A stretch of 64,000 nt of DNA from Quatrionicoccus australiensis (GTDB lineage: Bacteria > Pseudomonadota > Gammaproteobacteria > Burkholderiales > Rhodocyclaceae), in the NCBI RefSeq assembly GCF_020510425.1, contig NZ_JAHBAH010000001.1:2151001-2215000 (forward strand), given 5' to 3'. Shown in pieces: positions 1 through 64,000 of the stretch; positions within the stretch are counted from its first letter, which is position 1, and every line of letters starts with the position of its first letter. Both the position numbers and the translations under genes were made by a program. Under the pieces are notes generated by a model that saw only the letters and a list, made by a program, of their open reading frames with translations, had not been told where the DNA came from and did no database searches.

Positions 1-1136
1 GGACCGGGCGCGAGGTGGAGGCGGAAAGTCTTTATCGGATGGCGATCCGGCTCGATCCGGCGTTTGCCACGGCGCATTCGAATCTTGGCGTATTGCTCGT
101 CGATACCAGCCGCGAGGCGGAGGCCGAGGTGAGTTTTCGCGAGGCGCTGCGTCTGCAGCCGGATTATCTGCAGGGGCGGATGAATCTTGCCCAGTTGCTG
201 CTCATGCAGGGGCGTCTGGCGGAAGGCTGGCCGCTTTACGAAAGCCGGCAGCAGGTCTATGTCGAGGCGGGCAGCGGTCCGGCCGTGCGTTTGCCGCCTT
301 GCCCGCAATGGCAGGGCGAGTCGCTGGCCGGCAAGTCCATCGTCGTGCTGCCGGAGCAGGGGATGGGCGACGAGATCCAGTTCGTGCGCTATCTCGTCTG
401 GCTGAAGGCGCAGGGGCCGGCACGCCTGACCCTGGTCTGCCGGGCGGCGCAGAAGGCCTTGCTGCAGACGCTGGCCGGGCCGGATGTCGTACTTGAACTG
501 GGCGAGGCGGCACCGTATCTGGCCGCGCACGATTACTGGGTCTTTCTGCTCAGTTTGCCGCTGCATGCCGGCACGACGCTGGCGACGATTCCGGCGGCGG
601 TTCCGTATCTGTTTGCTGACCCGCTGCGGCGCGAGCGTTTCGCACCGCTGTTGGCGGGCGAGGGCTTGCGCGTTGGCGTCGTCTGGCGCGGCAATCCGTT
701 GCACAGCAACGATGCCGATCGTTCGCTGCCCGGCCTGGAAACGCTGGCGCCGCTGTGGGCGATTGCCGGCGTGCGCTTCTTCAGCCTGCAGAAGAGTCCG
801 CTCGAATTGCCGCCGCCTCCCGCCGGACAGCCGCTGGTCGATCTCGCGTCACAGCTTGGCGATTTTGCCGATACGGCGGCGGCGCTGGCCGGGCTCGACC
901 TGCTGGTCACGGTCGATACCTCGGTCGCTCATTTGGCCGGTGCGCTTGGCGTGCCGTGCTGGATGCTGCTTCCCGTCTATAAATCCGACTGGCGCTGGCA
1001 GAAAGGGCAGAGCGACAGCCCGTGGTACCCTTCCCTGCGCTTGTTCTGGCAGACGCAGCGCGGCGATTGGGCGGGTCCGGTGGTTGAGGTCGCGGCGGCC
1101 TTGCAGGATTTTTTGCAGGCGAGACAGATCGCCTGA
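1..1136 (+). CDS. TPR-containing glycosyltransferase, 5' end missing
   Basis: This is the C-terminal part of a tetratricopeptide-repeat glycosyltransferase. The reading frame is open to the left edge (first full codon at base 3), so the true start lies outside the window. The first ~75 residues form TPR units (SLYRMAIRLDPAFATAHSNL, then SFREALRLQPDYLQGRMNLA). The rest resembles the family-9-like glycosyltransferase domain usually found behind such repeats, including LVTVDTSVAHLAGALGVP near the end, typical of the nucleotide-sugar site of ADP-heptose-transferase-like enzymes. Such proteins often modify surface polysaccharide or flagellin. The acceptor cannot be read from the sequence. It converges with the minus-strand gene ending at 1186. 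Confidence 0.8.
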   Translation, partial: TGREVEAESLYRMAIRLDPAFATAHSNLGVLLVDTSREAEAEVSFREALRLQPDYLQGRMNLAQLLLMQGRLAEGWPLYESRQQVYVEAGSGPAVRLPPCPQWQGESLAGKSIVVLPEQGMGDEIQFVRYLVWLKAQGPARLTLVCRAAQKALLQTLAGPDVVLELGEAAPYLAAHDYWVFLLSLPLHAGTTLATIPAAVPYLFADPLRRERFAPLLAGEGLRVGVVWRGNPLHSNDADRSLPGLETLAPLWAIAGVRFFSLQKSPLELPPPPAGQPLVDLASQLGDFADTAAALAGLDLLVTVDTSVAHLAGALGVPCWMLLPVYKSDWRWQKGQSDSPWYPSLRLFWQTQRGDWAGPVVEVAAALQDFLQARQIA

Positions 1137-1151
1137 AAGTTGCCCGTTTTA

Positions 1152-1165
1152 AGCGGTCGACCGCT
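1152..1165. repeat. Intergenic palindrome AGCGGTCGACCGCT
   Basis: A perfect 14-bp palindrome sits in the 49-bp gap between two convergent genes, flanked by TTTTA on the left and AAAAA on the right. The core CGGTCGACCG recurs in two other non-coding places (15454-15467 and 19340-19353), each beside an A-rich run. There is no T-run after the stem on either strand, so it is not a classical intrinsic terminator. Its role is unknown. Confidence 0.5.
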
Positions 1166-1185
1166 AAAAAGCAGCGATTTTGCTG

Positions 1186-1821
1186 TCAGCCAAGCAGCTT
1201 GCGCTGGTCGAGGAATTTTTCCAGGATTTCGAGGCGGGCGAGCGGGTCTTCGAGTTCGAGCAGCTTTTGCTTGGCGAGATTCTGGACGGGCAGGATCTCG
1301 GTGATGCGGTAGCCGACCCATTCCGCGTCGTCGAAATGATGCGGCTCCGGCATGCGCTCCGGACCGAGGTCGCCGACCACGCGGCGCAGCAGCGGCAGCA
1401 GGCGCTGGCGCTCGGGCGGCACGGCGAGCGGGCCGTTGTCGGAGATGATCTCGACGCGTGCTTCCTGCAATTGGGCGGCGCCCAGGCGTTTTTCCAGAAT
1501 GCGGAAGCGGCGACTGCCGCGCGCGGTGATCTGCAGGATGCCGAGTTGTTCCATTTCCCAGTCGCCGATCTCGGCCAGCGTGCCGACCGGGTGCGGTTCG
1601 GCAGCCGGGCCGGTTTCTTCGCCGCTGGCGATCAGGCAGATGCCGAAGGGCTTGCTTTCCTTCATGCAGGCGGCGGCCATGTCGAGATAGCGCTGCTCAA
1701 AGATCTTCAACGGCAACACGCTGCCGGGAAAGAGCACGGTCTGCAGCGGGAAGAGCGGAATGTCCATGGTTTCGACGACGGGGCCGGATGGCGTGCGGGA
1801 AAAATCGAACCAGCCCATCAT
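1186..1821 (-). CDS. Lon substrate-binding-domain protein (LON N-terminal/PUA-like)
   Basis: This stand-alone protein of about 211 residues corresponds to the N-terminal substrate-recognition domain of Lon protease, with no ATPase or protease domain. The family hallmark is the opening MDIPLFPLQTVLFPGSVLPL followed by FEQRYLDM. The function of such proteins is poorly defined; a role in protein binding or quality control is inferred from Lon. Its start overlaps the ubiX stop as ATGA (ATG at 1821, or the next ATG at 1818), so it is probably co-translated as the last gene of the rapZ-to-ubiX run. Confidence 0.85.
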   Translation of the reverse strand: MMGWFDFSRTPSGPVVETMDIPLFPLQTVLFPGSVLPLKIFEQRYLDMAAACMKESKPFGICLIASGEETGPAAEPHPVGTLAEIGDWEMEQLGILQITARGSRRFRILEKRLGAAQLQEARVEIISDNGPLAVPPERQRLLPLLRRVVGDLGPERMPEPHHFDDAEWVGYRITEILPVQNLAKQKLLELEDPLARLEILEKFLDQRKLLG

Positions 1822-2423
1822 TCGCCCCAGCGTTGCATCAAGGTGTGCGGCACGCCGACCTGGTCGAGGACGCGGGCGACTACGAAGTCGACGATGTCCT
1901 GCACGCTTTGCGGGTGCTGGTAGAAACCGGGGCTGGGCGGCAGGATGACGGCACCGGCGCGTGACAGGCGCAGCATGTTTTCGAGGTGGATGGCCGAGAA
2001 CGGCGTTTCACGTGGAACCAGCACCAGCTTGCGGCCTTCCTTGAGGACGACGTCGGCGGCGCGTTCGATGAGATTGTCGGCCAGGCCCTGGGCGATGGCG
2101 GCCAGCGTGCCCATCGAACACGGGCAGACGACCATCGCGTCGGGCGGGTTGGAACCGGAGGCGACCGGCGCGAACCATTCCTCGCGGCCGAAAACGGCCA
2201 GTTTTTCCGCGTCGACCGTTGGGAAGCGGGCGAGCAGGGCAGCTTTGGCCTCGCTCGGCCGTGACGGCAATTCAAAATCCAGTTCCTGCCGCGCGACGAC
2301 CTGGGAGGCCTGCGAGTAGAGCAACTGCACTTGGCAGCCGGCGGTGAGCAGGCATTCCAGCAGGCGCAGGCCGTAGGGCATGCCGGAGGCGCCGGTCAGG
2401 GCAAGGCAGATGGTCTTGGGCAT
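1818..2423 (-). CDS. ubiX: Flavin prenyltransferase UbiX
   Basis: UbiX joins a dimethylallyl group to FMN to make the prenylated flavin needed by UbiD-type decarboxylases, here presumably for ubiquinone synthesis and perhaps aromatic degradation. The protein has 201 residues, normal for the family. It opens with LALTGASGMPYGLRLLE, the Rossmann-like FMN site, and carries VVCPCSMGTLAAIAQG and LVLVPRETPFSAIHLENM, the characteristic phosphate- and flavin-binding segments. The start overlaps the upstream stop as TAATG. No ubiD is visible in this window. Oxygen-independent ubiquinone genes ubiU/V/T lie 28 kb away. Confidence 0.95.
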   Translation of the reverse strand: MPKTICLALTGASGMPYGLRLLECLLTAGCQVQLLYSQASQVVARQELDFELPSRPSEAKAALLARFPTVDAEKLAVFGREEWFAPVASGSNPPDAMVVCPCSMGTLAAIAQGLADNLIERAADVVLKEGRKLVLVPRETPFSAIHLENMLRLSRAGAVILPPSPGFYQHPQSVQDIVDFVVARVLDQVGVPHTLMQRWGE

Positions 2424-2941
2424 TAGCGGACTTCCGGTGGGGCGGGTTCAGCCAGCAGTTTAGCCGCGATCAGGCCGTTGATGGTGCCGAAGACCAGCGC
2501 CGCGCCGGCAAAGACCGGGGTGAGCAGGAAGACGCCGTCGTGTGGGATCAGCCAGGCGCGGGCGAGCAGCAACTGGCCGCCGATATGCGCGAAGGCGGCG
2601 AGGATGGACAGGCTGACCGGGCCGAACCAGCGCTGCGGCAGATGCCGGGCGAGGCCGAGGGTGAGCAGGCTGAGCGTGGTGCCGGTCAGCGACAGGAAGA
2701 AGCCGGGCGCTAGGAAATAGCCGAGTAGCAGGCTGCCGGCCAAAACCCGCAGGCCGCTGACCCAGACCGCCGTGCCCCAGCCGTAGCGGGCGAGGACGAC
2801 GAGGGTGACGATATTGGCAAGGCCCGGCTTGACGCCGGGCAGCGGCGACGGGATCGCCGCATCGACCAGCGACAGGCCGACCGCTGCGGTAGCCAGCCAG
2901 GCGACGCGACGGTCTTCGGCGGTGACCACGATTTGAGTCAC
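2423..2941 (-). CDS. Gx transporter family membrane protein (heptaprenyl-diphosphate-synthase component I-like)
   Basis: This is a small, very hydrophobic protein with about five or six membrane segments and the conserved stretch LPGVKPGLANIVTLVVLARY, typical of the Gx transporter/Hpre_diP_synt_I family (S-component-like architecture). Its substrate is not known. I placed the start at GTG 2941 because the family begins just before the first membrane helix, giving 172 residues. An ATG at 3073 or one at 3094 would add 44-51 low-complexity residues spanning a GC-rich inverted repeat (near 2941-2960). It sits directly downstream of a NusG-II protein, a pairing also common in other bacteria. Confidence 0.75.
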   Translation of the reverse strand: MTQIVVTAEDRRVAWLATAAVGLSLVDAAIPSPLPGVKPGLANIVTLVVLARYGWGTAVWVSGLRVLAGSLLLGYFLAPGFFLSLTGTTLSLLTLGLARHLPQRWFGPVSLSILAAFAHIGGQLLLARAWLIPHDGVFLLTPVFAGAALVFGTINGLIAAKLLAEPAPPEVR

Positions 2942-3053
2942 GCCGGGCCGTGGCCCGGGGTCTCCTCGCGACGAGTTTGCTGCGCCTTCGGCGCGAGTAT
3001 TGTCTGTCGCGCTCGCCTCGCCATGAATGGCAGCGCCTGCACCAGACGCGTGC

Positions 3054-3428
3054 TCAGTAACTGATCGAGTCATAGACCTTGGTCCGGCCGGCAATCTGGA
3101 CGCTGACGCGGTTCGGGGCGCAGATGGCGATTTCGCCGGGGCGCATCAGCCAGCCCTGCTTGACGCAATACTGGCGCGGCCCGGGATCGGAGATGACGCG
3201 GGCGCGGCCGGGCTCGATGGCGATCAGTGTCGTGCCGAGCGGGCCGCTGACTTCGAATTGCTTGCGGCTGCGCAGGTCGACTTCGGCAAAGACCTGACCC
3301 TCCTGGCGAATGATCGCGCGCTCGGCCATGCCGCCTTGCCAGAAGAGCGGAATGCTGCCGCCGACGGCCAGGGCGCCGAGCAGCATGACCAGCCAGTCGC
3401 CGGGGCGGAGCAGGTTCAGCCAATGCAT
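3054..3428 (-). CDS. NusG domain II-containing membrane-anchored protein
   Basis: This ~124-residue protein has one N-terminal membrane segment (WLVMLLGALAVGGSIPLFW) followed by a small beta domain of the NusG-II type that ends in a tyrosine. The likely start is ATG 3428 (MHWLNLLRPGDW). An in-frame ATG at 3515 would add 29 residues overlapping rapZ. The family is often linked to redox or flavin-transfer genes and to Gx transporters, and the transporter gene does follow immediately. The biochemical function is not established. Confidence 0.75.
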   Translation of the reverse strand: MHWLNLLRPGDWLVMLLGALAVGGSIPLFWQGGMAERAIIRQEGQVFAEVDLRSRKQFEVSGPLGTTLIAIEPGRARVISDPGPRQYCVKQGWLMRPGEIAICAPNRVSVQIAGRTKVYDSISY

Positions 3429-3465
3429 GGCGGCTGGTGTGGGCAGGCAGGCAAGGAAAGGCCGC

Positions 3466-4308
3466 TCAGCCGGCCAGCGTACGGTGGCGGACCAGAACGC
3501 GGGCCTGCCGGGCAAACTGGCGGCCCAGCCATTCCGCGATGTAAACCGAACGATGCTGGCCGCCGGTACAGCCGATGGCCACGGTCAGGTAATTGCGGTT
3601 GTCGCGGATGTAGGCGGGCAGCCAGTTGCTGACGAAGCGGCTGATGTCGTCGCGCATGCGGCGGACTTCCGTTTCGCCTTCGAGGAAGTCGATGACCGGC
3701 TGGTCGCGCCCGGTGAGCGGGCGCAGTTCGGTGTCGTAATGCGGGTTGGGCAGGCAGCGCACGTCGAAGACGAGATCGGCATCGAGCGGCAGGCCATGCT
3801 TGAAACCGAAGGACTCGAACATCAGGGTCAGGCCCTGGCCGGGTTCGGCTTCGATGAACTGGCGCACCCATTCGCGCAGCGCGTTGGCTTTCAGACCGCT
3901 GGTGTCGATGCGGTGACCGAGATCGGAAATCGGGGTCAGCATGTCGCGCTCGGCGCGGATCGACTCTTCCAGCGTCTGGTCGGCGGTGGCCAGCGGGTGG
4001 CGGCGGCGCGATTCGGAGTAGCGCTTGAGCAGCGTCTCCTGATTGGCGTGCAGGAACAGGAAATTGTGGCGTGTGCCGCTTTCGGTCAGCTTTAGCAGCT
4101 TTTCCGGCAGAAGTTCGATGCCATGCCCGGAGCGGGCATCGATGGCAACCGCCACCTTGGCGATCTGTTCTTCCTTGAGCATGCCGACCAAGAGCGTCAG
4201 CATCGACACCGGCAGGTTGTCGACGCAGTAGTAGCCGGCATCTTCGAGCAGGTGCAGGGCAACCGACTTGCCTGAGCCGGAAAGGCCGCTGATGAGAATG
4301 AGTTCCAT
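3466..4308 (-). CDS. rapZ: RNase adapter protein RapZ
   Basis: RapZ is a GTP/ATP-binding adapter. In enterobacteria it presents the small RNA GlmZ to RNase E and so tunes glucosamine-6-phosphate synthase. The start MELILISGLSGSGKS (ATG 4308) gives 280 residues, the family length, and puts the Walker A motif GLSGSGKS at residues 8-15. Near the C terminus GCTGGQHRSVYIAEWL is the conserved RNA/sugar-binding region. An upstream in-frame ATG at 4344 is unlikely. The usual neighbours ptsN/hprK are absent here, and no GlmZ-like RNA is recognisable. Confidence 0.93.
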   Translation of the reverse strand: MELILISGLSGSGKSVALHLLEDAGYYCVDNLPVSMLTLLVGMLKEEQIAKVAVAIDARSGHGIELLPEKLLKLTESGTRHNFLFLHANQETLLKRYSESRRRHPLATADQTLEESIRAERDMLTPISDLGHRIDTSGLKANALREWVRQFIEAEPGQGLTLMFESFGFKHGLPLDADLVFDVRCLPNPHYDTELRPLTGRDQPVIDFLEGETEVRRMRDDISRFVSNWLPAYIRDNRNYLTVAIGCTGGQHRSVYIAEWLGRQFARQARVLVRHRTLAG

Positions 4309-4379
4309 CAGCCAGAGCATAATCAACGCGGCGCGGCCCGGCAACCCGCGGCATAATAGAAATAAACAAGGAGATGCTC

Positions 4380-5555
4380 ATGCCCTCGCCCCTTCCCCTG
4401 CTCGAATTGCCCTTTCTCGCCGAGTTGACCGCCCAGCGCCGCGATATCCACGCGCATCCCGAACTGGCTTTCGACGAGAACCGGACGGCCGAACTGGTCG
4501 CCCGCGAACTGGAGCGTTACGGCCTGGAAGTGCATCGTGGCATCGCCAAAACCGGCGTCGTCGGCGTGTTGCGGGCGGGTTCGTCGGAGAAAATGATCGG
4601 CCTGCGTGCCGACATGGATGCGCTGCCGCTCTGCGAACTCAACGAGTTTCCGCACCACTCGAAACACCAGGGCAAGATGCACGCCTGCGGCCACGACGGG
4701 CATACCGCGATGCTGCTCGGCGCGGCGCGCTATCTCGCAGCGAATCCCGACTTTGACGGCACCGCCGTGTTCATTTTCCAGCCGGCCGAGGAGTCGGAGG
4801 GCGGTGCCGCGGTGATGATCGAGGACGGCCTGTTCGAACGTTTCCCGGTCGATGCGGTATTCGGCCTGCACAACTGGCCGGGCATCCCGGTCGGCGAGAT
4901 GATGGCGATGCCGGGCCCGGTGATGGCCGGCACCTGTGCCTTCGAGATTTTCGTGCGCGGGCACGGCTGCCATGCCGCGATGCCGCACCAGGGCGTCGAC
5001 TCCATCGTCGCCGGCGCGCAACTGGTACAGGCGCTGCAGACCGTGGTCAGCCGCACGCTGCATCCCTGCGAGTCGGCGGTGGTCAGCGTCACGCAATTCC
5101 ATGCCGGCGAAGCCTGGAACATCATTCCGGAAGAGGTCGTCTTGCGCGGCACCATCCGCAGTTTCAAGCCCGAGGTGCAGGAGAACGTCGAGCGCGCCAT
5201 CGAGCGTTTGTGCAGTGGCATTGCGGCCGCCAACGGCGCCCAGATCACGGTGCATTTCGATCATCGTTACCCGCCGACGGTCAACAGTCCTGCCGAGGCA
5301 AAATTCTGTCAGGCTGTCGCCAGCTCTGTGTTTGGACAAGAGCGTGTGCTCACTGACATCCTGCCGTCGATGGGGGCGGAGGACTTCGCCTACATGCTGC
5401 GCGAAAAGCCGGGCTGCTACGTCTGGCTCGGCAACGGGCCGGGCACTGGCGGTTGTACGCTGCACAATCCGCATTACGATTTCAACGACGAACTGCTGAC
5501 GCTTGGCGTCAGCTACTGGGTACGCCTGGTGCAACAGGCCATGCCGCGGACCTGA
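4380..5555 (+). CDS. M20 family amidohydrolase (hippurate hydrolase-like)
   Basis: This is a zinc-dependent amidohydrolase of the M20D group, which cleaves N-acyl amino acids such as hippurate or N-acetyl amino acids. Metal ligands are visible in GKMHACGHDGHTAMLLGAAR and in the PAEESEGGA motif with the catalytic glutamate. MPHQGVDSIV and SMGAEDFAYML belong to the dimerisation lid and the C-terminal ligand region. AAGGAG at 4368-4373 is six bases before ATG 4380, which is preferred over ATG 4374. The length (391 residues) is normal. The exact substrate cannot be told from sequence. Confidence 0.9.
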   Translation: MPSPLPLLELPFLAELTAQRRDIHAHPELAFDENRTAELVARELERYGLEVHRGIAKTGVVGVLRAGSSEKMIGLRADMDALPLCELNEFPHHSKHQGKMHACGHDGHTAMLLGAARYLAANPDFDGTAVFIFQPAEESEGGAAVMIEDGLFERFPVDAVFGLHNWPGIPVGEMMAMPGPVMAGTCAFEIFVRGHGCHAAMPHQGVDSIVAGAQLVQALQTVVSRTLHPCESAVVSVTQFHAGEAWNIIPEEVVLRGTIRSFKPEVQENVERAIERLCSGIAAANGAQITVHFDHRYPPTVNSPAEAKFCQAVASSVFGQERVLTDILPSMGAEDFAYMLREKPGCYVWLGNGPGTGGCTLHNPHYDFNDELLTLGVSYWVRLVQQAMPRT

Positions 5556-5559
5556 AAAC

Positions 5560-5850
5560 ATGCATCCGGCCAAGGTCGACCGGTGCCGGCTCGGTCAACT
5601 CACCGATTTGCCCAATATTGGTCCGGCCTGTGCCGCTGATCTGCGTCTGATCGGCATTGGCGAGCCGGCCCAACTGGTCGGGCGCGATCCCTACGCCATG
5701 TACGCGCAGCTTTGCACCGTGACCGGGCAGCGCCACGACCCCTGCGTGATCGATGTCTTCATCTCGATCACGCGTTTCATGGCTGGCGAAGCGGCGCAGC
5801 CGTGGTGGGAATACAGCGCCGAGCGCAAGCGCCGCTTGGGTTCCGCTTAA
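5560..5850 (+). CDS. Helix-hairpin-helix protein (Cdd1/'pathogenicity locus' family)
   Basis: This 96-residue protein starts at ATG 5560, four bases after the amidohydrolase stop. A helix-hairpin-helix motif is visible in [20 protein letters not shown], the DNA-binding turn seen in the Cdd1-like family, sometimes labelled mitomycin-resistance-like. The remainder is basic and ends KRRLGSA. Members are typically uncharacterised single-domain proteins. Its 3' end overlaps the end of the convergent chemoreceptor gene by four bases. Confidence 0.75.
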
Positions 5851-7460
5851 ACCCGGAAGCGGGCGACCGACTGGCTGAGGGCGCCCGAGACGTTTTTCAG
5901 GCGACCGGCCGAGCCGACCACGTCGCGCATTGCCCGGTCGTTCTGCTCAATCAATGCCTGCACTTGTTCGACGTGCGACTGGATAGCGTGCTCGGTCTGA
6001 CTTTCGACATCAATGGCCTGGGCAATGCGTTGCACGACCTGGCTGACTTCGAGCGAACTGGCGTTCATGCGATTGAAAGCCTCGCGCGCCTGATGCGACA
6101 GTTCGACGCTGTGGCCGACCTGCAGCAGTCCTGATTCCATGCCTTCGACAGCGCGCTGGGTACCGTTGCGGATGCGGTCGACCATGGCGGAAATCTCGGC
6201 GGTTGACTGCGTGGTCCTTTCAGCCAGCTTGCGCACTTCATCGGCCACCACGGCAAAGCCGCGCCCCTGTTCGCCGGCGCGGGCCGCTTCGATGGCGGCA
6301 TTGAGGGCGAGCAGATTGGTCTGGCTGGCGATGTCGGAAATGACGCCAAGGATGGAGTTGATCTGTACCGACTGGGCGCCGAGTTCCTGGATATGGCCGG
6401 CGGTCACGCGTACCGACTCGGCCATCGCTTCGGTTTCGACCGCCGTCCTGCCGGCCAGAGCGGCGCCGCTGTCGGAGATGCTGCCCGATTCGGCAACGAT
6501 GCGCTCGGCTTCGCTGACGGCGCTCATCACTTCGTTCAGGCTGCCGGTCAGGTTTTGCGTATTGCCGACCATGGCGCTGGCCAACTGCAGTTGTTGCGTA
6601 CTGCCGGCGGCAACGAGATCGGTGGCATCGGCGACCTGGCGGGCGGTCTGGTCTACATCGCGGGCATGGCCGGACAGCGTGCCGACCAGCTGGCGCAGGT
6701 GTTCCTGCATGGCGGCGAGGGCGGCGAGCAGGCTGTCGCGGTCGTTGCCGAGCAGGCTGATCGGCTGGGTGAGATCGCCGGTTGCCACGGCATTGGCCAC
6801 CTGGCGGGCGTAAGCCGGTTCGCCGCCGAGTTCGCGGCGGACATAGGCGAGCGTCGTTACAACGCTGCCGATACCGATCGCCACGGCGAGCAGGGCGAGG
6901 CCGAGGATGATTTTCTGCTCGCGTTCGACCTGGCTGGTGACTTCGCTGCGATGGGTTTCGGTGAGCTTCTGCAGAGCCTCGATATCATCGAGCAGGGCTT
7001 TCTTGAGGGCACGCCAGGCCGGCGTTTCCTTGCTGTTGATCAGGGTTTTCGCTTCGTCGAGATGGCCGCTCTTGAGTGCTTCCATGACCTGTTTCTGGGC
7101 GTCGGCCTGGGCGCTGGCGAGTGGCTCCAGACGGCTCACCGAACTGGCAAAACCGTCGACGGTGGCGGCGGCCCGGCTGGCCGTATCGCGCGCTGTGGCG
7201 AAATCCTTGCGCGCCTTTTCGAGATTTTCGAAGGCTTTCGGATTGGCCGGGTCGAGCACGATATTGCGCAATGCCTGCCCCATCTGCAAGCCTTGCGCAT
7301 ACATTTCGCGGTAGCCCTGGTTGAGGCTGCCGACGCCGTCGAGAAAAGCGCCGAACTGGGCGGAGGAGGAGTGGAGGCCGCCGTAGGCAACAACAACTGC
7401 GGTGATGAAGGCGGCCATGATCAGTGTCATGCCGAGCAGCAGCCGGTTACGGAAACTCAT
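5847..7460 (-). CDS. Methyl-accepting chemotaxis protein
   Basis: This membrane chemoreceptor of 537 residues has an N-terminal membrane helix (about 7-27), a periplasmic helical sensor of about 155 residues of the four-helix-bundle kind, a second membrane helix (about 186-208), a HAMP linker, and a cytoplasmic signalling coiled coil. The conserved hairpin tip, [20 protein letters not shown] followed by [16 protein letters not shown], binds CheA/CheW. No C-terminal CheR-tethering pentapeptide is seen. The ligand is unknown. The gene stands alone; no che genes are in the window. Confidence 0.95.
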
Positions 7461-7489
7461 GGCAAAACCCCTTTGTGAATTAGGGTTTT

Positions 7490-7495
7490 ATTATA
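7490..7495 (-). promoter_or_regulatory. Possible -10 element before the chemoreceptor gene
   Basis: Read on the minus strand this is a perfect TATAAT, 30 bases upstream of the chemoreceptor start. The region 17 bases further upstream has only a weak -35. A nearby GCCGGATAAG resembles the sigma-28 -10 (GCCGATAA) without a well-spaced TAAA, so flagellar-sigma control is possible but unsupported. Confidence 0.35.
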
Positions 7496-7636
7496 CTTAT
7501 CCGGCAAATTTTGGCGCAGATTGCTGATGCTTTACATTTTTGTTGTTTCAGGTCTGTCTCGTTTGCCTTGCAACAAGCGGCACAGGGCTTGGGCGCTGGT
7601 TATCACAAAAGCCTATTGGCATTTTTTCTGCCTCGT

Positions 7637-7948
7637 TCAGGCTGCCGCCTTGCTGACGACAGCAAGGCTTGGCCGTTCTTCCATGCCCTTTTTCAGGGTC
7701 AGGTAGCGCAGGCAGGAAACGCGCAAAAAGGACGAGAAATTGTCGATTTCGCCGCGATAGGCCAGTAATTCATCATAAAGCCGGGCGATCAGCTGGTTGG
7801 TTGTGAATCCGTCACTCGCGGCGAGTTCGGCCAGGATGTCCCAGAACAGGTTTTCCAGGCGGATCTTGGTGACGCAGCCGTGGATGCGCAGCGAGCGCGA
7901 ACGCGACTCGTAGAGGATGGGGTCGGCCTTGACGTAAAGCTCGCACAT
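7637..7948 (-). CDS. Ribbon-helix-helix domain protein
   Basis: This 103-residue basic protein has an N-terminal pattern (SRSLRIHGCVTKIRLENLFW followed by DILAELAASDGFTTNQLIAR) matching the RHH_4-type fold, in which a beta strand contacts DNA and two helices dimerise. It could be a small transcriptional regulator; its target is unknown. A GGAGG lies five bases before ATG 7948. It follows the DJ-1/PfpI gene on the same strand with a 55-base gap. Confidence 0.7.
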   Translation of the reverse strand: MCELYVKADPILYESRSRSLRIHGCVTKIRLENLFWDILAELAASDGFTTNQLIARLYDELLAYRGEIDNFSSFLRVSCLRYLTLKKGMEERPSLAVVSKAAA

Positions 7949-8003
7949 CGCTGCCTCCAGTGCTGAGGAAAGGGCGGCCGCGACTGGCCGCCCGGATACG
8001 ACA

Positions 8004-8585
8004 TCAGAGTTCGATGCGCGTTCCCAGCACCTGCAGGAACTTGGCCAGCCAGTCCGGATGCGCCGGCCAGGCCGGGGCGGTGACCAGCTTGCCGTCTACC
8101 TTGGCCTGGTCGACCGGGATGTCGGCATAGATGCCGCCGGCTGCGCTCACTTCCGGGCCGCAGGCTGGGTAGGCGCTGCAGGTGCGGCTGGCCAGCACGC
8201 TAGCCGCGGCGAGCAGCTGGGCGCCGTGGCAGATCGCGGCAATCGGTTTATTGGTATTGGCGAAATGCTGCACGGCGGCAATCACCTGCGGGTTGAGGCG
8301 CAGGTATTCCGGGGCGCGGCCGCCGGGAATGACCAGCGCGTCGTAGTCCTCGACCTTGATTTCATCGAAGCTGGCGTTGAGCGTGAAATTGTGGCCCGGC
8401 TTCTCGGAATAGGTCTGGTCGCCCTCGAAGTCGTGGATCGCGGTACGCACCTGCTGGCCGGCCTTTTTGCCCGGGCAGACGGCGTGGACCGTATGGCCGA
8501 CCATCAATAGCGCCTGGAAGGGCACCATGGTTTCGTAGTCTTCGGTGTAGTCACCGGTGAGCATGAGGATTTTCTGCGCTGCCAT
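8004..8585 (-). CDS. DJ-1/PfpI family protein
   Basis: This 193-residue cytoplasmic protein has the class I glutamine-amidotransferase-like fold of the DJ-1/PfpI superfamily. The nucleophile elbow [13 protein letters not shown] carries the reactive cysteine followed by histidine, and [18 protein letters not shown] supplies the acidic partner and the glycine-rich loop. Members act as glyoxalases, deglycases, chaperones or peptidases, and sequence alone does not decide which. It has its own ribosome-binding region and stands between the metallo-hydrolase and RHH genes. Confidence 0.88.
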
Positions 8586-8678
8586 GTTTGTCTCCTTGGA
8601 ATTGATATTGCGGCAAGGGACATTCTCGGCATATCGCAGGACAGCGGGTAGCAGCCGGTTGCTACCGGCATGAAAAAC

Positions 8679-9593
8679 TCAGCCGGCGCTCAGCCAGCCG
8701 TCTTCGAGCTGCAGCGCGCCGACCAGCAGCAGCTCGCGTTCGAGGCGCTCGCACAACAGGTCTTCCGGCAGGTCGAGGTAGCGTTTGTTTACGTCGACGG
8801 CAAAGGGTAGGCCGAGGATGAAGCCGGCGAAGTCCGTCTCGCGCAGACGGCGTTTTTCCATCATGGCGAAGGAAGCGATAACCTTGATCGCATGCCAGGC
8901 CAGTTTGTCGATGCTGGCGGCGAAACTGTCGAGGCGGCGGAAAGCGCGCTCGAAAGCGAGGTCGACCGCTGCGAACGGGCTGCCATGACCGGGAATGACG
9001 ATGTCGATCGGCAGGTGGGCGAGCATTTCCAGCGTTGCCCGCGTGCTCGCCAGGCCGTCGGCCTCGCCGAGCAGTTCCGGGAAGATGACGCCGAAGCCGT
9101 TTTCCCAGAGCGCATCGCCGGAGATCAGGATGCGCCGCTCCGGGTTGTAGTAGGCGAGCGCTTCCATGTCGTGGCCGGGTACGGCCAGCGCCTGCCAGTT
9201 CAGGCCGCCCATGGCGAACTGGTCGCCCGGCGCGAGCAGGCTGTCGTGCTGGAAGCGGCCGCCTTGCTGGCCGAGCGGCGAGAGGAGCAGGGCGTTTTCG
9301 TCCCAGTCGGCAATCACTGCATGCAAGCCGGCCGGGACGACGATTTCGCAGCCATGGACGGCCTGCAGCGCCGCGTTGCCGCCGATATGGTCGGAGTGCG
9401 AGTGGGTATTTATCAGTCTTTTGAGGCGTCGACCGTCCAGCGCATTGCCGACCAGTTCGACGGTCTGCGCCGCATGCGTGACATAGCCGCTGTCGATCAG
9501 CGTTGCTTCCGGGCCGTCAAAACACAGGATGTTGTTGGCCGACAGCCAGCCGCGCTCGAGGACGAGCAGCGAGTCCGGCAGGCCAGGCTTCAT
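8679..9593 (-). CDS. MBL-fold metallo-hydrolase
   Basis: This 304-residue metallo-beta-lactamase-fold hydrolase has the zinc motif NTHSHSDHIGGNAAL (HxHxDH), then VPGHDMEALAYYNPERRILI and IVIPGHGSPF providing the later metal ligands. The family covers glyoxalase II, lactonases and thioesterases, and I cannot name the substrate. It overlaps the small DUF1289 gene upstream by four bases, so it is part of the same minus-strand run that continues from the leucine genes. Confidence 0.88.
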   Translation of the reverse strand: MKPGLPDSLLVLERGWLSANNILCFDGPEATLIDSGYVTHAAQTVELVGNALDGRRLKRLINTHSHSDHIGGNAALQAVHGCEIVVPAGLHAVIADWDENALLLSPLGQQGGRFQHDSLLAPGDQFAMGGLNWQALAVPGHDMEALAYYNPERRILISGDALWENGFGVIFPELLGEADGLASTRATLEMLAHLPIDIVIPGHGSPFAAVDLAFERAFRRLDSFAASIDKLAWHAIKVIASFAMMEKRRLRETDFAGFILGLPFAVDVNKRYLDLPEDLLCERLERELLLVGALQLEDGWLSAG

Positions 9594-9766
9594 GCCGGCG
9601 TATCCAGAGCGTGGTCAGCGGGAGCGGGGGTATCTACGGGCGAATTGCCGGCCGCATCGCCTTGCGGCTCGTCCAGCGGCGGCCGGCCGCAGCCCAGGCA
9701 GTAGCCGGAATCGGGGTCGAGCTCGCAGATGCCGACGCAGGGGTAGAGGTCTTCCAGGTTATCCAT
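9590..9766 (-). CDS. DUF1289 small cysteine protein (copy 2)
   Basis: This ~58-residue protein starts at ATG 9766 and contains CVGICELDPDSGYCLGCGRP, the DUF1289 signature with four cysteines that probably hold a metal or iron-sulfur centre. The tail is acidic and proline-rich. It overlaps the end of another DUF1289 gene (9759-9962) by eight bases and the next metallo-hydrolase by four. The function of the family is not established. Confidence 0.75.
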   Translation of the reverse strand: MDNLEDLYPCVGICELDPDSGYCLGCGRPPLDEPQGDAAGNSPVDTPAPADHALDTPA

Positions 9767-9962
9767 GGGATTTCGTTGGGCAATGGTTGGTAGCGGCACC
9801 GGCTTGCTCGCGGCGGCGGGCGACAGCGGCCAGAATCAGCGCGCGACCGGCATCGTCGCTGCGCGACCAGCGGGTGATTTCGTCGATGGTGCGGTGGCAG
9901 CCCTGACAGAGGCCGCTCTGCGCGTCCATCTTGCAGAGGTTGATACAGGGGGAAGCAAGCAT
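9759..9962 (-). CDS. DUF1289 small cysteine protein (copy 1)
   Basis: This 67-residue protein carries ASPCINLCKMDAQSGLCQGC followed by HRTIDEITRW, the classic DUF1289 pattern including the conserved ITRW tail that the second copy lacks. It overlaps the preceding hypothetical gene's stop by one base and the second DUF1289 gene by eight bases. The tandem pair has presumably diverged after duplication. The function is unknown. Confidence 0.8.
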   Translation of the reverse strand: MLASPCINLCKMDAQSGLCQGCHRTIDEITRWSRSDDAGRALILAAVARRREQAGAATNHCPTKSHG

Positions 9963-10951
9963 CAGATCAGGATGTAACGGTGTTGCCGGTCGCGCACTTT
10001 TTCCAGGGCTGCCAGGGCATCCTGGCGCGGAATCCGGACGAGCATGGCTATGTGCTGACGCCGGTCGCGGCTGATAAGTTCCGGGAAATTCAGTGTTTGC
10101 GCCGACGTGTCGTCGGTCGGCGTCTTTTGCACGACCCCCAGCCGGTCGACCGTAATGTTGACCGGACGCAGGAAAAGCGCGGTTTCCGGTGTACGCAGGA
10201 AGTCGCAGAGTGAATCGGCCAGATGTTCGGGCATCAACAACTCGGTATTCTGGCGCAGGCGGAAATCGAGTTCGGCGAGGTGCCGGGTGTGCGATTCGGC
10301 CAGGTGCTGCTCCATGCTCTTGCCTTGCGCGGCGAACTGCGCGTGCTCGACCGAGGCATCGCTACGCAGGCTCTGCCGTTCGCGGCGCAGCGCATCGACG
10401 TGGGCATTGAAGGAATGCAGCAGGCTTTCCAGCGCCTTGGTGCGCAGGCGTTCCCGGGTCAGTTCGGGATCGTTGTCGGGTTCGACCAGGGTCTGGTCGG
10501 AAAAATAGAGGATTTCCTGCGCCACGTCGTTGCGGATGATGTCGCCCTGCTGCGCCATGCCGAACTGCTTTTTCTGCTGCCGGCGGGCAGCCAGCATGGC
10601 GAAAAAATATTCTTCGGCAAAGGATTCCGGCTGCTCGAGAAAATCCTGCAACTTGTGGCAGCGGCCGAGCATTTCGTCGATGTCGCCCGCGGTTGCGAAC
10701 AGCGCATGGATCAGCGGGTCGGCACCGAAGGCACGGCGGTCGATGTCGATCGGGCCGGGCAGCGCCGCGACCAGCCCTGTGCAGTAAGCGAGTGCATGCT
10801 CGACGGCGGGGGCAAGCTGGCGTTCGAGGTTGGGCACGACACGCAGCAAGGGATCGACCATGCCGATGACGTGGTCGATTGCAGCCTGCAGGCTGGCAGC
10901 GGGCGGGGGGGACGGCTTCAGTAAATCAGCAACGGCAGAGAAAAGGCTCAC
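9962..10951 (-). CDS. Conserved hypothetical protein, 329 residues
   Basis: I do not recognise a domain. The protein is soluble, without a signal peptide or membrane segments, and appears mostly helical. A probable coiled-coil stretch spans roughly residues 160-245 (many E, R, Q and L). The C-terminal part, from [19 protein letters not shown] to the end, looks like a small alpha/beta domain. It overlaps the HMG-CoA lyase start region by four bases (stop of one, start of the other), so it is translationally coupled to liuE without any evident role in leucine breakdown. Confidence 0.7.
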
Positions 10952-11856
10952 TCGGCATTCTTGGCGCAGATGGCCCGGCCGGCCTTGGCGCCGTTCGGGC
11001 GATTGATGGTCCTGGAAATCCAGTCACCGATAGCCGTCAGTGTAGCCAGATTGATGCCGGTTTCAATGCCCAGGCTGCTTAATAAATAGACAACGTCTTC
11101 GGTCGCGACATTGCCGGAGGCACCTTTGGCGTAGGGACAGCCGCCCAGCCCGGCAATCGAGCTGTCGAAAGTCGCCATGCCGAGTTGCAGCGAGGCGTAA
11201 ATGTTGGCAATCGCCATGCCGTAGGTGTCGTGGTAATGCCCGGCGAGATGCTCGACCGGAATTTTGCGCGCACAGGCCTCGATCATGCGGCTGACGCTGG
11301 CCGGGTTGCCGACGCCGATGGTATCGCCCAGCGACACTTCGTAGCAGCCCATGTCGTACAGGGTGCGGGCGACGCTGGCCGCCTGCTCGGGGGCGATGTC
11401 GCCTTCGTAAGGGCAGCCGACGACGCAGGAAACATAGCCGCGGACGCGGATTTCCAGCGCGCTGGCCGCAGAAACGATGGGTTCGAAGCGTTTCAGGCTC
11501 TCGGAAATCGAGCAATTGATGTTTTTCCGGGAAAAGCTCTCGGATGCGGCACCGAAAATGGCGACTTCATCTGCCCCGGCCTGGATCGCGGCATCGAAAC
11601 CCTGCAAATTCGGGGTCAGCGCGGCGTATACCGTACCGGGCCGGCGGCGGATGCCCTGCATCACCGCCGTGTTGTCGCCCATCTGCGGCACCCATTTCGG
11701 CGACACGAAGGAGGTCGCCTCGATGACCGGCAGCCCGGCTGCGGCCAGCCGCTCGATCAGCTCGATCTTGATTTCGGTCGGGACGACCTGTTTTTCATTC
11801 TGCAGCCCGTCGCGCGGGCCGACTTCGACGATTTTGACTTTGCTGGGGAGATTCAT
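10948..11856 (-). CDS. liuE: Hydroxymethylglutaryl-CoA lyase
   Basis: This enzyme splits 3-hydroxy-3-methylglutaryl-CoA into acetyl-CoA and acetoacetate, the last step of leucine catabolism. The protein has 302 residues and a TIM-barrel pattern. [16 protein letters not shown] carries the metal and catalytic residues, [13 protein letters not shown] the metal histidines, and [19 protein letters not shown] is the HMG-CoA lyase signature with the active-site cysteine. The start (ATG 11856) overlaps the DUF559 stop. liuD lies just beyond that cassette, so the two pathway genes were probably adjacent before its insertion. Confidence 0.95.
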
Positions 11857-12275
11857 GGATGGACCTCGTGTACTCCCTCCCCTTCAAGGGGAGGGCCAGG
11901 GTGGGGATGGGTTTGGGCAAGTGCGGCCATGATGCTTTCGATGACTGCTTCCGTTTCCTGAAAAACCTGATTGTTCCAGAAACGAAGCACCCGAAAGCCT
12001 GCTACCTGAAGGAAGCGCGTCCGTTCATTGTCTGCGCTAGCTGTTTCCGCATGTTGCCCACCATCAAGTTCTATGACCAGCTTCCGTTCCAGGCAGACAA
12101 AATCGAGAACACAGTTGCTGAAAGGATGTTGGCGCCGAAACTTCACGCCAAGCTGTTTGCCGCGCAGGAATCGCCAGAGAAAGCGCTCGGCGTCAGTTGC
12201 TTCTTTCCTGAGTTCCTGAGGAATCCGGTTTTTTTGCAACCACGTGTTGTCTTGTCCTTGCATTCTCTGACCCAT
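11853..12275 (-). CDS. DUF559 domain (Vsr-like) endonuclease-fold protein
   Basis: This 140-residue protein of the DUF559 family is predicted to have a Vsr/PD-(D/E)xK-like endonuclease fold. [20 protein letters not shown] followed by [11 protein letters not shown] supplies the acidic cluster, and [12 protein letters not shown] the end of the core. Both ends lie in ~40-bp inverted repeats: the start codon is in the right repeat, and the left repeat encodes the tail [12 protein letters not shown]. It splits the leucine genes liuD and liuE. Base composition looks less GC-rich than its neighbours. Enzymatic activity is unproven for the family. Confidence 0.85.
11872..11913. repeat. Left terminal inverted repeat of the DUF559 cassette
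   Basis: About 40 bp containing a hairpin-forming CCCTCCCCTTCAAGGGGAGG core and then a GGTGGGGATGGGTTT segment. It matches, in reverse complement, the repeat at 12269-12312 with a few substitutions. The repeat overlaps the 3' end of the DUF559 gene and encodes its last residues. Confidence 0.8.
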
Positions 12276-12310
12276 CCCCCACCCGGCCTCCCCCTTGAAG
12301 GGGGAGGGGC

Positions 12311-12312
<2 letters not shown>
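12269..12312. repeat. Right terminal inverted repeat of the DUF559 cassette
   Basis: The inverted partner of 11872-11913: CCCATCCCCCACCCGGCC, then a CTCCCCCTTGAAGGGGGAG hairpin. It contains the DUF559 start codon and abuts the stop codon of liuD (12311). Such GC-rich palindromic repeats commonly surround DUF559 genes in Proteobacteria; how they move is not established. Confidence 0.8.
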
Positions 12313-14308
<1,996 letters not shown>

Positions 14309-14311
14309 GGC

Positions 14312-15100
14312 TTATTCCCCTATCCAGGCAGGCGAACGTTTATCGAGAAAGGCGGCAATGCCTTCGCGGGCTTCCGGCGTGGCGCGCAGGTGGGCGATGC
14401 GGTGGGCAGTTTCCTCGACCAGGGTTTCGTTGACCGGCTGGCCGGCGACGGCGCGGATCAGGTCCTTGGCCGCAGCCTGGGCGAGCGGGCCGCCCTGGAG
14501 CAGGGCGGTGGCGATTTCCTGCACCTTGGCATCGAGCTGTTCGGCGTCGACACATTCGTGTACCAGGCCGATTTCGCGGGCGCGTTCGGCGCTGATGCGC
14601 TCGGCCGACTGGAAGTAGCGCGTCGCCTGACGGGCGCCGATGGCGCGTAGCACGTAGGGCGAAATGGCCGAGGGGATGATGCCGAATTTGACTTCTGAGG
14701 TCGCAAACACGGCTTTTGTCGCGGCGACAGCGACGTCGCAGGCGGCAGCGAGACCCATGCCGCCACCGAGCGCGGCGCCCTGGACACGGGCGATGGTCGG
14801 CTTTTTCATCTCGGCCAGCGTGCGCAGCATGCGGGCGAGGGCACGCGCGTCGTTGAGATTGTCGTCGAGCCCGTTGTTGGCGGCGCGCTTCATCCAGTTC
14901 AGGTCGGCGCCGGCCGAAAAGCTTTTGCCGCGGCCGGCGAGGACGACGACGCGGACGTCCTTGTCTTCATCGAGGGCGATGCAGGCGGCGGTGAGTTCGG
15001 CGATCAGGAGTTCGTCGAAGGCGTTGTGCAGGTCGGGCCGGTTCATCCAGATCGTGGCGACCGGGCCGGTGAGTTCGATTTCCAGGGCTTGGAAGGGCAT
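14312..15100 (-). CDS. liuC: Methylglutaconyl-CoA hydratase (enoyl-CoA hydratase family)
   Basis: This crotonase-fold enzyme is predicted to hydrate 3-methylglutaconyl-CoA to HMG-CoA between LiuBD and LiuE. The 262 residues include both oxyanion-hole segments, GRGKSFSAGADLNWMKRA and GAALGGGMGLAAACD, and the family C terminus. The specific substrate is inferred from its place three bases before liuD. Generic enoyl-CoA hydratase activity is the alternative. Its start at 15100 is followed upstream by a 660-base non-coding repeat region that separates it from liuB. Confidence 0.9.
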   Translation of the reverse strand: MPFQALEIELTGPVATIWMNRPDLHNAFDELLIAELTAACIALDEDKDVRVVVLAGRGKSFSAGADLNWMKRAANNGLDDNLNDARALARMLRTLAEMKKPTIARVQGAALGGGMGLAAACDVAVAATKAVFATSEVKFGIIPSAISPYVLRAIGARQATRYFQSAERISAERAREIGLVHECVDAEQLDAKVQEIATALLQGGPLAQAAAKDLIRAVAGQPVNETLVEETAHRIAHLRATPEAREGIAAFLDKRSPAWIGE

Positions 15101-15189
15101 GGTTTGTCTCGTTTTGTTGTTTGGGCTTTGTTTAGTTGGTGGGGGTGTGCTTGGTCTCGGCTACGGTGGGTGTAGCGCTTGTTTTACGT

Positions 15190-15426
15190 TGGGGTTCCGC
15201 CTTGCGGGCGGGCGTACTTTCTTCTTGCTTCGCCAAGAAGAAAGTAGCCAAAGAAGAAGGCGACCCCCGGGTCGGCGCCGGGCGTTGCCCGGTCCCTTGC
15301 GCTACTCGGCAGGCCGGGCGGCTTGCTAAACTCGCCTGCGGCTCAGACAGACGCAAGCCGAAACCCCCGGCCAGCCTGCGTTGCTCAGCGCCTCTCAGGG
15401 GGACCCGAAAGGCGTCGCCGCCGAAC
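15190..15426. repeat. Left copy of an inverted duplicated intergenic repeat
   Basis: The 666-base gap 15101-15766 holds no gene I can support. Its left part, from TGGGGTTCCGCCTTGCGGGC onward, contains a small hairpin (ACTTTCTTCTTGCTTCGCCA and its complement). It is repeated in inverted orientation at 15505-15705. The outer ~75 bases are nearly identical; the inner part has diverged but keeps the order of matching blocks. Open frames across it are repeat translations, not genes. Confidence 0.8.
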
Positions 15427-15453
15427 CGGTAGAGATGGTTTTGGGTTGTTTCC

Positions 15454-15467
15454 AGCGGTCGACCGTT
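15454..15467. repeat. Palindrome AGCGGTCGACCGTT
   Basis: This second copy of the CGGTCGACCG palindrome is followed by AAAAATAAGG and lies in the spacer between the two inverted repeat copies. One arm has a substitution (GTT for GCT) compared with 1152-1165. Confidence 0.5.
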
Positions 15468-15504
15468 AAAAATAAGGCTATTCCTTTTTTCTTCCTGGGC
15501 AGAG

Positions 15505-15705
15505 CCGTCGTTCCGAGACGCTTTTCCGGGTCCCCATGTGGAGCGCCGAGCAACGGAGAAGGGCCGAGTTCCGCAGCCGCCCGGTCCTTTGAGTAGCGCA
15601 GGGGAGTCGGCAACGCCGACCGCGTAGCCTGGGGTCGCCTTTTCTTTGGCTACTTTCTTTTGGCGAAGCAAAAGAAAGTACGCCCGCCCGCAAGGCGGAA
15701 CCCCA
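15505..15705. repeat. Right copy of the inverted duplicated intergenic repeat
   Basis: This is the reverse complement of the 15190-15426 unit. The outer arm 15631-15705 reads, on the minus strand, TGGGGTTCCGCCTTGCGGGC and then the ACTTTCTTTTGC...GCAAAAGAAAGT-type hairpin. A further partial GGAACCCCAAG copy follows at about 15717-15728. The unit resembles the widespread GC-rich betaproteobacterial repeats that are often mis-called as hypothetical proteins. Confidence 0.8.
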
Positions 15706-15766
15706 AGCCTGTCAAACGGAACCCCAAGCTCATCCAACGCAACTCCATACCGAATCGAGCGAGATC

Positions 15767-16387
15767 TCATTTAAAAGAAGCCCCCTCCCGAATCAGCCCC
15801 GCCATCGGCTGCCCAGCCAGCGCCTCAACCAGGCTGGCCTGATTAACCGCCGGCTGGTTCTGGCTGACCTTCCATTTGCCAATGAGACGGTCAATCGAAA
15901 TCTCGATCCCGACAATCGCCCCAAGCATTTTCTCGATGTAATCAGCCGGTGCATCACCAACCGCCCAAGGCTTGGCCAACCCGCCCTCGTGTTCGGCGGT
16001 CAACGCCGTCAATTGCGCCAAAAGCCAGTCGGTGTCGTCGACCAGCTGCAGGCGGCCATGCGCATGCACGGCGCAGTAGTTCCAGGTCGGTACGACCTTG
16101 CCGTGTTCGGCCTTGGTCGCGTAGTTGGAAGGGCTGATGTAGCACTCGTGCCCCTGGAAAATGACCAGAATTTCGCTGTCGACCGTCTGGCGCGCCAGCG
16201 GATTGCCGCGCGCGACATGGCCACGCAGCGTGCCGTGGGGGCCGGCTTCCGTATCGAGCAGCAGTGGCACATGATTGGCCTCCAGCCCGTCGGGTCCGTG
16301 CGTGACGACGGTGGCGAGCGGGAAGGCGCGCATCAGGTCATGCAGGCGGGCCGGGTCGCTGACTGCGAAGTGCTTGGGCAGGTACAT
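15767..16387 (-). CDS. PaiB-like FMN-binding negative transcriptional regulator
   Basis: This 206-residue protein belongs to the PaiB family, with a split-barrel flavin-binding fold. It begins MYLPKHFAVSDPARLHDLMR and contains VVTHGPDGLEANHVPLLLD and KVVPTWNYCAVHAHGRLQLV, both characteristic. In Bacillus the homologue lowers protease and sporulation gene expression together with PaiA. The role here is unknown and could be enzymatic. It ends 60 bases from the repeat region and starts four bases after the liuB stop, so it shares that transcript. Confidence 0.88.
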   Translation of the reverse strand: MYLPKHFAVSDPARLHDLMRAFPLATVVTHGPDGLEANHVPLLLDTEAGPHGTLRGHVARGNPLARQTVDSEILVIFQGHECYISPSNYATKAEHGKVVPTWNYCAVHAHGRLQLVDDTDWLLAQLTALTAEHEGGLAKPWAVGDAPADYIEKMLGAIVGIEISIDRLIGKWKVSQNQPAVNQASLVEALAGQPMAGLIREGASFK

Positions 16388-16391
16388 CGTC

Positions 16392-17999
16392 TTACATCCG
16401 GAAGATGCCGAACTTCGTTTCTTCGGCCGGCGCGTTCATCGAGGCGGAAAGGCCGAGGCCGAGGACGCGGCGGGTGTCGGCCGGGTCGATGATGCCGTCG
16501 TCCCAGAGCCGTGCCGAGGCGTAGTAGGGATGGCCCTGCGTCTCGTATTGCTCGCGGATCGGCGCCTTGAAAGCGGCTTCTTCCTCGGTGCTCCAGGTCT
16601 TGCCGGCCGCTTCGATGCCGTCGCGCTTGACCGTGGCCAGCACGCCGGCCGCCTGTTCGCCGCCCATCACCGAGATGCGCGCGTTCGGCCACATCCACAG
16701 GAAGCGGGGCGAGTAGGCGCGGCCGCACATGCCGTAGTTGCCGGCACCGAAACTGCCGCCGATGACGACGGTGAATTTCGGCACCTTGGCGGTGGCGACA
16801 GCGGTCACCATCTTGGCACCGTCGCGCGCGATGCCGCCGTTTTCGTACTTGCGGCCGACCATGAAGCCGGTGATGTTCTGCAGGAAGACGAGCGGAATGC
16901 CGCGCTGGGCGCAGAGTTCGATGAAATGCGCACCCTTGAGGGCCGATTCGCTGAACAAAATGCCGTTGTTGGCGACGATCCCCACCGGGTAGCCGTAGAT
17001 GCGGGCAAAGCCACAGACCAGCGTCGTGCCGTAGCGGGCCTTGAATTCGTCGAAGTCGGAGCCGTCAACGATGCGGGCGATGATCTCGCGCACGTCGAAA
17101 GGCTTCTTGGCATCGGTCGGAATCACGCCGTACAGTTCTTCCGGGCTGAACAGCGGCTCGGTCGGGGCGGTCAACGTGACTGGCGGGGCCTTTTTCCAGT
17201 TCAGATCCTTGACGATGCGCCGCGCGATGGCCAGCGCGTGCGCGTCGTTCTCGGCCAGATGATCGACGACGCCGGAGATGCGCGTATGCACGTCGGCGCC
17301 GCCGAGGTCTTCGGCCGAGACGACCTCACCGGTTGCCGCCTTGACCAGCGGCGGGCCGCCCAAAAAGATCGTGCCCTGGTTCTTGACGATGATCGACTCG
17401 TCGCACATCGCCGGCACGTAGGCGCCGCCGGCCGTGCATGAGCCCATCACGGCGGCAATCTGCGGGATGCCGGCAGCCGACAGGTTGGCCTGGTTGAAGA
17501 AGATGCGGCCGAAATGTTCCTTGTCCGGGAAGACCTCGTCCTGCATGGGCAGGAAGGCGCCGCCGGAATCGACCAGATAGATGCAGGGCAGGCGGTTTTC
17601 CAGGGCGATTTCCTGGGCGCGCAGGTGCTTTTTGACGGTCAGCGGGTAATAGGTGCCGCCCTTCACCGTCGCATCGTTGGCAACGATCATGCATTCGATG
17701 CCCTCGACGCGGCCGATGCCGGCGATCACCGAGGCGGCCGGTACGTCGCCGCCGTACATGCCGTAGGCCGCGAACTGGCCGATCTCAAGGAAGGGCGTGC
17801 CGGGATCGAGCAGGGCGCTGACCCGCTCGCGCGGCAGCAGCTTGCCGCGTGCCAGGTGCTTCTGGCGCGCCGCTTCCGGGCCGCCGAGGGCGATCTTCTC
17901 GACCTTTTCATGCAGGTCGGCGACAACCGTGGTCATCGCGGCCGCGTTGGCCTGGAAGTCGGCGCTGCGCGGGTTGAGTTGGGATTTCAGGATGGTCAT
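16392..17999 (-). CDS. liuB: Methylcrotonyl-CoA carboxylase, carboxyltransferase beta subunit
   Basis: This carboxyltransferase partner of LiuD moves the carboxyl group from biotin to 3-methylcrotonyl-CoA. Its 535 residues have two crotonase-like halves. Typical segments are [40 protein letters not shown] and, in the second half, [20 protein letters not shown]. It also carries [20 protein letters not shown], which distinguishes MCC and GCC beta subunits. In many bacteria liuB sits directly before liuC and liuD; here PaiB and the repeat region separate them. Confidence 0.95.
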
Positions 18000-18049
18000 G
18001 TCTCCTCGCTTCTTTTATGTGTGCGTTGCCTGAAAAATCGGGTGGGGTG

Positions 18050-18649
18050 CTACAACTCTTTTTCCTGTTTCAGCCAGTTGCTGACCGGTTCCGGCTGGAA
18101 TGCCGCCATCGCCGCGAGCAGGCGTTCGCCGTCGCTGTCGGCCAGTGCCATGGCGCGGTTCTGCGGACGCAGGAAACCTTCGTCGACGGCATGGTCGAAC
18201 AGCGCCAGCAGCGGATCGTAGAAGCCGTTTACATTGAGCAGGCCCATCGGTTTCACGTGAAACCCGAGCTGGCCCCAGGTCAGCACCTCGCAGAATTCCT
18301 CGAAGGTGCCAAAGCCGCCGGGCATGGCGATGAAGCCGTCGGCCAACTCGGCCATGCGCGCCTTGCGCGTGTGCATCGAGTCGACGACTTCCAGGCGGTT
18401 GAGCGCGCGGTGCTCGACATGGCGGCCATCGACCTCCTTGCCCATCAGCGCCTGCGGAATGACGCCGATGACGCTGCCGCCGGCACTCAGGCAGGCATCG
18501 GCAACGACGCCCATCAGCCCGACATTGCCGCCGCCATAGACCAGCTCGATGCCGCGTGCCGCCAGCAGGCGGCCGAGCTTTTCGGCTTCGTTGCGGTAGA
18601 GCGGGTTATGGCCGGGGTTGGCGCCACAGAAGACACAGATACGTTTCAT
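18050..18649 (-). CDS. LOG family protein (TIGR00730, nucleoside-5'-monophosphate phosphoribohydrolase-like)
   Basis: This 199-residue Rossmann-fold protein is related to LONELY GUY cytokinin-activating enzymes. It has [20 protein letters not shown] and the diagnostic [20 protein letters not shown], the PGGxGTxxE phosphoribohydrolase motif. Bacterial members hydrolyse nucleotide monophosphates to base and ribose phosphate. It may be a housekeeping nucleotide-salvage enzyme. It lies within the leucine cluster, between liuB and the isomerase gene, with no known link to that pathway. Confidence 0.88.
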
Positions 18650-18670
18650 GTTTTTCTCGGTTGTTACTGC

Positions 18671-19291
18671 TTAGAAACCGCCGCTTTCCAGCCAGTGTTC
18701 GATCTGCGGCAGGCGGTCGGCGCCGAAGAAGTGTTCGCCGTCGATGATCACGTGCGGCGAGCCGAAGACGCCGGCGGCCAGCGCCTGCGTGCATTCGTCC
18801 TTGAGTCTGGCCTTGATTTCCGGGCTTTGCAGCGCGGCGGCCAGCGCCGTACGGTCGACGCCCAGATTTGCGGCAATTTCCAGCACGGTGTCCGGCGACG
18901 AAATATCAAGGTCGGTGACGAAGAAGGCGCGATAGACGGCGTGCGCGAACTGCCGGGCGAGCGCGCAGTCCTGGCCGTGCAGCCAGTAATAGGCGCGCGC
19001 CGCGTTCTGCGTCGGCAGCGGGAAGCGGCTTGGCATCTTGTAGGGAATGCCCATGTGGCGGGCCGAGCGGGCGAAGTCGTGCAGCATGTACTGGCCCTTG
19101 CTGCTGATGCCGTCGGCCGGCGGGCGTGAGCCGGTGGCCTGGAAGATGATGCCGAGCAGGATCGGGTGCCATCTGACCTTGCGCCCGTGCCGGGCGGCGA
19201 CGGCGTCGATTTTCTCGGCCAGCAGGTAGCCGTAGGGGCTGGAAAAATCGAACCAGAAGTCGAGCGGGGCCTTTTCTGCTGTTTCGTTCAT
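18671..19291 (-). CDS. 2-hydroxychromene-2-carboxylate isomerase family (DsbA-fold) protein
   Basis: This 206-residue protein of the kappa-class GST/DsbA fold has FWFDFSSPYGYLLAEKID, where the serine is the usual glutathione-activating residue. It also has FGSPHVIIDGEHFFGADRLP near the C terminus, typical of HCCA isomerases. Those enzymes act in naphthalene-type ring degradation, but most genomic copies, including those beside acyl-CoA dehydrogenases, have unknown substrates. It is located between the acyl-CoA dehydrogenase and LOG genes on the same strand. Confidence 0.88.
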   Translation of the reverse strand: MNETAEKAPLDFWFDFSSPYGYLLAEKIDAVAARHGRKVRWHPILLGIIFQATGSRPPADGISSKGQYMLHDFARSARHMGIPYKMPSRFPLPTQNAARAYYWLHGQDCALARQFAHAVYRAFFVTDLDISSPDTVLEIAANLGVDRTALAAALQSPEIKARLKDECTQALAAGVFGSPHVIIDGEHFFGADRLPQIEHWLESGGF

Positions 19292-19339
19292 GTTTGTCTC
19301 CGTGAGGTTGGCGGCGGTCGCCGGTTTTTTGTCTTTTGT

Positions 19340-19353
19340 ACCGGTCGACCGCT
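19340..19353. repeat. Palindrome core CGGTCGACCG, third copy
   Basis: This lies in the 71-base gap between the acyl-CoA dehydrogenase stop and the isomerase start. On the minus strand it reads CCAGCGGTCGACCGGTACAA followed by an A-rich stretch, matching the context of 15454-15467. No T-run is present to make it a terminator. Confidence 0.4.
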
Positions 19354-19362
19354 GGCTGTTGC

Positions 19363-20499
19363 TTATTCGGCGGCGATAGAGCGCCCGATCACCAGACGCT
19401 GGATATCGTTGGCACCTTCGTAGATCTGGCAGATGCGCACATCGCGGTAAATGCGCTCGACCGGGAAGTCGCTGGTGTAGCCGACGCCGCCGTGAATCTG
19501 GATGGCGTCGGAGGCGATCTTCTCGGCGGCTTCCGAGGCAAACATCTTGGCCATCGAGGCTTCCTTGAGGCAGGGCTTGCCGGCATCCTTCAATTGGGCG
19601 GCGCGCCAGACCATGAGGCGGGCGGCGTCGAGCAGGGTGTTCATGTCGGCCAGTTTGAAGTTGACTGCCTGGTGGTCGATGATCGGCACACCGAAGGTGA
19701 CGCGCTCCTTGGCGTAGCGCACGGCGGCTTCAAAGGCGGCACGCGCCATGCCGATGCTCTGCGCGGCAATGCCGATGCGGCCGGCTTCGAGGTTGGAGAG
19801 GGCGATCTTGTAGCCTTCGCCTTCCTTGCCGAGCAGCGCCGAGGCCGGCACGCGGCAGTTTTCCAGGATGATCTGCACGGTGTCGGAAGCGTGCTGGCCC
19901 ATCTTGTCTTCGGTACGGCCGACGATGAAACCGGGCGTTGCGGTCGGAATCAGGAAGCAGGAAATGCCCTTCTTGCCGGCCGCCTTGTCGGTGACGGCGA
20001 AGACGATGGCCATCTGGGCGTGCTTGCCGGTGGTGATGAACTGCTTGACGCCATTGAGGACGAAGAAGTCGCCATCCTTGTCGGCACGGGTGGTGATCGC
20101 GGCGGCGTCGGAGCCGGTGTGCGGTTCGGTCAGGCAGAAGCAGCCGAGCTTTTCGCCGCGGGCGAGCGGCTTCAGCCATTCTTCCTTCTGCGCATCGGTG
20201 CCGTATTTCTGGGTGATGCCGCAGGCCAGCGAGTTCTGTACCGAGACGATGGTCGAGGTGGCGCCATCGCCGGCGGCGATTTCTTCCAGGGTCAGGACCA
20301 GCGACATGTAATCCATGCCGGCACCGTCCCATTCTTCCGGCACGACCATGCCGAGCGCGCCGAGCTCACCGAGCTCCTTCAGGGCCTGGGCCGGGAAGGT
20401 GTGGTTGCGGTCCCATTCGGCGGCAAAGGGGGCGAGGCGTTCCTGCGCGAAGCTGCGCATGGTGTCGCGGATCATTTCCTGTTCTTGGGTCAGAATCAT
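19363..20499 (-). CDS. Acyl-CoA dehydrogenase (short/branched-chain type)
   Basis: This 378-residue FAD enzyme oxidises an acyl-CoA to the 2-enoyl-CoA. CFCLTEPHTGSDAAAI and FITTGKHAQMAIVF form the FAD/substrate region. RERVTFGVPI-like AKERVTFGVPIIDHQAVNF and IQIHGGVGYTSDFPVERIYR follow. ICQIYEGANDIQRLVIGR places the catalytic glutamate in the short-chain position, unlike LiuA. It probably handles butyryl- or 2-methylbutyryl-type substrates (isoleucine or fatty acids); this is inferred. It overlaps the EamA gene by four bases. Confidence 0.92.
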   Translation of the reverse strand: MILTQEQEMIRDTMRSFAQERLAPFAAEWDRNHTFPAQALKELGELGALGMVVPEEWDGAGMDYMSLVLTLEEIAAGDGATSTIVSVQNSLACGITQKYGTDAQKEEWLKPLARGEKLGCFCLTEPHTGSDAAAITTRADKDGDFFVLNGVKQFITTGKHAQMAIVFAVTDKAAGKKGISCFLIPTATPGFIVGRTEDKMGQHASDTVQIILENCRVPASALLGKEGEGYKIALSNLEAGRIGIAAQSIGMARAAFEAAVRYAKERVTFGVPIIDHQAVNFKLADMNTLLDAARLMVWRAAQLKDAGKPCLKEASMAKMFASEAAEKIASDAIQIHGGVGYTSDFPVERIYRDVRICQIYEGANDIQRLVIGRSIAAE

Positions 20500-21410
20500 G
20501 TGCGAATCTCCAGAGAAGTTTTTTGTTGTGTGGTGAGCCAGACGCCGGCAATGACCAGCAGGCCCCCGACAAGTACCGACAGGCCGAGTCGCTCGTCGAG
20601 CAGCAGCGCCGCCTGCAGTACGGCAAACACCGGGACCAGATTAATGAAAATCGAGGCATGGCCGGCGCCCAGCTGGTGCACCGCTTCGGTGAACCAGGTG
20701 TAGGCGATGGCGGTGCCGAAAATGGCAAGAAAAAGCATGGCGGCCCATACCTGCCCGGACCATGTCGCCGGGGCCATGTCACCCTGAACCAGGGCGGCGA
20801 TCCCGAGGAAAGCCGCGCCGACCAGGCTGCCGTAGAGTGTCGTGGCGAGTGGTGACAGTGTTTTGGTCGCCTGCCGGCCGATGAAGGTATACGCCGCCCA
20901 GCTCAGCACGCAGCCGATAATCAGCCATTCGCCGACCCCCACCGTGCCCTGGATCAGGGCCAGTGGATTGCCGTTGCCGATCACCGTCAGGCAGCCGGCC
21001 AGCGCGATCGCGCTGCCGAGTGCCTTGCGCCGGTTCATGCGTTCATGGCCGAATAGCCAGGCGGCCAGCACGATGACCACCGGGTTGAGCGCCACGACCA
21101 GTGCGCCGCGGCCGGCGGTGATGTGCTGCAAGCCGTAGAAAAAGCACAGGCCGTAAAGAAATATCCCGAAAAAGCCCAGTCCGCAGACGACGCCCCACTC
21201 ACGGCTGCTGCGCAAGCGCGGCAGCGTCCGGCCGGAAAGCAGGAGCGCCGCGGCCAGCACCATGGCCGTGACCACGAAGCGGATGGCCGCGATGCCGAGC
21301 GGAGCAGATACCTCCCGGGCAATGATGCGCCCGGCGATCCAGGTGCCTCCCCAAAAGAACATCGCGGCGACCAGTTTGGCGTAGGTAAGCGGAAGGGCCT
21401 TTTGCGGCAA
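20496..21410 (-). CDS. EamA/DMT family transporter
   Basis: This 304-residue inner-membrane protein has about ten hydrophobic helices arranged as two EamA repeats. The first repeat runs from LVAAMFFWGGTWIAGRIIAR and the second from VGEWLIIGCVLSWAAYTFIG. The C-terminal repeat ends QLGAGHASIFINLVPVFAVL, as in many drug/metabolite exporters. The substrate is unknown; export of amino acids or acyl metabolites would fit the context but is speculation. It is embedded between the thiolase and the acyl-CoA dehydrogenase, abutting the former by one base. Confidence 0.88.
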   Translation of the reverse strand: MPQKALPLTYAKLVAAMFFWGGTWIAGRIIAREVSAPLGIAAIRFVVTAMVLAAALLLSGRTLPRLRSSREWGVVCGLGFFGIFLYGLCFFYGLQHITAGRGALVVALNPVVIVLAAWLFGHERMNRRKALGSAIALAGCLTVIGNGNPLALIQGTVGVGEWLIIGCVLSWAAYTFIGRQATKTLSPLATTLYGSLVGAAFLGIAALVQGDMAPATWSGQVWAAMLFLAIFGTAIAYTWFTEAVHQLGAGHASIFINLVPVFAVLQAALLLDERLGLSVLVGGLLVIAGVWLTTQQKTSLEIRT

Positions 21411-22601
21411 TTACAGCATTTCCACCGCGAGGGCCGTGGCTTCGCCGCCGCCGATGCAGAGCGAGGCAACGCCGCGCTTCTTGCCGTATTTCTTCAGTGC
21501 ACCGAGCAGCGAAACGACGATACGCGCGCCGGAGGCACCGATCGGGTGGCCGAGCGCACAGGCGCCGCCGTGGATGTTGACCTTGGCCGGATCGAGCTTG
21601 AGGTCGTGCAGCGCGGCCATGGTGACGACGGCGAAGGCTTCGTTGATTTCGTAGAGATCGACGCTCTCGGCGGTCCACCCGGTTTTTGCGAACAATTTCT
21701 GCATCGCGCCGACCGGTGCCGACGGGAACAGGGCGGGGACGCCGGCATGCGTGGTGTGCGCGACGATGCGGGCAACCGGGCTGAGGCCGAGCTTGGCAGC
21801 CTGCGATTCGCGCATCAGGACCATGGCGGCAGCGCCGTCGGAAATCGACGAGGAATTGGCGGCGGTGACCGTGCCATCCTTCTTGAAAGCCGGCTTCAAA
21901 GTCGGGATTTTTTCGACGTTGACCGCAAACGGGCCTTCGTCCTTGTCGATGACGACGTCGCCCTTGCGGCCGGCGACGGTGGTCGGGGCGATTTCCCAGG
22001 CGAAGGAGCCGTTGTTGCTGGCCTCGATGGCGCGGGTGGTCGAGCGGACGGCGAATTCATCCTGTGCTTCGCGGGTGAAACCGTAAGTGGTCGCACACTC
22101 TTCGGCAAACGTGCCCATCAGGCGGCCGCGGGTTTCCTTGCTGTAGGCGTCTTCAAGACCATCCATGAACATGTGGTCGAACATCTGGCCGTGGCCGAGA
22201 CGATAGCCGCCGCGTGCCTTGGCGAGCAGGTAGGGGGCGTTGGTCATCGACTCCATGCCGCCGACTACGGCTGCGCCGTAGGAGCCGGCAAGAATGCCGT
22301 CGTGGCCGAGCATGGTCGCCTTCATGGCGGAACCGCACACCTTGTGAATGGTGGCGCAGCCGGCGGAAATCGGCAGGCCGGCCTGCAGGGCGGCCTGGCG
22401 GGCCGGGGCCTGGCCCTGGCCGGCTTGCAGCACGCAGCCCATCAGCACTTCCTCGATCAGGTTGGCGTCGATGCCGGCGCGCTCGACGGCGGCCTTGATG
22501 GCGACGGCACCGAGGTTGGCGGCGGTCAGGCTGGCAAAGCCACCCTGAAAAGCCCCCATCGGAGTGCGGGCGGCGGAAACGATAACAATGGGATCGGTCA
22601 T
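21411..22601 (-). CDS. Acetyl-CoA C-acyltransferase (thiolase)
   Basis: This biosynthetic or degradative thiolase of 396 residues interconverts acetoacetyl-CoA and acetyl-CoA. The nucleophilic cysteine is in TIHKVCGSAMKATMLGHDGI. NIHGGACALGHPIGASGARI and SLCIGGGEATALAVEML carry the His and second Cys. It could take the acetoacetate branch from HMG-CoA lyase after activation, or feed phaC. I saw no phaB, so I do not call it phaA. A truncated copy of its 5' end lies upstream at 22677-22757. Confidence 0.93.
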   Translation of the reverse strand: MTDPIVIVSAARTPMGAFQGGFASLTAANLGAVAIKAAVERAGIDANLIEEVLMGCVLQAGQGQAPARQAALQAGLPISAGCATIHKVCGSAMKATMLGHDGILAGSYGAAVVGGMESMTNAPYLLAKARGGYRLGHGQMFDHMFMDGLEDAYSKETRGRLMGTFAEECATTYGFTREAQDEFAVRSTTRAIEASNNGSFAWEIAPTTVAGRKGDVVIDKDEGPFAVNVEKIPTLKPAFKKDGTVTAANSSSISDGAAAMVLMRESQAAKLGLSPVARIVAHTTHAGVPALFPSAPVGAMQKLFAKTGWTAESVDLYEINEAFAVVTMAALHDLKLDPAKVNIHGGACALGHPIGASGARIVVSLLGALKKYGKKRGVASLCIGGGEATALAVEML

Positions 22602-22676
22602 GACGGGTTCCTCAGGTAATTGTTCGGAAAAATGAGATGGGGGCTTTCGGCGCAGGCTAACTTCGCGCAGCGAACG

Positions 22677-22757
22677 TTAAGGCGCGCAGCGCCGGCCGGA
22701 GTCAAACGCCCCCATGGCGGTACGGGCGGCGGAAACGATGACAATCGGGTCGTTCAT
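22677..22757 (-). pseudogene. Vestigial thiolase 5' end (26-codon remnant)
   Basis: On the minus strand, AGGAG eight bases before ATG 22757 leads into MNDPIVIVSAARTAMGAF. This matches the start of the neighbouring thiolase (MTDPIVIVSAARTPMGAF) at 16 of 18 positions. The frame then enters a GC-rich repeat and ends at TAA 22677. An inverted ATGGGGGC (22637-22644) mirrors GCCCCCAT (22708-22715). It is most simply the debris of a duplication of the thiolase start; translation as a short leader remains possible because the initiation signals are intact. Confidence 0.75.
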
Positions 22758-22787
22758 GCTGATTTCTCCTGCGTGCTTGTTATCAAA

Positions 22788-23951
22788 TCATGCTTCCAAC
22801 GCCTTCAATGCGGCGTCGTAGCGGGTGGGTAAATCTTCGGGACAATCGACGGTAATGCCGAGGTCGTGCATCAGGCCATCCTTGAGGCCGTACAGCCAGC
22901 CGTGCACGGTGAGCTTTTGCTGGCGCATCCAGGCGTCCTTGACGACCGGCGTGTGGCAAAGGTTGACCACCTGTTCGAGCACGTTCAGTTCGCACAGGCG
23001 ATCATGGCGCTGCGCTTCGGGCAGGGCATTGATGTGGGCAAGGTGCTTGTTGTGGACTTCCTGCACGTTGTGCAGCCAGAAATCGACGATGCCGACCCGC
23101 GTCTTGTTGAGTGCTGCGCCGACGCCGCCGCAACCGTAGTGGCCGACGACCATGATGTGCTTCACTTTCAGCACATCGACCGCGTACTGGATCACCGACA
23201 GGCAGTTCATGTCGGTATGCAGCACCAGGTTGGCGACGTTGCGATGCACGAACACTTCGCCCGGCAGCAGGCCGACGATCTGGTTGGCCGGCACGCGCGA
23301 GTCGGAACAGCCGATCCACAGGAATTCCGGGGCCTGCAGCTTGGACAGCTTGTTGAAGTAGGTCGGATCGACCTCCTGCATGCGCTGCGCCCAGGCGCGA
23401 TTGAAGTCGAACAGGTGCGAGAGGTTCTCGTTGCGGATTTCCTCTTCCGACCAGTTGTCGAGGTCGAGTGCCAGGAACATCGTGCCTTCGACCGGCGTCT
23501 GGTAGTAGTTCGGCGCTTCGGTGAAACCCAGTTCGCGGTAGAGCTTCACGGCCATGCGCATGTTGGGCAGGGTGTCGATGATCAGCTTGCGGTAGCCGAT
23601 TTCCTTGGCCGCCTTGATCGCTGCCAGTGCCAGTGTCGAGCCGATGCCATGGCCGCGTTGTTCCGGATCGACATAGAGGCGCTTCATTTCGCAGACGCCA
23701 TCGCTGTCGGAGAGCGGGCGCACCCCGACGCAGCCGGCCGGTCGACCATCGATTTCGGCAAAAAACAGCCGGCCCTGCGGCGCGACATAGGCGCCGGGCA
23801 GGGAAGCCATTTCCTGATCGAAATTCTGGTACGACAGGTCGACACCCAGCCAGGCCGCGTAATTGCGGAAGTACTGGCGGACCTGCTCGAGGGCTTCGGT
23901 ATCGCTGGCGGTAAGGGTGCGTAAGGTAACGGGCATGCTGTTCAGCTCCAT
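22788..23951 (-). CDS. GNAT N-acetyltransferase - beta-carbonic anhydrase fusion
   Basis: This two-domain protein has 387 residues. Residues ~7-164 are a GNAT acetyltransferase, with the acetyl-CoA loop RGHGIG at 99-104 and MAVKLYRELGFTEAPNYY. Residues ~170-385 are a beta-class carbonic anhydrase. The zinc ligands are visible as C215 and D217 (GCSDSRVPANQ) and H271 and C274 (GHYGCGGVG). The second half converts CO2 and bicarbonate, a co-substrate of the LiuBD carboxylase in the same cluster. The acetylation target is unknown. ATG 23951 or ATG 23936 could be the start. No frameshift separates the domains. Confidence 0.92.
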   Translation of the reverse strand: MELNSMPVTLRTLTASDTEALEQVRQYFRNYAAWLGVDLSYQNFDQEMASLPGAYVAPQGRLFFAEIDGRPAGCVGVRPLSDSDGVCEMKRLYVDPEQRGHGIGSTLALAAIKAAKEIGYRKLIIDTLPNMRMAVKLYRELGFTEAPNYYQTPVEGTMFLALDLDNWSEEEIRNENLSHLFDFNRAWAQRMQEVDPTYFNKLSKLQAPEFLWIGCSDSRVPANQIVGLLPGEVFVHRNVANLVLHTDMNCLSVIQYAVDVLKVKHIMVVGHYGCGGVGAALNKTRVGIVDFWLHNVQEVHNKHLAHINALPEAQRHDRLCELNVLEQVVNLCHTPVVKDAWMRQQKLTVHGWLYGLKDGLMHDLGITVDCPEDLPTRYDAALKALEA

Positions 23952-24051
23952 GTGGCGATGCTCCTGTCCGGAGCATCGGCAGGAGCGTGTTATATGGTTT
24001 CCACGGAAAACCCGTGATTGATCAGCATTCTACCTTTGCTGCGGCGCATCA

Positions 24052-25224
24052 TCAGCGGGTCTCCGCCATCAGTTCGCGACCGATCAGCATGCGGCGAATT
24101 TCGCTGGTGCCGGCACCGATCTCGTACAGTTTTGCATCGCGCCACAAACGCCCGGTCGGATACTCGTTGGTGTAGCCGACGCCGCCCAGCGTCTGGATCG
24201 CCTCGCCGGCCATCCAGGTCGCCTTTTCGGCGGAATAGAGGATGGCGCCGGCAGCGTCCTTGCGCAGGGTGCGCGAGTGGTCGCTGGCATCACAGGCGCG
24301 GCCGACGGCATAGACGTAGGCGCGGGTGGCCTGCCAGGTCGAATACAGGTCGGCGACCTTGCCCTGCATCAGCTGGAAGTCGCCGATCGCCTGGCCGAAC
24401 TGCTTGCGCTCGTGCAGGTAGGGCACGACGACGTCCATGCAGGCGGCCATGATGCCGAGCGGACCACCGCAGAGCACGGCGCGTTCGTAGTCGAGACCTG
24501 ACATCAGCACCTTGGTGCCGTTGCCGATGCCGCCGAGTACGTTCTCCTCCGGCACTTCACAGTCGTCGAAGAAGAGCGGGAAGGTGTTGGAGCCGCGCAT
24601 GCCCAGCTTGTCGAGGTGCGTACCGTGCGTGAAACCCTTGAAACCCTTCTCGACGATGAAGGCAGTCATGCCCTTGGCACCGGCGGCCGGGTCGGTCTTG
24701 GCGTAGACGACCAGGGTATCGGCATCGCCGCCGTTGGTGATCCACATCTTCGAACCGTTGAGGACGTAGCGGTCGCCCTTTTTCTCGGCCTTCAGTTTCA
24801 TCGAAACCACATCGGAACCGGCATTTGGCTCGGACATGGCGAGCGCGCCGACATGTTCGCCGGAGATCAGTTTGGGCAGGTATTTCTGGCGTTGGGCTTC
24901 CGTGCCGTTGCGGCGAATCTGGTTTACGCACAAATTCGAGTGTGCACCGTATGACAGCCCGACCGAGGCGGAGGCGCGCGAGATTTCCTCGAGGGCGACG
25001 ATGTGGGCGAGGTAGCCCATGTTCGTGCCGCCGTATTCCTCGCCGGCGGTCATGCCGAGCAGGCCCATGTCGCCGAATTTTTTCCAGAGGTCGGCCGGGA
25101 ATTCGTTCACGCGGTCGATTTCTGCGGCGCGCGGCGCGATTTCGGCATCGGCAAATGCTTTCACCGCATCGCGCAGCAGGTTGATGTCTTCGCCGAGGCC
25201 GAAGTCGAGGCTGGGAATGTTCAT
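24052..25224 (-). CDS. liuA: Isovaleryl-CoA dehydrogenase
   Basis: LiuA oxidises isovaleryl-CoA to 3-methylcrotonyl-CoA, the first committed step of the leucine pathway, passing electrons to ETF. The 390-residue enzyme has [20 protein letters not shown] and [20 protein letters not shown] for FAD. The catalytic glutamate is in [18 protein letters not shown], the internal position that marks IVD enzymes, and the protein ends [19 protein letters not shown]. The LiuR palindrome lies 123-140 bases upstream, so this is the promoter-proximal gene of the catabolic run. Confidence 0.95.
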
Positions 25225-25336
25225 AGGGTTTGTCTCCGTCTAGTTATGAATTGCCTGCTTGCTGCGCTGCCAGTGTGGATTTTTCCGGCAGTTCAAGCTC
25301 CCTGGCAACTTGATGCTGAATTCAGCTTTCCTGCGA

Positions 25337-25364
25337 TTGTATTGACGTTGACGTTAACGTCAAC
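25337..25364 (-). promoter_or_regulatory. LiuR operator and probable liuA promoter
   Basis: A perfect 18-bp palindrome, GTTGACGTTAACGTCAAC, occupies 25347-25364. On the minus strand it contains a -35-like TTGACG, followed 16 bases later by TACAAT as a possible -10 (about 25337-25342). MerR-family regulators such as LiuR bind palindromes between or over the -35 and -10, and reported proteobacterial LiuR sites have the same TTnACGTnnACGT character. The position upstream of liuA and adjacent to liuR makes it the likely operator. Confidence 0.75.
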
Positions 25365-25381
25365 TGCCTGGCAAAAAAATA

Positions 25382-25774
25382 TCAGCTGGCGGCGCGGCGG
25401 TTCAGCTCCTGCTGGCATTGCTGCTCGAACTGGTCAATTTCGCCGAGCATGGCTTCGATGTCCTCGCGCTGCTGTTCGAGAGCTTCCCGCCGTTTCGACA
25501 TGATGCGCAGGCATTCCTGCAGTTGTGGCGTTTCATCCTCGGTCGAGGCGTACATGCCGATCAGGTCCTTGATTTCGGCCAGCGACAGGCCAAGGCGTTT
25601 GCCGCGCAGGGCCATTTTCAGGCGGGCGCGGTCGCGCCGGGTGAAAACCCGCTTGCTGCCCTCGCGTTCAGGCGACAGGATGCCCTGGTCTTCCCAGAAG
25701 CGGATGGTGCGCGGGGTGATGCCGAATTCGCGGGCGAGATCGGAAATGGCAAAGGTAATGGCCGGCTGGCTCAA
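25382..25774 (-). CDS. liuR: MerR-family regulator LiuR
   Basis: This 130-residue repressor/activator is predicted to control the branched-chain catabolic genes. The winged helix is at the N terminus (FAISDLAREFGITPRTIRFW, then EDQGILSPEREGSKRVFTRR). It is followed by LKMALRGKRLGLSLAEIKDL and a long dimerisation coiled coil that ends RRAAS. There is no metal-binding cysteine pair, so an organic effector is likely. Translation starts at TTG 25774 behind GAGGAG. It lies upstream of liuA on the same strand, with the palindrome between them. Confidence 0.88.
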   Translation of the reverse strand: MSQPAITFAISDLAREFGITPRTIRFWEDQGILSPEREGSKRVFTRRDRARLKMALRGKRLGLSLAEIKDLIGMYASTEDETPQLQECLRIMSKRREALEQQREDIEAMLGEIDQFEQQCQQELNRRAAS

Positions 25775-25876
25775 ACGAGTCTCCTCAAAGTGCGCGTCAG
25801 TAAATCAGAAGAGGGGGGTTTTTTCAATTGGCCAGGCCTATGGTAACTTGCTCCTTCAAATAAAAAGGTTCGTTTC

Positions 25877-26911
25877 ATGTTCCCCCAATATCCCCACGCC
25901 CAGCCGCCGGCAGCCGGCGAACTCAAGGAAGTCGCGCCCGGTGTTTTCTGGTTGCGCATGCCCCTGCCGTTCCAGCTCGATCACATCAACCTCTGGCTGC
26001 TGCGTGACGGTGATGGCTGGACCATCATCGATACCGGTTTCCCTGATGACGGCGTGCGCGCCACCTGGTCGGCAATCATCGAGCGCCTTGACGGGCCGGT
26101 CCGGCGCCTGATCGTCACCCATTTTCATCCTGACCATCTTGGTCTCGCCACCTGGCTGATGGAGAAAACCGGAGCGACGCTGCTGATGACTACCGGCGAG
26201 TTCCTGACTGCGCATGTGGTCTGGAACGAGGTCGGCGGCCACGGTGCCCGGTTCATGGTTGAACAGTTCCGCCAGCACGGGCTGGATGCCGAACGGCTGA
26301 CCAAGTTCGAGAAGCGCGGCTCCGGTTATCGCAAGGCGGTACCGGCGCTGCCCGAGTATTACCAGCGCATCAAGGTCGGCGATGTCGTGACGGTCAACGG
26401 CCTGGATTGGCAAATAATCATCGGCCACGGCCATGCGCCCGAGCATATGTCGCTTTACTGTCCCGAACTCGGCGTGTTAGTTTCCGGAGACATGCTTTTG
26501 CCGAGAATATCGACCAATGTCAGCGTGTTCGCGGCGACGCCGGATGCCGATGCCCTGGGCTGGTATTTGGAGTCACTCGATGAACTGACAGGAAATATTC
26601 CGGAAAAGACCCTGGTGTTACCTTCGCACGGTCTGCCTTTCTTCGGAATAGGGGCCCGGGTGGAGGCGTTGCACGCGCACCATGAAGATCGCTTGCGTGC
26701 ATTGGAGAGCAGTTGTGAACAAGCGCCACAGAGCGCCGCAGACTTACTCGAGACCCTCTTCCAGCGGGCACTCGATACGCATCAAACCATGTTCGCCATG
26801 GGTGAGGCCATTGCTCACCTGAATTATCTTGAACAAGCCGGCCGGCTGTCGCGCAGCACCGACGCCGACGGGGTAATTCGCTACACGCGGTCGCCCAAAG
26901 CCGCGCACTGA
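25877..26911 (+). CDS. MBL-fold metallo-hydrolase
   Basis: This 344-residue metallo-beta-lactamase-fold protein has the zinc motif VTHFHPDHLGLATWLMEKTG. IIGHGHAPEHMSLYCPELGV and TLVLPSHGLPFFGIG supply the later ligands, and the C-terminal winged-helix-like tail ends YTRSPKAAH. Similar proteins with a C-terminal helical extension are found next to acyl-CoA or PHA genes and may be thioesterases. It is transcribed divergently from liuR (102-base gap) and reads into phaC 17 bases downstream, so the two are probably an operon. Confidence 0.88.
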   Translation: MFPQYPHAQPPAAGELKEVAPGVFWLRMPLPFQLDHINLWLLRDGDGWTIIDTGFPDDGVRATWSAIIERLDGPVRRLIVTHFHPDHLGLATWLMEKTGATLLMTTGEFLTAHVVWNEVGGHGARFMVEQFRQHGLDAERLTKFEKRGSGYRKAVPALPEYYQRIKVGDVVTVNGLDWQIIIGHGHAPEHMSLYCPELGVLVSGDMLLPRISTNVSVFAATPDADALGWYLESLDELTGNIPEKTLVLPSHGLPFFGIGARVEALHAHHEDRLRALESSCEQAPQSAADLLETLFQRALDTHQTMFAMGEAIAHLNYLEQAGRLSRSTDADGVIRYTRSPKAAH

Positions 26912-26928
26912 CAGAGGGAGTTTCAAGC

Positions 26929-28767
26929 ATGTCGCAGCAAACCGAAGACAAGGGCGCCAATCTGCCCAATCCGGCGGAAATCGCCAAGACCTACGCCGAA
27001 GTCGCCCAGCGCGCCTCGCGCCTGATCACCAGTTTCGTTGAAAAGAAGGCCAAGGATGGCGTCAGCGCGCCGACCGATGAACTCGGCGTCGCCAAGGCCT
27101 TCATGGACCTGTCGTCCCGTCTGCTGGCCAATCCGTACAAGGTGGCCCAGACCCAGATGAACATGATGTGGGACTATTTCTCGCTGTGGCAGAACACCTC
27201 GATGAAGATGATGGGCATGCCGGTGCAGGCACCGGTTGCCTCGCCGAAGAAGGGTGACAACCGCTTCAAGGACGAAGAGTGGGAACAGCATTTCCTGTTC
27301 GACTTCGTCAAGCAGTCCTACCTGATCACTGCCCGTCACCTGCATGACACCGTCGCCGATACCGAAGGTCTCGACGAAGCCACGCAGCAGAAGGTCAACT
27401 TCTTCACCCGCCAGTACATCGATGCGCTGTCGCCGTCGAACTTTGCCCTGACCAATCCGGAAGTTTTCCGCGAAACCGTCAAGAGCCACGGCCAGAACCT
27501 GATCAAGGGCCTCAACAACCTGCTGCACGACGTCGAGTCCGGCGATGGCCAACTGCGCATCCGCATGACCGATACCTCGGCTTTCGAGATGGGCAAGAAC
27601 GTTGCCACGACGCCGGGCAAGGTCATCTTCCAGAACGAACTGTTCCAGCTGATCCAGTACAACCCGAGCACGCCCGACCAGAACAAGAAGCCGTTCCTGA
27701 TCGTGCCGCCGTGGATCAACAAGTACTACATCCTCGACTTGCGCGAGAAGAACTCCATGGTCAAGTGGGCGACCGACCAGGGCCACACCACCTTCATCAT
27801 GTCGTGGACCAACCCGGACGAGAAGCTGGCCAAGAAGTCCTTCGAGAACTATCTGCTTGAAGGTTCGCTCGAGGCGATCAACCAGGTCTGTGCCCACACC
27901 GGCGAAGACAGCGTCAATCTGGCCGGCTACTGCCTGGGCGGCACGCTGACCATGACCACGCTCGCCTACATGGCCGCCAAGAAGGACAAGCGCGCCAATT
28001 CCGCCACCTTCTTCACGACCATGCTCGACTTCTCCGAGCCGGGCGAACTGGGCATCTTCCTTGATGAAGGCGCTGTTTCCGGTCTCGAAAAGAAGATGGC
28101 CGAGCGCGGCTTCCTCGAAGGCTCAGAAATGGCCGGTACCTTCAACATGCTGAAGGCCAACGACCTGATCTGGTCTTTCGTGGTGAACAACTACCTGATG
28201 GGCAAGGATCCGTTCCCGTTCGACCTGCTCTACTGGAACTCGGATTCGACCCGCATGCCGGCCGCAATGCACAGTTATTACCTGCGCAACATGTATCTCG
28301 GCAACCTGCTCAAGGAACCGGGTGGCCTGACGCTGGCCGGTGTCAAGATCGACATCTCCAAGGTCAAGACCCCGTGCTACTTCATCTCGACCATCGAAGA
28401 CCACATCGCACCGTGGAAGAGCACCTACATGGGCGCCCGCCTGCCGTCCGGCCCGACCAAGTTCGTGCTCGGCGGCTCCGGCCACATCGCCGGCATCGTC
28501 AATCCGCCGGTCGCCAACAAGTATGGCTACTGGACCAATGACGCGACCGACGGCAATCTGCCGGAAAGCCCGGAAGACTTCCTGGCCGGTGCAACCCAGA
28601 ATGCCGGTTCGTGGTGGACGCACTGGAACCAGTGGGTGACCAGCCTGCCGGGTGGTTCGACCAAGGTCAAGGCACGTCAGCCGGAAGACGGCACGCTCAA
28701 GGTCATCGAAGATGCCCCGGGCAGCTACGTCAAGTTCCGTCTCGACACGCAGAAGAAGGAAAGCTGA
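26929..28767 (+). CDS. phaC: Class I poly(3-hydroxyalkanoate) synthase PhaC
   Basis: PhaC polymerises 3-hydroxyacyl-CoA to polyhydroxyalkanoate on granules. The 612-residue protein is at the class I length. The lipase-like box NLAGYCLGGTLTM puts the catalytic cysteine at residue 335; STIEDHIAPWKSTY and VLGGSGHIAGIVNPP carry the aspartate and histidine. GAGGGAG precedes ATG 26929. No phaA-phaB-phaR set follows. Substrate could come from leucine-derived acetyl-CoA or beta-oxidation. Codon usage is strongly biased, as expected for a well-expressed gene. Confidence 0.96.
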   Translation: MSQQTEDKGANLPNPAEIAKTYAEVAQRASRLITSFVEKKAKDGVSAPTDELGVAKAFMDLSSRLLANPYKVAQTQMNMMWDYFSLWQNTSMKMMGMPVQAPVASPKKGDNRFKDEEWEQHFLFDFVKQSYLITARHLHDTVADTEGLDEATQQKVNFFTRQYIDALSPSNFALTNPEVFRETVKSHGQNLIKGLNNLLHDVESGDGQLRIRMTDTSAFEMGKNVATTPGKVIFQNELFQLIQYNPSTPDQNKKPFLIVPPWINKYYILDLREKNSMVKWATDQGHTTFIMSWTNPDEKLAKKSFENYLLEGSLEAINQVCAHTGEDSVNLAGYCLGGTLTMTTLAYMAAKKDKRANSATFFTTMLDFSEPGELGIFLDEGAVSGLEKKMAERGFLEGSEMAGTFNMLKANDLIWSFVVNNYLMGKDPFPFDLLYWNSDSTRMPAAMHSYYLRNMYLGNLLKEPGGLTLAGVKIDISKVKTPCYFISTIEDHIAPWKSTYMGARLPSGPTKFVLGGSGHIAGIVNPPVANKYGYWTNDATDGNLPESPEDFLAGATQNAGSWWTHWNQWVTSLPGGSTKVKARQPEDGTLKVIEDAPGSYVKFRLDTQKKES

Positions 28768-28790
28768 TCCGGCAAGGGATCAAAACAAAA

Positions 28791-28817
28791 AGGGAGGCTG
28801 CGGCCTCCCTTTTTTTC
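28791..28817 (+). terminator. Intrinsic terminator after phaC
   Basis: The stem AGGGAGGC/GCCTCCCT (28791-28798 and 28803-28810) with a four-base loop is followed by a run of T's to 28817, 24 bases after the phaC stop. This is a textbook rho-independent terminator. Confidence 0.92.
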
Positions 28818-28871
28818 GAACCTGATTTGTTGCCGAGGGTCAAACCTACACCTGCTGAAAGGAGGTGCATC

Positions 28872-29153
28872 ATGCTTTCGGACTCTCCTGTTGTTAGCGT
28901 TCACATTCCCGTGTCCTTGCGTAGCCATGCCGGTGGCCGCGCCGAATTAATGGCCAGCGGCGATACCGTAGGCGATATTTTCGAGACTATCAGTCACGAA
29001 TATCCGGCCATGCGCCCGCATTTGTTGCTCGGCAAAACCGACATCGCTCCTGGCTTGACGGTATTTCTTGGTGCGCGCAGCGTGCGCGACCTGCAGGGAC
29101 TGGCGACGCCGATCGATCAGGAGGAGCTGATCAGCCTCGTGCTGACCGGCTGA
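28872..29153 (+). CDS. MoaD/ThiS family small protein
   Basis: This 93-residue beta-grasp protein starts at ATG 28872 behind a strong AAAGGAGGTG. The pattern VVSVHIPVSLRSHAGGRAEL, DTVGDIFETISHEYP and SRVRDLQGLATPIDQEELI-like sequence fits the ubiquitin-like sulfur-carrier fold. It ends LVLTG rather than the GG needed for adenylation, so sulfur-carrier function is doubtful unless processed differently. It stands alone between the phaC terminator and the convergent ubiT gene; no moaE or thiG is nearby. Confidence 0.75.
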   Translation: MLSDSPVVSVHIPVSLRSHAGGRAELMASGDTVGDIFETISHEYPAMRPHLLLGKTDIAPGLTVFLGARSVRDLQGLATPIDQEELISLVLTG

Positions 29154-29612
29154 TCAACGACTGAACAGGGGGAGTTTGGGCAGGTTGGGCCATTCAATGG
29201 CATCCAGCATGTTCTTGACGATCAGGCCCAGTTCCGTGTCGCCGGTGATTTCCAGTTCGCGGTTGAAAAACAGCGTATCCGGGTCTTCCTGGCGGGCGAC
29301 CAGTTGCAGGAAGGCCGACAGGTTGGCGGCGAAAGCCAGGTCAGGTTCGCGCGTCGTCTGGAATTGCGGCCGGAAAAGTCCGTCGCGATAGGTGAATGTC
29401 GCCTTGCCGCCGGTATCCAGGACATGGATGCTGAACAGTTTGTCTTCCAGGGCGGTCAACTCGCTTTCCGGCAGCAATTTCATTTTCAGCGCGACGTTCA
29501 GCCCGGCGATCAGGGTCAGCGTATGCGGCCATTGCGGCAGCCGCTTCCCGATCTCGCCGATGATGGCGGGCAGGTGGAACTTTGGGATGGTGAAATTCTG
29601 GTCCATGCTCAT
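29154..29612 (-). CDS. ubiT: Ubiquinone accessory lipid-carrier UbiT (SCP2 domain)
   Basis: This 152-residue protein has an SCP2 sterol-carrier-like domain, homologous to E. coli YhbT/UbiT, which binds isoprenoid quinone intermediates during oxygen-independent ubiquinone synthesis. It is highly similar in layout: [40 protein letters not shown] and [13 protein letters not shown] [20 protein letters not shown], then [20 protein letters not shown]. The start at ATG 29612 overlaps the ubiV stop as ATGA. It is the third gene of the FNR-controlled operon. Confidence 0.92.
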
Positions 29613-30511
29613 GCTCCCAGTTGGGCGAGGGCTTGTGTGTGGTGGGCAACGATGCCGGCATCGCCGAACCAGTAGCCGTCGACCAGGCCGCTGGCATTCC
29701 AGCCGGTGGTGTCGGGTTGCGGCGTCTCGCCGCGGCGGGCGGCGTCGAAGGCAGCGATGATGGCATTGATGTGCTGCTTTTGCGGGCTGATCCGGACGAT
29801 GTCGATGCCCATGGCGAGCATTTGCGGGATTTCGTGCAGCAGGTTGTAGCTCTGCGCCGACATGGTCTGGATGCCGTTGATGCACAGGAAGTCCTGGCCA
29901 TCGCGGGTGGTCAGGGTCAGACCCTCGGCATGGTCGAGGCACTTGAACTGGCAGTCGTCCTTGTTCAGGTCGTAATGCCGGGCCGTGAAGCAGCGGGCCG
30001 AGAAGGCGAGCGGTAGCTTGCCATAGACGAAAACCTCGGTTTCGACGCCGGCCGGCCGGCTGCCGTGCAGGTTTTCAATCAGCGTGCGGCTGGCCTCGAG
30101 TGGCGGCACCCAGCGCTTCAGGCCGTGTTTGGCGAAGGTGGCGAGCGTTGCCTCGTTGTAGATGTTGAGATGCGGGCCGGCGACGAAATCCTGCCCGTGC
30201 ACGAGGTTGACCGCCCCGAGATCGTTGGCTTCGAGCTTGCAGCCGGCTTCGTCGACCAGGCGGCGCAGTGCCTTCAGGTCGCTTTCCGATTCGAGCAGGG
30301 CCTGCGCCGAAACGACGACCTCCTTGCCGGCATCGGTCAGATCGCGGGCCAGACCGATCCAGTCGGCGGTGCGCAGTTGCTGCCGGCGCGAACAGACGAC
30401 TTCGCCGACGTAGATGATGTCGAGGGCCGGGTTCTGCGCCATTTCGGCGTAGAACTCCATGACTTCGGCCTTGGGCCAGAAATAGAGCAGGGGTCCGAGG
30501 GAAAGCTTCAT
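29609..30511 (-). CDS. ubiV: O2-independent ubiquinone hydroxylase subunit UbiV
   Basis: This 300-residue U32-peptidase-like protein pairs with UbiU to hydroxylate ubiquinone rings without oxygen, probably through a 4Fe-4S cluster and prephenate as oxygen source. It begins [20 protein letters not shown]. The cluster cysteines are seen in [10 protein letters not shown] and in [20 protein letters not shown] followed by CLDHAEG. The start ATG 30511 is two bases from the ubiU stop. It overlaps ubiT at its 3' end. Confidence 0.94.
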
Positions 30512-30513
30512 TC

Positions 30514-31521
30514 TTATCTCCACGGCCGGTTGTAGGCGCCGAGCGTCGCCTGGCTGCCTTCGGAGACCTTGGCCAGTTCGGCCTGCCAGGCCGGCTTGAC
30601 ATGGTAGCGCTCGCCGCCTTCAGCCAGCGCATCGAGCGCGGCGCGCAGTGTGCGGGTAACCTGGGTGACGTAGGCCGGGCTGCGCTGGCGGCCTTCGACC
30701 TTGATCGCGCGCACGCCGATTTTCATGATTTCGGGCAGGATGGAGATGACATTCAGGCTGGTCGGCTCTTCCAGCGCGTAATAGGTTTCGCCCTGGACCT
30801 CGAAGCGGCCCTTGCACAGGGTCGGATAGCCGGCCGGTTCATCGTCGCCGAAGCGGTCGATAAGAATGCCGTTGAGGCGGGTTTCCATGGTGCCGGGCTT
30901 TTTGTCCCACTTGACGTACTTGGCCGGCGAGCAGGCGCCGACCGTGTTCGGCGACTCGCCGCAGGCGTAGGACGACAGCCAGCAGCGGCCCTCGTTCATG
31001 ACGCACAGGCTGCCGAAACCGAAGACCTCGATCTCGACGGTGGTGTTTTTGATGACATTCTCGACCTGGGCCAGGGTCAGGACGCGCGGCAGCACGGCGC
31101 GCTTGATGCCGAATTCGCGCTGGCAGAAATTGATCGCTTCGTAACTGGTCGCCGAGCCCTGCACCGAGAGGTGCAAACGCTGCTGCGGATGCTTGTTGCG
31201 GGCATAGTCGAGCAGCCCGACGTCGGCCAGGATAATCGCGTCCACGCCCTGGTCGACCGCTGCATCGACTGCCTTGTGCCATTCGCCGACGCGTCCGGCC
31301 TGCGGGAAGGTGTTGATCGCGAGCAGGATTTCGCGGCCCTTGGCGTGGGCGTAGCGGATGCCTTCGGCCATGTTCTTGGTGTCGAAATTGAGGCCGGCGA
31401 AATTGCGCGCGTTGGTGTCATTCTTGAAGCCGAGGTAAACCGCATCGGCGCCATTGTCGACCGCAGCCTTGAGCGCGGGCAGGCTGCCGGCCGGGCAGAT
31501 CAGATCAGGCAGGGAACTCAT
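30514..31521 (-). CDS. ubiU: O2-independent ubiquinone hydroxylase subunit UbiU
   Basis: This is the U32-family partner of UbiV, about 335 residues from ATG 31521 ([20 protein letters not shown]). [23 protein letters not shown] [20 protein letters not shown] begins the barrel. [20 protein letters not shown] and [16 protein letters not shown] carry the conserved cluster cysteines. It is the first gene of ubiU-ubiV-ubiT and has an FNR-type promoter 30-70 bases upstream. A longer frame from 31578 would run through that promoter and is rejected. Confidence 0.95.
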
Positions 31522-31550
31522 GGAATAGGGACCGGAAGGATCAGCCGGGC

Positions 31551-31591
31551 AGTATAGCCAGCGCACGCCGGCTGCCATTGATCCTGGTCAA
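31551..31591 (-). promoter_or_regulatory. FNR/ANR-type promoter of ubiUVT
   Basis: TTGATCCTGGTCAA at 31578-31591 matches the FNR consensus TTGAT-N4-ATCAA with one change. On the minus strand it is followed by TATACT (31556-31551), a good -10. The inferred start near 31544 puts the box centre about 40.5 bases upstream, the class II activation position. This fits known FNR control of ubiTUV genes in E. coli. Confidence 0.8.
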
Positions 31592-31607
31592 AGAGCCGGT
31601 GTCTGGC

Positions 31608-32618
31608 TCAGCGGATGACGACGGTCGGCTTGTAACCGAGCGTGCTGCGGATTTTTTCCGCGACCTTGTCGGCGTCGCTACGATTGGCGTAGGGGCCGAT
31701 TTGCAGGCGATGAATGCCGGCCCCTTGATTGACCTGCATGCTTTCATTGAGCCAGTCGAGTTCACGGCTCAAATGGTTTTTCAGATTTTCGGCATTGTCG
31801 GCATTGGCAAAGGCGCCCAGTTGCAGATAGACACCTTTGGCGACGCTCTTTTCACCTGTGCTGTCGCTGCTGCTGGAGGTTTGTACCGGGCGTTCTTCCT
31901 GGCGCATGCGCATCGCCATCTGCTCGATATCGTCTGTGCCGGTCGGGCTGGTGACGGGCTTTTGCGGCGAGATCTGGGCATAGGTGACGCCGGTCGCTTC
32001 GCCCGGAATGATCGCTTCGACATCGACCAGGCCACTGCCGCCATTGATCAGGCCGAGCTTGTAGGCGGCGGTATAGGACAGATCGATGACGCGATCGGCG
32101 TGGAAGGGGCCGCGGTCGGTGATGCGCACGATGACCGACTTGCCACTCTGGGCATGCGTAACACGGACATAGGACGGCAAGGCCAGGGTGGGGTGCGCCG
32201 CGGTCATCGCGAACATGTCGTAGGGCTCGCCGATGGATGTCTTCTGGCCATGGAATTTCTTGCCGTACCAGCTGGCGATGCCGCGCGCCTTGTAGGGTTT
32301 GACGGCGGTATTCGGTACGTATTCCTTGCCGAGCACGACATAGGGACGCGTCGCCGGCTTGTGCAGCGGCTCCCATTTCGGTTCCGCGTCAGGAATATCG
32401 TCGAGACCGTCCGGAATCTCGTCGGCCGGGCCGTCATCCTTGTAGAAACCGCCGCCCCGCTTCAGCGTCACGCCGGGTTTCCGGGTTGGCGTCGGCGCTC
32501 TGGAAATTGGGCTTTTTGCCGTGTCGACCGTTGTCTCCCGCTCCGGGTACCGCGGCGAACCGCCGCAGGCGGCAAGCAGCGAGACGAGCAGCGTGGCCGG
32601 GAGAAGGCGCCAGATCAT
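31608..32618 (-). CDS. rlpA: Septal-ring lytic transglycosylase RlpA family lipoprotein
   Basis: This 336-residue outer-membrane lipoprotein has the signal peptide MIWRLLPATLLVSLLAAC with the lipidated cysteine at 18. A double-psi beta-barrel RlpA domain follows (RGIASWYGKKFHGQKTSIGE, RVTHAQSGKSVIVRITDRGP), then a linker. A C-terminal SPOR domain (GVYLQLGAFANADNAENLKN to the end) binds denuded glycan at the septum. The ATG 32618 start overlaps the rodA stop as ATGA. A longer frame from 32909 is a shadow of rodA. It ends the cell-shape cluster. Confidence 0.94.
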   Translation of the reverse strand: MIWRLLPATLLVSLLAACGGSPRYPERETTVDTAKSPISRAPTPTRKPGVTLKRGGGFYKDDGPADEIPDGLDDIPDAEPKWEPLHKPATRPYVVLGKEYVPNTAVKPYKARGIASWYGKKFHGQKTSIGEPYDMFAMTAAHPTLALPSYVRVTHAQSGKSVIVRITDRGPFHADRVIDLSYTAAYKLGLINGGSGLVDVEAIIPGEATGVTYAQISPQKPVTSPTGTDDIEQMAMRMRQEERPVQTSSSSDSTGEKSVAKGVYLQLGAFANADNAENLKNHLSRELDWLNESMQVNQGAGIHRLQIGPYANRSDADKVAEKIRSTLGYKPTVVIR

Positions 32619-33727
32619 TTCTTGACCAGCATGCGGTGGGTATGGATCGACATCAGCATGCCGATACCGAGGAACAGGGTTACCAGCGCCGTGCCGCCAT
32701 AACTCATGAAGGGCAGCGGCACGCCGACGACCGGCAGGATACCGCTGACCATGCCCATGTTGATGAAGGCGTAGGTGAAGAAGCCGAGTGTAATGGCACC
32801 GGCGAGCAGGCGCGAGAACAGGGTTGGCGCCGCCGAGGCGATCATCAGGCCGCGTCCGATCAGCATGGTGTAGAGGAAGAGCAGCACAAGGTTGCCCATC
32901 AGTCCCCATTCTTCCGAGAAGACCGCAAAAATGAAGTCGGTGTGCTTTTCCGGGATGAATTCGAGGTGGGTCTGCGTGCCGTTCAAATAGCCCTTGCCGA
33001 TGGCGCCGCCCGAACCGATCGCGATGGTCGCCTGGATGATGTGATAGCCCGAACCGAGCGGGTCGGTGGTTGGGTCGATCAGGGTCAGGATGCGCTTTTG
33101 CTGATAGTCATGCAGCATGCCCCAGATGAAGGGGGCGGCGGAGGCGCCGACGACGATCATGCCGATGATGATCTTCCAGGGCAGGCCGGCGAAGAAAATG
33201 ACGTAAAAACCGGCGGCGCCAACCAATAGTGCGGTACCAAGGTCGGGTTGCTTGGCGATCAGGGCAAACGGGACAATCAGCAGCAGGGCCGCGACGACGT
33301 AATGTTTGAATCTGAGCGTTGCTTCGTATTTCTGGAAATACCAGGCCAGCATCAGGGGCATCGCGATCTTCATGATCTCGGATGGCTGGATACGGGTGAA
33401 GCCGAGCGACAGCCAGCGGCGGGCACCGTTGATCTTGATGCCGAAGAGAAAGACGGCGACGAGCAGAACCAGGCCGAGCACATAAAGCGGAATCGCAAAG
33501 CTCATCAGCTTTTGTGGCGGCAGGCGGGAAACGAACCACATGATGATCATGGCCACGCCCATGTTGCCGGCCTGCGACAAAACCCGCTGGTTGCCGTCAA
33601 AGGTTGCCGAATGCACGGTGGCCAGGCCGATTGCCATGATTGCCAGCGTGATGCAGAACAGCGGAAAGTCGATATGGGCAATCAATTGCTGCCAGCCGCG
33701 CCGCAAGGTTCCGACAACATCAATCAT
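32615..33727 (-). CDS. rodA: Rod shape-determining peptidoglycan polymerase RodA
   Basis: This SEDS-family inner-membrane glycosyltransferase makes the side-wall peptidoglycan with PBP2. It has 370 residues and about ten membrane helices. GARRWLSLGFTRIQPSEIMK carries the conserved SEDS motif, and LDQPDLGTAL-type KQPDLGTALLVGAAGFYVIF and LPFMSYGGTALVTLFLGIGM are the other family hallmarks. The start overlaps the end of mrdA by one base (TAATG). Confidence 0.95.
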   Translation of the reverse strand: MIDVVGTLRRGWQQLIAHIDFPLFCITLAIMAIGLATVHSATFDGNQRVLSQAGNMGVAMIIMWFVSRLPPQKLMSFAIPLYVLGLVLLVAVFLFGIKINGARRWLSLGFTRIQPSEIMKIAMPLMLAWYFQKYEATLRFKHYVVAALLLIVPFALIAKQPDLGTALLVGAAGFYVIFFAGLPWKIIIGMIVVGASAAPFIWGMLHDYQQKRILTLIDPTTDPLGSGYHIIQATIAIGSGGAIGKGYLNGTQTHLEFIPEKHTDFIFAVFSEEWGLMGNLVLLFLYTMLIGRGLMIASAAPTLFSRLLAGAITLGFFTYAFINMGMVSGILPVVGVPLPFMSYGGTALVTLFLGIGMLMSIHTHRMLVKK

Positions 33728-35634
33728 TATTCGACCTCCTCTTCGACGGCGGCGCTGTCTTCGGGCGCGGCGCCGGCCGGCAATTTGCCGAGCAGATAGT
33801 AGTCGATGACCATGCGGGCGATCGGCGCCGCCGACTGGGCGCCAAAGCCACCATTCTCGACCAGCACGGCGAGGGCGATTTTCGGATTGTTGGCCGGCGC
33901 AAAGGCGATGAACAGGGCGTGGTCGCGCAGTTCCTTCTTGACGCCACCCTCCTTGTATTGTGCCCCTTTCAGTGAGAAGACCTGTGCCGTACCGGTTTTG
34001 CCGGCGGCTTCATAGGGGGCGCCGGCAAAGGCGCGGGCGCCGGTACCTTCCTTGTTCACGCCGACCATGGCGCGGCGGATCACCTCGACATTTTCCGGCC
34101 TGAGATTGAGGTCGCGGATGGGCTGCCGTTCGATCAGGCGTTTCTGCCCGGTCTTGGTGTCAATGATGTGATGCACGATGTGCGGTCGGAACATCACGCC
34201 ATTATTGGCAATCGTCGCTGTCGCCTGGGCGAGCTGGATCGGGGTGTAAGCGTTGTAACCCTGGCCGATACCGATCGAAATGGTTTCGCCGGCGTACCAT
34301 TTCTGCTGTTCCGGCTTTTTGAAGCGCTGCCTTTTCCATTCCTGCGAGGGCAGTACGCCCTTGGATTCGCCGTATTCATCCTTGCCGAGATCGACACCGG
34401 TGCGCTGGCCGAGGCCGAGTTGGCCCATGAACTTGGCGATATTGTCGATACCCATGTCGTTGGCCAGCATGTAATAGTAGGTATCGCATGAGTGGACGAT
34501 GGATTTGTACATGTCGACGATGCCATGCCCGCCCTTTTTGTCGTCGCGGAATTGGTGGTTGCCGAAATTGTAGAAACCGGGGTCGCTGATTGCCTGGCTG
34601 GGCGTGCGTTTTCCCATTTCCAGTGCGGCCAGTGCCATGAAGGGCTTGAAGGTCGAGCCGGGGGGGTAGGCGCCATTGATGGCGCGGTTGACCATGGGCT
34701 TGCTCGGATGCTCGTTGAGTTCTTTCCAGTTGTCCGGCGTGATGCCGTCGACGAAAAGGTTCGGGTCGTAGGTCGGGTTGGAGACCAGGGCCAGGATGCC
34801 GCCGGTCGATGGCTCAATGGCGACCAGCGAGCCCTTGCGGTCGCCGAAAGCCTGCTCGGTGATTTCCTGCAGCTTGGCATCCAGGGTCAGGGCCAGATTG
34901 TTGCCGGAAACCGGCGGGATGCGTTTTAGGCTGCGCAAGGCGTGGCCGCCAGCATCGATCTCGACTTCCTCGTAGCCGGTCTGGCCATGCAGTTCGAACT
35001 CGTAGTGCTGTTCCAGGCCGGTCTTGCCGATGTGGTCGGTGCCCTTGAACATGGCCTGCTGTTCGGCCTCCTCGATCCATTTCAGGTCGCGGTCGGTGAT
35101 TCGGCCGATATAGCCGATGGCATGCGAGGCGACCGTGCCAAGCGGATACTGGCGGAAAAGCCGGGCCTTCACCTCGATACCGGGAAAGCGATAACGCTGG
35201 GCGGCAAATTTGGCGACTTCGGCATCGGTCAAGCGGGTCCGGATCGGGATGGATTCGAAATTTTTCGCCTCGTCCATCAGGCGCTTGAAGCGCTTCCTGT
35301 CCTTGGGTTGGATATCGATGATGGCCGCCAGCTCGTCGATGGCGACTTCCAGATCGGGAACGCGGGAGGGCGTGATTTCCAGCGTGAAGGCCGAGTAATT
35401 GCGGGCCAGGACCGTGCCGTTGCGGTCGGTAATGACGCCCCGGTTGGGCACAATGGGAATCAGCGCAATCCGGTTGTCCTCGGCGCGTGTCTGATAGAAA
35501 TCATGCTGGATGACCTGCAGCCAGACAAAGCGGCCGAGCAGCAGCGAGAAGGCGAGCAGGACGGCGATAGCCGCAAAGCCGGAACGGAAACGAAAGCGGT
35601 CGAGATCGGCTTCGGGATTGTGGAAATCACCCAC
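33727..35634 (-). CDS. mrdA: Penicillin-binding protein 2 (MrdA)
   Basis: This is the transpeptidase of the elongasome, 635 residues with one N-terminal membrane anchor (AAIAVLLAFSLLLGRFVWLQ). A pedestal domain follows (NRIALIPIVPNRGVITDRNG). The catalytic domain has PPGSTFKPFMALAALEMGK (active-site serine), a later SCDT-type motif (HSCDTYYYMLAND) and YEAAGKTGTAQVFSLKG (KTG). The acidic tail is proline-poor and rich in Glu. It is co-transcribed with rodA and preceded by mreD. Confidence 0.96.
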   Translation of the reverse strand: MGDFHNPEADLDRFRFRSGFAAIAVLLAFSLLLGRFVWLQVIQHDFYQTRAEDNRIALIPIVPNRGVITDRNGTVLARNYSAFTLEITPSRVPDLEVAIDELAAIIDIQPKDRKRFKRLMDEAKNFESIPIRTRLTDAEVAKFAAQRYRFPGIEVKARLFRQYPLGTVASHAIGYIGRITDRDLKWIEEAEQQAMFKGTDHIGKTGLEQHYEFELHGQTGYEEVEIDAGGHALRSLKRIPPVSGNNLALTLDAKLQEITEQAFGDRKGSLVAIEPSTGGILALVSNPTYDPNLFVDGITPDNWKELNEHPSKPMVNRAINGAYPPGSTFKPFMALAALEMGKRTPSQAISDPGFYNFGNHQFRDDKKGGHGIVDMYKSIVHSCDTYYYMLANDMGIDNIAKFMGQLGLGQRTGVDLGKDEYGESKGVLPSQEWKRQRFKKPEQQKWYAGETISIGIGQGYNAYTPIQLAQATATIANNGVMFRPHIVHHIIDTKTGQKRLIERQPIRDLNLRPENVEVIRRAMVGVNKEGTGARAFAGAPYEAAGKTGTAQVFSLKGAQYKEGGVKKELRDHALFIAFAPANNPKIALAVLVENGGFGAQSAAPIARMVIDYYLLGKLPAGAAPEDSAAVEEEVE

Positions 35635-35648
35635 GGGTCGCCACCTGT

Positions 35649-36170
35649 TCAGATCGGTCGATCAGGATCCTGCTCGACCGGCTGGTATTGCGGCAAAAGC
35701 AGGATGAAGGTGGCAGGAATCCAGAGCAGGGCGGCGATGAGCGGCCCGATGAAATAACTCAGTCCGGGGAATTCGGCACCGACCGCCAGGCGCATCAAGG
35801 CCTGGACAAGCTGGGCGCCGACCAGCAGCGGCATGACCTGCAGGGCTTGCTGCGCGAGCGGAAACCAGAGCAGGCGACGGGAAGCGGCGGTCGAGACATA
35901 GGCGAGCAGGACATAGGCAAAACAATGCTGGCCAAGTACCGAGCCATCGGCGACATCCATCAGCAGGCCGAGAATGAAGGCCCAGCCCATGCCGACGCGA
36001 CGGAATTCACGCACGCTCCAGAAACAGAGCACGAGCGCTACCCAGTCGGGCATGGCCGGCCAGTGGGAGGTCGGCAGAAAATTGAGCAGAACGGCGGCAA
36101 TCAGGCTCAGGAAAATGAACCAGGGGCGAACCGGGAGCAGGATGCGCGAAGAGGAGAAGGTCGGTTGCAT
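35649..36170 (-). CDS. mreD: Rod shape-determining protein MreD
   Basis: This 173-residue inner-membrane protein has about five hydrophobic helices and fits MreD, which helps MreC and MreB organise wall elongation. VREFRRVGMGWAFILGLLMD and VADGSVLGQHCFAYVLLAYV are typical of the proteobacterial family. The start overlaps the mreC stop by one base, and 14 bases separate its stop from the mrdA start, supporting one transcript. Confidence 0.93.
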   Translation of the reverse strand: MQPTFSSSRILLPVRPWFIFLSLIAAVLLNFLPTSHWPAMPDWVALVLCFWSVREFRRVGMGWAFILGLLMDVADGSVLGQHCFAYVLLAYVSTAASRRLLWFPLAQQALQVMPLLVGAQLVQALMRLAVGAEFPGLSYFIGPLIAALLWIPATFILLLPQYQPVEQDPDRPI

Positions 36171-37102
36171 CAGTTGGTCTTTTTCGCGCGGTTCTTCTGG
36201 CGGACCGTCATCTTGTCGCTGCCGCTTTCCCGGCTGGCGGATTCAGGCGGAGCCGGCGGCAAGGGCTGGCGAGGATCGAGGACCATGATTTCGCCGAAAT
36301 TCTCGACGCCGGCCACCGGCACGCAGAAGATGCGGGCAAACGAGTAGGCGCTGTCGCGCTCGATATTAATTACCTTGGCAACCGGGAAACCGGGCAGGTA
36401 GATGCCGTCGAGGCCTGACGTCACCAGGATGTCGCCTTCCTGGACATCGGCATTGGCCGGCATGTAGCGCAGTTCGAGCTGGCCGTTGCCGAGACCGAAG
36501 ACGACCGAGCGCTGGCCGCTGCGCACGATCTGGACCGGCACCGCCTGATCCTTGTCGGTAATCAGCGTGATTTCGGCCGAGAAGGGGAAGACGCGAGTCA
36601 CCTGACCGACGACGCCGGTTTCATCGATGGCCGGCTGGCCGGCAACGATGCCTGACTGCTGGCCCTTGTCGACGATGACCTTGCGCGAGAAGGGGTCGCG
36701 GGCGGTGTAGAGAATCTGGGCAACCTGGCCGTTGGCCTTTTCGCGTTCCTTGACGCTGAGCAATTTGCGCAGGCGCTCGTTTTCCACCTCGAGCTGGATC
36801 AGGCGTTGCAGGTTGGGGGCGGTGTTGAGCTGGGCGTGCTTGAGCGCGTTGTTCTCTTGCTGCAGTGCCTGCAGGCCCTGCAGATAGTTGTTGGCATAAT
36901 CGACCAGGCTGCCCGGTGTCTGGGCGACGCGCTGTACCGGGTCGATGAGCAGGGTGATGCTCTGGCGCAGCAGGTTGAGGCTGCGGAAACGCAGGTCGAG
37001 CACGAACACCGCCAGTGAAATGGCGATGTAGAAAGTCAGAAGGGCCAGCGGTGCTGGCCCTCGCTTGAAGAACGGTGGCGGTGCGTGGTCGATGCCGGCC
37101 AT
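36170..37102 (-). CDS. mreC: Rod shape-determining protein MreC
   Basis: This bitopic protein of 310 residues has an N-terminal membrane helix (LALLTFYIAISLAVFVLDLR). A coiled coil about residues 60-110 follows, then a periplasmic beta domain with RDPFSRKVIVDKGQQSGIVA and VARVFPF-type QVTRVFPFSAEITLITDKDQ. It links MreB to PBP2. The C-terminal tail is basic and proline-rich. It follows mreB after 30 bases. Confidence 0.95.
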   Translation of the reverse strand: MAGIDHAPPPFFKRGPAPLALLTFYIAISLAVFVLDLRFRSLNLLRQSITLLIDPVQRVAQTPGSLVDYANNYLQGLQALQQENNALKHAQLNTAPNLQRLIQLEVENERLRKLLSVKEREKANGQVAQILYTARDPFSRKVIVDKGQQSGIVAGQPAIDETGVVGQVTRVFPFSAEITLITDKDQAVPVQIVRSGQRSVVFGLGNGQLELRYMPANADVQEGDILVTSGLDGIYLPGFPVAKVINIERDSAYSFARIFCVPVAGVENFGEIMVLDPRQPLPPAPPESASRESGSDKMTVRQKNRAKKTN

Positions 37103-37132
37103 CGCTCAAGCCTGTCGTGCAGCGGTCAACGG

Positions 37133-38227
<1,095 letters not shown>

Positions 38228-38246
38228 TTATAACGCTTTCCATTTT

Positions 38247-38274
38247 AAGACTTTGTGCGCCGCAATAAAGTCTT
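38247..38274. promoter_or_regulatory. Inverted repeat in the mreB-gatC divergent region
   Basis: AAGACTTT (38247-38254) and AAAGTCTT (38267-38274) form a perfect 8-bp inverted repeat with a 12-base loop, ending nine bases before the gatC start. The rest of the gap is AT-rich (TTATAAC-type sequence about 38228-38234) and may hold both promoters. Whether the repeat binds a protein or folds in the gatC leader is undecided. Confidence 0.4.
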
Positions 38275-38282
38275 TGGCAGCC

Positions 38283-38570
38283 ATGTCGCTCACATTAGAA
38301 CAGGTTCAGCGCATCGCCCATCTCGCTCGTATCGAGGTCAGCGAATCCGAAGCGCTCTCCACCCAAACCCACCTCAACGGCATCTTCCAGTTGATCGAGC
38401 AGATGCAGGCCGTAGACACCGCCGGCGTCGAGCCGATGGCGCACGCACAGGATCTCAGTCAGCGTTTGCGCGCCGACGTGGTCAGTGAAGTCGATGGTCG
38501 GGCCGCCTTCCTGGCGATCGCTCCGGAAAGCGAAGCCGGTCTCTTCCTCGTGCCGAAGGTGATCGAATGA
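38283..38570 (+). CDS. gatC: Aspartyl/glutamyl-tRNA amidotransferase subunit C
   Basis: This is the small 95-residue chaperone-like subunit of the GatCAB complex, which converts misacylated Asp-tRNA(Asn) or Glu-tRNA(Gln). It matches the family from [20 protein letters not shown] to LVPKVIE. The start ATG 38283 is preferred over a longer frame running back into mreB. Its stop overlaps the gatA start as ATGA. Confidence 0.94.
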
Positions 38571-40024
38571 TCAATGCCAGCCTCAAACAGCTGTCGCAGG
38601 CCCTGGCCGCGAAGCAGATTTCCAGCGTCGAGCTGACCCAACTGTTTCTTGAGCGCATCGCGCGCCTGAATCCGACGCTGAATGCATTCGTAACGGTCGA
38701 CGCCGAAAAAAGCCTCAATTCCGCCCGCGCCGCCGATGCGCGTATTGCTGCCGGTAATGCCGGCCTGCTGACCGGTATCCCGATCGCCCAGAAGGACATC
38801 TTCTGTGCCGAAGGCTGGCGCACGACCTGCGGTTCGAAGATGCTGGCCAATTTCGTCTCGCCCTACGATGCGACGGTGATCCGCAAGATGGAAAGCGAAG
38901 CCGGCCTGGTTTCGCTGGGCAAGACCAACATGGACGAATTCGCGATGGGCTCGTCGAACGAAACCTCGTTCTTCGGCCCGGTGCGCAATCCCTGGGATAG
39001 CGAACGCGTGCCTGGTGGCTCGTCCGGCGGTTCGGCGGCAGCCGTGGCCGCGCGTCTGGCGCCGGCCGCAACCGGTACCGATACCGGCGGTTCGATCCGT
39101 CAGCCGGCGGCGCTGTGCAATCTGACCGGCCTCAAGCCGACTTACGGCGTGGTCTCGCGCTACGGCATGATTGCCTTCGCATCCTCGCTCGACCAGGCCG
39201 GCCCGATGGCGGCCAGCGCCGAAGACTGTGCGCTGCTGCTCAACAGCATGGCCGGTTTCGACGAGCGCGACTCGACCTCGCTCGAGCGTCCGCGCGAAGA
39301 TTACAGCCGTGATCTGGAAAAGCCGCTCGCCGGCCTGCGCATCGGCCTGCCCAAGGAATTCTTTGGCGAAGGTTGTGATGCCGCCGTGATGGCAGCCGTG
39401 CGTGCCGCCATTGCCGAATACGAAAAGCTGGGTGCAACGACCGTCGAGGTTTCGCTGCCCAATTCCCACCTGTCGGTGCCGGCCTATTACGTCATCGCGC
39501 CGGCCGAAGCCAGTTCCAACCTGTCGCGTTTCGACGGGGTGCGTTACGGTTTCCGCGCCGAGGATTACGGCAATCTCGACGACATGTACATGAAGAGCCG
39601 CGCCCAGGGCTTCGGCGCCGAGGTCAAGCGCCGCATCATGATCGGTGCCTACGTGCTGTCACACGGCTACTACGACGCCTACTACCTGCAGGCACAGCGC
39701 ATCCGCCGCCTGATCGCCAACGACTTCGTCGAAGCCTTCAAGTCCTGCGACGTGATCATGGGGCCGACTTCGCCGTCCACCGCCTTCAAGCTCGGTGAAA
39801 AGGCGGCCGATCCGGTGCAGATGTACCTGTCGGACATTTACACGATTGCGGTCAATCTGGCCGGTCTGCCTGGCATGTCGGTACCTTGCGGTTTTGTCGG
39901 CGGTTTGCCGGTGGGCTTGCAACTGGTCGGTAATTATTTTGCCGAAGCGCAGTTGCTCAATGTCGCACATCGTTATCAGCAGGCAACGGACTGGCATCAG
40001 CGTCGGCCGGCCGGTCTGGTCTGA
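38567..40024 (+). CDS. gatA: Aspartyl/glutamyl-tRNA amidotransferase subunit A
   Basis: This amidase subunit releases ammonia from glutamine for tRNA-bound Asp/Glu. It has 485 residues. The Ser-cisSer-Lys triad is visible: the lysine in [20 protein letters not shown], then [20 protein letters not shown], and [20 protein letters not shown] with the nucleophile. The C-terminal region ([20 protein letters not shown]) is complete. It overlaps gatC by four bases. Confidence 0.97.
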
Positions 40025-40026
40025 AC

Positions 40027-40554
40027 ATGAAGGCAGCTTGGTGGCTGCTGGTTATGCTGGCGGCCGGTTGCGCCGAGGTCGAGAAGCAACCGGAACCGGT
40101 GGTTTCTGCCGAACCGGAGAAGGAAGCGTCAGCGGTCAGCAGCGAACCGAAATTCAAGAATTCGACCCTGAAGTACCTGGCCAACCGCAACCTGAAGCCG
40201 CAGCCGACGCGTCCGCTCAACGTCAAGTCGAAGTGCTCGCACAAGGATGCGGTCGGTACGACGACCCAGCTCGACCTGCTGGTCAAGGAGTCGCTGATCA
40301 AGAGCTTCAGCGCCCAGGTGACGATGAAGGGTTACGGTGCCTGCCGCTTCAACCTGAACGACTTCGAGCAGGTGGAAAAAATGCCGCAGCCGCTGCTCCG
40401 CCACAAGAAAGATCAGGGCTGCCAGGTCCGCATGTGGGAGCAGGGCGCCAAGATGACGATTGCTTTCAACAGTTGCCCGAAAGCCTGCGACGGGGATGCT
40501 TTCAGCTACCTCTGGCCGATCATGGTCGAGGCGAAATCGGGACGTTGTTTCTGA
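40027..40554 (+). CDS. Predicted lipoprotein of unknown function
   Basis: This 175-residue protein has the lipoprotein signal MKAAWWLLVMLAAGC (lipidated cysteine at 15), an acidic/serine linker and a soluble C-terminal domain with several cysteines (KSKCSHKDAVG, GYGACRFNLNDFEQ, QGCQVRMWEQ, NSCPKACDG). No family is recognised. It lies two bases after gatA and 12 bases before gatB, so it is co-transcribed with an essential tRNA enzyme although it should reside in the envelope. Confidence 0.8.
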   Translation: MKAAWWLLVMLAAGCAEVEKQPEPVVSAEPEKEASAVSSEPKFKNSTLKYLANRNLKPQPTRPLNVKSKCSHKDAVGTTTQLDLLVKESLIKSFSAQVTMKGYGACRFNLNDFEQVEKMPQPLLRHKKDQGCQVRMWEQGAKMTIAFNSCPKACDGDAFSYLWPIMVEAKSGRCF

Positions 40555-40566
40555 ACGGATGACATT

Positions 40567-42021
40567 ATGAATCAGTGGGAAGTGGTGATTGGCATCGAAA
40601 CGCATGCGCAGCTGGCGACCGTTTCGAAAATTTTCTCCGGCGCCTCGACGGCTTTCGGGGCTGAACCCAATACGCAGGCCTGTGCGGTCGACCTCGCTTT
40701 GCCCGGCGTTTTGCCGGTGCTCAACAAGCAGGCCGTCGAATGCGCCATCCGCTTCGGTCTGGCGATTGACGCCGAAGTCGCCCGCAAGTCGGTTTTCGCC
40801 CGCAAGAACTACTTCTACCCGGATCTGCCCAAGGGTTACCAGATCAGCCAGATGGACCTGCCGGTCGTCGTCGGCGGCCAGATCGCGGTACAGGTTGGTC
40901 AGGGCGACAAGGCCTACGAAAAGGTCGTGCACCTGACGCGTGCCCACCTTGAAGAAGATGCCGGCAAATCGCTGCACGAGGATTTTCACGGCAAGTCGGG
41001 TATCGACCTCAATCGTGCCGGCACGCCGCTGCTCGAAATCGTCACCGAGCCGGACATGCGCTCCTCCGATGAAGCCGTCGCCTACGCCAAGGCCCTGCAC
41101 GCGCTGGTCCAGTGGATCGGCATCTGCGACGGCAACATGCAGGAAGGCTCGTTCCGCTGCGACGCCAACGTTTCGGTGCGCCCGAAAGGCCAGGCCGAGT
41201 TCGGCACGCGCCGCGAAATCAAGAACCTGAATTCCTTCCGTTTCCTCAAGGAAGCCATCGACTTCGAAGTGCAGTGGCAGATCAACGAGATCGAGGAAGG
41301 CCGCCGGATCCAGCAGGCGACCGTGCTGTTCGATCCGGACAGCGGCGAGACGCGGATGATGCGCAGCAAGGAAGACGCGCACGACTATCGCTATTTCCCC
41401 GATCCCGACCTGCTGCCGCTGATCATTTCCGATGAGTGGCTCGCCCGCGTGCGTAGCGAGTTGCCCGAGCTGCCGGTGCAGAAGCGCGAACGCTTCGTCA
41501 GCGAGTTCGGTCTATCGGTGTACGACGCGACGACGCTGACCGCCAGCCAGGAAATGGCCGCTTATTTCGAGTCTACCGTTACGGTTGCCGGCAAGGCCAA
41601 TGCCAAGCCCTGCGCCAACTGGGTGATGGTCGACCTGGCGGCACGCCTCAACAAGGAGGGCCAGGAAATCAGCACTTCGCCGGTCAGCGCCGAACAACTG
41701 GGCGGCTTGATTCTGCGTATCGCCGACAACACCATTTCCAACAACATCGCGAAAAAGGTGTTCGATGGACTGTGGACCGGTGAAGGCAAGACGGCCGACG
41801 AGATCATCGAGAAGCAGGGCTTGAAGCAGATTACCGATACGGGCGCCATCGAGGCGCTGGTCGATGAAGTCCTCGCTGCGAATGCCGCCAATGTCGCAGA
41901 ATTCCGCGCCGGCAAGGAAAAGGCGTTCAATGCGCTGGTCGGTCAGGTGATGAAGGCGGCCAAGGGCAAGGCCAATCCGCAGCAGGTCAATGATCTGTTG
42001 CGCGCCAAGCTGGCAGGCTGA
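40567..42021 (+). CDS. gatB: Aspartyl/glutamyl-tRNA amidotransferase subunit B
   Basis: This subunit binds and activates misacylated tRNA in GatCAB. Its 484 residues start [20 protein letters not shown] and include [20 protein letters not shown], the zinc/ATP kinase cradle. The C-terminal YqeY-like tail ends [19 protein letters not shown]. It converges with the DUF4124 gene, whose stop immediately follows. Confidence 0.97.
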
Positions 42022-42669
42022 TCAGCGGATGACGGGTCTGGCCGGGGCGCCTGGGCTGCGCCGGCCAGTCAGTTCCTGGTAGCGCTTGCGATCCGCTTCA
42101 TACTTGTTGCGGATGGTTTCCATGTCGTGCTTCTTGATATCGAGCAGTTCCTGCTCGACCTTGATCTCGTGCTCGACGGCCCGTAGATTTTTTTCCAGTT
42201 CGGGCGGCAGACGCTTCTTTTTATAAAACTCTGCTTCGTCGGCCAGCTTCTTGCGATTTTTCGTCGCGTTGTCGATCTTGGCCTGGGTGGCGGCAATCGC
42301 CAGGTTGAGGTCGTTCTCGGCCTTGCGCTGGGCAAGGTCGATATCCTGCGGCGTCGCATAGGTATCAAGCAGGGCCTGATCCTTGCGCTGCTGTTCGCGA
42401 GCCGCTTCGTCCAGCTGTTTTTTGCGCTGGTTTTCCAGCACCTGTTGCGCCTTTTCTTCCGGTGTCAGCGGCGGGCCGACTTCCTTGATGACGTTGCCGC
42501 CGCTGTCGAGCACGCGATAGGGGCGGCCCCGACACTGGTCCGGAAGCGTGTCGCTACACACCCGGCGCCCGTTGCTGGCATCCTGGCAGCAATAAAACTC
42601 ACCGCCTGCCTGGGCCGGAATGGCGAGCAGGAGCAGGAACGGTGCGAGCAGGAATTTAGACGCTGACAC
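42022..42669 (-). CDS. DUF4124-type periplasmic coiled-coil protein
   Basis: This ~215-residue exported protein starts at GTG 42669 (overlapping the pyrE end by 14 bases). The signal peptide is SASKFLLAPFLLLLAIPAQA. A short cysteine-containing domain follows (GEFYCCQDASNGRRVCSDTL), of the DUF4124 kind. A long charged helical region, about residues 60-190, probably forms a coiled coil, with a basic proline-rich tail. ATGs further upstream would run inside pyrE. The function is unknown. Confidence 0.75.
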   Translation of the reverse strand: MSASKFLLAPFLLLLAIPAQAGGEFYCCQDASNGRRVCSDTLPDQCRGRPYRVLDSGGNVIKEVGPPLTPEEKAQQVLENQRKKQLDEAAREQQRKDQALLDTYATPQDIDLAQRKAENDLNLAIAATQAKIDNATKNRKKLADEAEFYKKKRLPPELEKNLRAVEHEIKVEQELLDIKKHDMETIRNKYEADRKRYQELTGRRSPGAPARPVIR

Positions 42670-43297
42670 CGTACTGTTCGCGGTAGCGAGCGACGGCATC
42701 GCGATACGATGCAAACTCGGAATGGTGCTCGAGGAAGGCCATCAGGTCAGCCAGGCCGGCAACGGCGATCACCGGGATGCCGTAATCGCGCTGGACTTCC
42801 TGGACAGCGGACAAATCGCCCAGGCCGCGTTCCTGGCGGTCGAGTGCAATCAGCACGCCGGCCGGGGTCGCACCGGCGGCACGGATCATCTCGACGGATT
42901 CGCGTACCGAGGTGCCGGCCGAGATCACGTCATCAACGATCAGTACCTTGCCGCTGAGCGGGGCGCCGACAATGGTGCCGCCTTCGCCGTGATCCTTGGC
43001 TTCCTTGCGGTTGTAGGCAAAGGGGAAGTTGCTGCCGCGGCCGGCGAGGGCAACGGCGATCGCTGCAACCAGCGGAATTCCCTTGTAGGCCGGGCCGAAC
43101 AGCATGTCGAACTGGATGCCGCCGGTTTCAGCAGCTTTCGCGTAGAATTCGGCGAGACGGCCGAGCGAATTGCCATCGTTGAACAAACCGGCGTTGAAGA
43201 AATAAGGCGAGAGCCGTCCAGCCTTGGTCTTGAATTCGCCAAAGCGCAAAACTTTGCAGTCGACCGCGAATTCGATGAAATCCTGACGAAAGTCCAT
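42656..43297 (-). CDS. pyrE: Orotate phosphoribosyltransferase
   Basis: PyrE transfers phosphoribose to orotate in pyrimidine synthesis. It has 213 residues from ATG 43297 (MDFRQDFIEFAVDCKVLRFG). The PRPP motif is VLIVDDVISAGTSVRESVEM, and SPYFFNAGLFNDGNSLGRLA and MLFGPAYKGIPLVAAIAVAL are the other conserved loops. It is divergent from the exonuclease III gene (48-base gap). Confidence 0.96.
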   Translation of the reverse strand: MDFRQDFIEFAVDCKVLRFGEFKTKAGRLSPYFFNAGLFNDGNSLGRLAEFYAKAAETGGIQFDMLFGPAYKGIPLVAAIAVALAGRGSNFPFAYNRKEAKDHGEGGTIVGAPLSGKVLIVDDVISAGTSVRESVEMIRAAGATPAGVLIALDRQERGLGDLSAVQEVQRDYGIPVIAVAGLADLMAFLEHHSEFASYRDAVARYREQYGVSV

Positions 43298-43345
43298 ATT
43301 TTTCCATTTCCTGTGGTCAGTCTGCGCTGACCGGTACATTGCCCA

Positions 43346-44119
43346 ATGTTACGCATCATCTCCCTGAATCTCAACGGTATACGCTCCGCCTGGAGTAAAA
43401 ATGTGTTGCCCTGGGTGGTTGCCCAACAGGCCGACATCATCTGCCTGCAGGAACTGAAGGCACAATTGCCTGATCTTTCGCCCGAAATGCTGCAGCCCGA
43501 CGGCATGCATGCCTTTTATCACTGTGCCGAGAAAAAGGGCTACAGCGGCGTCGGTATCTGGAGCCGGAGCAAGCCGGATCGCGTCATCGAGGGCTTTGAC
43601 GGTGGTGAATTCGATGCCGAAGGGCGGTATATCCGGGCCGATTTCGGCAACCTGTCGGTGATTTCGCTGTATTTGCCGTCCGGCTCCTCGTCGCCCGAGC
43701 GCCAGGAAGCAAAGTTCCGTTTTCTTGATCTGTTCTTCCCGAAAATGCTTGCCCTGCGGGCCGAAGGTCGGGAAATCGTGCTTTGCGGCGACTGGAATAT
43801 CGCGCATCAGCAAATTGACCTGAAAAACTGGAAATCGAACCAGAAAAACTCCGGTTTCCTGCCCGAGGAGCGCGCCTGGCTGAGCCGGGTATTCGACGAG
43901 CAGGGCTGGGTCGATGTCTATCGCCGGCTTTATCCCGCGACGACCGATGATTGCTACACCTGGTGGAGCAATCGCGGCCAGGCCTGGGCCAAGAATGTCG
44001 GCTGGCGCATCGACTACCAGATCGCGACGCCGGGGATTGCCGCACTGGCCAAGGATGCTTCGGTCTACAAGGCCGAGCGTTTTTCCGATCACGCGCCGCT
44101 GATTGTTGATTACGATTAG
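43346..44119 (+). CDS. xth: Exodeoxyribonuclease III
   Basis: This AP endonuclease/3'-5' exonuclease of 257 residues is the EEP-fold base-excision repair enzyme. Catalytic segments: LRIISLNLNGIRSAWSKNVL, DIICLQELKAQLPDLSPEM, REIVLCGDWNIAHQQIDLKN and VGWRIDYQIATPGI, ending ERFSDHAPLIVDYD. The length and motifs fit the Neisseria/betaproteobacterial ExoIII group. Confidence 0.95.
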   Translation: MLRIISLNLNGIRSAWSKNVLPWVVAQQADIICLQELKAQLPDLSPEMLQPDGMHAFYHCAEKKGYSGVGIWSRSKPDRVIEGFDGGEFDAEGRYIRADFGNLSVISLYLPSGSSSPERQEAKFRFLDLFFPKMLALRAEGREIVLCGDWNIAHQQIDLKNWKSNQKNSGFLPEERAWLSRVFDEQGWVDVYRRLYPATTDDCYTWWSNRGQAWAKNVGWRIDYQIATPGIAALAKDASVYKAERFSDHAPLIVDYD

Positions 44120-44139
44120 ATTAAAAGCCCGGATGCGAA

Positions 44140-44168
44140 TTGATTTCGCGAGACGGACGGGCTAACCT
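44140..44168 (+). promoter_or_regulatory. Sigma-70-like promoter before the DUF883 gene
   Basis: TTGATT (44140-44145) and TAACCT (44163-44168) are separated by exactly 17 bases, 37 bases upstream of the DUF883 start. Confidence 0.5.
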
Positions 44169-44205
44169 GTACCCCTTGCTTAACTGTCATCAACGAGGTT
44201 GAAAA

Positions 44206-44520
44206 ATGTCCCAAGAACTGAGCGCTGCCAACAAAGACAAGCTGGTTTCCGACCTGAAGGCCGTTGTTTCCGATGCCGAAGAAATCCTGCGCGCCACTGC
44301 CGGTGCTGCCGGTGAAAAGGTGGGCGAACTGCGTACCAAGATTGAACTGCGTCTGCGCGATGCCAAGGAACGTCTGGCCGATGCCGAAGCCATCCTGGTC
44401 GACAAGACCAAGGCTGCTGCTCGTGCCACCGATGATTTCGTACATGACCAGCCGTGGAAGGCCGTTGGCGTTGCCGCTGCTCTGGGTCTCGCGCTCGGCG
44501 TCCTGATCGGTCGTCGCTAA
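44206..44520 (+). CDS. DUF883 (YqjD/ElaB) family membrane-anchored protein
   Basis: This 104-residue protein has a long amphipathic helical N-terminal part (KDKLVSDLKAVVSDAEEILR, with heptads through ~75) and a C-terminal membrane anchor AVGVAAALGLALGVLIGRR. It is the usual DUF883 layout, seen in ribosome-binding stationary-phase proteins of E. coli. It is the first of four small envelope genes resembling the E. coli yqjC-E-K region. Confidence 0.85.
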   Translation: MSQELSAANKDKLVSDLKAVVSDAEEILRATAGAAGEKVGELRTKIELRLRDAKERLADAEAILVDKTKAAARATDDFVHDQPWKAVGVAAALGLALGVLIGRR

Positions 44521-44524
44521 GCGC

Positions 44525-44932
44525 ATGCTGCAGGATGCGGGCGGTGAAGGTGGCCGCGAAGGCCTCTTTGCCTCCCTGAAAAACATGATCGCGACGCTGG
44601 TCGCGATCGGCAAGACGCGCGCCGAGCTGCTGATCACCGAACTTGAGGAGGAGAAAATCCGCCTCATGTCGATGTGGTCGAAGGCAATCGGCGCGGCGTT
44701 TCTGCTCGCCGTTGGCGTGATCATGGCGGTTTTCTGTCTGGCCCTGCTGTTCTGGGAACAGCGCGTATTGGTCTTCGGCATTTTTGCCGTGCTGTTCATC
44801 GCTGGCGGGCTGATGCTGGTTGCATCGTTGAAGACGCAGGCGGCACGTCCGAGCAAGCTTCTGCGTTCCAGCTTGTCCGAACTGGAAGCCGATATCGAGC
44901 AATTGCGTCGCTACGCGCAAAAGCCGGAATGA
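44525..44932 (+). CDS. Phage-holin-family/YqjE-like membrane protein
   Basis: This 135-residue protein has two adjacent membrane helices (AIGAAFLLAVGVIMAVFCLA and VLVFGIFAVLFIAGGLMLVA) between charged ends, matching the YqjE/holin-III-like family. It is encoded four bases after the DUF883 gene, and its last codons overlap the next start (ATGA). No phage genes are near, so it is a cell envelope protein rather than a lysis holin. Confidence 0.8.
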   Translation: MLQDAGGEGGREGLFASLKNMIATLVAIGKTRAELLITELEEEKIRLMSMWSKAIGAAFLLAVGVIMAVFCLALLFWEQRVLVFGIFAVLFIAGGLMLVASLKTQAARPSKLLRSSLSELEADIEQLRRYAQKPE

Positions 44933-45222
44933 ACGAGAAAGCTCTCGCTCTCGCCATGCGGCATGGCGCTCTCAAGGCGCGCATTGACGAGCAACGGCGG
45001 TTGCTTGGCCAGCACGTGGCGCCTTTGGAGTCGGCTTTGGCGCGTGGTGATGCGGCGCTGCAAGGTATTGACTGGCTGAAGCAGCACCCGGCCGCCATCG
45101 TGGCGGCGGTTGCGGCTGTTGTTGTCGTCAGGCCCAAGGCAGCGTGGCGCTGGGCGAAGCGTGGTTTCTTTGTCTGGCGAGGGTGGCAGGCAATACGCAA
45201 CAAGTTGCTGGCGAGTTCCTAG
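44929..45222 (+). CDS. YqjK-like small membrane protein
   Basis: This 97-residue protein starts at ATG 44929 inside the previous stop. A charged helical N-terminal part (LALAMRHGALKARIDEQRRL) is followed by one membrane segment (HPAAIVAAVAAVVVVRPKAA) and a basic C terminus. The order after DUF883 and YqjE makes the YqjK assignment reasonable though the sequence is short. Confidence 0.7.
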   Translation: MNEKALALAMRHGALKARIDEQRRLLGQHVAPLESALARGDAALQGIDWLKQHPAAIVAAVAAVVVVRPKAAWRWAKRGFFVWRGWQAIRNKLLASS

Positions 45223-45224
45223 GC

Positions 45225-45533
45225 GTGGCCGGGGGCGATCCTGTCGAGGCATCTGCACCAGCCTGGTGGCAGCAGATTCTTAGGTCGCAGCGGCGCGAAG
45301 CGCAGCGCATACAGACGGAATTTGCTGCGGTGCGTGGCCTGATGCCGCTGTTGATGAAGGCGCGCAACGGCGGTCACTGGTCGCTGGAAGAAAAAGAAGA
45401 AATCATCAGCCATCTGCGCCGGATGGCGCATTTGTCCCCTTACCTGATTGTATTGATGTTGCCAGGCTCGGTTTTCCTGTTGCCGGCTTATGCCTGGTGG
45501 CTGGACCGGCGCCGCCTTAACCGCCGAGACTGA
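45225..45533 (+). CDS. Small LETM1-like membrane protein (tentative)
   Basis: Starting at GTG 45225, right after the previous stop, this gives ~102 residues. Charged helices (LRSQRREAQRIQTEFAAVRG) precede a hydrophobic segment (LSPYLIVLMLPGSVFLLPAY) and a basic tail. The pattern of leucine-rich helix followed by P-rich membrane entry resembles the LETM1-like ribosome-binding domain family. A GTG at 45144 would lengthen it. Its 3' end overlaps the convergent ampG by 17 bases. The assignment is uncertain. Confidence 0.5.
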   Translation: MAGGDPVEASAPAWWQQILRSQRREAQRIQTEFAAVRGLMPLLMKARNGGHWSLEEKEEIISHLRRMAHLSPYLIVLMLPGSVFLLPAYAWWLDRRRLNRRD

Positions 45534-46785
45534 CCGATTCGGCCCGCGTATTCCAGGGGGCCACTTTCAGTAGCAACAACATGCCGGGGATGGCCAGTGC
45601 GGCGCACAGCCAGAAGAAATTGAACCAGCCCAGTGCTTCGACCAGCCAGCCGGCCGAGGCATTGATGAAGGTGCGCGGCACGGCAGCCAGACTCGTGAAC
45701 AAGGCCATCTGCGTTGCCGTGTAGGCGGGGTGGGTCGAGCGGGCGATGAAAGCGACGAAGGCCGCCGTACCCAGACCGACCCCGAATGCTTCCAGCCCGA
45801 TCACGAAGGCGAGCGCGATGCGTTCGTTGGCGCCGATACTGTCGTAATGGCCTTGTGCGGCCAGCCAGGCAAAGCCGAAAATCGACACCAGCTGGACCAC
45901 CCCGAACAACCACAGCGCCCGGTTGATGCCCAGTTTGACCATCCACAGGCCGCCGAGCAGGGCACCGATGACGGCCGGCCACAGCCCGGCATGCTTGGCG
46001 ATCAGGCCGATGTCGGTCTTGGTAAAGCCCATGTCGAGGTAGAAGGGGGTAGCCAGCGCCGTGCACAGGCTGTCGCCAACCTTGTACAGGAAGATGAAGC
46101 CGAGGATCAGCAGGGCGCCGCGCCAGCCCTGACGTCCCATGAATTCGTGAAACGGCTCGGTGACGGCCTGGCGCAGGGTCTTGGGGGCGCCCCTGACCAG
46201 CGGTTCGCTGACCAGCCAGGCCATGGCCATGCCGGGCAGCATGAAGGCGCTGGTAATCCAGAATACTTCGTGCCACGGCAGGCGGTCGGCCAGGATCAGC
46301 GACAGCGAGCCGGGAATCAAACCGGCGATGCGGTAGGCGTTCACATGCACGGCATTGCCAAGGCCGAGTTCGTCGTCGCGCAAAATCTCGCGCCGGAAGG
46401 CGTCGACCGCTATGTCCTGGGTGCCGGACAGGAAGGCGAGCAGCGTGGCCAGCCAGAGAATCGGCCAGATGTTGTCTTTCGGGCTCAGCCCGCCCATGAA
46501 ACCGATGGTCAGCAGCAGGCCGATCTGGGTCAGTAGCATCCAGCCGCGCCGGCGGCCGAAACCCGGGATGCTGAAACGGTCGAGCAACGGTGACCAGAGA
46601 AATTTCCAGGTGTAGGGAAACTGGATCAGCGCGAAGAAACCGATGGTCTTGAGGTCGATGCCCTCGCTGCGCAGCCAGGCCGGCAGCAGGTTGAGCAACA
46701 GGTAGAGGGGCAGGCCGGAGGAAAAGCCGGTGAAGATGCAGATCAGCATCTTCCGGGTGAGCAGCGCGGCGAGCCAGGCCGGCAT
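45517..46785 (-). CDS. ampG: AmpG-family muropeptide/MFS transporter
   Basis: This 422-residue major-facilitator permease with about 12 membrane helices is predicted to import anhydro-muropeptides for cell-wall recycling. MLICIFTGFSSGLPLYLLLN, SEGIDLKTIGFFALIQFPYT and LLDRFSIPGFGRRRGWMLLT, then LSGTQDIAVDAFRREIL, are AmpG family hallmarks. Its start abuts the metW stop. An amino-acid or other sugar permease is less likely. Confidence 0.92.
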   Translation of the reverse strand: MPAWLAALLTRKMLICIFTGFSSGLPLYLLLNLLPAWLRSEGIDLKTIGFFALIQFPYTWKFLWSPLLDRFSIPGFGRRRGWMLLTQIGLLLTIGFMGGLSPKDNIWPILWLATLLAFLSGTQDIAVDAFRREILRDDELGLGNAVHVNAYRIAGLIPGSLSLILADRLPWHEVFWITSAFMLPGMAMAWLVSEPLVRGAPKTLRQAVTEPFHEFMGRQGWRGALLILGFIFLYKVGDSLCTALATPFYLDMGFTKTDIGLIAKHAGLWPAVIGALLGGLWMVKLGINRALWLFGVVQLVSIFGFAWLAAQGHYDSIGANERIALAFVIGLEAFGVGLGTAAFVAFIARSTHPAYTATQMALFTSLAAVPRTFINASAGWLVEALGWFNFFWLCAALAIPGMLLLLKVAPWNTRAESVSLGG

Positions 46786-47399
46786 CAGCGCGGCTGGGTC
46801 AGGCGGTAAACCGCCAGGCTGCCGAGGAAATTAACGTCGCGGTCGGCGCTGCAGGTAACCGGATTGCCTTCTTCATCGAGTACGCTGCGCTCGCGGATGA
46901 TCAGGCCCATCCTGGCGCACAGGGCTTCGAAGTCGAGCAATGTGAAGAAACGCACGTTGGGCGAGTCGTACCACTCATAAGGCAGGTCTTCGGAAACCGG
47001 CATGCGGCCGTCGAGCACCGAGCGCAGGTTCTTCCAGTAGGCGAAATTGGGGAAGGAGACGACGGCTTCGCGGCCGACGCGCAGCATTTCGCGCAGGATC
47101 CCTTCGGTGTGGCGCACGGTCTGCAGGGTGCGCGACAGCACGACGTGGTCGAAGGCCTGGTCGGCGAATTCGTCGAGGCCTTTTTCCAGGTTGCCCTGGA
47201 TGATATTGATGCCGTTCTTGATCGCGGCGAGCACGTTGGCGTCATCGATCTCGACACCGACGCCGCTGACGCCGCGTGTCTCGATGAGGTGCTTCAGCAG
47301 CGTGCCGTCGCCGCAACCGAGGTCGAGTACACGGTGGCCTGGCTCGACCCAGCCGGCAATCACCGCGAAATCGGGGCGGCCCAGGGTGTGCGTGGTCAT
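46785..47399 (-). CDS. metW: Methionine biosynthesis protein MetW
   Basis: This 204-residue SAM-methyltransferase-fold protein has [20 protein letters not shown] and the ending typical of MetW. It pairs with MetX in many Proteobacteria, where it stimulates O-acylation of homoserine rather than acting as a classical methyltransferase. It overlaps the metX stop (ATGA). Confidence 0.93.
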
Positions 47400-48520
47400 A
47401 GCTTGATGTTCCGCAGGTAGGCGTCGACGACGCCGTGATACTGGGCGTCTTCCATGAGGAAGGAGTCGTGGCCGAAGTTGAGGTCGATCTCGGCGTAGGA
47501 AACGTTGCGGCGTGCTGCCAGCAGAGCGGCGACAATTTCCTTGGAGCGGGCCGGCGTGAAGCGCCAGTCGGTAGTGAAGGAGGCGATCAGGAAATTGGCC
47601 TTGGTGCGCGCCAGGGTCTTGTTGAGATCGCCGTCGTCCTCGCGCGACGGATCGAAATAGTCGAGCGCCTTGGTCATCAGCAGATAGGTGTTGGCGTCGA
47701 AATAGCCGGCGAACTTGTCGCCCTGGTAGCGCAAATAGGATTCAACCTCGAACTCGACGTCGAAACCGAAGGAAAATGCGCTGTTGCGCAGTTCGCGACC
47801 GAATTTCTCACCCATCTGGTCGTCCGACAGATAGGTGATGTGGCCGAGCATGCGGGCCAGGCGCAGGCCGCGCACCGGTCGGGTGTTGTGTTGGTAGTAA
47901 TTGCCGCCGTGGAAGTCGGGGTCGGTCAGGATGGCCTGGCGCGCGACGTCGTTGAAGGCGATGTTCTGCGCCGAGAGCTTGGGTGCGGCGGCGATCACGA
48001 TGGCGTTGCGGACGCGCTCCGGGTAGGTGATGCTCCAGCGCAGGGCCTGCATGCCGCCCAGGCTGCCACCCATGACGGCGGCCCAGCTGTCGATGCCGAG
48101 CCGGTCGGCCAGCCGTGCCTGGGCATGTACCCAGTCATTGACCGCGACGATCGGGAAATCGGCGCCCCATTGCTTGCCGGTGGCGGGATTGATTGACGAC
48201 GGGCCGGTCGAGCCGTGACAGCCGCCGAGATTGTTCAGGCCGACGATGAAGAAACGCTCGGTATCGAGCGGTCGGCCGGGGCCGATGATGTTGTCCCACC
48301 AGCCGATGTTGTCCGGCTGGTCGGCGTAGTGGCCGGCAACGTGATGGTGGCCGGACAGCGCGTGACAGACGAGGATGGCGTTCGACTTGGCCGCATTGAG
48401 CGTGCCGTAGGTTTCATAGACCAGATCGTAGGCTGGCAGAATCCCGCCGCTGCGCAGATGCAGCGGTTGGTCGAAATGGGCGCGTTGTGATTCGACGGCG
48501 CCGACGGAATGTCCTGACAT
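47396..48520 (-). CDS. metX: Homoserine O-acyltransferase MetX
   Basis: This 374-residue alpha/beta-hydrolase makes O-acetyl- or O-succinyl-homoserine for methionine. The catalytic serine is in [20 protein letters not shown] and the histidine in [35 protein letters not shown] and [20 protein letters not shown] are conserved. Betaproteobacterial MetX paired with MetW generally prefers succinyl-CoA; this is not proven from sequence. A SAM-II-like riboswitch lies upstream. Confidence 0.94.
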
Positions 48521-48530
48521 ACTGTTCCTG

Positions 48531-48568
48531 AAAACAAAAACCCAGTTGGCTGAAAAACGCGAACTGGG
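48531..48568 (-). terminator. Attenuator-type terminator in the metX leader
   Basis: On the minus strand CCCAGTT (48568-48562) and AACTGGG (48547-48541) form a stem followed by TTTTTGTTTT (to 48531). It lies between the riboswitch aptamer and the metX start (48520), so it can stop transcription when SAM is bound. Confidence 0.8.
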
Positions 48569-48571
48569 CGG

Positions 48572-48628
48572 TTCCCGTTTTAGCTGTATTTAGAAGCGCC
48601 CGCAATCAGAGCTCAAATCGGCGCGGCT
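48572..48628 (-). ncRNA. SAM-II riboswitch aptamer controlling metX-metW
   Basis: On the minus strand the leader reads GCGCC-GATTTGAG, then a loop, GGCGC (P1 stem, complementary), and CTAAATACAGCTAAAACGGG. This closely follows the SAM-II consensus (P1, the loop and the conserved GCTAAA pairing tail). S-adenosylmethionine binding would fold the pseudoknot and favour the terminator at 48531-48568. It is downstream of the promoter at 48652-48680 and 52 bases before metX. Confidence 0.8.
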
Positions 48629-48651
48629 GGCATGTTGCCAGCGTGTGGCAG

Positions 48652-48680
48652 ACAATACCGAGCAGCCCGTGAAAAGTCAA
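48652..48680 (-). promoter_or_regulatory. Sigma-70 promoter of metX
   Basis: On the minus strand TTGACT (48680-48675), 17 bases, and TATTGT (48657-48652) make a near-consensus promoter. The predicted start near 48645 lies just upstream of the riboswitch. Confidence 0.75.
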
Positions 48681-48763
48681 TGAAATGGCCGTCCCTGAGC
48701 AAATCGCGGCCGACAGGGGAAGTTTTGTTAAGATGCAGAAAAGCGTCAGATATTGGGGGAATT

Positions 48764-49369
48764 GTGGCAACTAACCTGCTTGAACAACGGCGGCATCAGC
48801 GTATTCGTTTTGGCAATCCGCCACCGATACAGATTGGTTACGGCGGAAGTATCGGCGAAGGTGCCATTGTCAATCTTTCGCTCTCTGGTTTGATGGTGCG
48901 TACGGCCCTTGAACTGGATATCGGCCACGTGGCCGGTTGCGAGTTTTCGCTGTTCGGGTCGCCCGTGATCGACGTTCCGGTGACCGTGGTCAGTCGGGTT
49001 GGCGATTTGTTCGGTGCGCGTTTCCAGACTGGGCCGATCAACCAGATCATCATTGACGACGCGATCAGCTCAGCCCTGGCTTCCGGACAAGCTTCGATCC
49101 TGTCGGTCAACGACCTGGCCGGGCGCAAGGTGATGCGTATTTCCGGCGGTCTGAATGGCGCTTTGGAGAGTGATTTCATGCATGCCCTGACCCGGGTCGG
49201 CATTCACGAAATGGACCTTGCCGGCGTGACGACTGTCGATCAGGCTGGCCTGGCATTGTGTCGGGCGGCAACGAGCTTGCATGGTGTGACGATTGGCGCC
49301 CGGTCGGAGGCATTCTCCGGCGCCTGGAATCTGGCTCTGGCCATCGCGGGTGAGGTTGAAGGTCCTTGA
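48764..49369 (+). CDS. PilZ domain - STAS-like domain protein
   Basis: About 201 residues from GTG 48764. Residues ~8-95 form a PilZ-type c-di-GMP receptor, with EQRRHQRIRFGNPPPIQIGY (RxxxR) and AIVNLSLSGLMVRTALELD (NxSxxG). The C-terminal part (AGRKVMRISGGLNGALESDF to the end) resembles a STAS/MlaB-like anti-sigma-antagonist fold, with HEMDLAGVTTVDQAGLALCR. The serine usually phosphorylated is replaced (DQAG), so it is probably a non-phosphorylated binding module. Its stop overlaps the TonB-receptor TTG start (TTGA). Confidence 0.8.
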   Translation: MATNLLEQRRHQRIRFGNPPPIQIGYGGSIGEGAIVNLSLSGLMVRTALELDIGHVAGCEFSLFGSPVIDVPVTVVSRVGDLFGARFQTGPINQIIIDDAISSALASGQASILSVNDLAGRKVMRISGGLNGALESDFMHALTRVGIHEMDLAGVTTVDQAGLALCRAATSLHGVTIGARSEAFSGAWNLALAIAGEVEGP

Positions 49370-51450
49370 ACCCCTTGTTTCCCGTAAAAATTTTTGCCAA
49401 ATCGTGTCCGCGTCTCCTTTTTCCTGTGGGGCTACTGTGTCTTGCGACAGCAGCCATGGCCGAAGATGAAGCCATTTATTTCAGCGATCTGCCGGTTGTT
49501 GCATCGGTCAGTCGTCTGCCGCAAAGACTGGCCGATGCACCGACGGCAGTGACGGTGATCGATCGCGACATCATCAAGGCATCCGGTGCGCGCGATCTGA
49601 ACGATATATTTCGTCTGGTGCCCGGCTTCCAGACTTATCCGAATACGACTGAGACGGCGCGGGTCAGCTATCACGGGATGGGGGAGGGCGAGTATGGGGC
49701 GCGAGTACAGGTTTTGATCGACGGGCGTTCGATGTATTCGCCCCTGTTCGGCGGTGGCGTCAATTGGGCAACCTTGCCGGTGGCACTGGACGATATCGAG
49801 CGTATCGAGGTCGTGCGCGGTACCAATGCCGTCTCTTACGGCAGCAATGCCTTCCTTGGCGTGATTAACATCATTACGGTTGATCCAGCGCTGACGCATG
49901 GTCTTTCGCTGTCGACCAGTTTCGGCAACCAGAATGTCCGCGATTACAACTTCAGGTTAGGCGGAAAAATCGGGGAAACAGGCGATTTTCGTTTCACTTT
50001 CAAACAGCAGAATGACGACGGTCTGACTAATCGTTACGACTGGGTTGATTCATATTTTTCTCGACTGGTTGATCTACGGGCCGATTTTTCCTTGTCCGAT
50101 CGAGATAGTCTGCAGGTTAGTCTGGGGCAGGCGGAAGGCGTGAGCCAGGTTGGTCGGCTGGGCAGTATGATTTCTATTCCCGGTTTGCCGCCGATTGACG
50201 GCGACCCGATACGCGACCTCAAACAAAAGGATATTTATGTCCAGCTCTTGTGGCGCCGGGTGTTCTCTCCTGGTTCAGACCTGCAAGTGCGCTATTCCTA
50301 TGTTGAGGATCGATCAAGCGATGCTTTTTCAGTCAGCATTCCGGGTCAGAGTTATGTTTTTAATCAGTCGGGTGACGAGGGGGTTCGGCATGAGATTGAG
50401 CTCCAGCATAGTCTGAAAATGGCGGAATCCGCACGCCTTGCCTGGGGGGCAAGCTGGCGTGATGATGGGACTCGTTCGAAGTGGTCCTTGTCAGGGCGAG
50501 GGATGGTGCATCGAGATGTCAGTCGTTTGTTCGGTAATCTGGAGTGGAAGCCTGTCCGATGGTTTACCGGCAATGTCGGTATTGCAGGAGAAAATGATTC
50601 GTTGGCCGGATTTCACCTGTCCCCCAGGCTAAGTACCAACTTTCACCTGAATGCAGAAAATACGCTCAGACTCGGGGTGTCAAGAGCGTATCGAAATAGC
50701 AGTACGGTTGACTATCTTGGCAATGCGAAGGTGATACTTGCTAACACGTTGATTTATAACGTGTATCAAGGGAATCGAAGTCTTCCGTCGGAGCGCCTGG
50801 ATACGGTTGAGGTCGGTTATCTGGGTGACTGGCGTGACTGGCGGGCGAGTCTGGATGTACGGCTGTTCAGTGAAAAAATCTATGATCGATTGTTCAGAAT
50901 AGATTTGGGAACCGGAGCCTCAGTACCGGATACCACTTTGCCGGATGCCACGGTACCAATACAGAATATCCACATCTACGGTGTCGAATATCAGTTCAAA
51001 TGGCAACCTTTTGACAATACTCGTTTGCTTGTCAATCAGGCCTTTACCCGGGCCGATGCGGATTACCTTGCTTCGGCCTTGGGTTTGTCGGGATCGACGC
51101 TGGCCAATGCGTCCGATGCACAGAAAATCGATTACTTCACCGAGCATTCAATGCCGCGGCGCTCAAGCTCACTCCTGTTGATGCAGAAATTACCGTTCGG
51201 ACTTGATTTTTCGATCGCCGGATACTGGCAGGACATGATGAAGTGGACAACGAATACCTCTTCAGTCAAATACCAACGTTACGATGCGCGCCTGGGCTAT
51301 CCCTTCCGTTTTAGTGGTTTACGCGGTGAGTTTGCGCTTACCGTGCAGTCGCTGAACGGCACCCACAGCGAATACAAGTCCAGCATTAATAATCCCGACG
51401 GACGTCTCGTCGAACGTCGTCAGTGGCTGAGCCTGCGACTGGATTACTAG
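49366..51450 (+). CDS. TonB-dependent receptor
   Basis: This outer-membrane gated channel has about 694 residues. The signal peptide (~32 residues) ends LATAAMA. A plug domain (RLADAPTAVTVIDRDIIKAS, GSNAFLGVINIIT) precedes a 22-strand-type barrel that ends LVERRQWLSLRLDY with terminal aromatic. It starts at TTG 49366, coupled to the PilZ gene. The substrate (siderophore, cobalamin or other) is not evident. The barrel region is visibly less GC-rich than its neighbours. Confidence 0.93.
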   Translation: MNPLFPVKIFAKSCPRLLFPVGLLCLATAAMAEDEAIYFSDLPVVASVSRLPQRLADAPTAVTVIDRDIIKASGARDLNDIFRLVPGFQTYPNTTETARVSYHGMGEGEYGARVQVLIDGRSMYSPLFGGGVNWATLPVALDDIERIEVVRGTNAVSYGSNAFLGVINIITVDPALTHGLSLSTSFGNQNVRDYNFRLGGKIGETGDFRFTFKQQNDDGLTNRYDWVDSYFSRLVDLRADFSLSDRDSLQVSLGQAEGVSQVGRLGSMISIPGLPPIDGDPIRDLKQKDIYVQLLWRRVFSPGSDLQVRYSYVEDRSSDAFSVSIPGQSYVFNQSGDEGVRHEIELQHSLKMAESARLAWGASWRDDGTRSKWSLSGRGMVHRDVSRLFGNLEWKPVRWFTGNVGIAGENDSLAGFHLSPRLSTNFHLNAENTLRLGVSRAYRNSSTVDYLGNAKVILANTLIYNVYQGNRSLPSERLDTVEVGYLGDWRDWRASLDVRLFSEKIYDRLFRIDLGTGASVPDTTLPDATVPIQNIHIYGVEYQFKWQPFDNTRLLVNQAFTRADADYLASALGLSGSTLANASDAQKIDYFTEHSMPRRSSSLLLMQKLPFGLDFSIAGYWQDMMKWTTNTSSVKYQRYDARLGYPFRFSGLRGEFALTVQSLNGTHSEYKSSINNPDGRLVERRQWLSLRLDY

Positions 51451-51454
51451 CCGT

Positions 51455-53548
51455 TCAGGCGGAGCGGATAACGGCGCCTTCCAGCCATACTTCGAAGGGT
51501 TCGCAGGGCGCCACCGCCAGTCCCTGGGCATAGCTGATACCGAGTTCTTCGAGTTGCTGCAGCTTTGCCGGATCGTTGATGTTGTCGGCGATCGAGTGAA
51601 TGTCGAGATCGGCGGTGATTTCCTGCACCGCACGCAAGAGTGCCGTCGAGGCGCGATTGCCGCCGAGGTCGCGGGTCAGGCTGCGGCTCAGTTTGACGCA
51701 GGCCGGTGCAATGGCACGCAGGTGGCTGAACGAAGAGAGTCCGCCACCGAAGTCGTCGAGCCCGACCTGGCAACCCAGGGCGCGGACCTGGCGCGAGAAT
51801 TCGAGTGCCTGGCTGTTGTGGTGCGTCGTCACATCTTCCGAAAAAATCAGGCAAAGCCCGTCGCCCGGCAGGTTGTGGCGGGCCAGGTTGCGGGCAATCA
51901 AGTCGATGATCGCGCGGCGGCCGAGCGATGTGCGGGAGAGCGGGATCAGGCAGTGCAATTGCTTGTTGTGGCGGCGCGCGCGGTCGATGGCATTAATCGC
52001 CGTTTCTATGAAACGCTGGTCGATGCTTGACGCCAGATCATAGCGTTCCGCCGCATCGATCAGGGCCGACAGCGCAATCGGCGCTTGCCCCGGTTCATGC
52101 AGACGGGCGCTCAGTTCGACGTAGTGATAGCCGGGGGCGTCATTTTGCAGCGCCTTGAGCGGCAGGGCCTCGATCAGCAGGCGGTCTTCGGCCAGCGCGC
52201 TGGCAATGCGTCCGGCCCAGTTGTTGCTCTCCTGGCGGCGTTCCGGCACGTTGCTGGTTTCCTGCTCACAGACCTGGTTGCGACCACTTTCCTTGGCGCG
52301 GTAGCAGGCCGAGTCACTGGCGGCGAGGACTTCATTGATGTTGCGTACCCGCCGGCTGACGGGCGTCAGACCGATACTGGCGCCGATCGCGAAAACCTTG
52401 TCCTGCCAGATGAAGCGGTAGGCACCGGCGAGGCCACAGATGTCATCTGCCACCTGCCGGGCGCGGGCGCCACTGCAGTTGGCGAGGATGATGCCGAATT
52501 CGTCGCCGCCGAGGCGGGCCAGGGTGTCTTCTTCACGCAGGCGCCCCTGGAACAGTTGCGAAATCTGGCGCAACAGTTCGTCGCCGGCCAGGTGGCCGCA
52601 GGTGTCATTGACCGGCTTGAAGCGGTCGAGGTCGAGCAGCAGGACGCTGAATTCCTCGCCGCCGGCCTGGACGGCCGAGAGCGCCTTATCCAGGCGGTTC
52701 TCGAACTCGCGCCGGTTGAGCAGGCCGGTCAGCGCATCGTGGCGGGCCTGGAAAGCGAGTTGGGCGGTGGCCTCCTCGATCCGGCTCTGCATCGAGTGAT
52801 GGACTTCCTCGAGGTGGTTGGCCATCTCGTTGAAGCCATGTTCGAGAATGCCGAGTTCGGCGCTCGAATGAGTCGGCACGCGCGTGTCGAGGCGTCCCGA
52901 GGACATCTCGCGTACTGCCTGGACAAGGCGCTTGAGCGGGCGGGCCAGGCTGTCGGCCATGGCAATCGCGAGCAGGGCAATGCCGATCAGTCCGATGAAA
53001 ACAATGATCAATCCACGCAGCAGCAACTCGCGCTGCTGATTGATCAGTTCGGTCTTGTCGAATTCGATGAAAACATGACCAATCACTTCCGGCGGGGTTG
53101 GCTTGGTGTTGCTCGATACCGGCTCGAACAGCGCGTCGCTTTCGTTCTGCGAGCGCAGCACGGGCGCGCCGAAGGCGATCCAGCTTTCGGTTTCGGTGAC
53201 CATTTTCGGTCCGTCCAGCGACTGGCGGAGGATCTCGCTGGCCAGCGAAACGCGGCCGCCGACGGCAATGGCGCGGCCTTTCGGACTGACGATGATGGTT
53301 GCCTTGACATCCGATTCCTGGATGGTGGTCTGGGCCAGCCCGTGCAGGCTCTCGATTTGCCCGGAAATGATGCCGTATTCACTGATCTGGGCGAGATAAC
53401 GCACGGTGGCGAGTGCCTTGGTGCGCAATTCGCCTTCCAGGGTCTGGATACCGCTCAGCGTGAAATAGGAGACCAGCGTAATGGCGATAGCGGCACTTGG
53501 CAGGAGCGAGAGCAGCAAGAGTCGCTGGCGGAGGTTGAGGCGAGTCAT
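51455..53548 (-). CDS. Membrane HAMP-GGDEF-EAL protein, EAL degenerate
   Basis: This is a 697-residue c-di-GMP signalling protein. An N-terminal membrane helix, a periplasmic sensor region (~35-185), a second helix (LIIVFIGLIGIALLAIAMAD) and HAMP lead into a GGDEF domain with an intact GGDEF signature (residues 347-351). The EAL-like domain (~440-690) lacks key residues: ELSARL replaces EALVR, KLSR replaces KIDR, and IADNIN replaces the catalytic-glutamate segment. It is therefore likely a cyclase with a non-catalytic binding EAL. It overlaps the ABC-binding gene by four bases. Confidence 0.9.
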   Translation of the reverse strand: MTRLNLRQRLLLLSLLPSAAIAITLVSYFTLSGIQTLEGELRTKALATVRYLAQISEYGIISGQIESLHGLAQTTIQESDVKATIIVSPKGRAIAVGGRVSLASEILRQSLDGPKMVTETESWIAFGAPVLRSQNESDALFEPVSSNTKPTPPEVIGHVFIEFDKTELINQQRELLLRGLIIVFIGLIGIALLAIAMADSLARPLKRLVQAVREMSSGRLDTRVPTHSSAELGILEHGFNEMANHLEEVHHSMQSRIEEATAQLAFQARHDALTGLLNRREFENRLDKALSAVQAGGEEFSVLLLDLDRFKPVNDTCGHLAGDELLRQISQLFQGRLREEDTLARLGGDEFGIILANCSGARARQVADDICGLAGAYRFIWQDKVFAIGASIGLTPVSRRVRNINEVLAASDSACYRAKESGRNQVCEQETSNVPERRQESNNWAGRIASALAEDRLLIEALPLKALQNDAPGYHYVELSARLHEPGQAPIALSALIDAAERYDLASSIDQRFIETAINAIDRARRHNKQLHCLIPLSRTSLGRRAIIDLIARNLARHNLPGDGLCLIFSEDVTTHHNSQALEFSRQVRALGCQVGLDDFGGGLSSFSHLRAIAPACVKLSRSLTRDLGGNRASTALLRAVQEITADLDIHSIADNINDPAKLQQLEELGISYAQGLAVAPCEPFEVWLEGAVIRSA

Positions 53549-54453
53549 CGGGCATCCTTGTCGGCGAGCATGGCGCGGCGGATATCGGCTTCGTCGGGGA
53601 GATTGAGGTTGAGCGCCTGGGCGACGTTCTGGTTGATCTGGACGGCAAACTGGCTGGGCGGCATCGGCGCGGGCAGCGTGTTGGTGAATGCAAGGACAAG
53701 TTCCGCGCTCTGGCGGGCAATCTGGGCCGGGGTCGAGTAGAGCGCGGCGAGCGCACCGGCATTGACCAGGGCAGCGGAGAAGGCGACCACCGGGCGCTGA
53801 TGGCGGTAGGTGGTGACCAGGATGGCCTTGATGTTGTCGCGCTTGTAGATGTTGGTGTCGGGCGTGGCGAGCAGTACGTGGACCCGGGACAAGAGCGTAG
53901 ACAACGCTGGCAACAGGGTCCGGTCGGTATCGCTTTCCTCGCTGTCGAGAATCAGGCCTGCCGCATTGAAGGCATGTTGAAACTGATTGTTTTGCGGCCG
54001 GGTTTCGGCGCTGATCAGCATGCCAATGCGGTTTTTGCCGGGCAGCAGTTGACGTAGAAAGGAAGCTTGTCTGGCCGGTGGCTGGTCGAGATAGATGGCG
54101 GTCAGGCGCCGGTTGCGGCTGCCGCTTTCGGCGACCAGCTTGTCGTAGACCTGGCGCGGAATCAGTGTCGCGATAATCGGTGTGCTGCCGCCGCGGCCCA
54201 GTACCTGGCGCAAGGCCGTGCTGCCGGCGGCGATGATCAGGTCGGCGCGCTCCGTGCCATCCTCGGCGGCATCGAGCCCGACCGGGTAGCGGCTCAGTTT
54301 CCAGTTGCTGCCATCAAGGGCATCGCGCAGGGTGGCGCTGAATTCGGCATAGGGCCCGGTCGATTCGCTGAGTACCAGCGCGACGTTGCCGGCCCGCGCC
54401 AGAGGAACGACCAACAGAAAGACGAACAGGAGGCGCAGGGTGGCCAGAACCAT
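53545..54453 (-). CDS. Periplasmic ABC_sub_bind family protein
   Basis: About 302 residues with signal peptide MVLATLRLLFVFLLVVPLAR followed by AGNVALVLSESTGPYAEF. It is the two-domain periplasmic binding fold of the PF04392-like family (ADLIIAAGSTALRQVLGRGG, PIIATLIPRQVYDKLVAESG, LVLAFTNTLPAP). No ABC permease or ATPase gene accompanies it. Instead it is co-transcribed with the HAMP-GGDEF-EAL protein, suggesting a ligand-binding partner of that sensor. ATG 54453 is chosen because earlier in-frame codons encode non-signal sequence. Confidence 0.85.
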   Translation of the reverse strand: MVLATLRLLFVFLLVVPLARAGNVALVLSESTGPYAEFSATLRDALDGSNWKLSRYPVGLDAAEDGTERADLIIAAGSTALRQVLGRGGSTPIIATLIPRQVYDKLVAESGSRNRRLTAIYLDQPPARQASFLRQLLPGKNRIGMLISAETRPQNNQFQHAFNAAGLILDSEESDTDRTLLPALSTLLSRVHVLLATPDTNIYKRDNIKAILVTTYRHQRPVVAFSAALVNAGALAALYSTPAQIARQSAELVLAFTNTLPAPMPPSQFAVQINQNVAQALNLNLPDEADIRRAMLADKDAR

Positions 54454-54606
54454 CGGCACAATATAGCGGGTTGTCCTATGCCAAAGCAATGCGTGATATC
54501 CGCAGGCTTGATGCAGGAAGGGCGCTTTTGCCTGGCGGCCTGTCGGGTGTCCGCATAATGCGGATGCCGGCAATACCTCTATGGCAAAGCGTTCCGGCAC
54601 GGCTGC

Positions 54607-55431
54607 TCAGCGACCGGCCGGTGCTTTCGCGGGCGGCGCGAAATCGAGCAGTTCGAGGAGCAGGGGCAGGCCTTCGCTGATTGCGACCGGGCCTGGCGTC
54701 AGGATGATCGCCGACTTGATTTCGTGCAGGCGGCCGTTTTGCACCGCCGTAACGGTCGACCAGCCGGCACGGGCAGAAATGCGCTCCGGCCGGAAGTGCT
54801 TGCCGCACCACGAACCGATGATGACTTCCGGATCGCGCCGGACGATTTCCAGCGGCTCGGCCAGGATGCGGTCGCGCGCCAGTGGCGAGCCGGCGCGTTC
54901 GGGAAATATGTCGGTGCCGCCGGCGATCTCGATCAGCTCGGACACCCAGCGCACGGCGGTGATGTTCGGCTCGTCCCATTCCTCGAAATAGACGCGTGGC
55001 CGGTGGCCGCTGCGCGCCAGTCGTTCGGCGGCAATGGCTCTGGCGGCCTCGATCTGCGCTTCCAACTCGGCAACCAGTTCCGCTGCCTTGGCTTCGGCCC
55101 CGACCAGCCGGCCCAGGGTTTCGATCATGCCGAGGATGTCGTCCACGCTGCGCATGTTGAAGGCGTAGACCGGCACGCCGGCCTTGATCAGGTCGCGCGC
55201 GATGTCGGCCTGCAGGTCGGAGAAGGTGAGCACCAGATCGGGCTGCACGGCGAGGATCTTGTCGATGTCGCCGCTGGTGAAGGCATAGACCTTGGGTTTT
55301 TCCTTGCGCGCCTGCGGCGGCCGTACCGTGTAGCCGGAAATGCCGGCGATGCGATCCTGCTCGCCGAGCGCGTAAAGCACTTCGACGGTTTCGGTGGTCA
55401 GGCAGACGATACGTTGCGGCAGGCGGCTCAT
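54607..55431 (-). CDS. BtuF-like cobalamin-binding protein, no signal peptide
   Basis: About 274 residues in the BtuF/periplasmic-binding-like fold (RIVCLTTETVEVLYALGEQD, RIAGISGYTVRPPQARKEKP; later IIGSWCGKHFRPERI). The best start ATG 55431 gives no signal peptide. Many betaproteobacterial cobalamin-binding proteins of this type lack one and may act in the cytoplasm or use another route. It is seven bases after the secreted paralogue, in the cobalamin operon. Confidence 0.82.
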   Translation of the reverse strand: MSRLPQRIVCLTTETVEVLYALGEQDRIAGISGYTVRPPQARKEKPKVYAFTSGDIDKILAVQPDLVLTFSDLQADIARDLIKAGVPVYAFNMRSVDDILGMIETLGRLVGAEAKAAELVAELEAQIEAARAIAAERLARSGHRPRVYFEEWDEPNITAVRWVSELIEIAGGTDIFPERAGSPLARDRILAEPLEIVRRDPEVIIGSWCGKHFRPERISARAGWSTVTAVQNGRLHEIKSAIILTPGPVAISEGLPLLLELLDFAPPAKAPAGR

Positions 55432-55438
55432 GCGGGCT

Positions 55439-56326
55439 TCATTTCGGGCGATGACTGCGTGCGACATCGAGGTGCGCACAAAGTTTCTCGGCGCCCTCGA
55501 GAATGCGTGGCGTGTGGCGCTGCATGATGTCCGGGTTGATGTGGAACAGGTTATTACGCTTGACTGCCGTCATGCGCGTCCATTTGTCCCAGTCGTGCAG
55601 CCATTCCGGCCGGGCGTCACCCATGCCGGTGGCGATGATGGCTTCGGGGTCGGCTTCAAGCACCGCTTCGACACTGACCGTCGGCGCCATCTTGGTCATC
55701 TGCCCGAAGACGTTGTCGCCGCCGCACAGGCGGATCGCATCGGTGATGATCTGCTGGCCGCCGACTGTCATCAGCGGCGATTTCCAGATCTGGTAAAAGA
55801 CGCGTACCTTGGGTTTGCTTGCATTGGCGGCGCGCAGCTTTTCCATGCGCTGGCGGAAACTGGCGGCCGCCGCATCGGCCACCGCCTGCGTGCCGGCCAG
55901 CTGGCCGAGCTGTTCGAGCTGAACGGCCACATCGGCCATCAGGTTGGGCTGGGTGATGAAGACGGTCAGGCCGAGGGCGCGCAGCTTGTCGATCTGGACG
56001 GCGGCATTGCCGCTTTGCCAGGCGATGACCAGGTCGGGTTTGAGGGCGGCGATGGCTTCCAGGTCGAGGCGCGAATAACCGCCGACGCGCGCCACCTTCT
56101 TCGCTTCCGGCGGGTAGTCGCTGTAATCGACGGTGCCCACCAGGTAAGTGCCGGCGCCAGCGGCGTAGAGACTTTCCGCCGAATGCGGGGCGAGCGTGAC
56201 GATGCGCCGGGCCGGCGCCTTGAGGCGGACATCCTGGCCGCTGTCGTCGCGCACCACGATATCGGCGTGCGCGGCGGACAAACAGGCGAGCGCAGCGGTC
56301 AACGCCGTAAAAAGGCGCATTTTCAT
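55439..56326 (-). CDS. Periplasmic cobalamin/corrinoid-binding protein (BtuF-like)
   Basis: About 295 residues with signal peptide MRLFTALTAALACLSAAHA and the iron/cobalamin siderophore-binding fold (RRIVTLAPHSAESLYAAGAG, VARVGGYSRLDLEAIAALKP, GTVDYSDYPPEAKKV). It probably captures corrinoids or cobinamide for import. ATG 56326 overlaps the cobC stop as ATGA. The transporter permease and ATPase are not in the window. Confidence 0.85.
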   Translation of the reverse strand: MKMRLFTALTAALACLSAAHADIVVRDDSGQDVRLKAPARRIVTLAPHSAESLYAAGAGTYLVGTVDYSDYPPEAKKVARVGGYSRLDLEAIAALKPDLVIAWQSGNAAVQIDKLRALGLTVFITQPNLMADVAVQLEQLGQLAGTQAVADAAAASFRQRMEKLRAANASKPKVRVFYQIWKSPLMTVGGQQIITDAIRLCGGDNVFGQMTKMAPTVSVEAVLEADPEAIIATGMGDARPEWLHDWDKWTRMTAVKRNNLFHINPDIMQRHTPRILEGAEKLCAHLDVARSHRPK

Positions 56327-57307
56327 GCCTGGCTCCATTCGCCGAGGGCGGCGCCCAGGCGTTGCCAGGCGGTCTCGCCATCGGGCAGGCCAAAGCGCAG
56401 CAGCGCCTGCTGTTCGAAACGGCGGACCAGGATGCCACGGCGGGCGAGGAACTCATGCAGTTCGGCCGGCTGGTCGCAGGTCAGCGTCGCAAACAGCGCC
56501 GTGCTCCTGACCTCGCCGTGCGCGCTCAGCAAGGCGTGCAGGCGCTGGCTGGCGGCGTGCAGGCGCTCGCGTGCCGCCGCTTGCCAGGTTGTGTCCTGCA
56601 GCGCCAGCCGCGACGCGGCGCGGGCCGGACCGGCGATGGTCCACGGCCCCATCGCTTCCTGCATGCGGTTGAGCAGGTCGGGGGCGGCGAGGACGAAGCC
56701 GACGCGGGCGCCGGCCAGGCCGAAGAACTTGCCGAGCGAACGCAGCACGATCAGGTTAGGCGCCTCCTCGGTGCCGGCCAGGCTGGCCAGGCTTTCCTCC
56801 GGCGTCGGATCGATGAAGGCTTCGTCGACGATCAACCAGCCGCCGCGCTTTTTGAGCTGTTGCGCGGCGTCGACCGCGACGGCGCGCGGATGCTGGTCGG
56901 CGGTCGGGTTGTTCGGGTTGCACAGCAGCACGTAAGGCGTCGCGACGCCCAGGGCACGGCTCAGGGTCGCATTCTGCAGAAAACGCAGGCGATGTCCGGC
57001 GCGTTGCCAGGCCTGCGGGTGTTCGGCATAGATCGGGCTGATGCAGGCGACGACAGCGCGCGGCAGCAGGGTCGGCAGCAACTGGATGGCGGCCTGCGAG
57101 CCGGCGACCGGCAGCAGGTTGGTGTTGCCGTAATAGGCGGCGGCCGCGGCTTCCAGGCCGTCGCCGGCTTCCGGCAGGCGTTGCCAGACTTCCGGCGGCA
57201 ACGGCGGCACCGGCCAGGCCTCGGGATTGATGCCGGTCGACAGGTCGAGCCAGTCGGCGAGCGGGATATCGTAGTGGGCTGCGGCTTCGCGCAGGCGTCC
57301 GCCATGC

Positions 57308-57315
<8 letters not shown>
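56323..57315 (-). CDS. cobC: Threonine-phosphate decarboxylase (CobC/CobD)
   Basis: This 330-residue PLP enzyme of the aminotransferase I/II fold makes the aminopropanol-phosphate side chain of cobalamin. [20 protein letters not shown] and [20 protein letters not shown] are conserved, and the PLP lysine lies in [20 protein letters not shown]. In an operon with cbiB and bluB the assignment is firm; histidinol-phosphate aminotransferase is the main alternative fold. It overlaps cbiB by eight bases. Confidence 0.93.
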
Positions 57316-59195
<1,880 letters not shown>

Positions 59196-59311
59196 GAAGG
59201 CGAGAGGATATCAGGAGGGGGCGGGGGAGGGCGATGGAATTGGCGTTGAATCAATCATCATCAGCCTGATTTGGCTAACTTAACCGCCCGGGGGCTTGAA
59301 GGGTTTTTGCG

Positions 59312-59761
59312 TTAGCCCGGCGCCGGAAAAACCTGGGCAAACGTAAACGCCTCCTGCGTCGCCCCAAACCGCCGCACCAGCTCCAGCTTTTCCTTCGCTT
59401 CCTGCGCCGTCGGCAAGTGGCCGGCGGGGACCCACCACAGTGCGAGCTGGATTTCGTTCATCTTGTCGAACCAGGCGTGGCGGGCACGGATGGTGTCCAT
59501 GTGGACGGTCTTGTAGACATAGTTTTTCAGCGAGTCGACATCCCGCCACAGGCTGACGTTCATGATCACCAGCGGGTCGGTGTAGGGGCGGATCGAGGTG
59601 TAGTCGCAGCCGCTGCCGAGCATGCGCCAGATGAAGCCGTCGGCGTTGTCGGCGAGCTGGTTCATGGCGTCGAGCTGGTCCATGAAACCGCGCATGACGT
59701 CCGTGTCCATCTCGGCCTTGGCGCGGGCGACATTGACTTGGGCGAGGTGGTAGGCAGGCAT
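59312..59761 (-). CDS. DUF3291 family protein
   Basis: This ~149-residue protein from ATG 59761 ([20 protein letters not shown]) contains [20 protein letters not shown] and [20 protein letters not shown], typical of the dimeric alpha/beta-barrel-like DUF3291 family. An upstream in-frame ATG at 59869 is less likely. It is divergent from cobQ (151-base gap). Its function is unknown. Confidence 0.85.
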
Positions 59762-59912
59762 GAGGCGGGTGGCGGGCGTGGCGATGCGGGATATTGTATG
59801 CGCCGGTACGGGGCTTGCGCTGCATGCCTTGTGGGTTGCCGGCGGCATTTTCCTTGGGCGGGGCGGCAAAGCGGTTTATCCTCGCGCCGTTTCCTGGTTA
59901 CGACGCTTCCAC

Positions 59913-61385
59913 ATGCCCTGTTTCTCCCTGATGGTGCAAGGCACCACTTCCGATGCCGGCAAATCGACGCTGGTTGCTGCCCTTTGCCGCATCCTGAAGC
60001 GGCGTGGCGTGCGTGTCGCGCCGTTCAAGCCGCAGAACATGGCGCTCAATTCTGCCGTGACCGTCGATGGCGGCGAGATCGGCCGGGCGCAGGCGCTGCA
60101 GGCGCTGGCTTGCGGCCTGCCGCCGCATACCGATTTCAACCCGGTGCTGCTGAAGCCGACCACCGACAAGAAGGCGCAGGTCATCATCCACGGCCAGGTT
60201 GCCCTTGATCTGAACGCCCGCGATTACCACGAGTACAAGCCGCGCGCGATGGCGGCGGTTTTGGCCTCCTGGGCGCGGTTGACCGCGCAGTACGAATGCG
60301 TCGTCGTCGAGGGCGCCGGCTCGCCGGCCGAGATCAACCTGCGGGCGCGCGACATCGCCAACATGGGTTTCGCCGAGGCGGTGGATTGCCCGGTGATCAT
60401 CGTTGCCGACATCGACCGCGGCGGTGTCTTCGCGCATCTGGTCGGCACGCTGGAACTGCTTTCGCCGTCCGAGCAGAACCGCGTCAAGGGCTTCGTCATC
60501 AACCGCTTCCGCGGCGACATCAGTCTGCTCGAACCCGGTCTCGACTGGCTGGAAGAGCGCACCGGCAAGCCAGTGCTCGGCGTGCTGCCTTACCTGCACG
60601 GCCTGATGCTCGATGCCGAGGACGCGATTGCAACCGCTTCGGTCGACGGCAAGAAAACGGCCAAATTGAAGGTGGTGGCGCCTGCTTACCCGCGCGTCTC
60701 GAATCACAACGACCTCGATCCGCTGCGCCTGCATCCGGAAGTCGATTTCCGCTGGGTCGGGCCGGGTGAAACGCCGCCGGCCGCCGACCTGATCGTTCTG
60801 CCCGGCTCCAAAGCCGTGCGCGCCGACCTCGACTGGCTGCGCGCCCAGGGCTGGGACCAGGCGATCGCCAGACATCTGCGCTACGGCGGCAAGGTGATCG
60901 GCCTCTGTGGCGGCTACCAGATGCTCGGTCGCCAGCTGCACGACCCGCAGGGCCTGGAAGGGCAGGCCGGCAGCACGCCGGGACTGGGCGTGCTTGCTGT
61001 CGAAACGACGCTGGCCGCCGAAAAGCAGCTGCGCAACGTGAGCGGTAATTTGTGCTTGCCGGGCCGCCCGGCGATGACCGGCTACGAAATCCATCTCGGC
61101 GTCACGGCCGGCGCCGGGCTGGCCGCGGCGGCGGTCGAGCTCGATGACGGCCGCCAGGATGGTGCGGTTTCGGCCGATGGCCAGATTTTCGCCACCTATT
61201 GCCATGGCGTTTTCGATCATCCCGAGGCGTTGACCGCCTTGCTCGCCTGGGCCGGCATGGTCGAAAGCGAACAGGTCGATTTCGCGGCGCGCCGCGAGGC
61301 CGATCTCGATCGCCTCGCCGACTCGGTCGAGGCGGCGCTCGACTGGGAAAAGCTCGGCGCGCTGCTGCCCGCTACCGGCGCCTAG
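59913..61385 (+). CDS. cobQ: Cobyric acid synthase CobQ
   Basis: This enzyme amidates adenosyl-cobyrinic acid diamide at four positions. Its 490 residues (ATG 59913) have the P-loop [17 protein letters not shown], the CobQ/BioD part [20 protein letters not shown], and a glutamine amidotransferase half with the nucleophile in [19 protein letters not shown] and the histidine near [16 protein letters not shown]. An in-frame longer start at 59760 is not supported. Confidence 0.95.
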
Positions 61386-62731
61386 CCGGCCGCCGGCGTT
61401 TCGTGGTGGATGCGCTTGAGCGCCACCTGACGCTGGATGTCGCGGAAATCCATTTCCCGGCCGTGGCGTGAATACAGCCCGCGCAGCGTGCCAAACAGTT
61501 TCTTGGCTTCGTTGCCGGCCATCAGCTGTTCGCACTGGTGGTCGGCGAGGTCGTTGTCGGCCAGGTCCAGCGCCGTGCGCATGACGTCGATGCGCGCCGC
61601 GGTATCCAGTTCGCCGACCAGCAGCGCCGGGCGCAGGCCGCTGAAACGCGGCTTGCCCTTGCCGGGCAGACTGAGCGCCAGCAGGGCGACATAGCTCGCC
61701 TGCTCGGACAGCGCCATGTTCTGGACCTCTGATTCGCGCAGGCTGAGCAGCACCTTTTCGGCGCCGATCAACTCGTTGGCGGCGACATGCGTGCGCGCCA
61801 GGGCAAGACGGTCAGCTGGCGTCACCGCGCCGGGCATGCTGTCGTTGGCCAGCACGTCGCTCAGCGCCGCACTGGCGGTGGCAGTATCGCCGTTGAGATT
61901 GGCTGCTTCGGCGAGCAGGCGCTTGCGCAGGTAATTGCGCGGCGTCTTCTGGCTGGCCGTGTCGAGCACTTTCTGGGCTTCCGCATGCTCGCCCTGGGCC
62001 ATGCAGATGCTGGCCTTGACGTCGGCGGCATCGAAATAATGCGGCGTGCCGGCGACGACCTGATCGATTTCCTGGCGCGCTTCGCTGAGCCGGTTTTGCT
62101 GTTGCAGCGAACGGGCGACGCCGGCCCGTGCCCAGGGGAAATTGAATTTTTCCAGGATGCCGCGGTAGGTTGCCTCGGCCTGTTCAACCAGGCCGCTCGC
62201 CATTTCCACCTCGGCCTGCTGGCGCAGGATTTCGTAGCGATAGGGGCGGCCCGCCTCGCTCGTCCGGCAGGCCTGCAGGATGGCGAGTGCCTGGGCGTAT
62301 TCCTGGCGGCGCTTTTCGCGGTAGTAGTCGGCGAAGAAATTCTTCTTCTCCATGATCCGGTCGAGGCGCAGCAGCAGCTTGTCGGGCGAGAAGGGCTTGA
62401 TGATGTAGTCGTCCGGTACCAGTTCGACGGCGGCGACGACCTGCTCGTAGGACTGCTCGCCGGTCACCATCATGAAGATGGTTTCGTCGGGCAGCAGGTT
62501 GAAACGGCGCAGTTCCTCAAGCAGTTGCTGGCCGGAGCGCCCTTCGCCCAGCACGTAATCGCAGAGGATGATATCGGGCACGTTCTGGCGGATGCGGTAG
62601 ATCGCATCCTGATAATTGGTCGAGAACTCGACGGCAAAGGCGCCCAATGTCTGGGCGACGCTGCGCAGCGCATCGCGGGCGAGCGGCTGGTCGTCGATGA
62701 CGAGGAAACGCTTTTTCCTGTAGTCGGCCAT
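61382..62731 (-). CDS. Response regulator with receiver and TPR-like output
   Basis: About 449 residues. The receiver domain is intact: D13-D14 acidic pair ([20 protein letters not shown]), phospho-acceptor D58 ([19 protein letters not shown]), T90 and K112 ([20 protein letters not shown]). After residue ~140 the protein is a solenoid of TPR-like helix pairs with no DNA-binding domain, so output is probably through protein contacts. It overlaps cobQ at its end (four bases, convergent) and the kinase gene by one base. Confidence 0.88.
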
Positions 62732-63339
62732 TACGGCAGGCTCAGTTCGAAACGGGCGCCGCCCAGTGCGCCGTCGTTGCCCAGGTGCAGCCTGCCCTTT
62801 CTTTCATTCCGCTCGTGCAGTTCGGCCAGGCGTTCGGCGAGGAGCAGGCCGGTGCCGCGTCGCGGCGGCAGCTCGGCAAAACCGGGGCCGTCGTCCTCGA
62901 CGCGCAGGCAGAGGCCGTCGGTCGTGGCCAAGGCGCTCAGCACGACGCGACTGCGTGCAAAGCGACCGGCATTCTGCACGGCGTTGTTGAGCATGTCGGT
63001 GATCAGGTCGCGGTCGAGCGGCCATTCGTCGATGACCTGGCAGTCGATGTCGAGCGTTATGCCGGTCAGCGCCAGGTGCTGCTTCTGGGCGAGCGCCACT
63101 TCGCGGCACAGGTCGTCGACGATGCAGGGCACGATGGCGAGTTGGGCGCCGCGCCGCATCAGGCGGTAGGCGGCGAGCGTGCGGCTGAGCCGGCCGGCTG
63201 CCGCTTCGATGGCGTAGCGGGCTTCGCCGAGATCGAGGCCATGTTTCGCTTCGCTGGCGGCGATCAGCGATTCGGCGATGAACAGCTGGTTTTTTGCGTC
63301 GTGGATGCCCGAAGCGAGCGTATCAAGCAGGTGCTGCAC
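62731..63339 (-). CDS. Soluble histidine kinase-like protein
   Basis: About 202 residues with no membrane segment or sensor domain. LASGIHDAKNQLFIAESLIA carries the likely phospho-accepting His13. The ATPase part has an N-box-like DMLNNAVQNAGRFARSRVVL, VEDDGPGFAELPPRRGTGLL (G1) and LAERLAELHER (G2). It is the immediate partner of the receiver-TPR gene. It presumably receives input through another protein. Confidence 0.85.
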   Translation of the reverse strand: MQHLLDTLASGIHDAKNQLFIAESLIAASEAKHGLDLGEARYAIEAAAGRLSRTLAAYRLMRRGAQLAIVPCIVDDLCREVALAQKQHLALTGITLDIDCQVIDEWPLDRDLITDMLNNAVQNAGRFARSRVVLSALATTDGLCLRVEDDGPGFAELPPRRGTGLLLAERLAELHERNERKGRLHLGNDGALGGARFELSLP

Positions 63340-63387
63340 GTTGTCTCTCCCCCGGGATCTGGGTCCCTGTCGGGCGACAGCATAGCC

Positions 63388-63933
63388 CTACTTGAGGCGC
63401 AAGGGCAGTCCTGCGGCGACCAGCGTGACCTGATCGCAGGCTGCCGCGACGCGCTGGTTGAGGCGGCCCTGCTCGTCGGCAAAGAGGCGCGACACCGGGT
63501 GCATGGGCACGATGCCCCAGCCGACTTCGTTGGAAACGAGAATGATGCGGCCGGGCAATTGCGGCAGCAGGTCGAGCAGGGCGCCGGTCTCGCCGGCGAA
63601 CAGCGGGCAGTCGATGGCGATGCCGGCCTCGGCCTGGCTTGCGGCCTTTCCGGCAAAGAGCAGGTTGGACAGCCACAGGGTCAGGCAATCGACCAGGATG
63701 CAGGTGTCCGGTGCTGCCAGCTCACGCAATTTGGCGGCCAGCTGCAGGGTTTCTTCGGCGCAGCCCCAGTCGACCGGCCGGCGCTCGCGATGATGCGCGA
63801 TGCGCCGGCTCATCTCGCCATCGCGCGCTTCCGCCGTCGCCAGGTAAACGACGCGCAGTCCGGATTCCGCCGCCCGCTTTTCGGCCAGCAAACTCTTGCC
63901 CGAACGGGCGCCGCCAAGGATCAGTTCTTTCAT
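63388..63933 (-). CDS. cobU: Adenosylcobinamide kinase / guanylyltransferase CobU
   Basis: This ~181-residue bifunctional enzyme phosphorylates adenosylcobinamide and adds GMP to form GDP-cobinamide. It starts MKELILGGARSGKSLLAEKR with the Walker A motif, and contains VSNEVGWGIVPMHPVSRLFA and IAHHRERRPVDWG with the guanylylated histidine. It completes the nucleotide-loop branch with cobQ and cbiB. An in-frame ATG at 63957 would add eight residues. The 67 bases to the window edge show no gene. Confidence 0.94.
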   Translation of the reverse strand: MKELILGGARSGKSLLAEKRAAESGLRVVYLATAEARDGEMSRRIAHHRERRPVDWGCAEETLQLAAKLRELAAPDTCILVDCLTLWLSNLLFAGKAASQAEAGIAIDCPLFAGETGALLDLLPQLPGRIILVSNEVGWGIVPMHPVSRLFADEQGRLNQRVAAACDQVTLVAAGLPLRLK

Positions 63934-64000
63934 GCCCGGCACTTTAGGTGATTGCACGGCGTCCCGGCAAGCCGGATAATCCGTCCCGATCCGATGAAAC

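Follow-up and report, generated by a model that had tools for sequence, protein, structure and literature searches.

A recurrent gene unit of TonB-dependent receptor, ABC_sub_bind protein and sCache_4 sensor: a candidate relay linking the outer membrane with c-di-GMP or kinase signaling

Introduction

Does a TonB-dependent receptor (TBDR) that is encoded beside c-di-GMP-related genes take part in signaling, and which of its neighbors belong with it? The question is raised by four genes of Quatrionicoccus australiensis, which lie within a stretch of 64,000 nucleotides of its genome (hereafter the window). A first-pass annotation had read them as a single c-di-GMP signaling unit, in which a periplasmic ABC_sub_bind protein could load ligand onto a membrane cyclase. 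LuxP-LuxQ, TorT-TorS and NspS-MbaA are known pairs of a periplasmic binding protein and a sensor, and FecA-FecR-FecI is a known TBDR-coupled signal transducer. A description of a TBDR-ABC_sub_bind-sensor unit was not found in searches of the open-access PMC literature.

Gene content of the locus

The open reading frames and coordinates at 48764-54453, forming two overlapping pairs, were confirmed (Table 1), and the TonB receptor, the HAMP-GGDEF-EAL sensor and the ABC_sub_bind protein are each backed by Pfam. According to the ORF coordinates, the stop of the PilZ gene and the TTG start of the TBDR gene share a TTGA overlap, and the ATG of the sensor gene overlaps the stop of the ABC_sub_bind gene by 4 nt (ATGA).

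Table 1. Features of the window locus and its cobalamin-related context.
Feature	Position	Strand	Evidence
PilZ-domain protein, 201 aa	48764..49369	+	Pfam PilZ 2.3e-10
TBDR, 694 aa, TTG start	49366..51450	+	Pfam Plug 3.6e-22, barrel 2.3e-16
Membrane sensor sCache_4-HAMP-GGDEF-EAL, 697 aa	51455..53548	-	Pfam
sCache_4 periplasmic domain of sensor, aa 35-173	53030..53446	-	Pfam 1.1e-6
HAMP domain of sensor	within 51455..53548	-	Pfam 5e-14
GGDEF domain of sensor, aa 268-425	52274..52747	-	Pfam 3e-40
Degenerate EAL domain of sensor, aa 473-681	51506..52132	-	Pfam 3e-39
ABC_sub_bind (PF04392) periplasmic protein, 302 aa	53545..54453	-	Pfam 2.7e-9
Two Peripla_BP_2 (BtuF-like), aminotransferase, CbiB-type, nitroreductase (BluB-like)	54607..58974	-	Pfam; names partly inferred
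Cobalamin riboswitch (context, outside core)	59019..59204	-	Rfam RF00174, 106.6 bits

The product of the first gene had been called PilZ-STAS. The PilZ part of that name stands, whereas STAS gave no Pfam match, either with the whole protein at E 0.01 or with its C-terminal half at 0.5; this half is conserved among the four aligned members of the Dechloromonas/Azonexus clade, to which the window belongs. The protein carries RRHQR and NLSLSG motifs, and motifs of the RxxxR and NxSxxG type have a recognized c-di-GMP role. Both are kept in 23 of 23 relatives, window included. The protein, whose gene overlaps that of the receptor, is a likely local c-di-GMP effector.

In the window TBDR, Pfam matched only Plug and barrel-type domains, and a TonB-box-like motif (LPVVASVSR) lies close to the N-terminus; such a pattern occurs in 54 of the 84 called genes directly upstream of the binding protein, a few of which are non-TBDR genes. 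The FecA-FecR-FecI system likewise ties a TBDR to signaling, but a FecA-type transducer is out here since no STN domain was matched in the window TBDR, and neither FecR nor a sigma factor appeared among 10 window proteins scanned. HmrABCX of Caulobacter is unrelated, its TBDR being a separate transposon hit (PMC11481889). The nearest curated TBDR family is TOL_0244/OmpS, yet its NCBIfam model (NF053590), the closest to the window TBDR, scores it at 200 bits where 645 are required.

For the sensor, the clade alignment (REEDTLARLGGDEF) shows the GGDEF motif and the RxxD site intact, and by these motifs the domain is a predicted diguanylate cyclase. Among the sensors listed from an alignment of 34 clade and nearby sequences, GGDEF is kept in 32/33 and RxxD in 33/33. 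Catalysis by EAL phosphodiesterases requires a metal-binding Asn and the Glu of the ExTE motif. When the window sensor is aligned to solved GGDEF-EAL proteins, Pro occupies the catalytic Asn position and Ile replaces the first Glu of ExTE, which bears out the earlier label of a degenerate EAL and rules against an active phosphodiesterase; the Asn and the first Glu are absent in all sensors listed (21 and 20 of the 34 aligned, respectively). The first-pass annotation had overlooked the sCache_4 periplasmic domain. This domain links the window sensor to BarA/GacS, and the NCBIfam BarA model covers aa 1-264.

Conservation of the unit

A lack of conserved linkage among homologs had been named as what would make the unit accidental, and linkage was checked in several sets of loci. 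The family set comprises 114 ABC_sub_bind loci from 150 same-family genomes; all 114 were counted, among them the window, fragments and two proteins of the canonical transporter type (L140, L143). A sensor lies directly downstream of ABC_sub_bind in 89/114; 56 of these 89 also have a collinear TBDR upstream, and 6, from the window clade, have a convergent one. A sensor is present with the TBDR undetected in 26/114, and TBDR and binding protein occur without sensor in 16/114. Since the search models derive from this set, detection is favored in its counts; class and phylum loci played no part in building the models. The class set (69 of the 71 strongest non-self matches, E <= 5.4e-44; G248 and G371 left out) has 54 loci with TBDR, 64 with sensor and 51 with TBDR-ABC_sub_bind-sensor. 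Among 58 non-self class and phylum loci, 42 carry TBDR and sensor, 11 the sensor only, 2 the TBDR only and 3 neither, and 2 of these 3 adjoin a permease. In the genome_contigs set of 80 named loci (the best 80 of 301), a sensor is present in 75 and sensor and TBDR together in 35, while in 20 the sensor is followed by a convergent TBDR. Because the sets partly overlap (L031 and L172, for example, come from one contig, and L293 belongs to the family set as well), their counts are given separately and no total is drawn.

The binding-protein and sensor genes overlap by 4 nt in 78 of 88 sensor-bearing loci, window included, with gene starts chosen by script. Distance matrices from 104 modules, with species relatedness left in, correlate at 0.77 between binding protein and sensor, 0.64 between TBDR and sensor and 0.60 between binding protein and TBDR, where shuffled values are at most 0.18. 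The unit recurs in dozens of proteobacterial genera, and it stays while the genes flanking it vary by lineage. A plasmid search gave 3 weak matches, and a promoter/terminator scan scored below the shuffled mean. The one point found in favor of accidental neighbors is that the window clade has its TBDR in a different orientation; conserved linkage across families contradicts this reading, and together with the distance-matrix correlations it leaves it a practically nil probability.

The linkage proposed for the locus thus held in the family, class, and class and phylum sets, but as a unit of three genes rather than four: the window layout recurs within its clade, whereas the core of TBDR, binding protein and sensor is found far outside that clade. 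The PilZ gene falls outside, being found in only 23 of 194 wide loci, every one from the window clade. Even the TBDR is not strictly required, since in three loci of this clade (L150, L157, L158) the other genes are retained and no TBDR was detected.

Binding protein: uptake or signaling

The window binding protein matches PF04392 with 37.1 bits (gathering score 25.9) and, judged by eye, has a signal-peptide-like N-terminus. As the earlier reading had it, no transporter permease or ATPase domain was found by Pfam among the 10 window proteins scanned. Whether ABC_sub_bind homologs normally adjoin permeases had been named as a check on that reading: a BPD_transp_2-type permease is present in only 2/194 wide loci, both weak-scoring canonical matches. 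The permease model was derived from a single protein (L140) and recognizes one permease type, so that other types would be missed. In 30 control loci, PF04392 proteins with an adjoining permease form a separate, high-scoring group, and BPD_transp_2 is next door in 7 of 8 places scoring >360 bits. Seven of these controls have a permease and five show the TBDR-ABC_sub_bind-sensor kind of unit; five (L240, L241, L242, L244, L248) lie beside kinase or GGDEF/EAL genes, one (L262) has a sensor match without a match to the binding-protein model used, and 12 have no partner recognized by the search models, which cover one permease type only. One neighbor cluster, of 37 loci, contains an ABC_tran gene that usually lies 4-6 kb off; the representative of this cluster carries ABC_tran_Xtn and looks like an ABC-F protein rather than a transporter ATPase.

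The window TBDR could be a plain uptake receptor. TBDRs are normally importers, the ABC_sub_bind family is named for ABC transport, and the 16 sensor-less family loci fit a scheme in which TBDR and ABC_sub_bind import a nutrient via an unlinked transporter of the inner membrane, the part of the sensor being limited to monitoring or regulating uptake. This scheme is unlikely in view of the missing transporter domains in the window, the two permease-bearing wide loci, the sensor that follows 89 of the 114 binding-protein genes with the frequent 4-nt overlap, and the 26 loci that keep binding protein and sensor without a detected TBDR.

The binding-protein gene lies directly beside that of a membrane sensor with a periplasmic domain, as in LuxP-LuxQ, TorT-TorS and NspS-MbaA, where the output may also be GGDEF-EAL or a hybrid kinase; the present unit differs in its PF04392 binding protein, its sCache_4 sensor and, usually, a TBDR. 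The proposed pairing of a periplasmic binding protein with a HAMP sensor is the best reading of these two genes.

Another precedent is YfiB-YfiR-YfiN, which has an outer-membrane part, the periplasmic governor YfiR and a membrane output. This system and TBDR-YfiR-sensor loci have the three-compartment layout of our unit, but the mediator YfiR is PF13689 where that of the window is PF04392. A ligand-free ABC_sub_bind governor of the YfiR type would hold the sensor off or on and, through contact, convey to it whether the receptor is occupied or what state the envelope is in. Such a role would agree with TOL_0244-type loci, in which a YfiR-like (PF13689) gene comes next in 9/9 middle genes scanned and a weak match to the sensor model follows in 20/30. 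An ABC_sub_bind match was seen in 1/30 of them; in the middle genes scanned, the partner of the TOL_0244 family is YfiR. One of the solved-structure relatives of the binding protein, 6hni, is a solute-binding protein (3lkv and 3lft carry the label uncharacterized), and the binding-protein family keeps invariant residues in alignment. Both points speak against a ligand-free governor, which we consider improbable. TOL_0244 reportedly has 40.3% similarity to OmpS, a protein that Alcanivorax needs to detect alkanes (PMC6304351).

Cobalamin context

Minus-strand B12 genes run from the riboswitch down to the ABC_sub_bind gene in the window, directly upstream and on the same strand, and a similar riboswitch is found in 9 of 10 window-clade loci searched. 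In the window clade at least, the unit might accordingly sense or import a corrinoid, which would be compatible with a relay. Four neighbor clusters of B12 genes comprise 25-27 of 194 loci, and all are of the window clade; the scanned neighbor clusters of other lineages are non-B12 genes, and a search of 7 wide non-clade loci turned up no cobalamin riboswitch in 6. Within the clade, a SCO1/SenC gene separates the unit from the B12 genes in 16 loci. In the distant locus L340 the unit is followed by a cobalamin riboswitch, a BtuB-like TBDR and BtuF/BtuC-like genes, the three genes all scoring below their cut-offs. The window TBDR itself is unlikely to be a BtuB-like B12 receptor: it scores 94 against a cut-off of 600 on the B12 receptor model, and two riboswitch-linked TBDRs elsewhere in this genome are likelier BtuB candidates. 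We regard cobalamin sensing as very unlikely, and even these low odds were raised to their present level because of the riboswitch in the clade loci and the L340 cluster. Gene context points to no ligand, as the flanking genes that were scanned are specific to individual lineages and, for the most part, have housekeeping roles.

Interchangeable outputs and the BarA/GacS connection

An sCache_4 front end was matched by Pfam in 10 of 10 sensors scanned, followed by HisKA-HATPase-REC, HisKA-HATPase, HisKA_3-HATPase, GGDEF or GGDEF-EAL. Output type changes at least 8 times on a tree of 99 binding proteins (shuffled mean 26.6, minimum 22). Overall, c-di-GMP is only one of several outputs.

The module kinases resemble BarA/GacS in their sCache_4 front end and hybrid kinase, and the window sensor differs in having a cyclase as output. 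In 24 module-bearing genomes, hand-picked among those with a binding-protein match, the best BarA/GacS match of the genome adjoins the binding-protein gene in 14, and in 13 of these 14 the unit also has a TBDR; in the other 10, the window's genome among them, the best match lies elsewhere. Eight module kinases scanned match over nearly full length at 627-796 bits, below the NCBIfam BarA equivalog cut-off of 890, which none of the 24 genomes passes (best matches outside the module reach 846 bits). Of the 69 class loci, 13 gave a match to cysM or rlmD, flanks being in many cases too short to show these genes; NCBIfam names both in L326, and a module-free best BarA match (L342) has the same cysM/rlmD neighbors. 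PA1611 of Pseudomonas is a GacS-related kinase and a partner of RetS. The Pseudomonas-like locus L322 reads gpsA / TBDR-ABC_sub_bind-HK-fabA-fabB, and PA1612-PA1611 is described as an operon upstream of fabAB (PMC3462791).

Where the best BarA/GacS match is co-encoded with receptor and carrier, the signal would be a receptor-imported, protein-delivered molecule. It is conceivable, if somewhat doubtful, that the TBDR-ABC_sub_bind pair is the dedicated input of BarA/GacS-type sensors in many gammaproteobacterial families. Against this speak the 10 genomes with a best match outside the unit and the acetate that E. coli BarA is reported to bind in its own periplasmic domain (PMC8639471). If the dedicated-input reading is true, the window system would have branched off from this input device with c-di-GMP as its output, and PA1611 would be a further offshoot.

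Discussion

How, then, do receptor, binding protein and sensor work together? We consider a three-compartment relay from TBDR through ABC_sub_bind protein to sensor the best explanation, with a probability of roughly 0.6. It builds on observed gene identities, kept order and overlaps, varied outputs on one front end and the lack of a BPD_transp_2-type permease beside the gene; the TOL_0244-type loci, with YfiR in the middle, offer a parallel layout. The outer-membrane TBDR would admit a scarce extracellular molecule, or signal its binding; the ABC_sub_bind protein would bind that molecule in the periplasm, without feeding a permease, and dock on the sCache_4 domain of the inner-membrane sensor, from which HAMP would transmit the change to the output domain. 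In the window this output, a predicted diguanylate cyclase with degenerate EAL, suggests that ligand level would set c-di-GMP, the direction of the effect and the enzyme activity being predictions, with the PilZ protein as a presumed responder. In relatives the same front end would drive histidine kinases, BarA/GacS-like ones included. The relay is weakened by the family loci that have a sensor with no detected TBDR (26) or TBDR and binding protein with no sensor (16), and by the ability of this sensor domain type to bind ligand directly, as BarA is reported to do.

The unit is a candidate chain of proteins connecting the outer membrane with kinase or c-di-GMP signaling, and it may be a little-noticed way for bacteria to convert an external molecule into a signal inside the cell. 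A 2020 review states that ligands of the GacS sensor domain remain unknown (PMC7695008), and for BarA/GacS-like relatives the unit would offer a direct handle on this open question. Its interchangeable outputs would make it a natural sensor toolbox.

Gene content of the locus

The first-pass annotation had proposed a four-gene signalling locus, and all four genes proved to be real and to lie where it placed them. The STAS half that it assigned to the PilZ protein found no support in Pfam; the RxxxR and NxSxxG motifs of PilZ are present in all 23 members examined of the window clade (the Dechloromonas/Azonexus clade, window included). In the alignment the sensor retains both an intact GGDEF motif and an intact RxxD site, while its EAL domain, rightly called degenerate, carries Pro at the metal-binding Asn position and Ile at the first Glu of ExTE, positions that we take to be catalytic. 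This combination makes c-di-GMP synthesis the likely output of the window sensor.

Features of the locus and of its surroundings
Feature	Position	Strand	Remark
PilZ protein	48764-49369	+	overlaps TBDR gene by TTGA
TonB-dependent receptor (TBDR)	49366-51450	+	overlaps PilZ gene by TTGA
Sensor, sCache_4 + HAMP + GGDEF + EAL domains	51455-53548	-	overlaps ABC_sub_bind gene by ATGA
ABC_sub_bind protein	53545-54453	-	overlaps sensor gene by ATGA
BtuF-like (Peripla_BP_2) genes	54607-56338	-	two, adjoining and mutually overlapping
Cobalamin riboswitch near unit	59019-59204	-	flanks B12 genes
Cobalamin riboswitch, own genome	C1:2214965-2215150		flanks B12 genes

Conservation of the unit

When the ABC_sub_bind protein was used to search 150 same-family genomes, 96 of them (52 of 68 genera) gave a match; all 114 places, window included, were fetched and their neighbours classified. 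The sensor lies directly downstream of the ABC_sub_bind gene in 89 of the 114; its start falls inside that gene by a 4-nt overlap in 78 of 88 sensor-bearing cases (starts picked by script). Among the 89, a same-strand TBDR lies directly upstream in 56, a convergent TBDR lies behind the sensor in 6 (the window and its close relatives), no TBDR was detected in 26, and 1 runs into a contig end. The remaining 25 comprise 16 loci with a TBDR and without a sensor, 4 contig-end cuts, 2 with the TBDR elsewhere and 3 with neither partner, including 2 canonical transporter proteins. A second set comprised named loci, the best 80 of 301, from Dechloromonas, Azonexus, Sulfuricella, Undibacterium, Thiobacillus, Methylotenera, Azoarcus and others. 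A sensor is present in 75 of these; both partners are collinear in 35, and the TBDR is convergent in 20. Of the 194 wide loci in the two sets, 23 have the PilZ gene, every one from the window clade.

Several neighbourhoods deserve mention in their own right. Ten loci (L081, L127, L131-L138) have ABC_sub_bind and TBDR genes but no sensor and share an upstream cluster, represented in L081 by lipid A genes of the lpxD, lpxA and lpxB types; in L132 (7838-15001) the pair precedes a very long frame that contains RTX calcium-binding repeats. Upstream of the ABC_sub_bind gene, 16 clade loci have an SCO1/SenC gene and 16 have a 118-aa gene that belongs to no Pfam family (L033:5996-6975); the window falls in neither cluster.

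It had been considered that the ABC_sub_bind gene might normally stand next to ABC permeases. This does not apply to the window-type group: among the 194 wide loci, scanned for the BPD_transp_2 type of permease, only L140 and L143 have one, and both are canonical. As a control, PF04392 was searched in the same 150 genomes; such a permease adjoins all 7 places fetched out of the 8 above 360 bits. The other 23 control loci comprise 5 units like the present one, 5 beside kinase or GGDEF/EAL genes, 1 with a sensor match only and 12 without a partner recognised by the models used. Two loci (L247, L255) have the PF04392 domain within frames of about 800 aa, possibly fusions to other domains.

A wider search, with an alignment of the ABC_sub_bind protein as query, matched 87 of 369 class genomes (70 of 272 genera; E <= 1e-12) and 48 of the 299 genomes in a phylum sample (25 of 154 genera); both counts include the window's own genome. 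These scans first gave 58 non-self loci: 42 with both partners, 11 with the sensor only, 2 with the TBDR only and 3 with neither, 2 of which adjoin a permease. At E <= 5.4e-44 there were 71 non-self matches in the class, of which 69 loci were fetched; a TBDR is present in 54 of these, a sensor in 64 and both in 51.

A constant front end with variable output

By the models used here, the 64 class-locus sensors are 56 kinases, 4 cyclases and 4 unresolved, and the c-di-GMP form is therefore a minority outside the window's relatives. The front end of the module is constant and the output changes: sCache_4 was found in 10 of 10 sensors scanned with Pfam, followed by HisKA-HATPase-REC (4), HisKA-HATPase (1), HisKA_3-HATPase (1), GGDEF (2) or GGDEF-EAL (2). 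A quick ABC_sub_bind tree with 99 labelled modules requires at least 8 changes of the kinase/cyclase label, compared with a mean of 26.6 and a minimum of 22 for shuffled labels. Across 104 complete modules (57 from the family set, 47 from the class set), distances correlate at 0.77 for ABC_sub_bind-sensor, 0.60 for ABC_sub_bind-TBDR and 0.64 for TBDR-sensor, values that still include species relatedness; shuffled correlations reach at most 0.18. Flanking genes vary by lineage: PurL-type plus leucyl-tRNA synthetase, MTHFR plus lpx, CoA-transferase, cysM plus rlmD, gpsA, and fabA plus fabB.

Relation to BarA/GacS and PA1611

The BarA model matches the N-terminal 264 residues of the window sensor, and the gammaproteobacterial module kinases (8 scanned) are BarA-like over nearly their full length, at 627-796 bits (cut-off 890). 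Across 24 genomes with an ABC_sub_bind match, the window's included, none passed the curated BarA cut-off; the best BarA match adjoins the ABC_sub_bind gene in 14, 13 of them with a TBDR (the exception being genome G396), and lies elsewhere in 10, the window's genome among them. A cysM or rlmD match was seen in 13 of the 69 class loci, where many flanks are too short to tell, and also beside the module-free best BarA match of genome G639 (L342). In a Pseudomonas-like genome the order is gpsA, TBDR-ABC_sub_bind-kinase, fabA-fabB. For P. aeruginosa, a PA1612-PA1611 operon is reported upstream of fabAB (PMC3462791), and PA1611 is described as a GacS-related kinase interacting with RetS (PMC4866733); by gene order PA1613-PA1612 would be the TBDR and the ABC_sub_bind protein. 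Against a carrier-fed BarA stands the report that acetate is bound by the periplasmic domain of E. coli BarA itself (PMC8639471).

Proposed mechanism and ligand

We favour, at a probability of about 0.62, a relay in which the TBDR would admit or report a ligand, the ABC_sub_bind protein would bind it and dock on the sCache_4 domain of the sensor, and the output would be switched via HAMP. The observed anatomy and linkage are its basis, and from them we infer ligand, contact, activity and direction of effect. Units without a TBDR or without a sensor count against it, as do clade members L150, L157 and L158, where no TBDR was detected. In these three the PilZ gene lies directly behind the sensor, and the receptor appears to have been lost in nature while the other genes stayed.

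Mechanistically, the nearest rival makes the middle protein a YfiR-like, ligand-free governor instead of a ligand carrier. The nearest curated TBDR family, TOL_0244, points this way: the middle gene of its loci is YfiR-like (PF13689) in 9 of 9 scanned, a weak match to our sensor model follows downstream in 20 of 30, and TOL_0244/OmpS-type receptors may signal through YfiR. The parallel layout TBDR-YfiR-like-sensor is seen in L386-L415 of the class scan.

As to the ligand, some gene contexts hint at cobalamin: B12 genes headed by a riboswitch lie upstream in the window, 9 of the 10 clade loci searched have a like riboswitch, and in the distant L340 the unit is followed by a B12 uptake-like cluster that has a riboswitch of its own. 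However, no cobalamin riboswitch was found in 6 of 7 wide non-clade loci searched, and two riboswitch-linked TBDRs of the window's genome are located elsewhere. That L340 cluster (13197-18564) has a BtuB-like TBDR and BtuF/BtuC/ATPase-like genes below curated cut-offs. Two of the genome's 8 cobalamin riboswitches flank B12 genes near the unit, and transcription from the minus-strand one in the window could also continue into the genes for the ABC_sub_bind protein and the sensor. The TOL_0244/OmpS relation of the window TBDR, which scores far below the cut-offs of both the TOL_0244 and B12 receptor models, weakly hints at hydrophobic compounds.

Among the open-access papers listed in the literature searches, none was seen to describe a TBDR-ABC_sub_bind-sensor unit. 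Binding-protein/sensor pairs are a known kind of system, and the same working principle is proposed here; to that scheme the unit adds an outer-membrane receptor and varied outputs. In the window the ligand would control c-di-GMP, with the PilZ protein as a likely effector.
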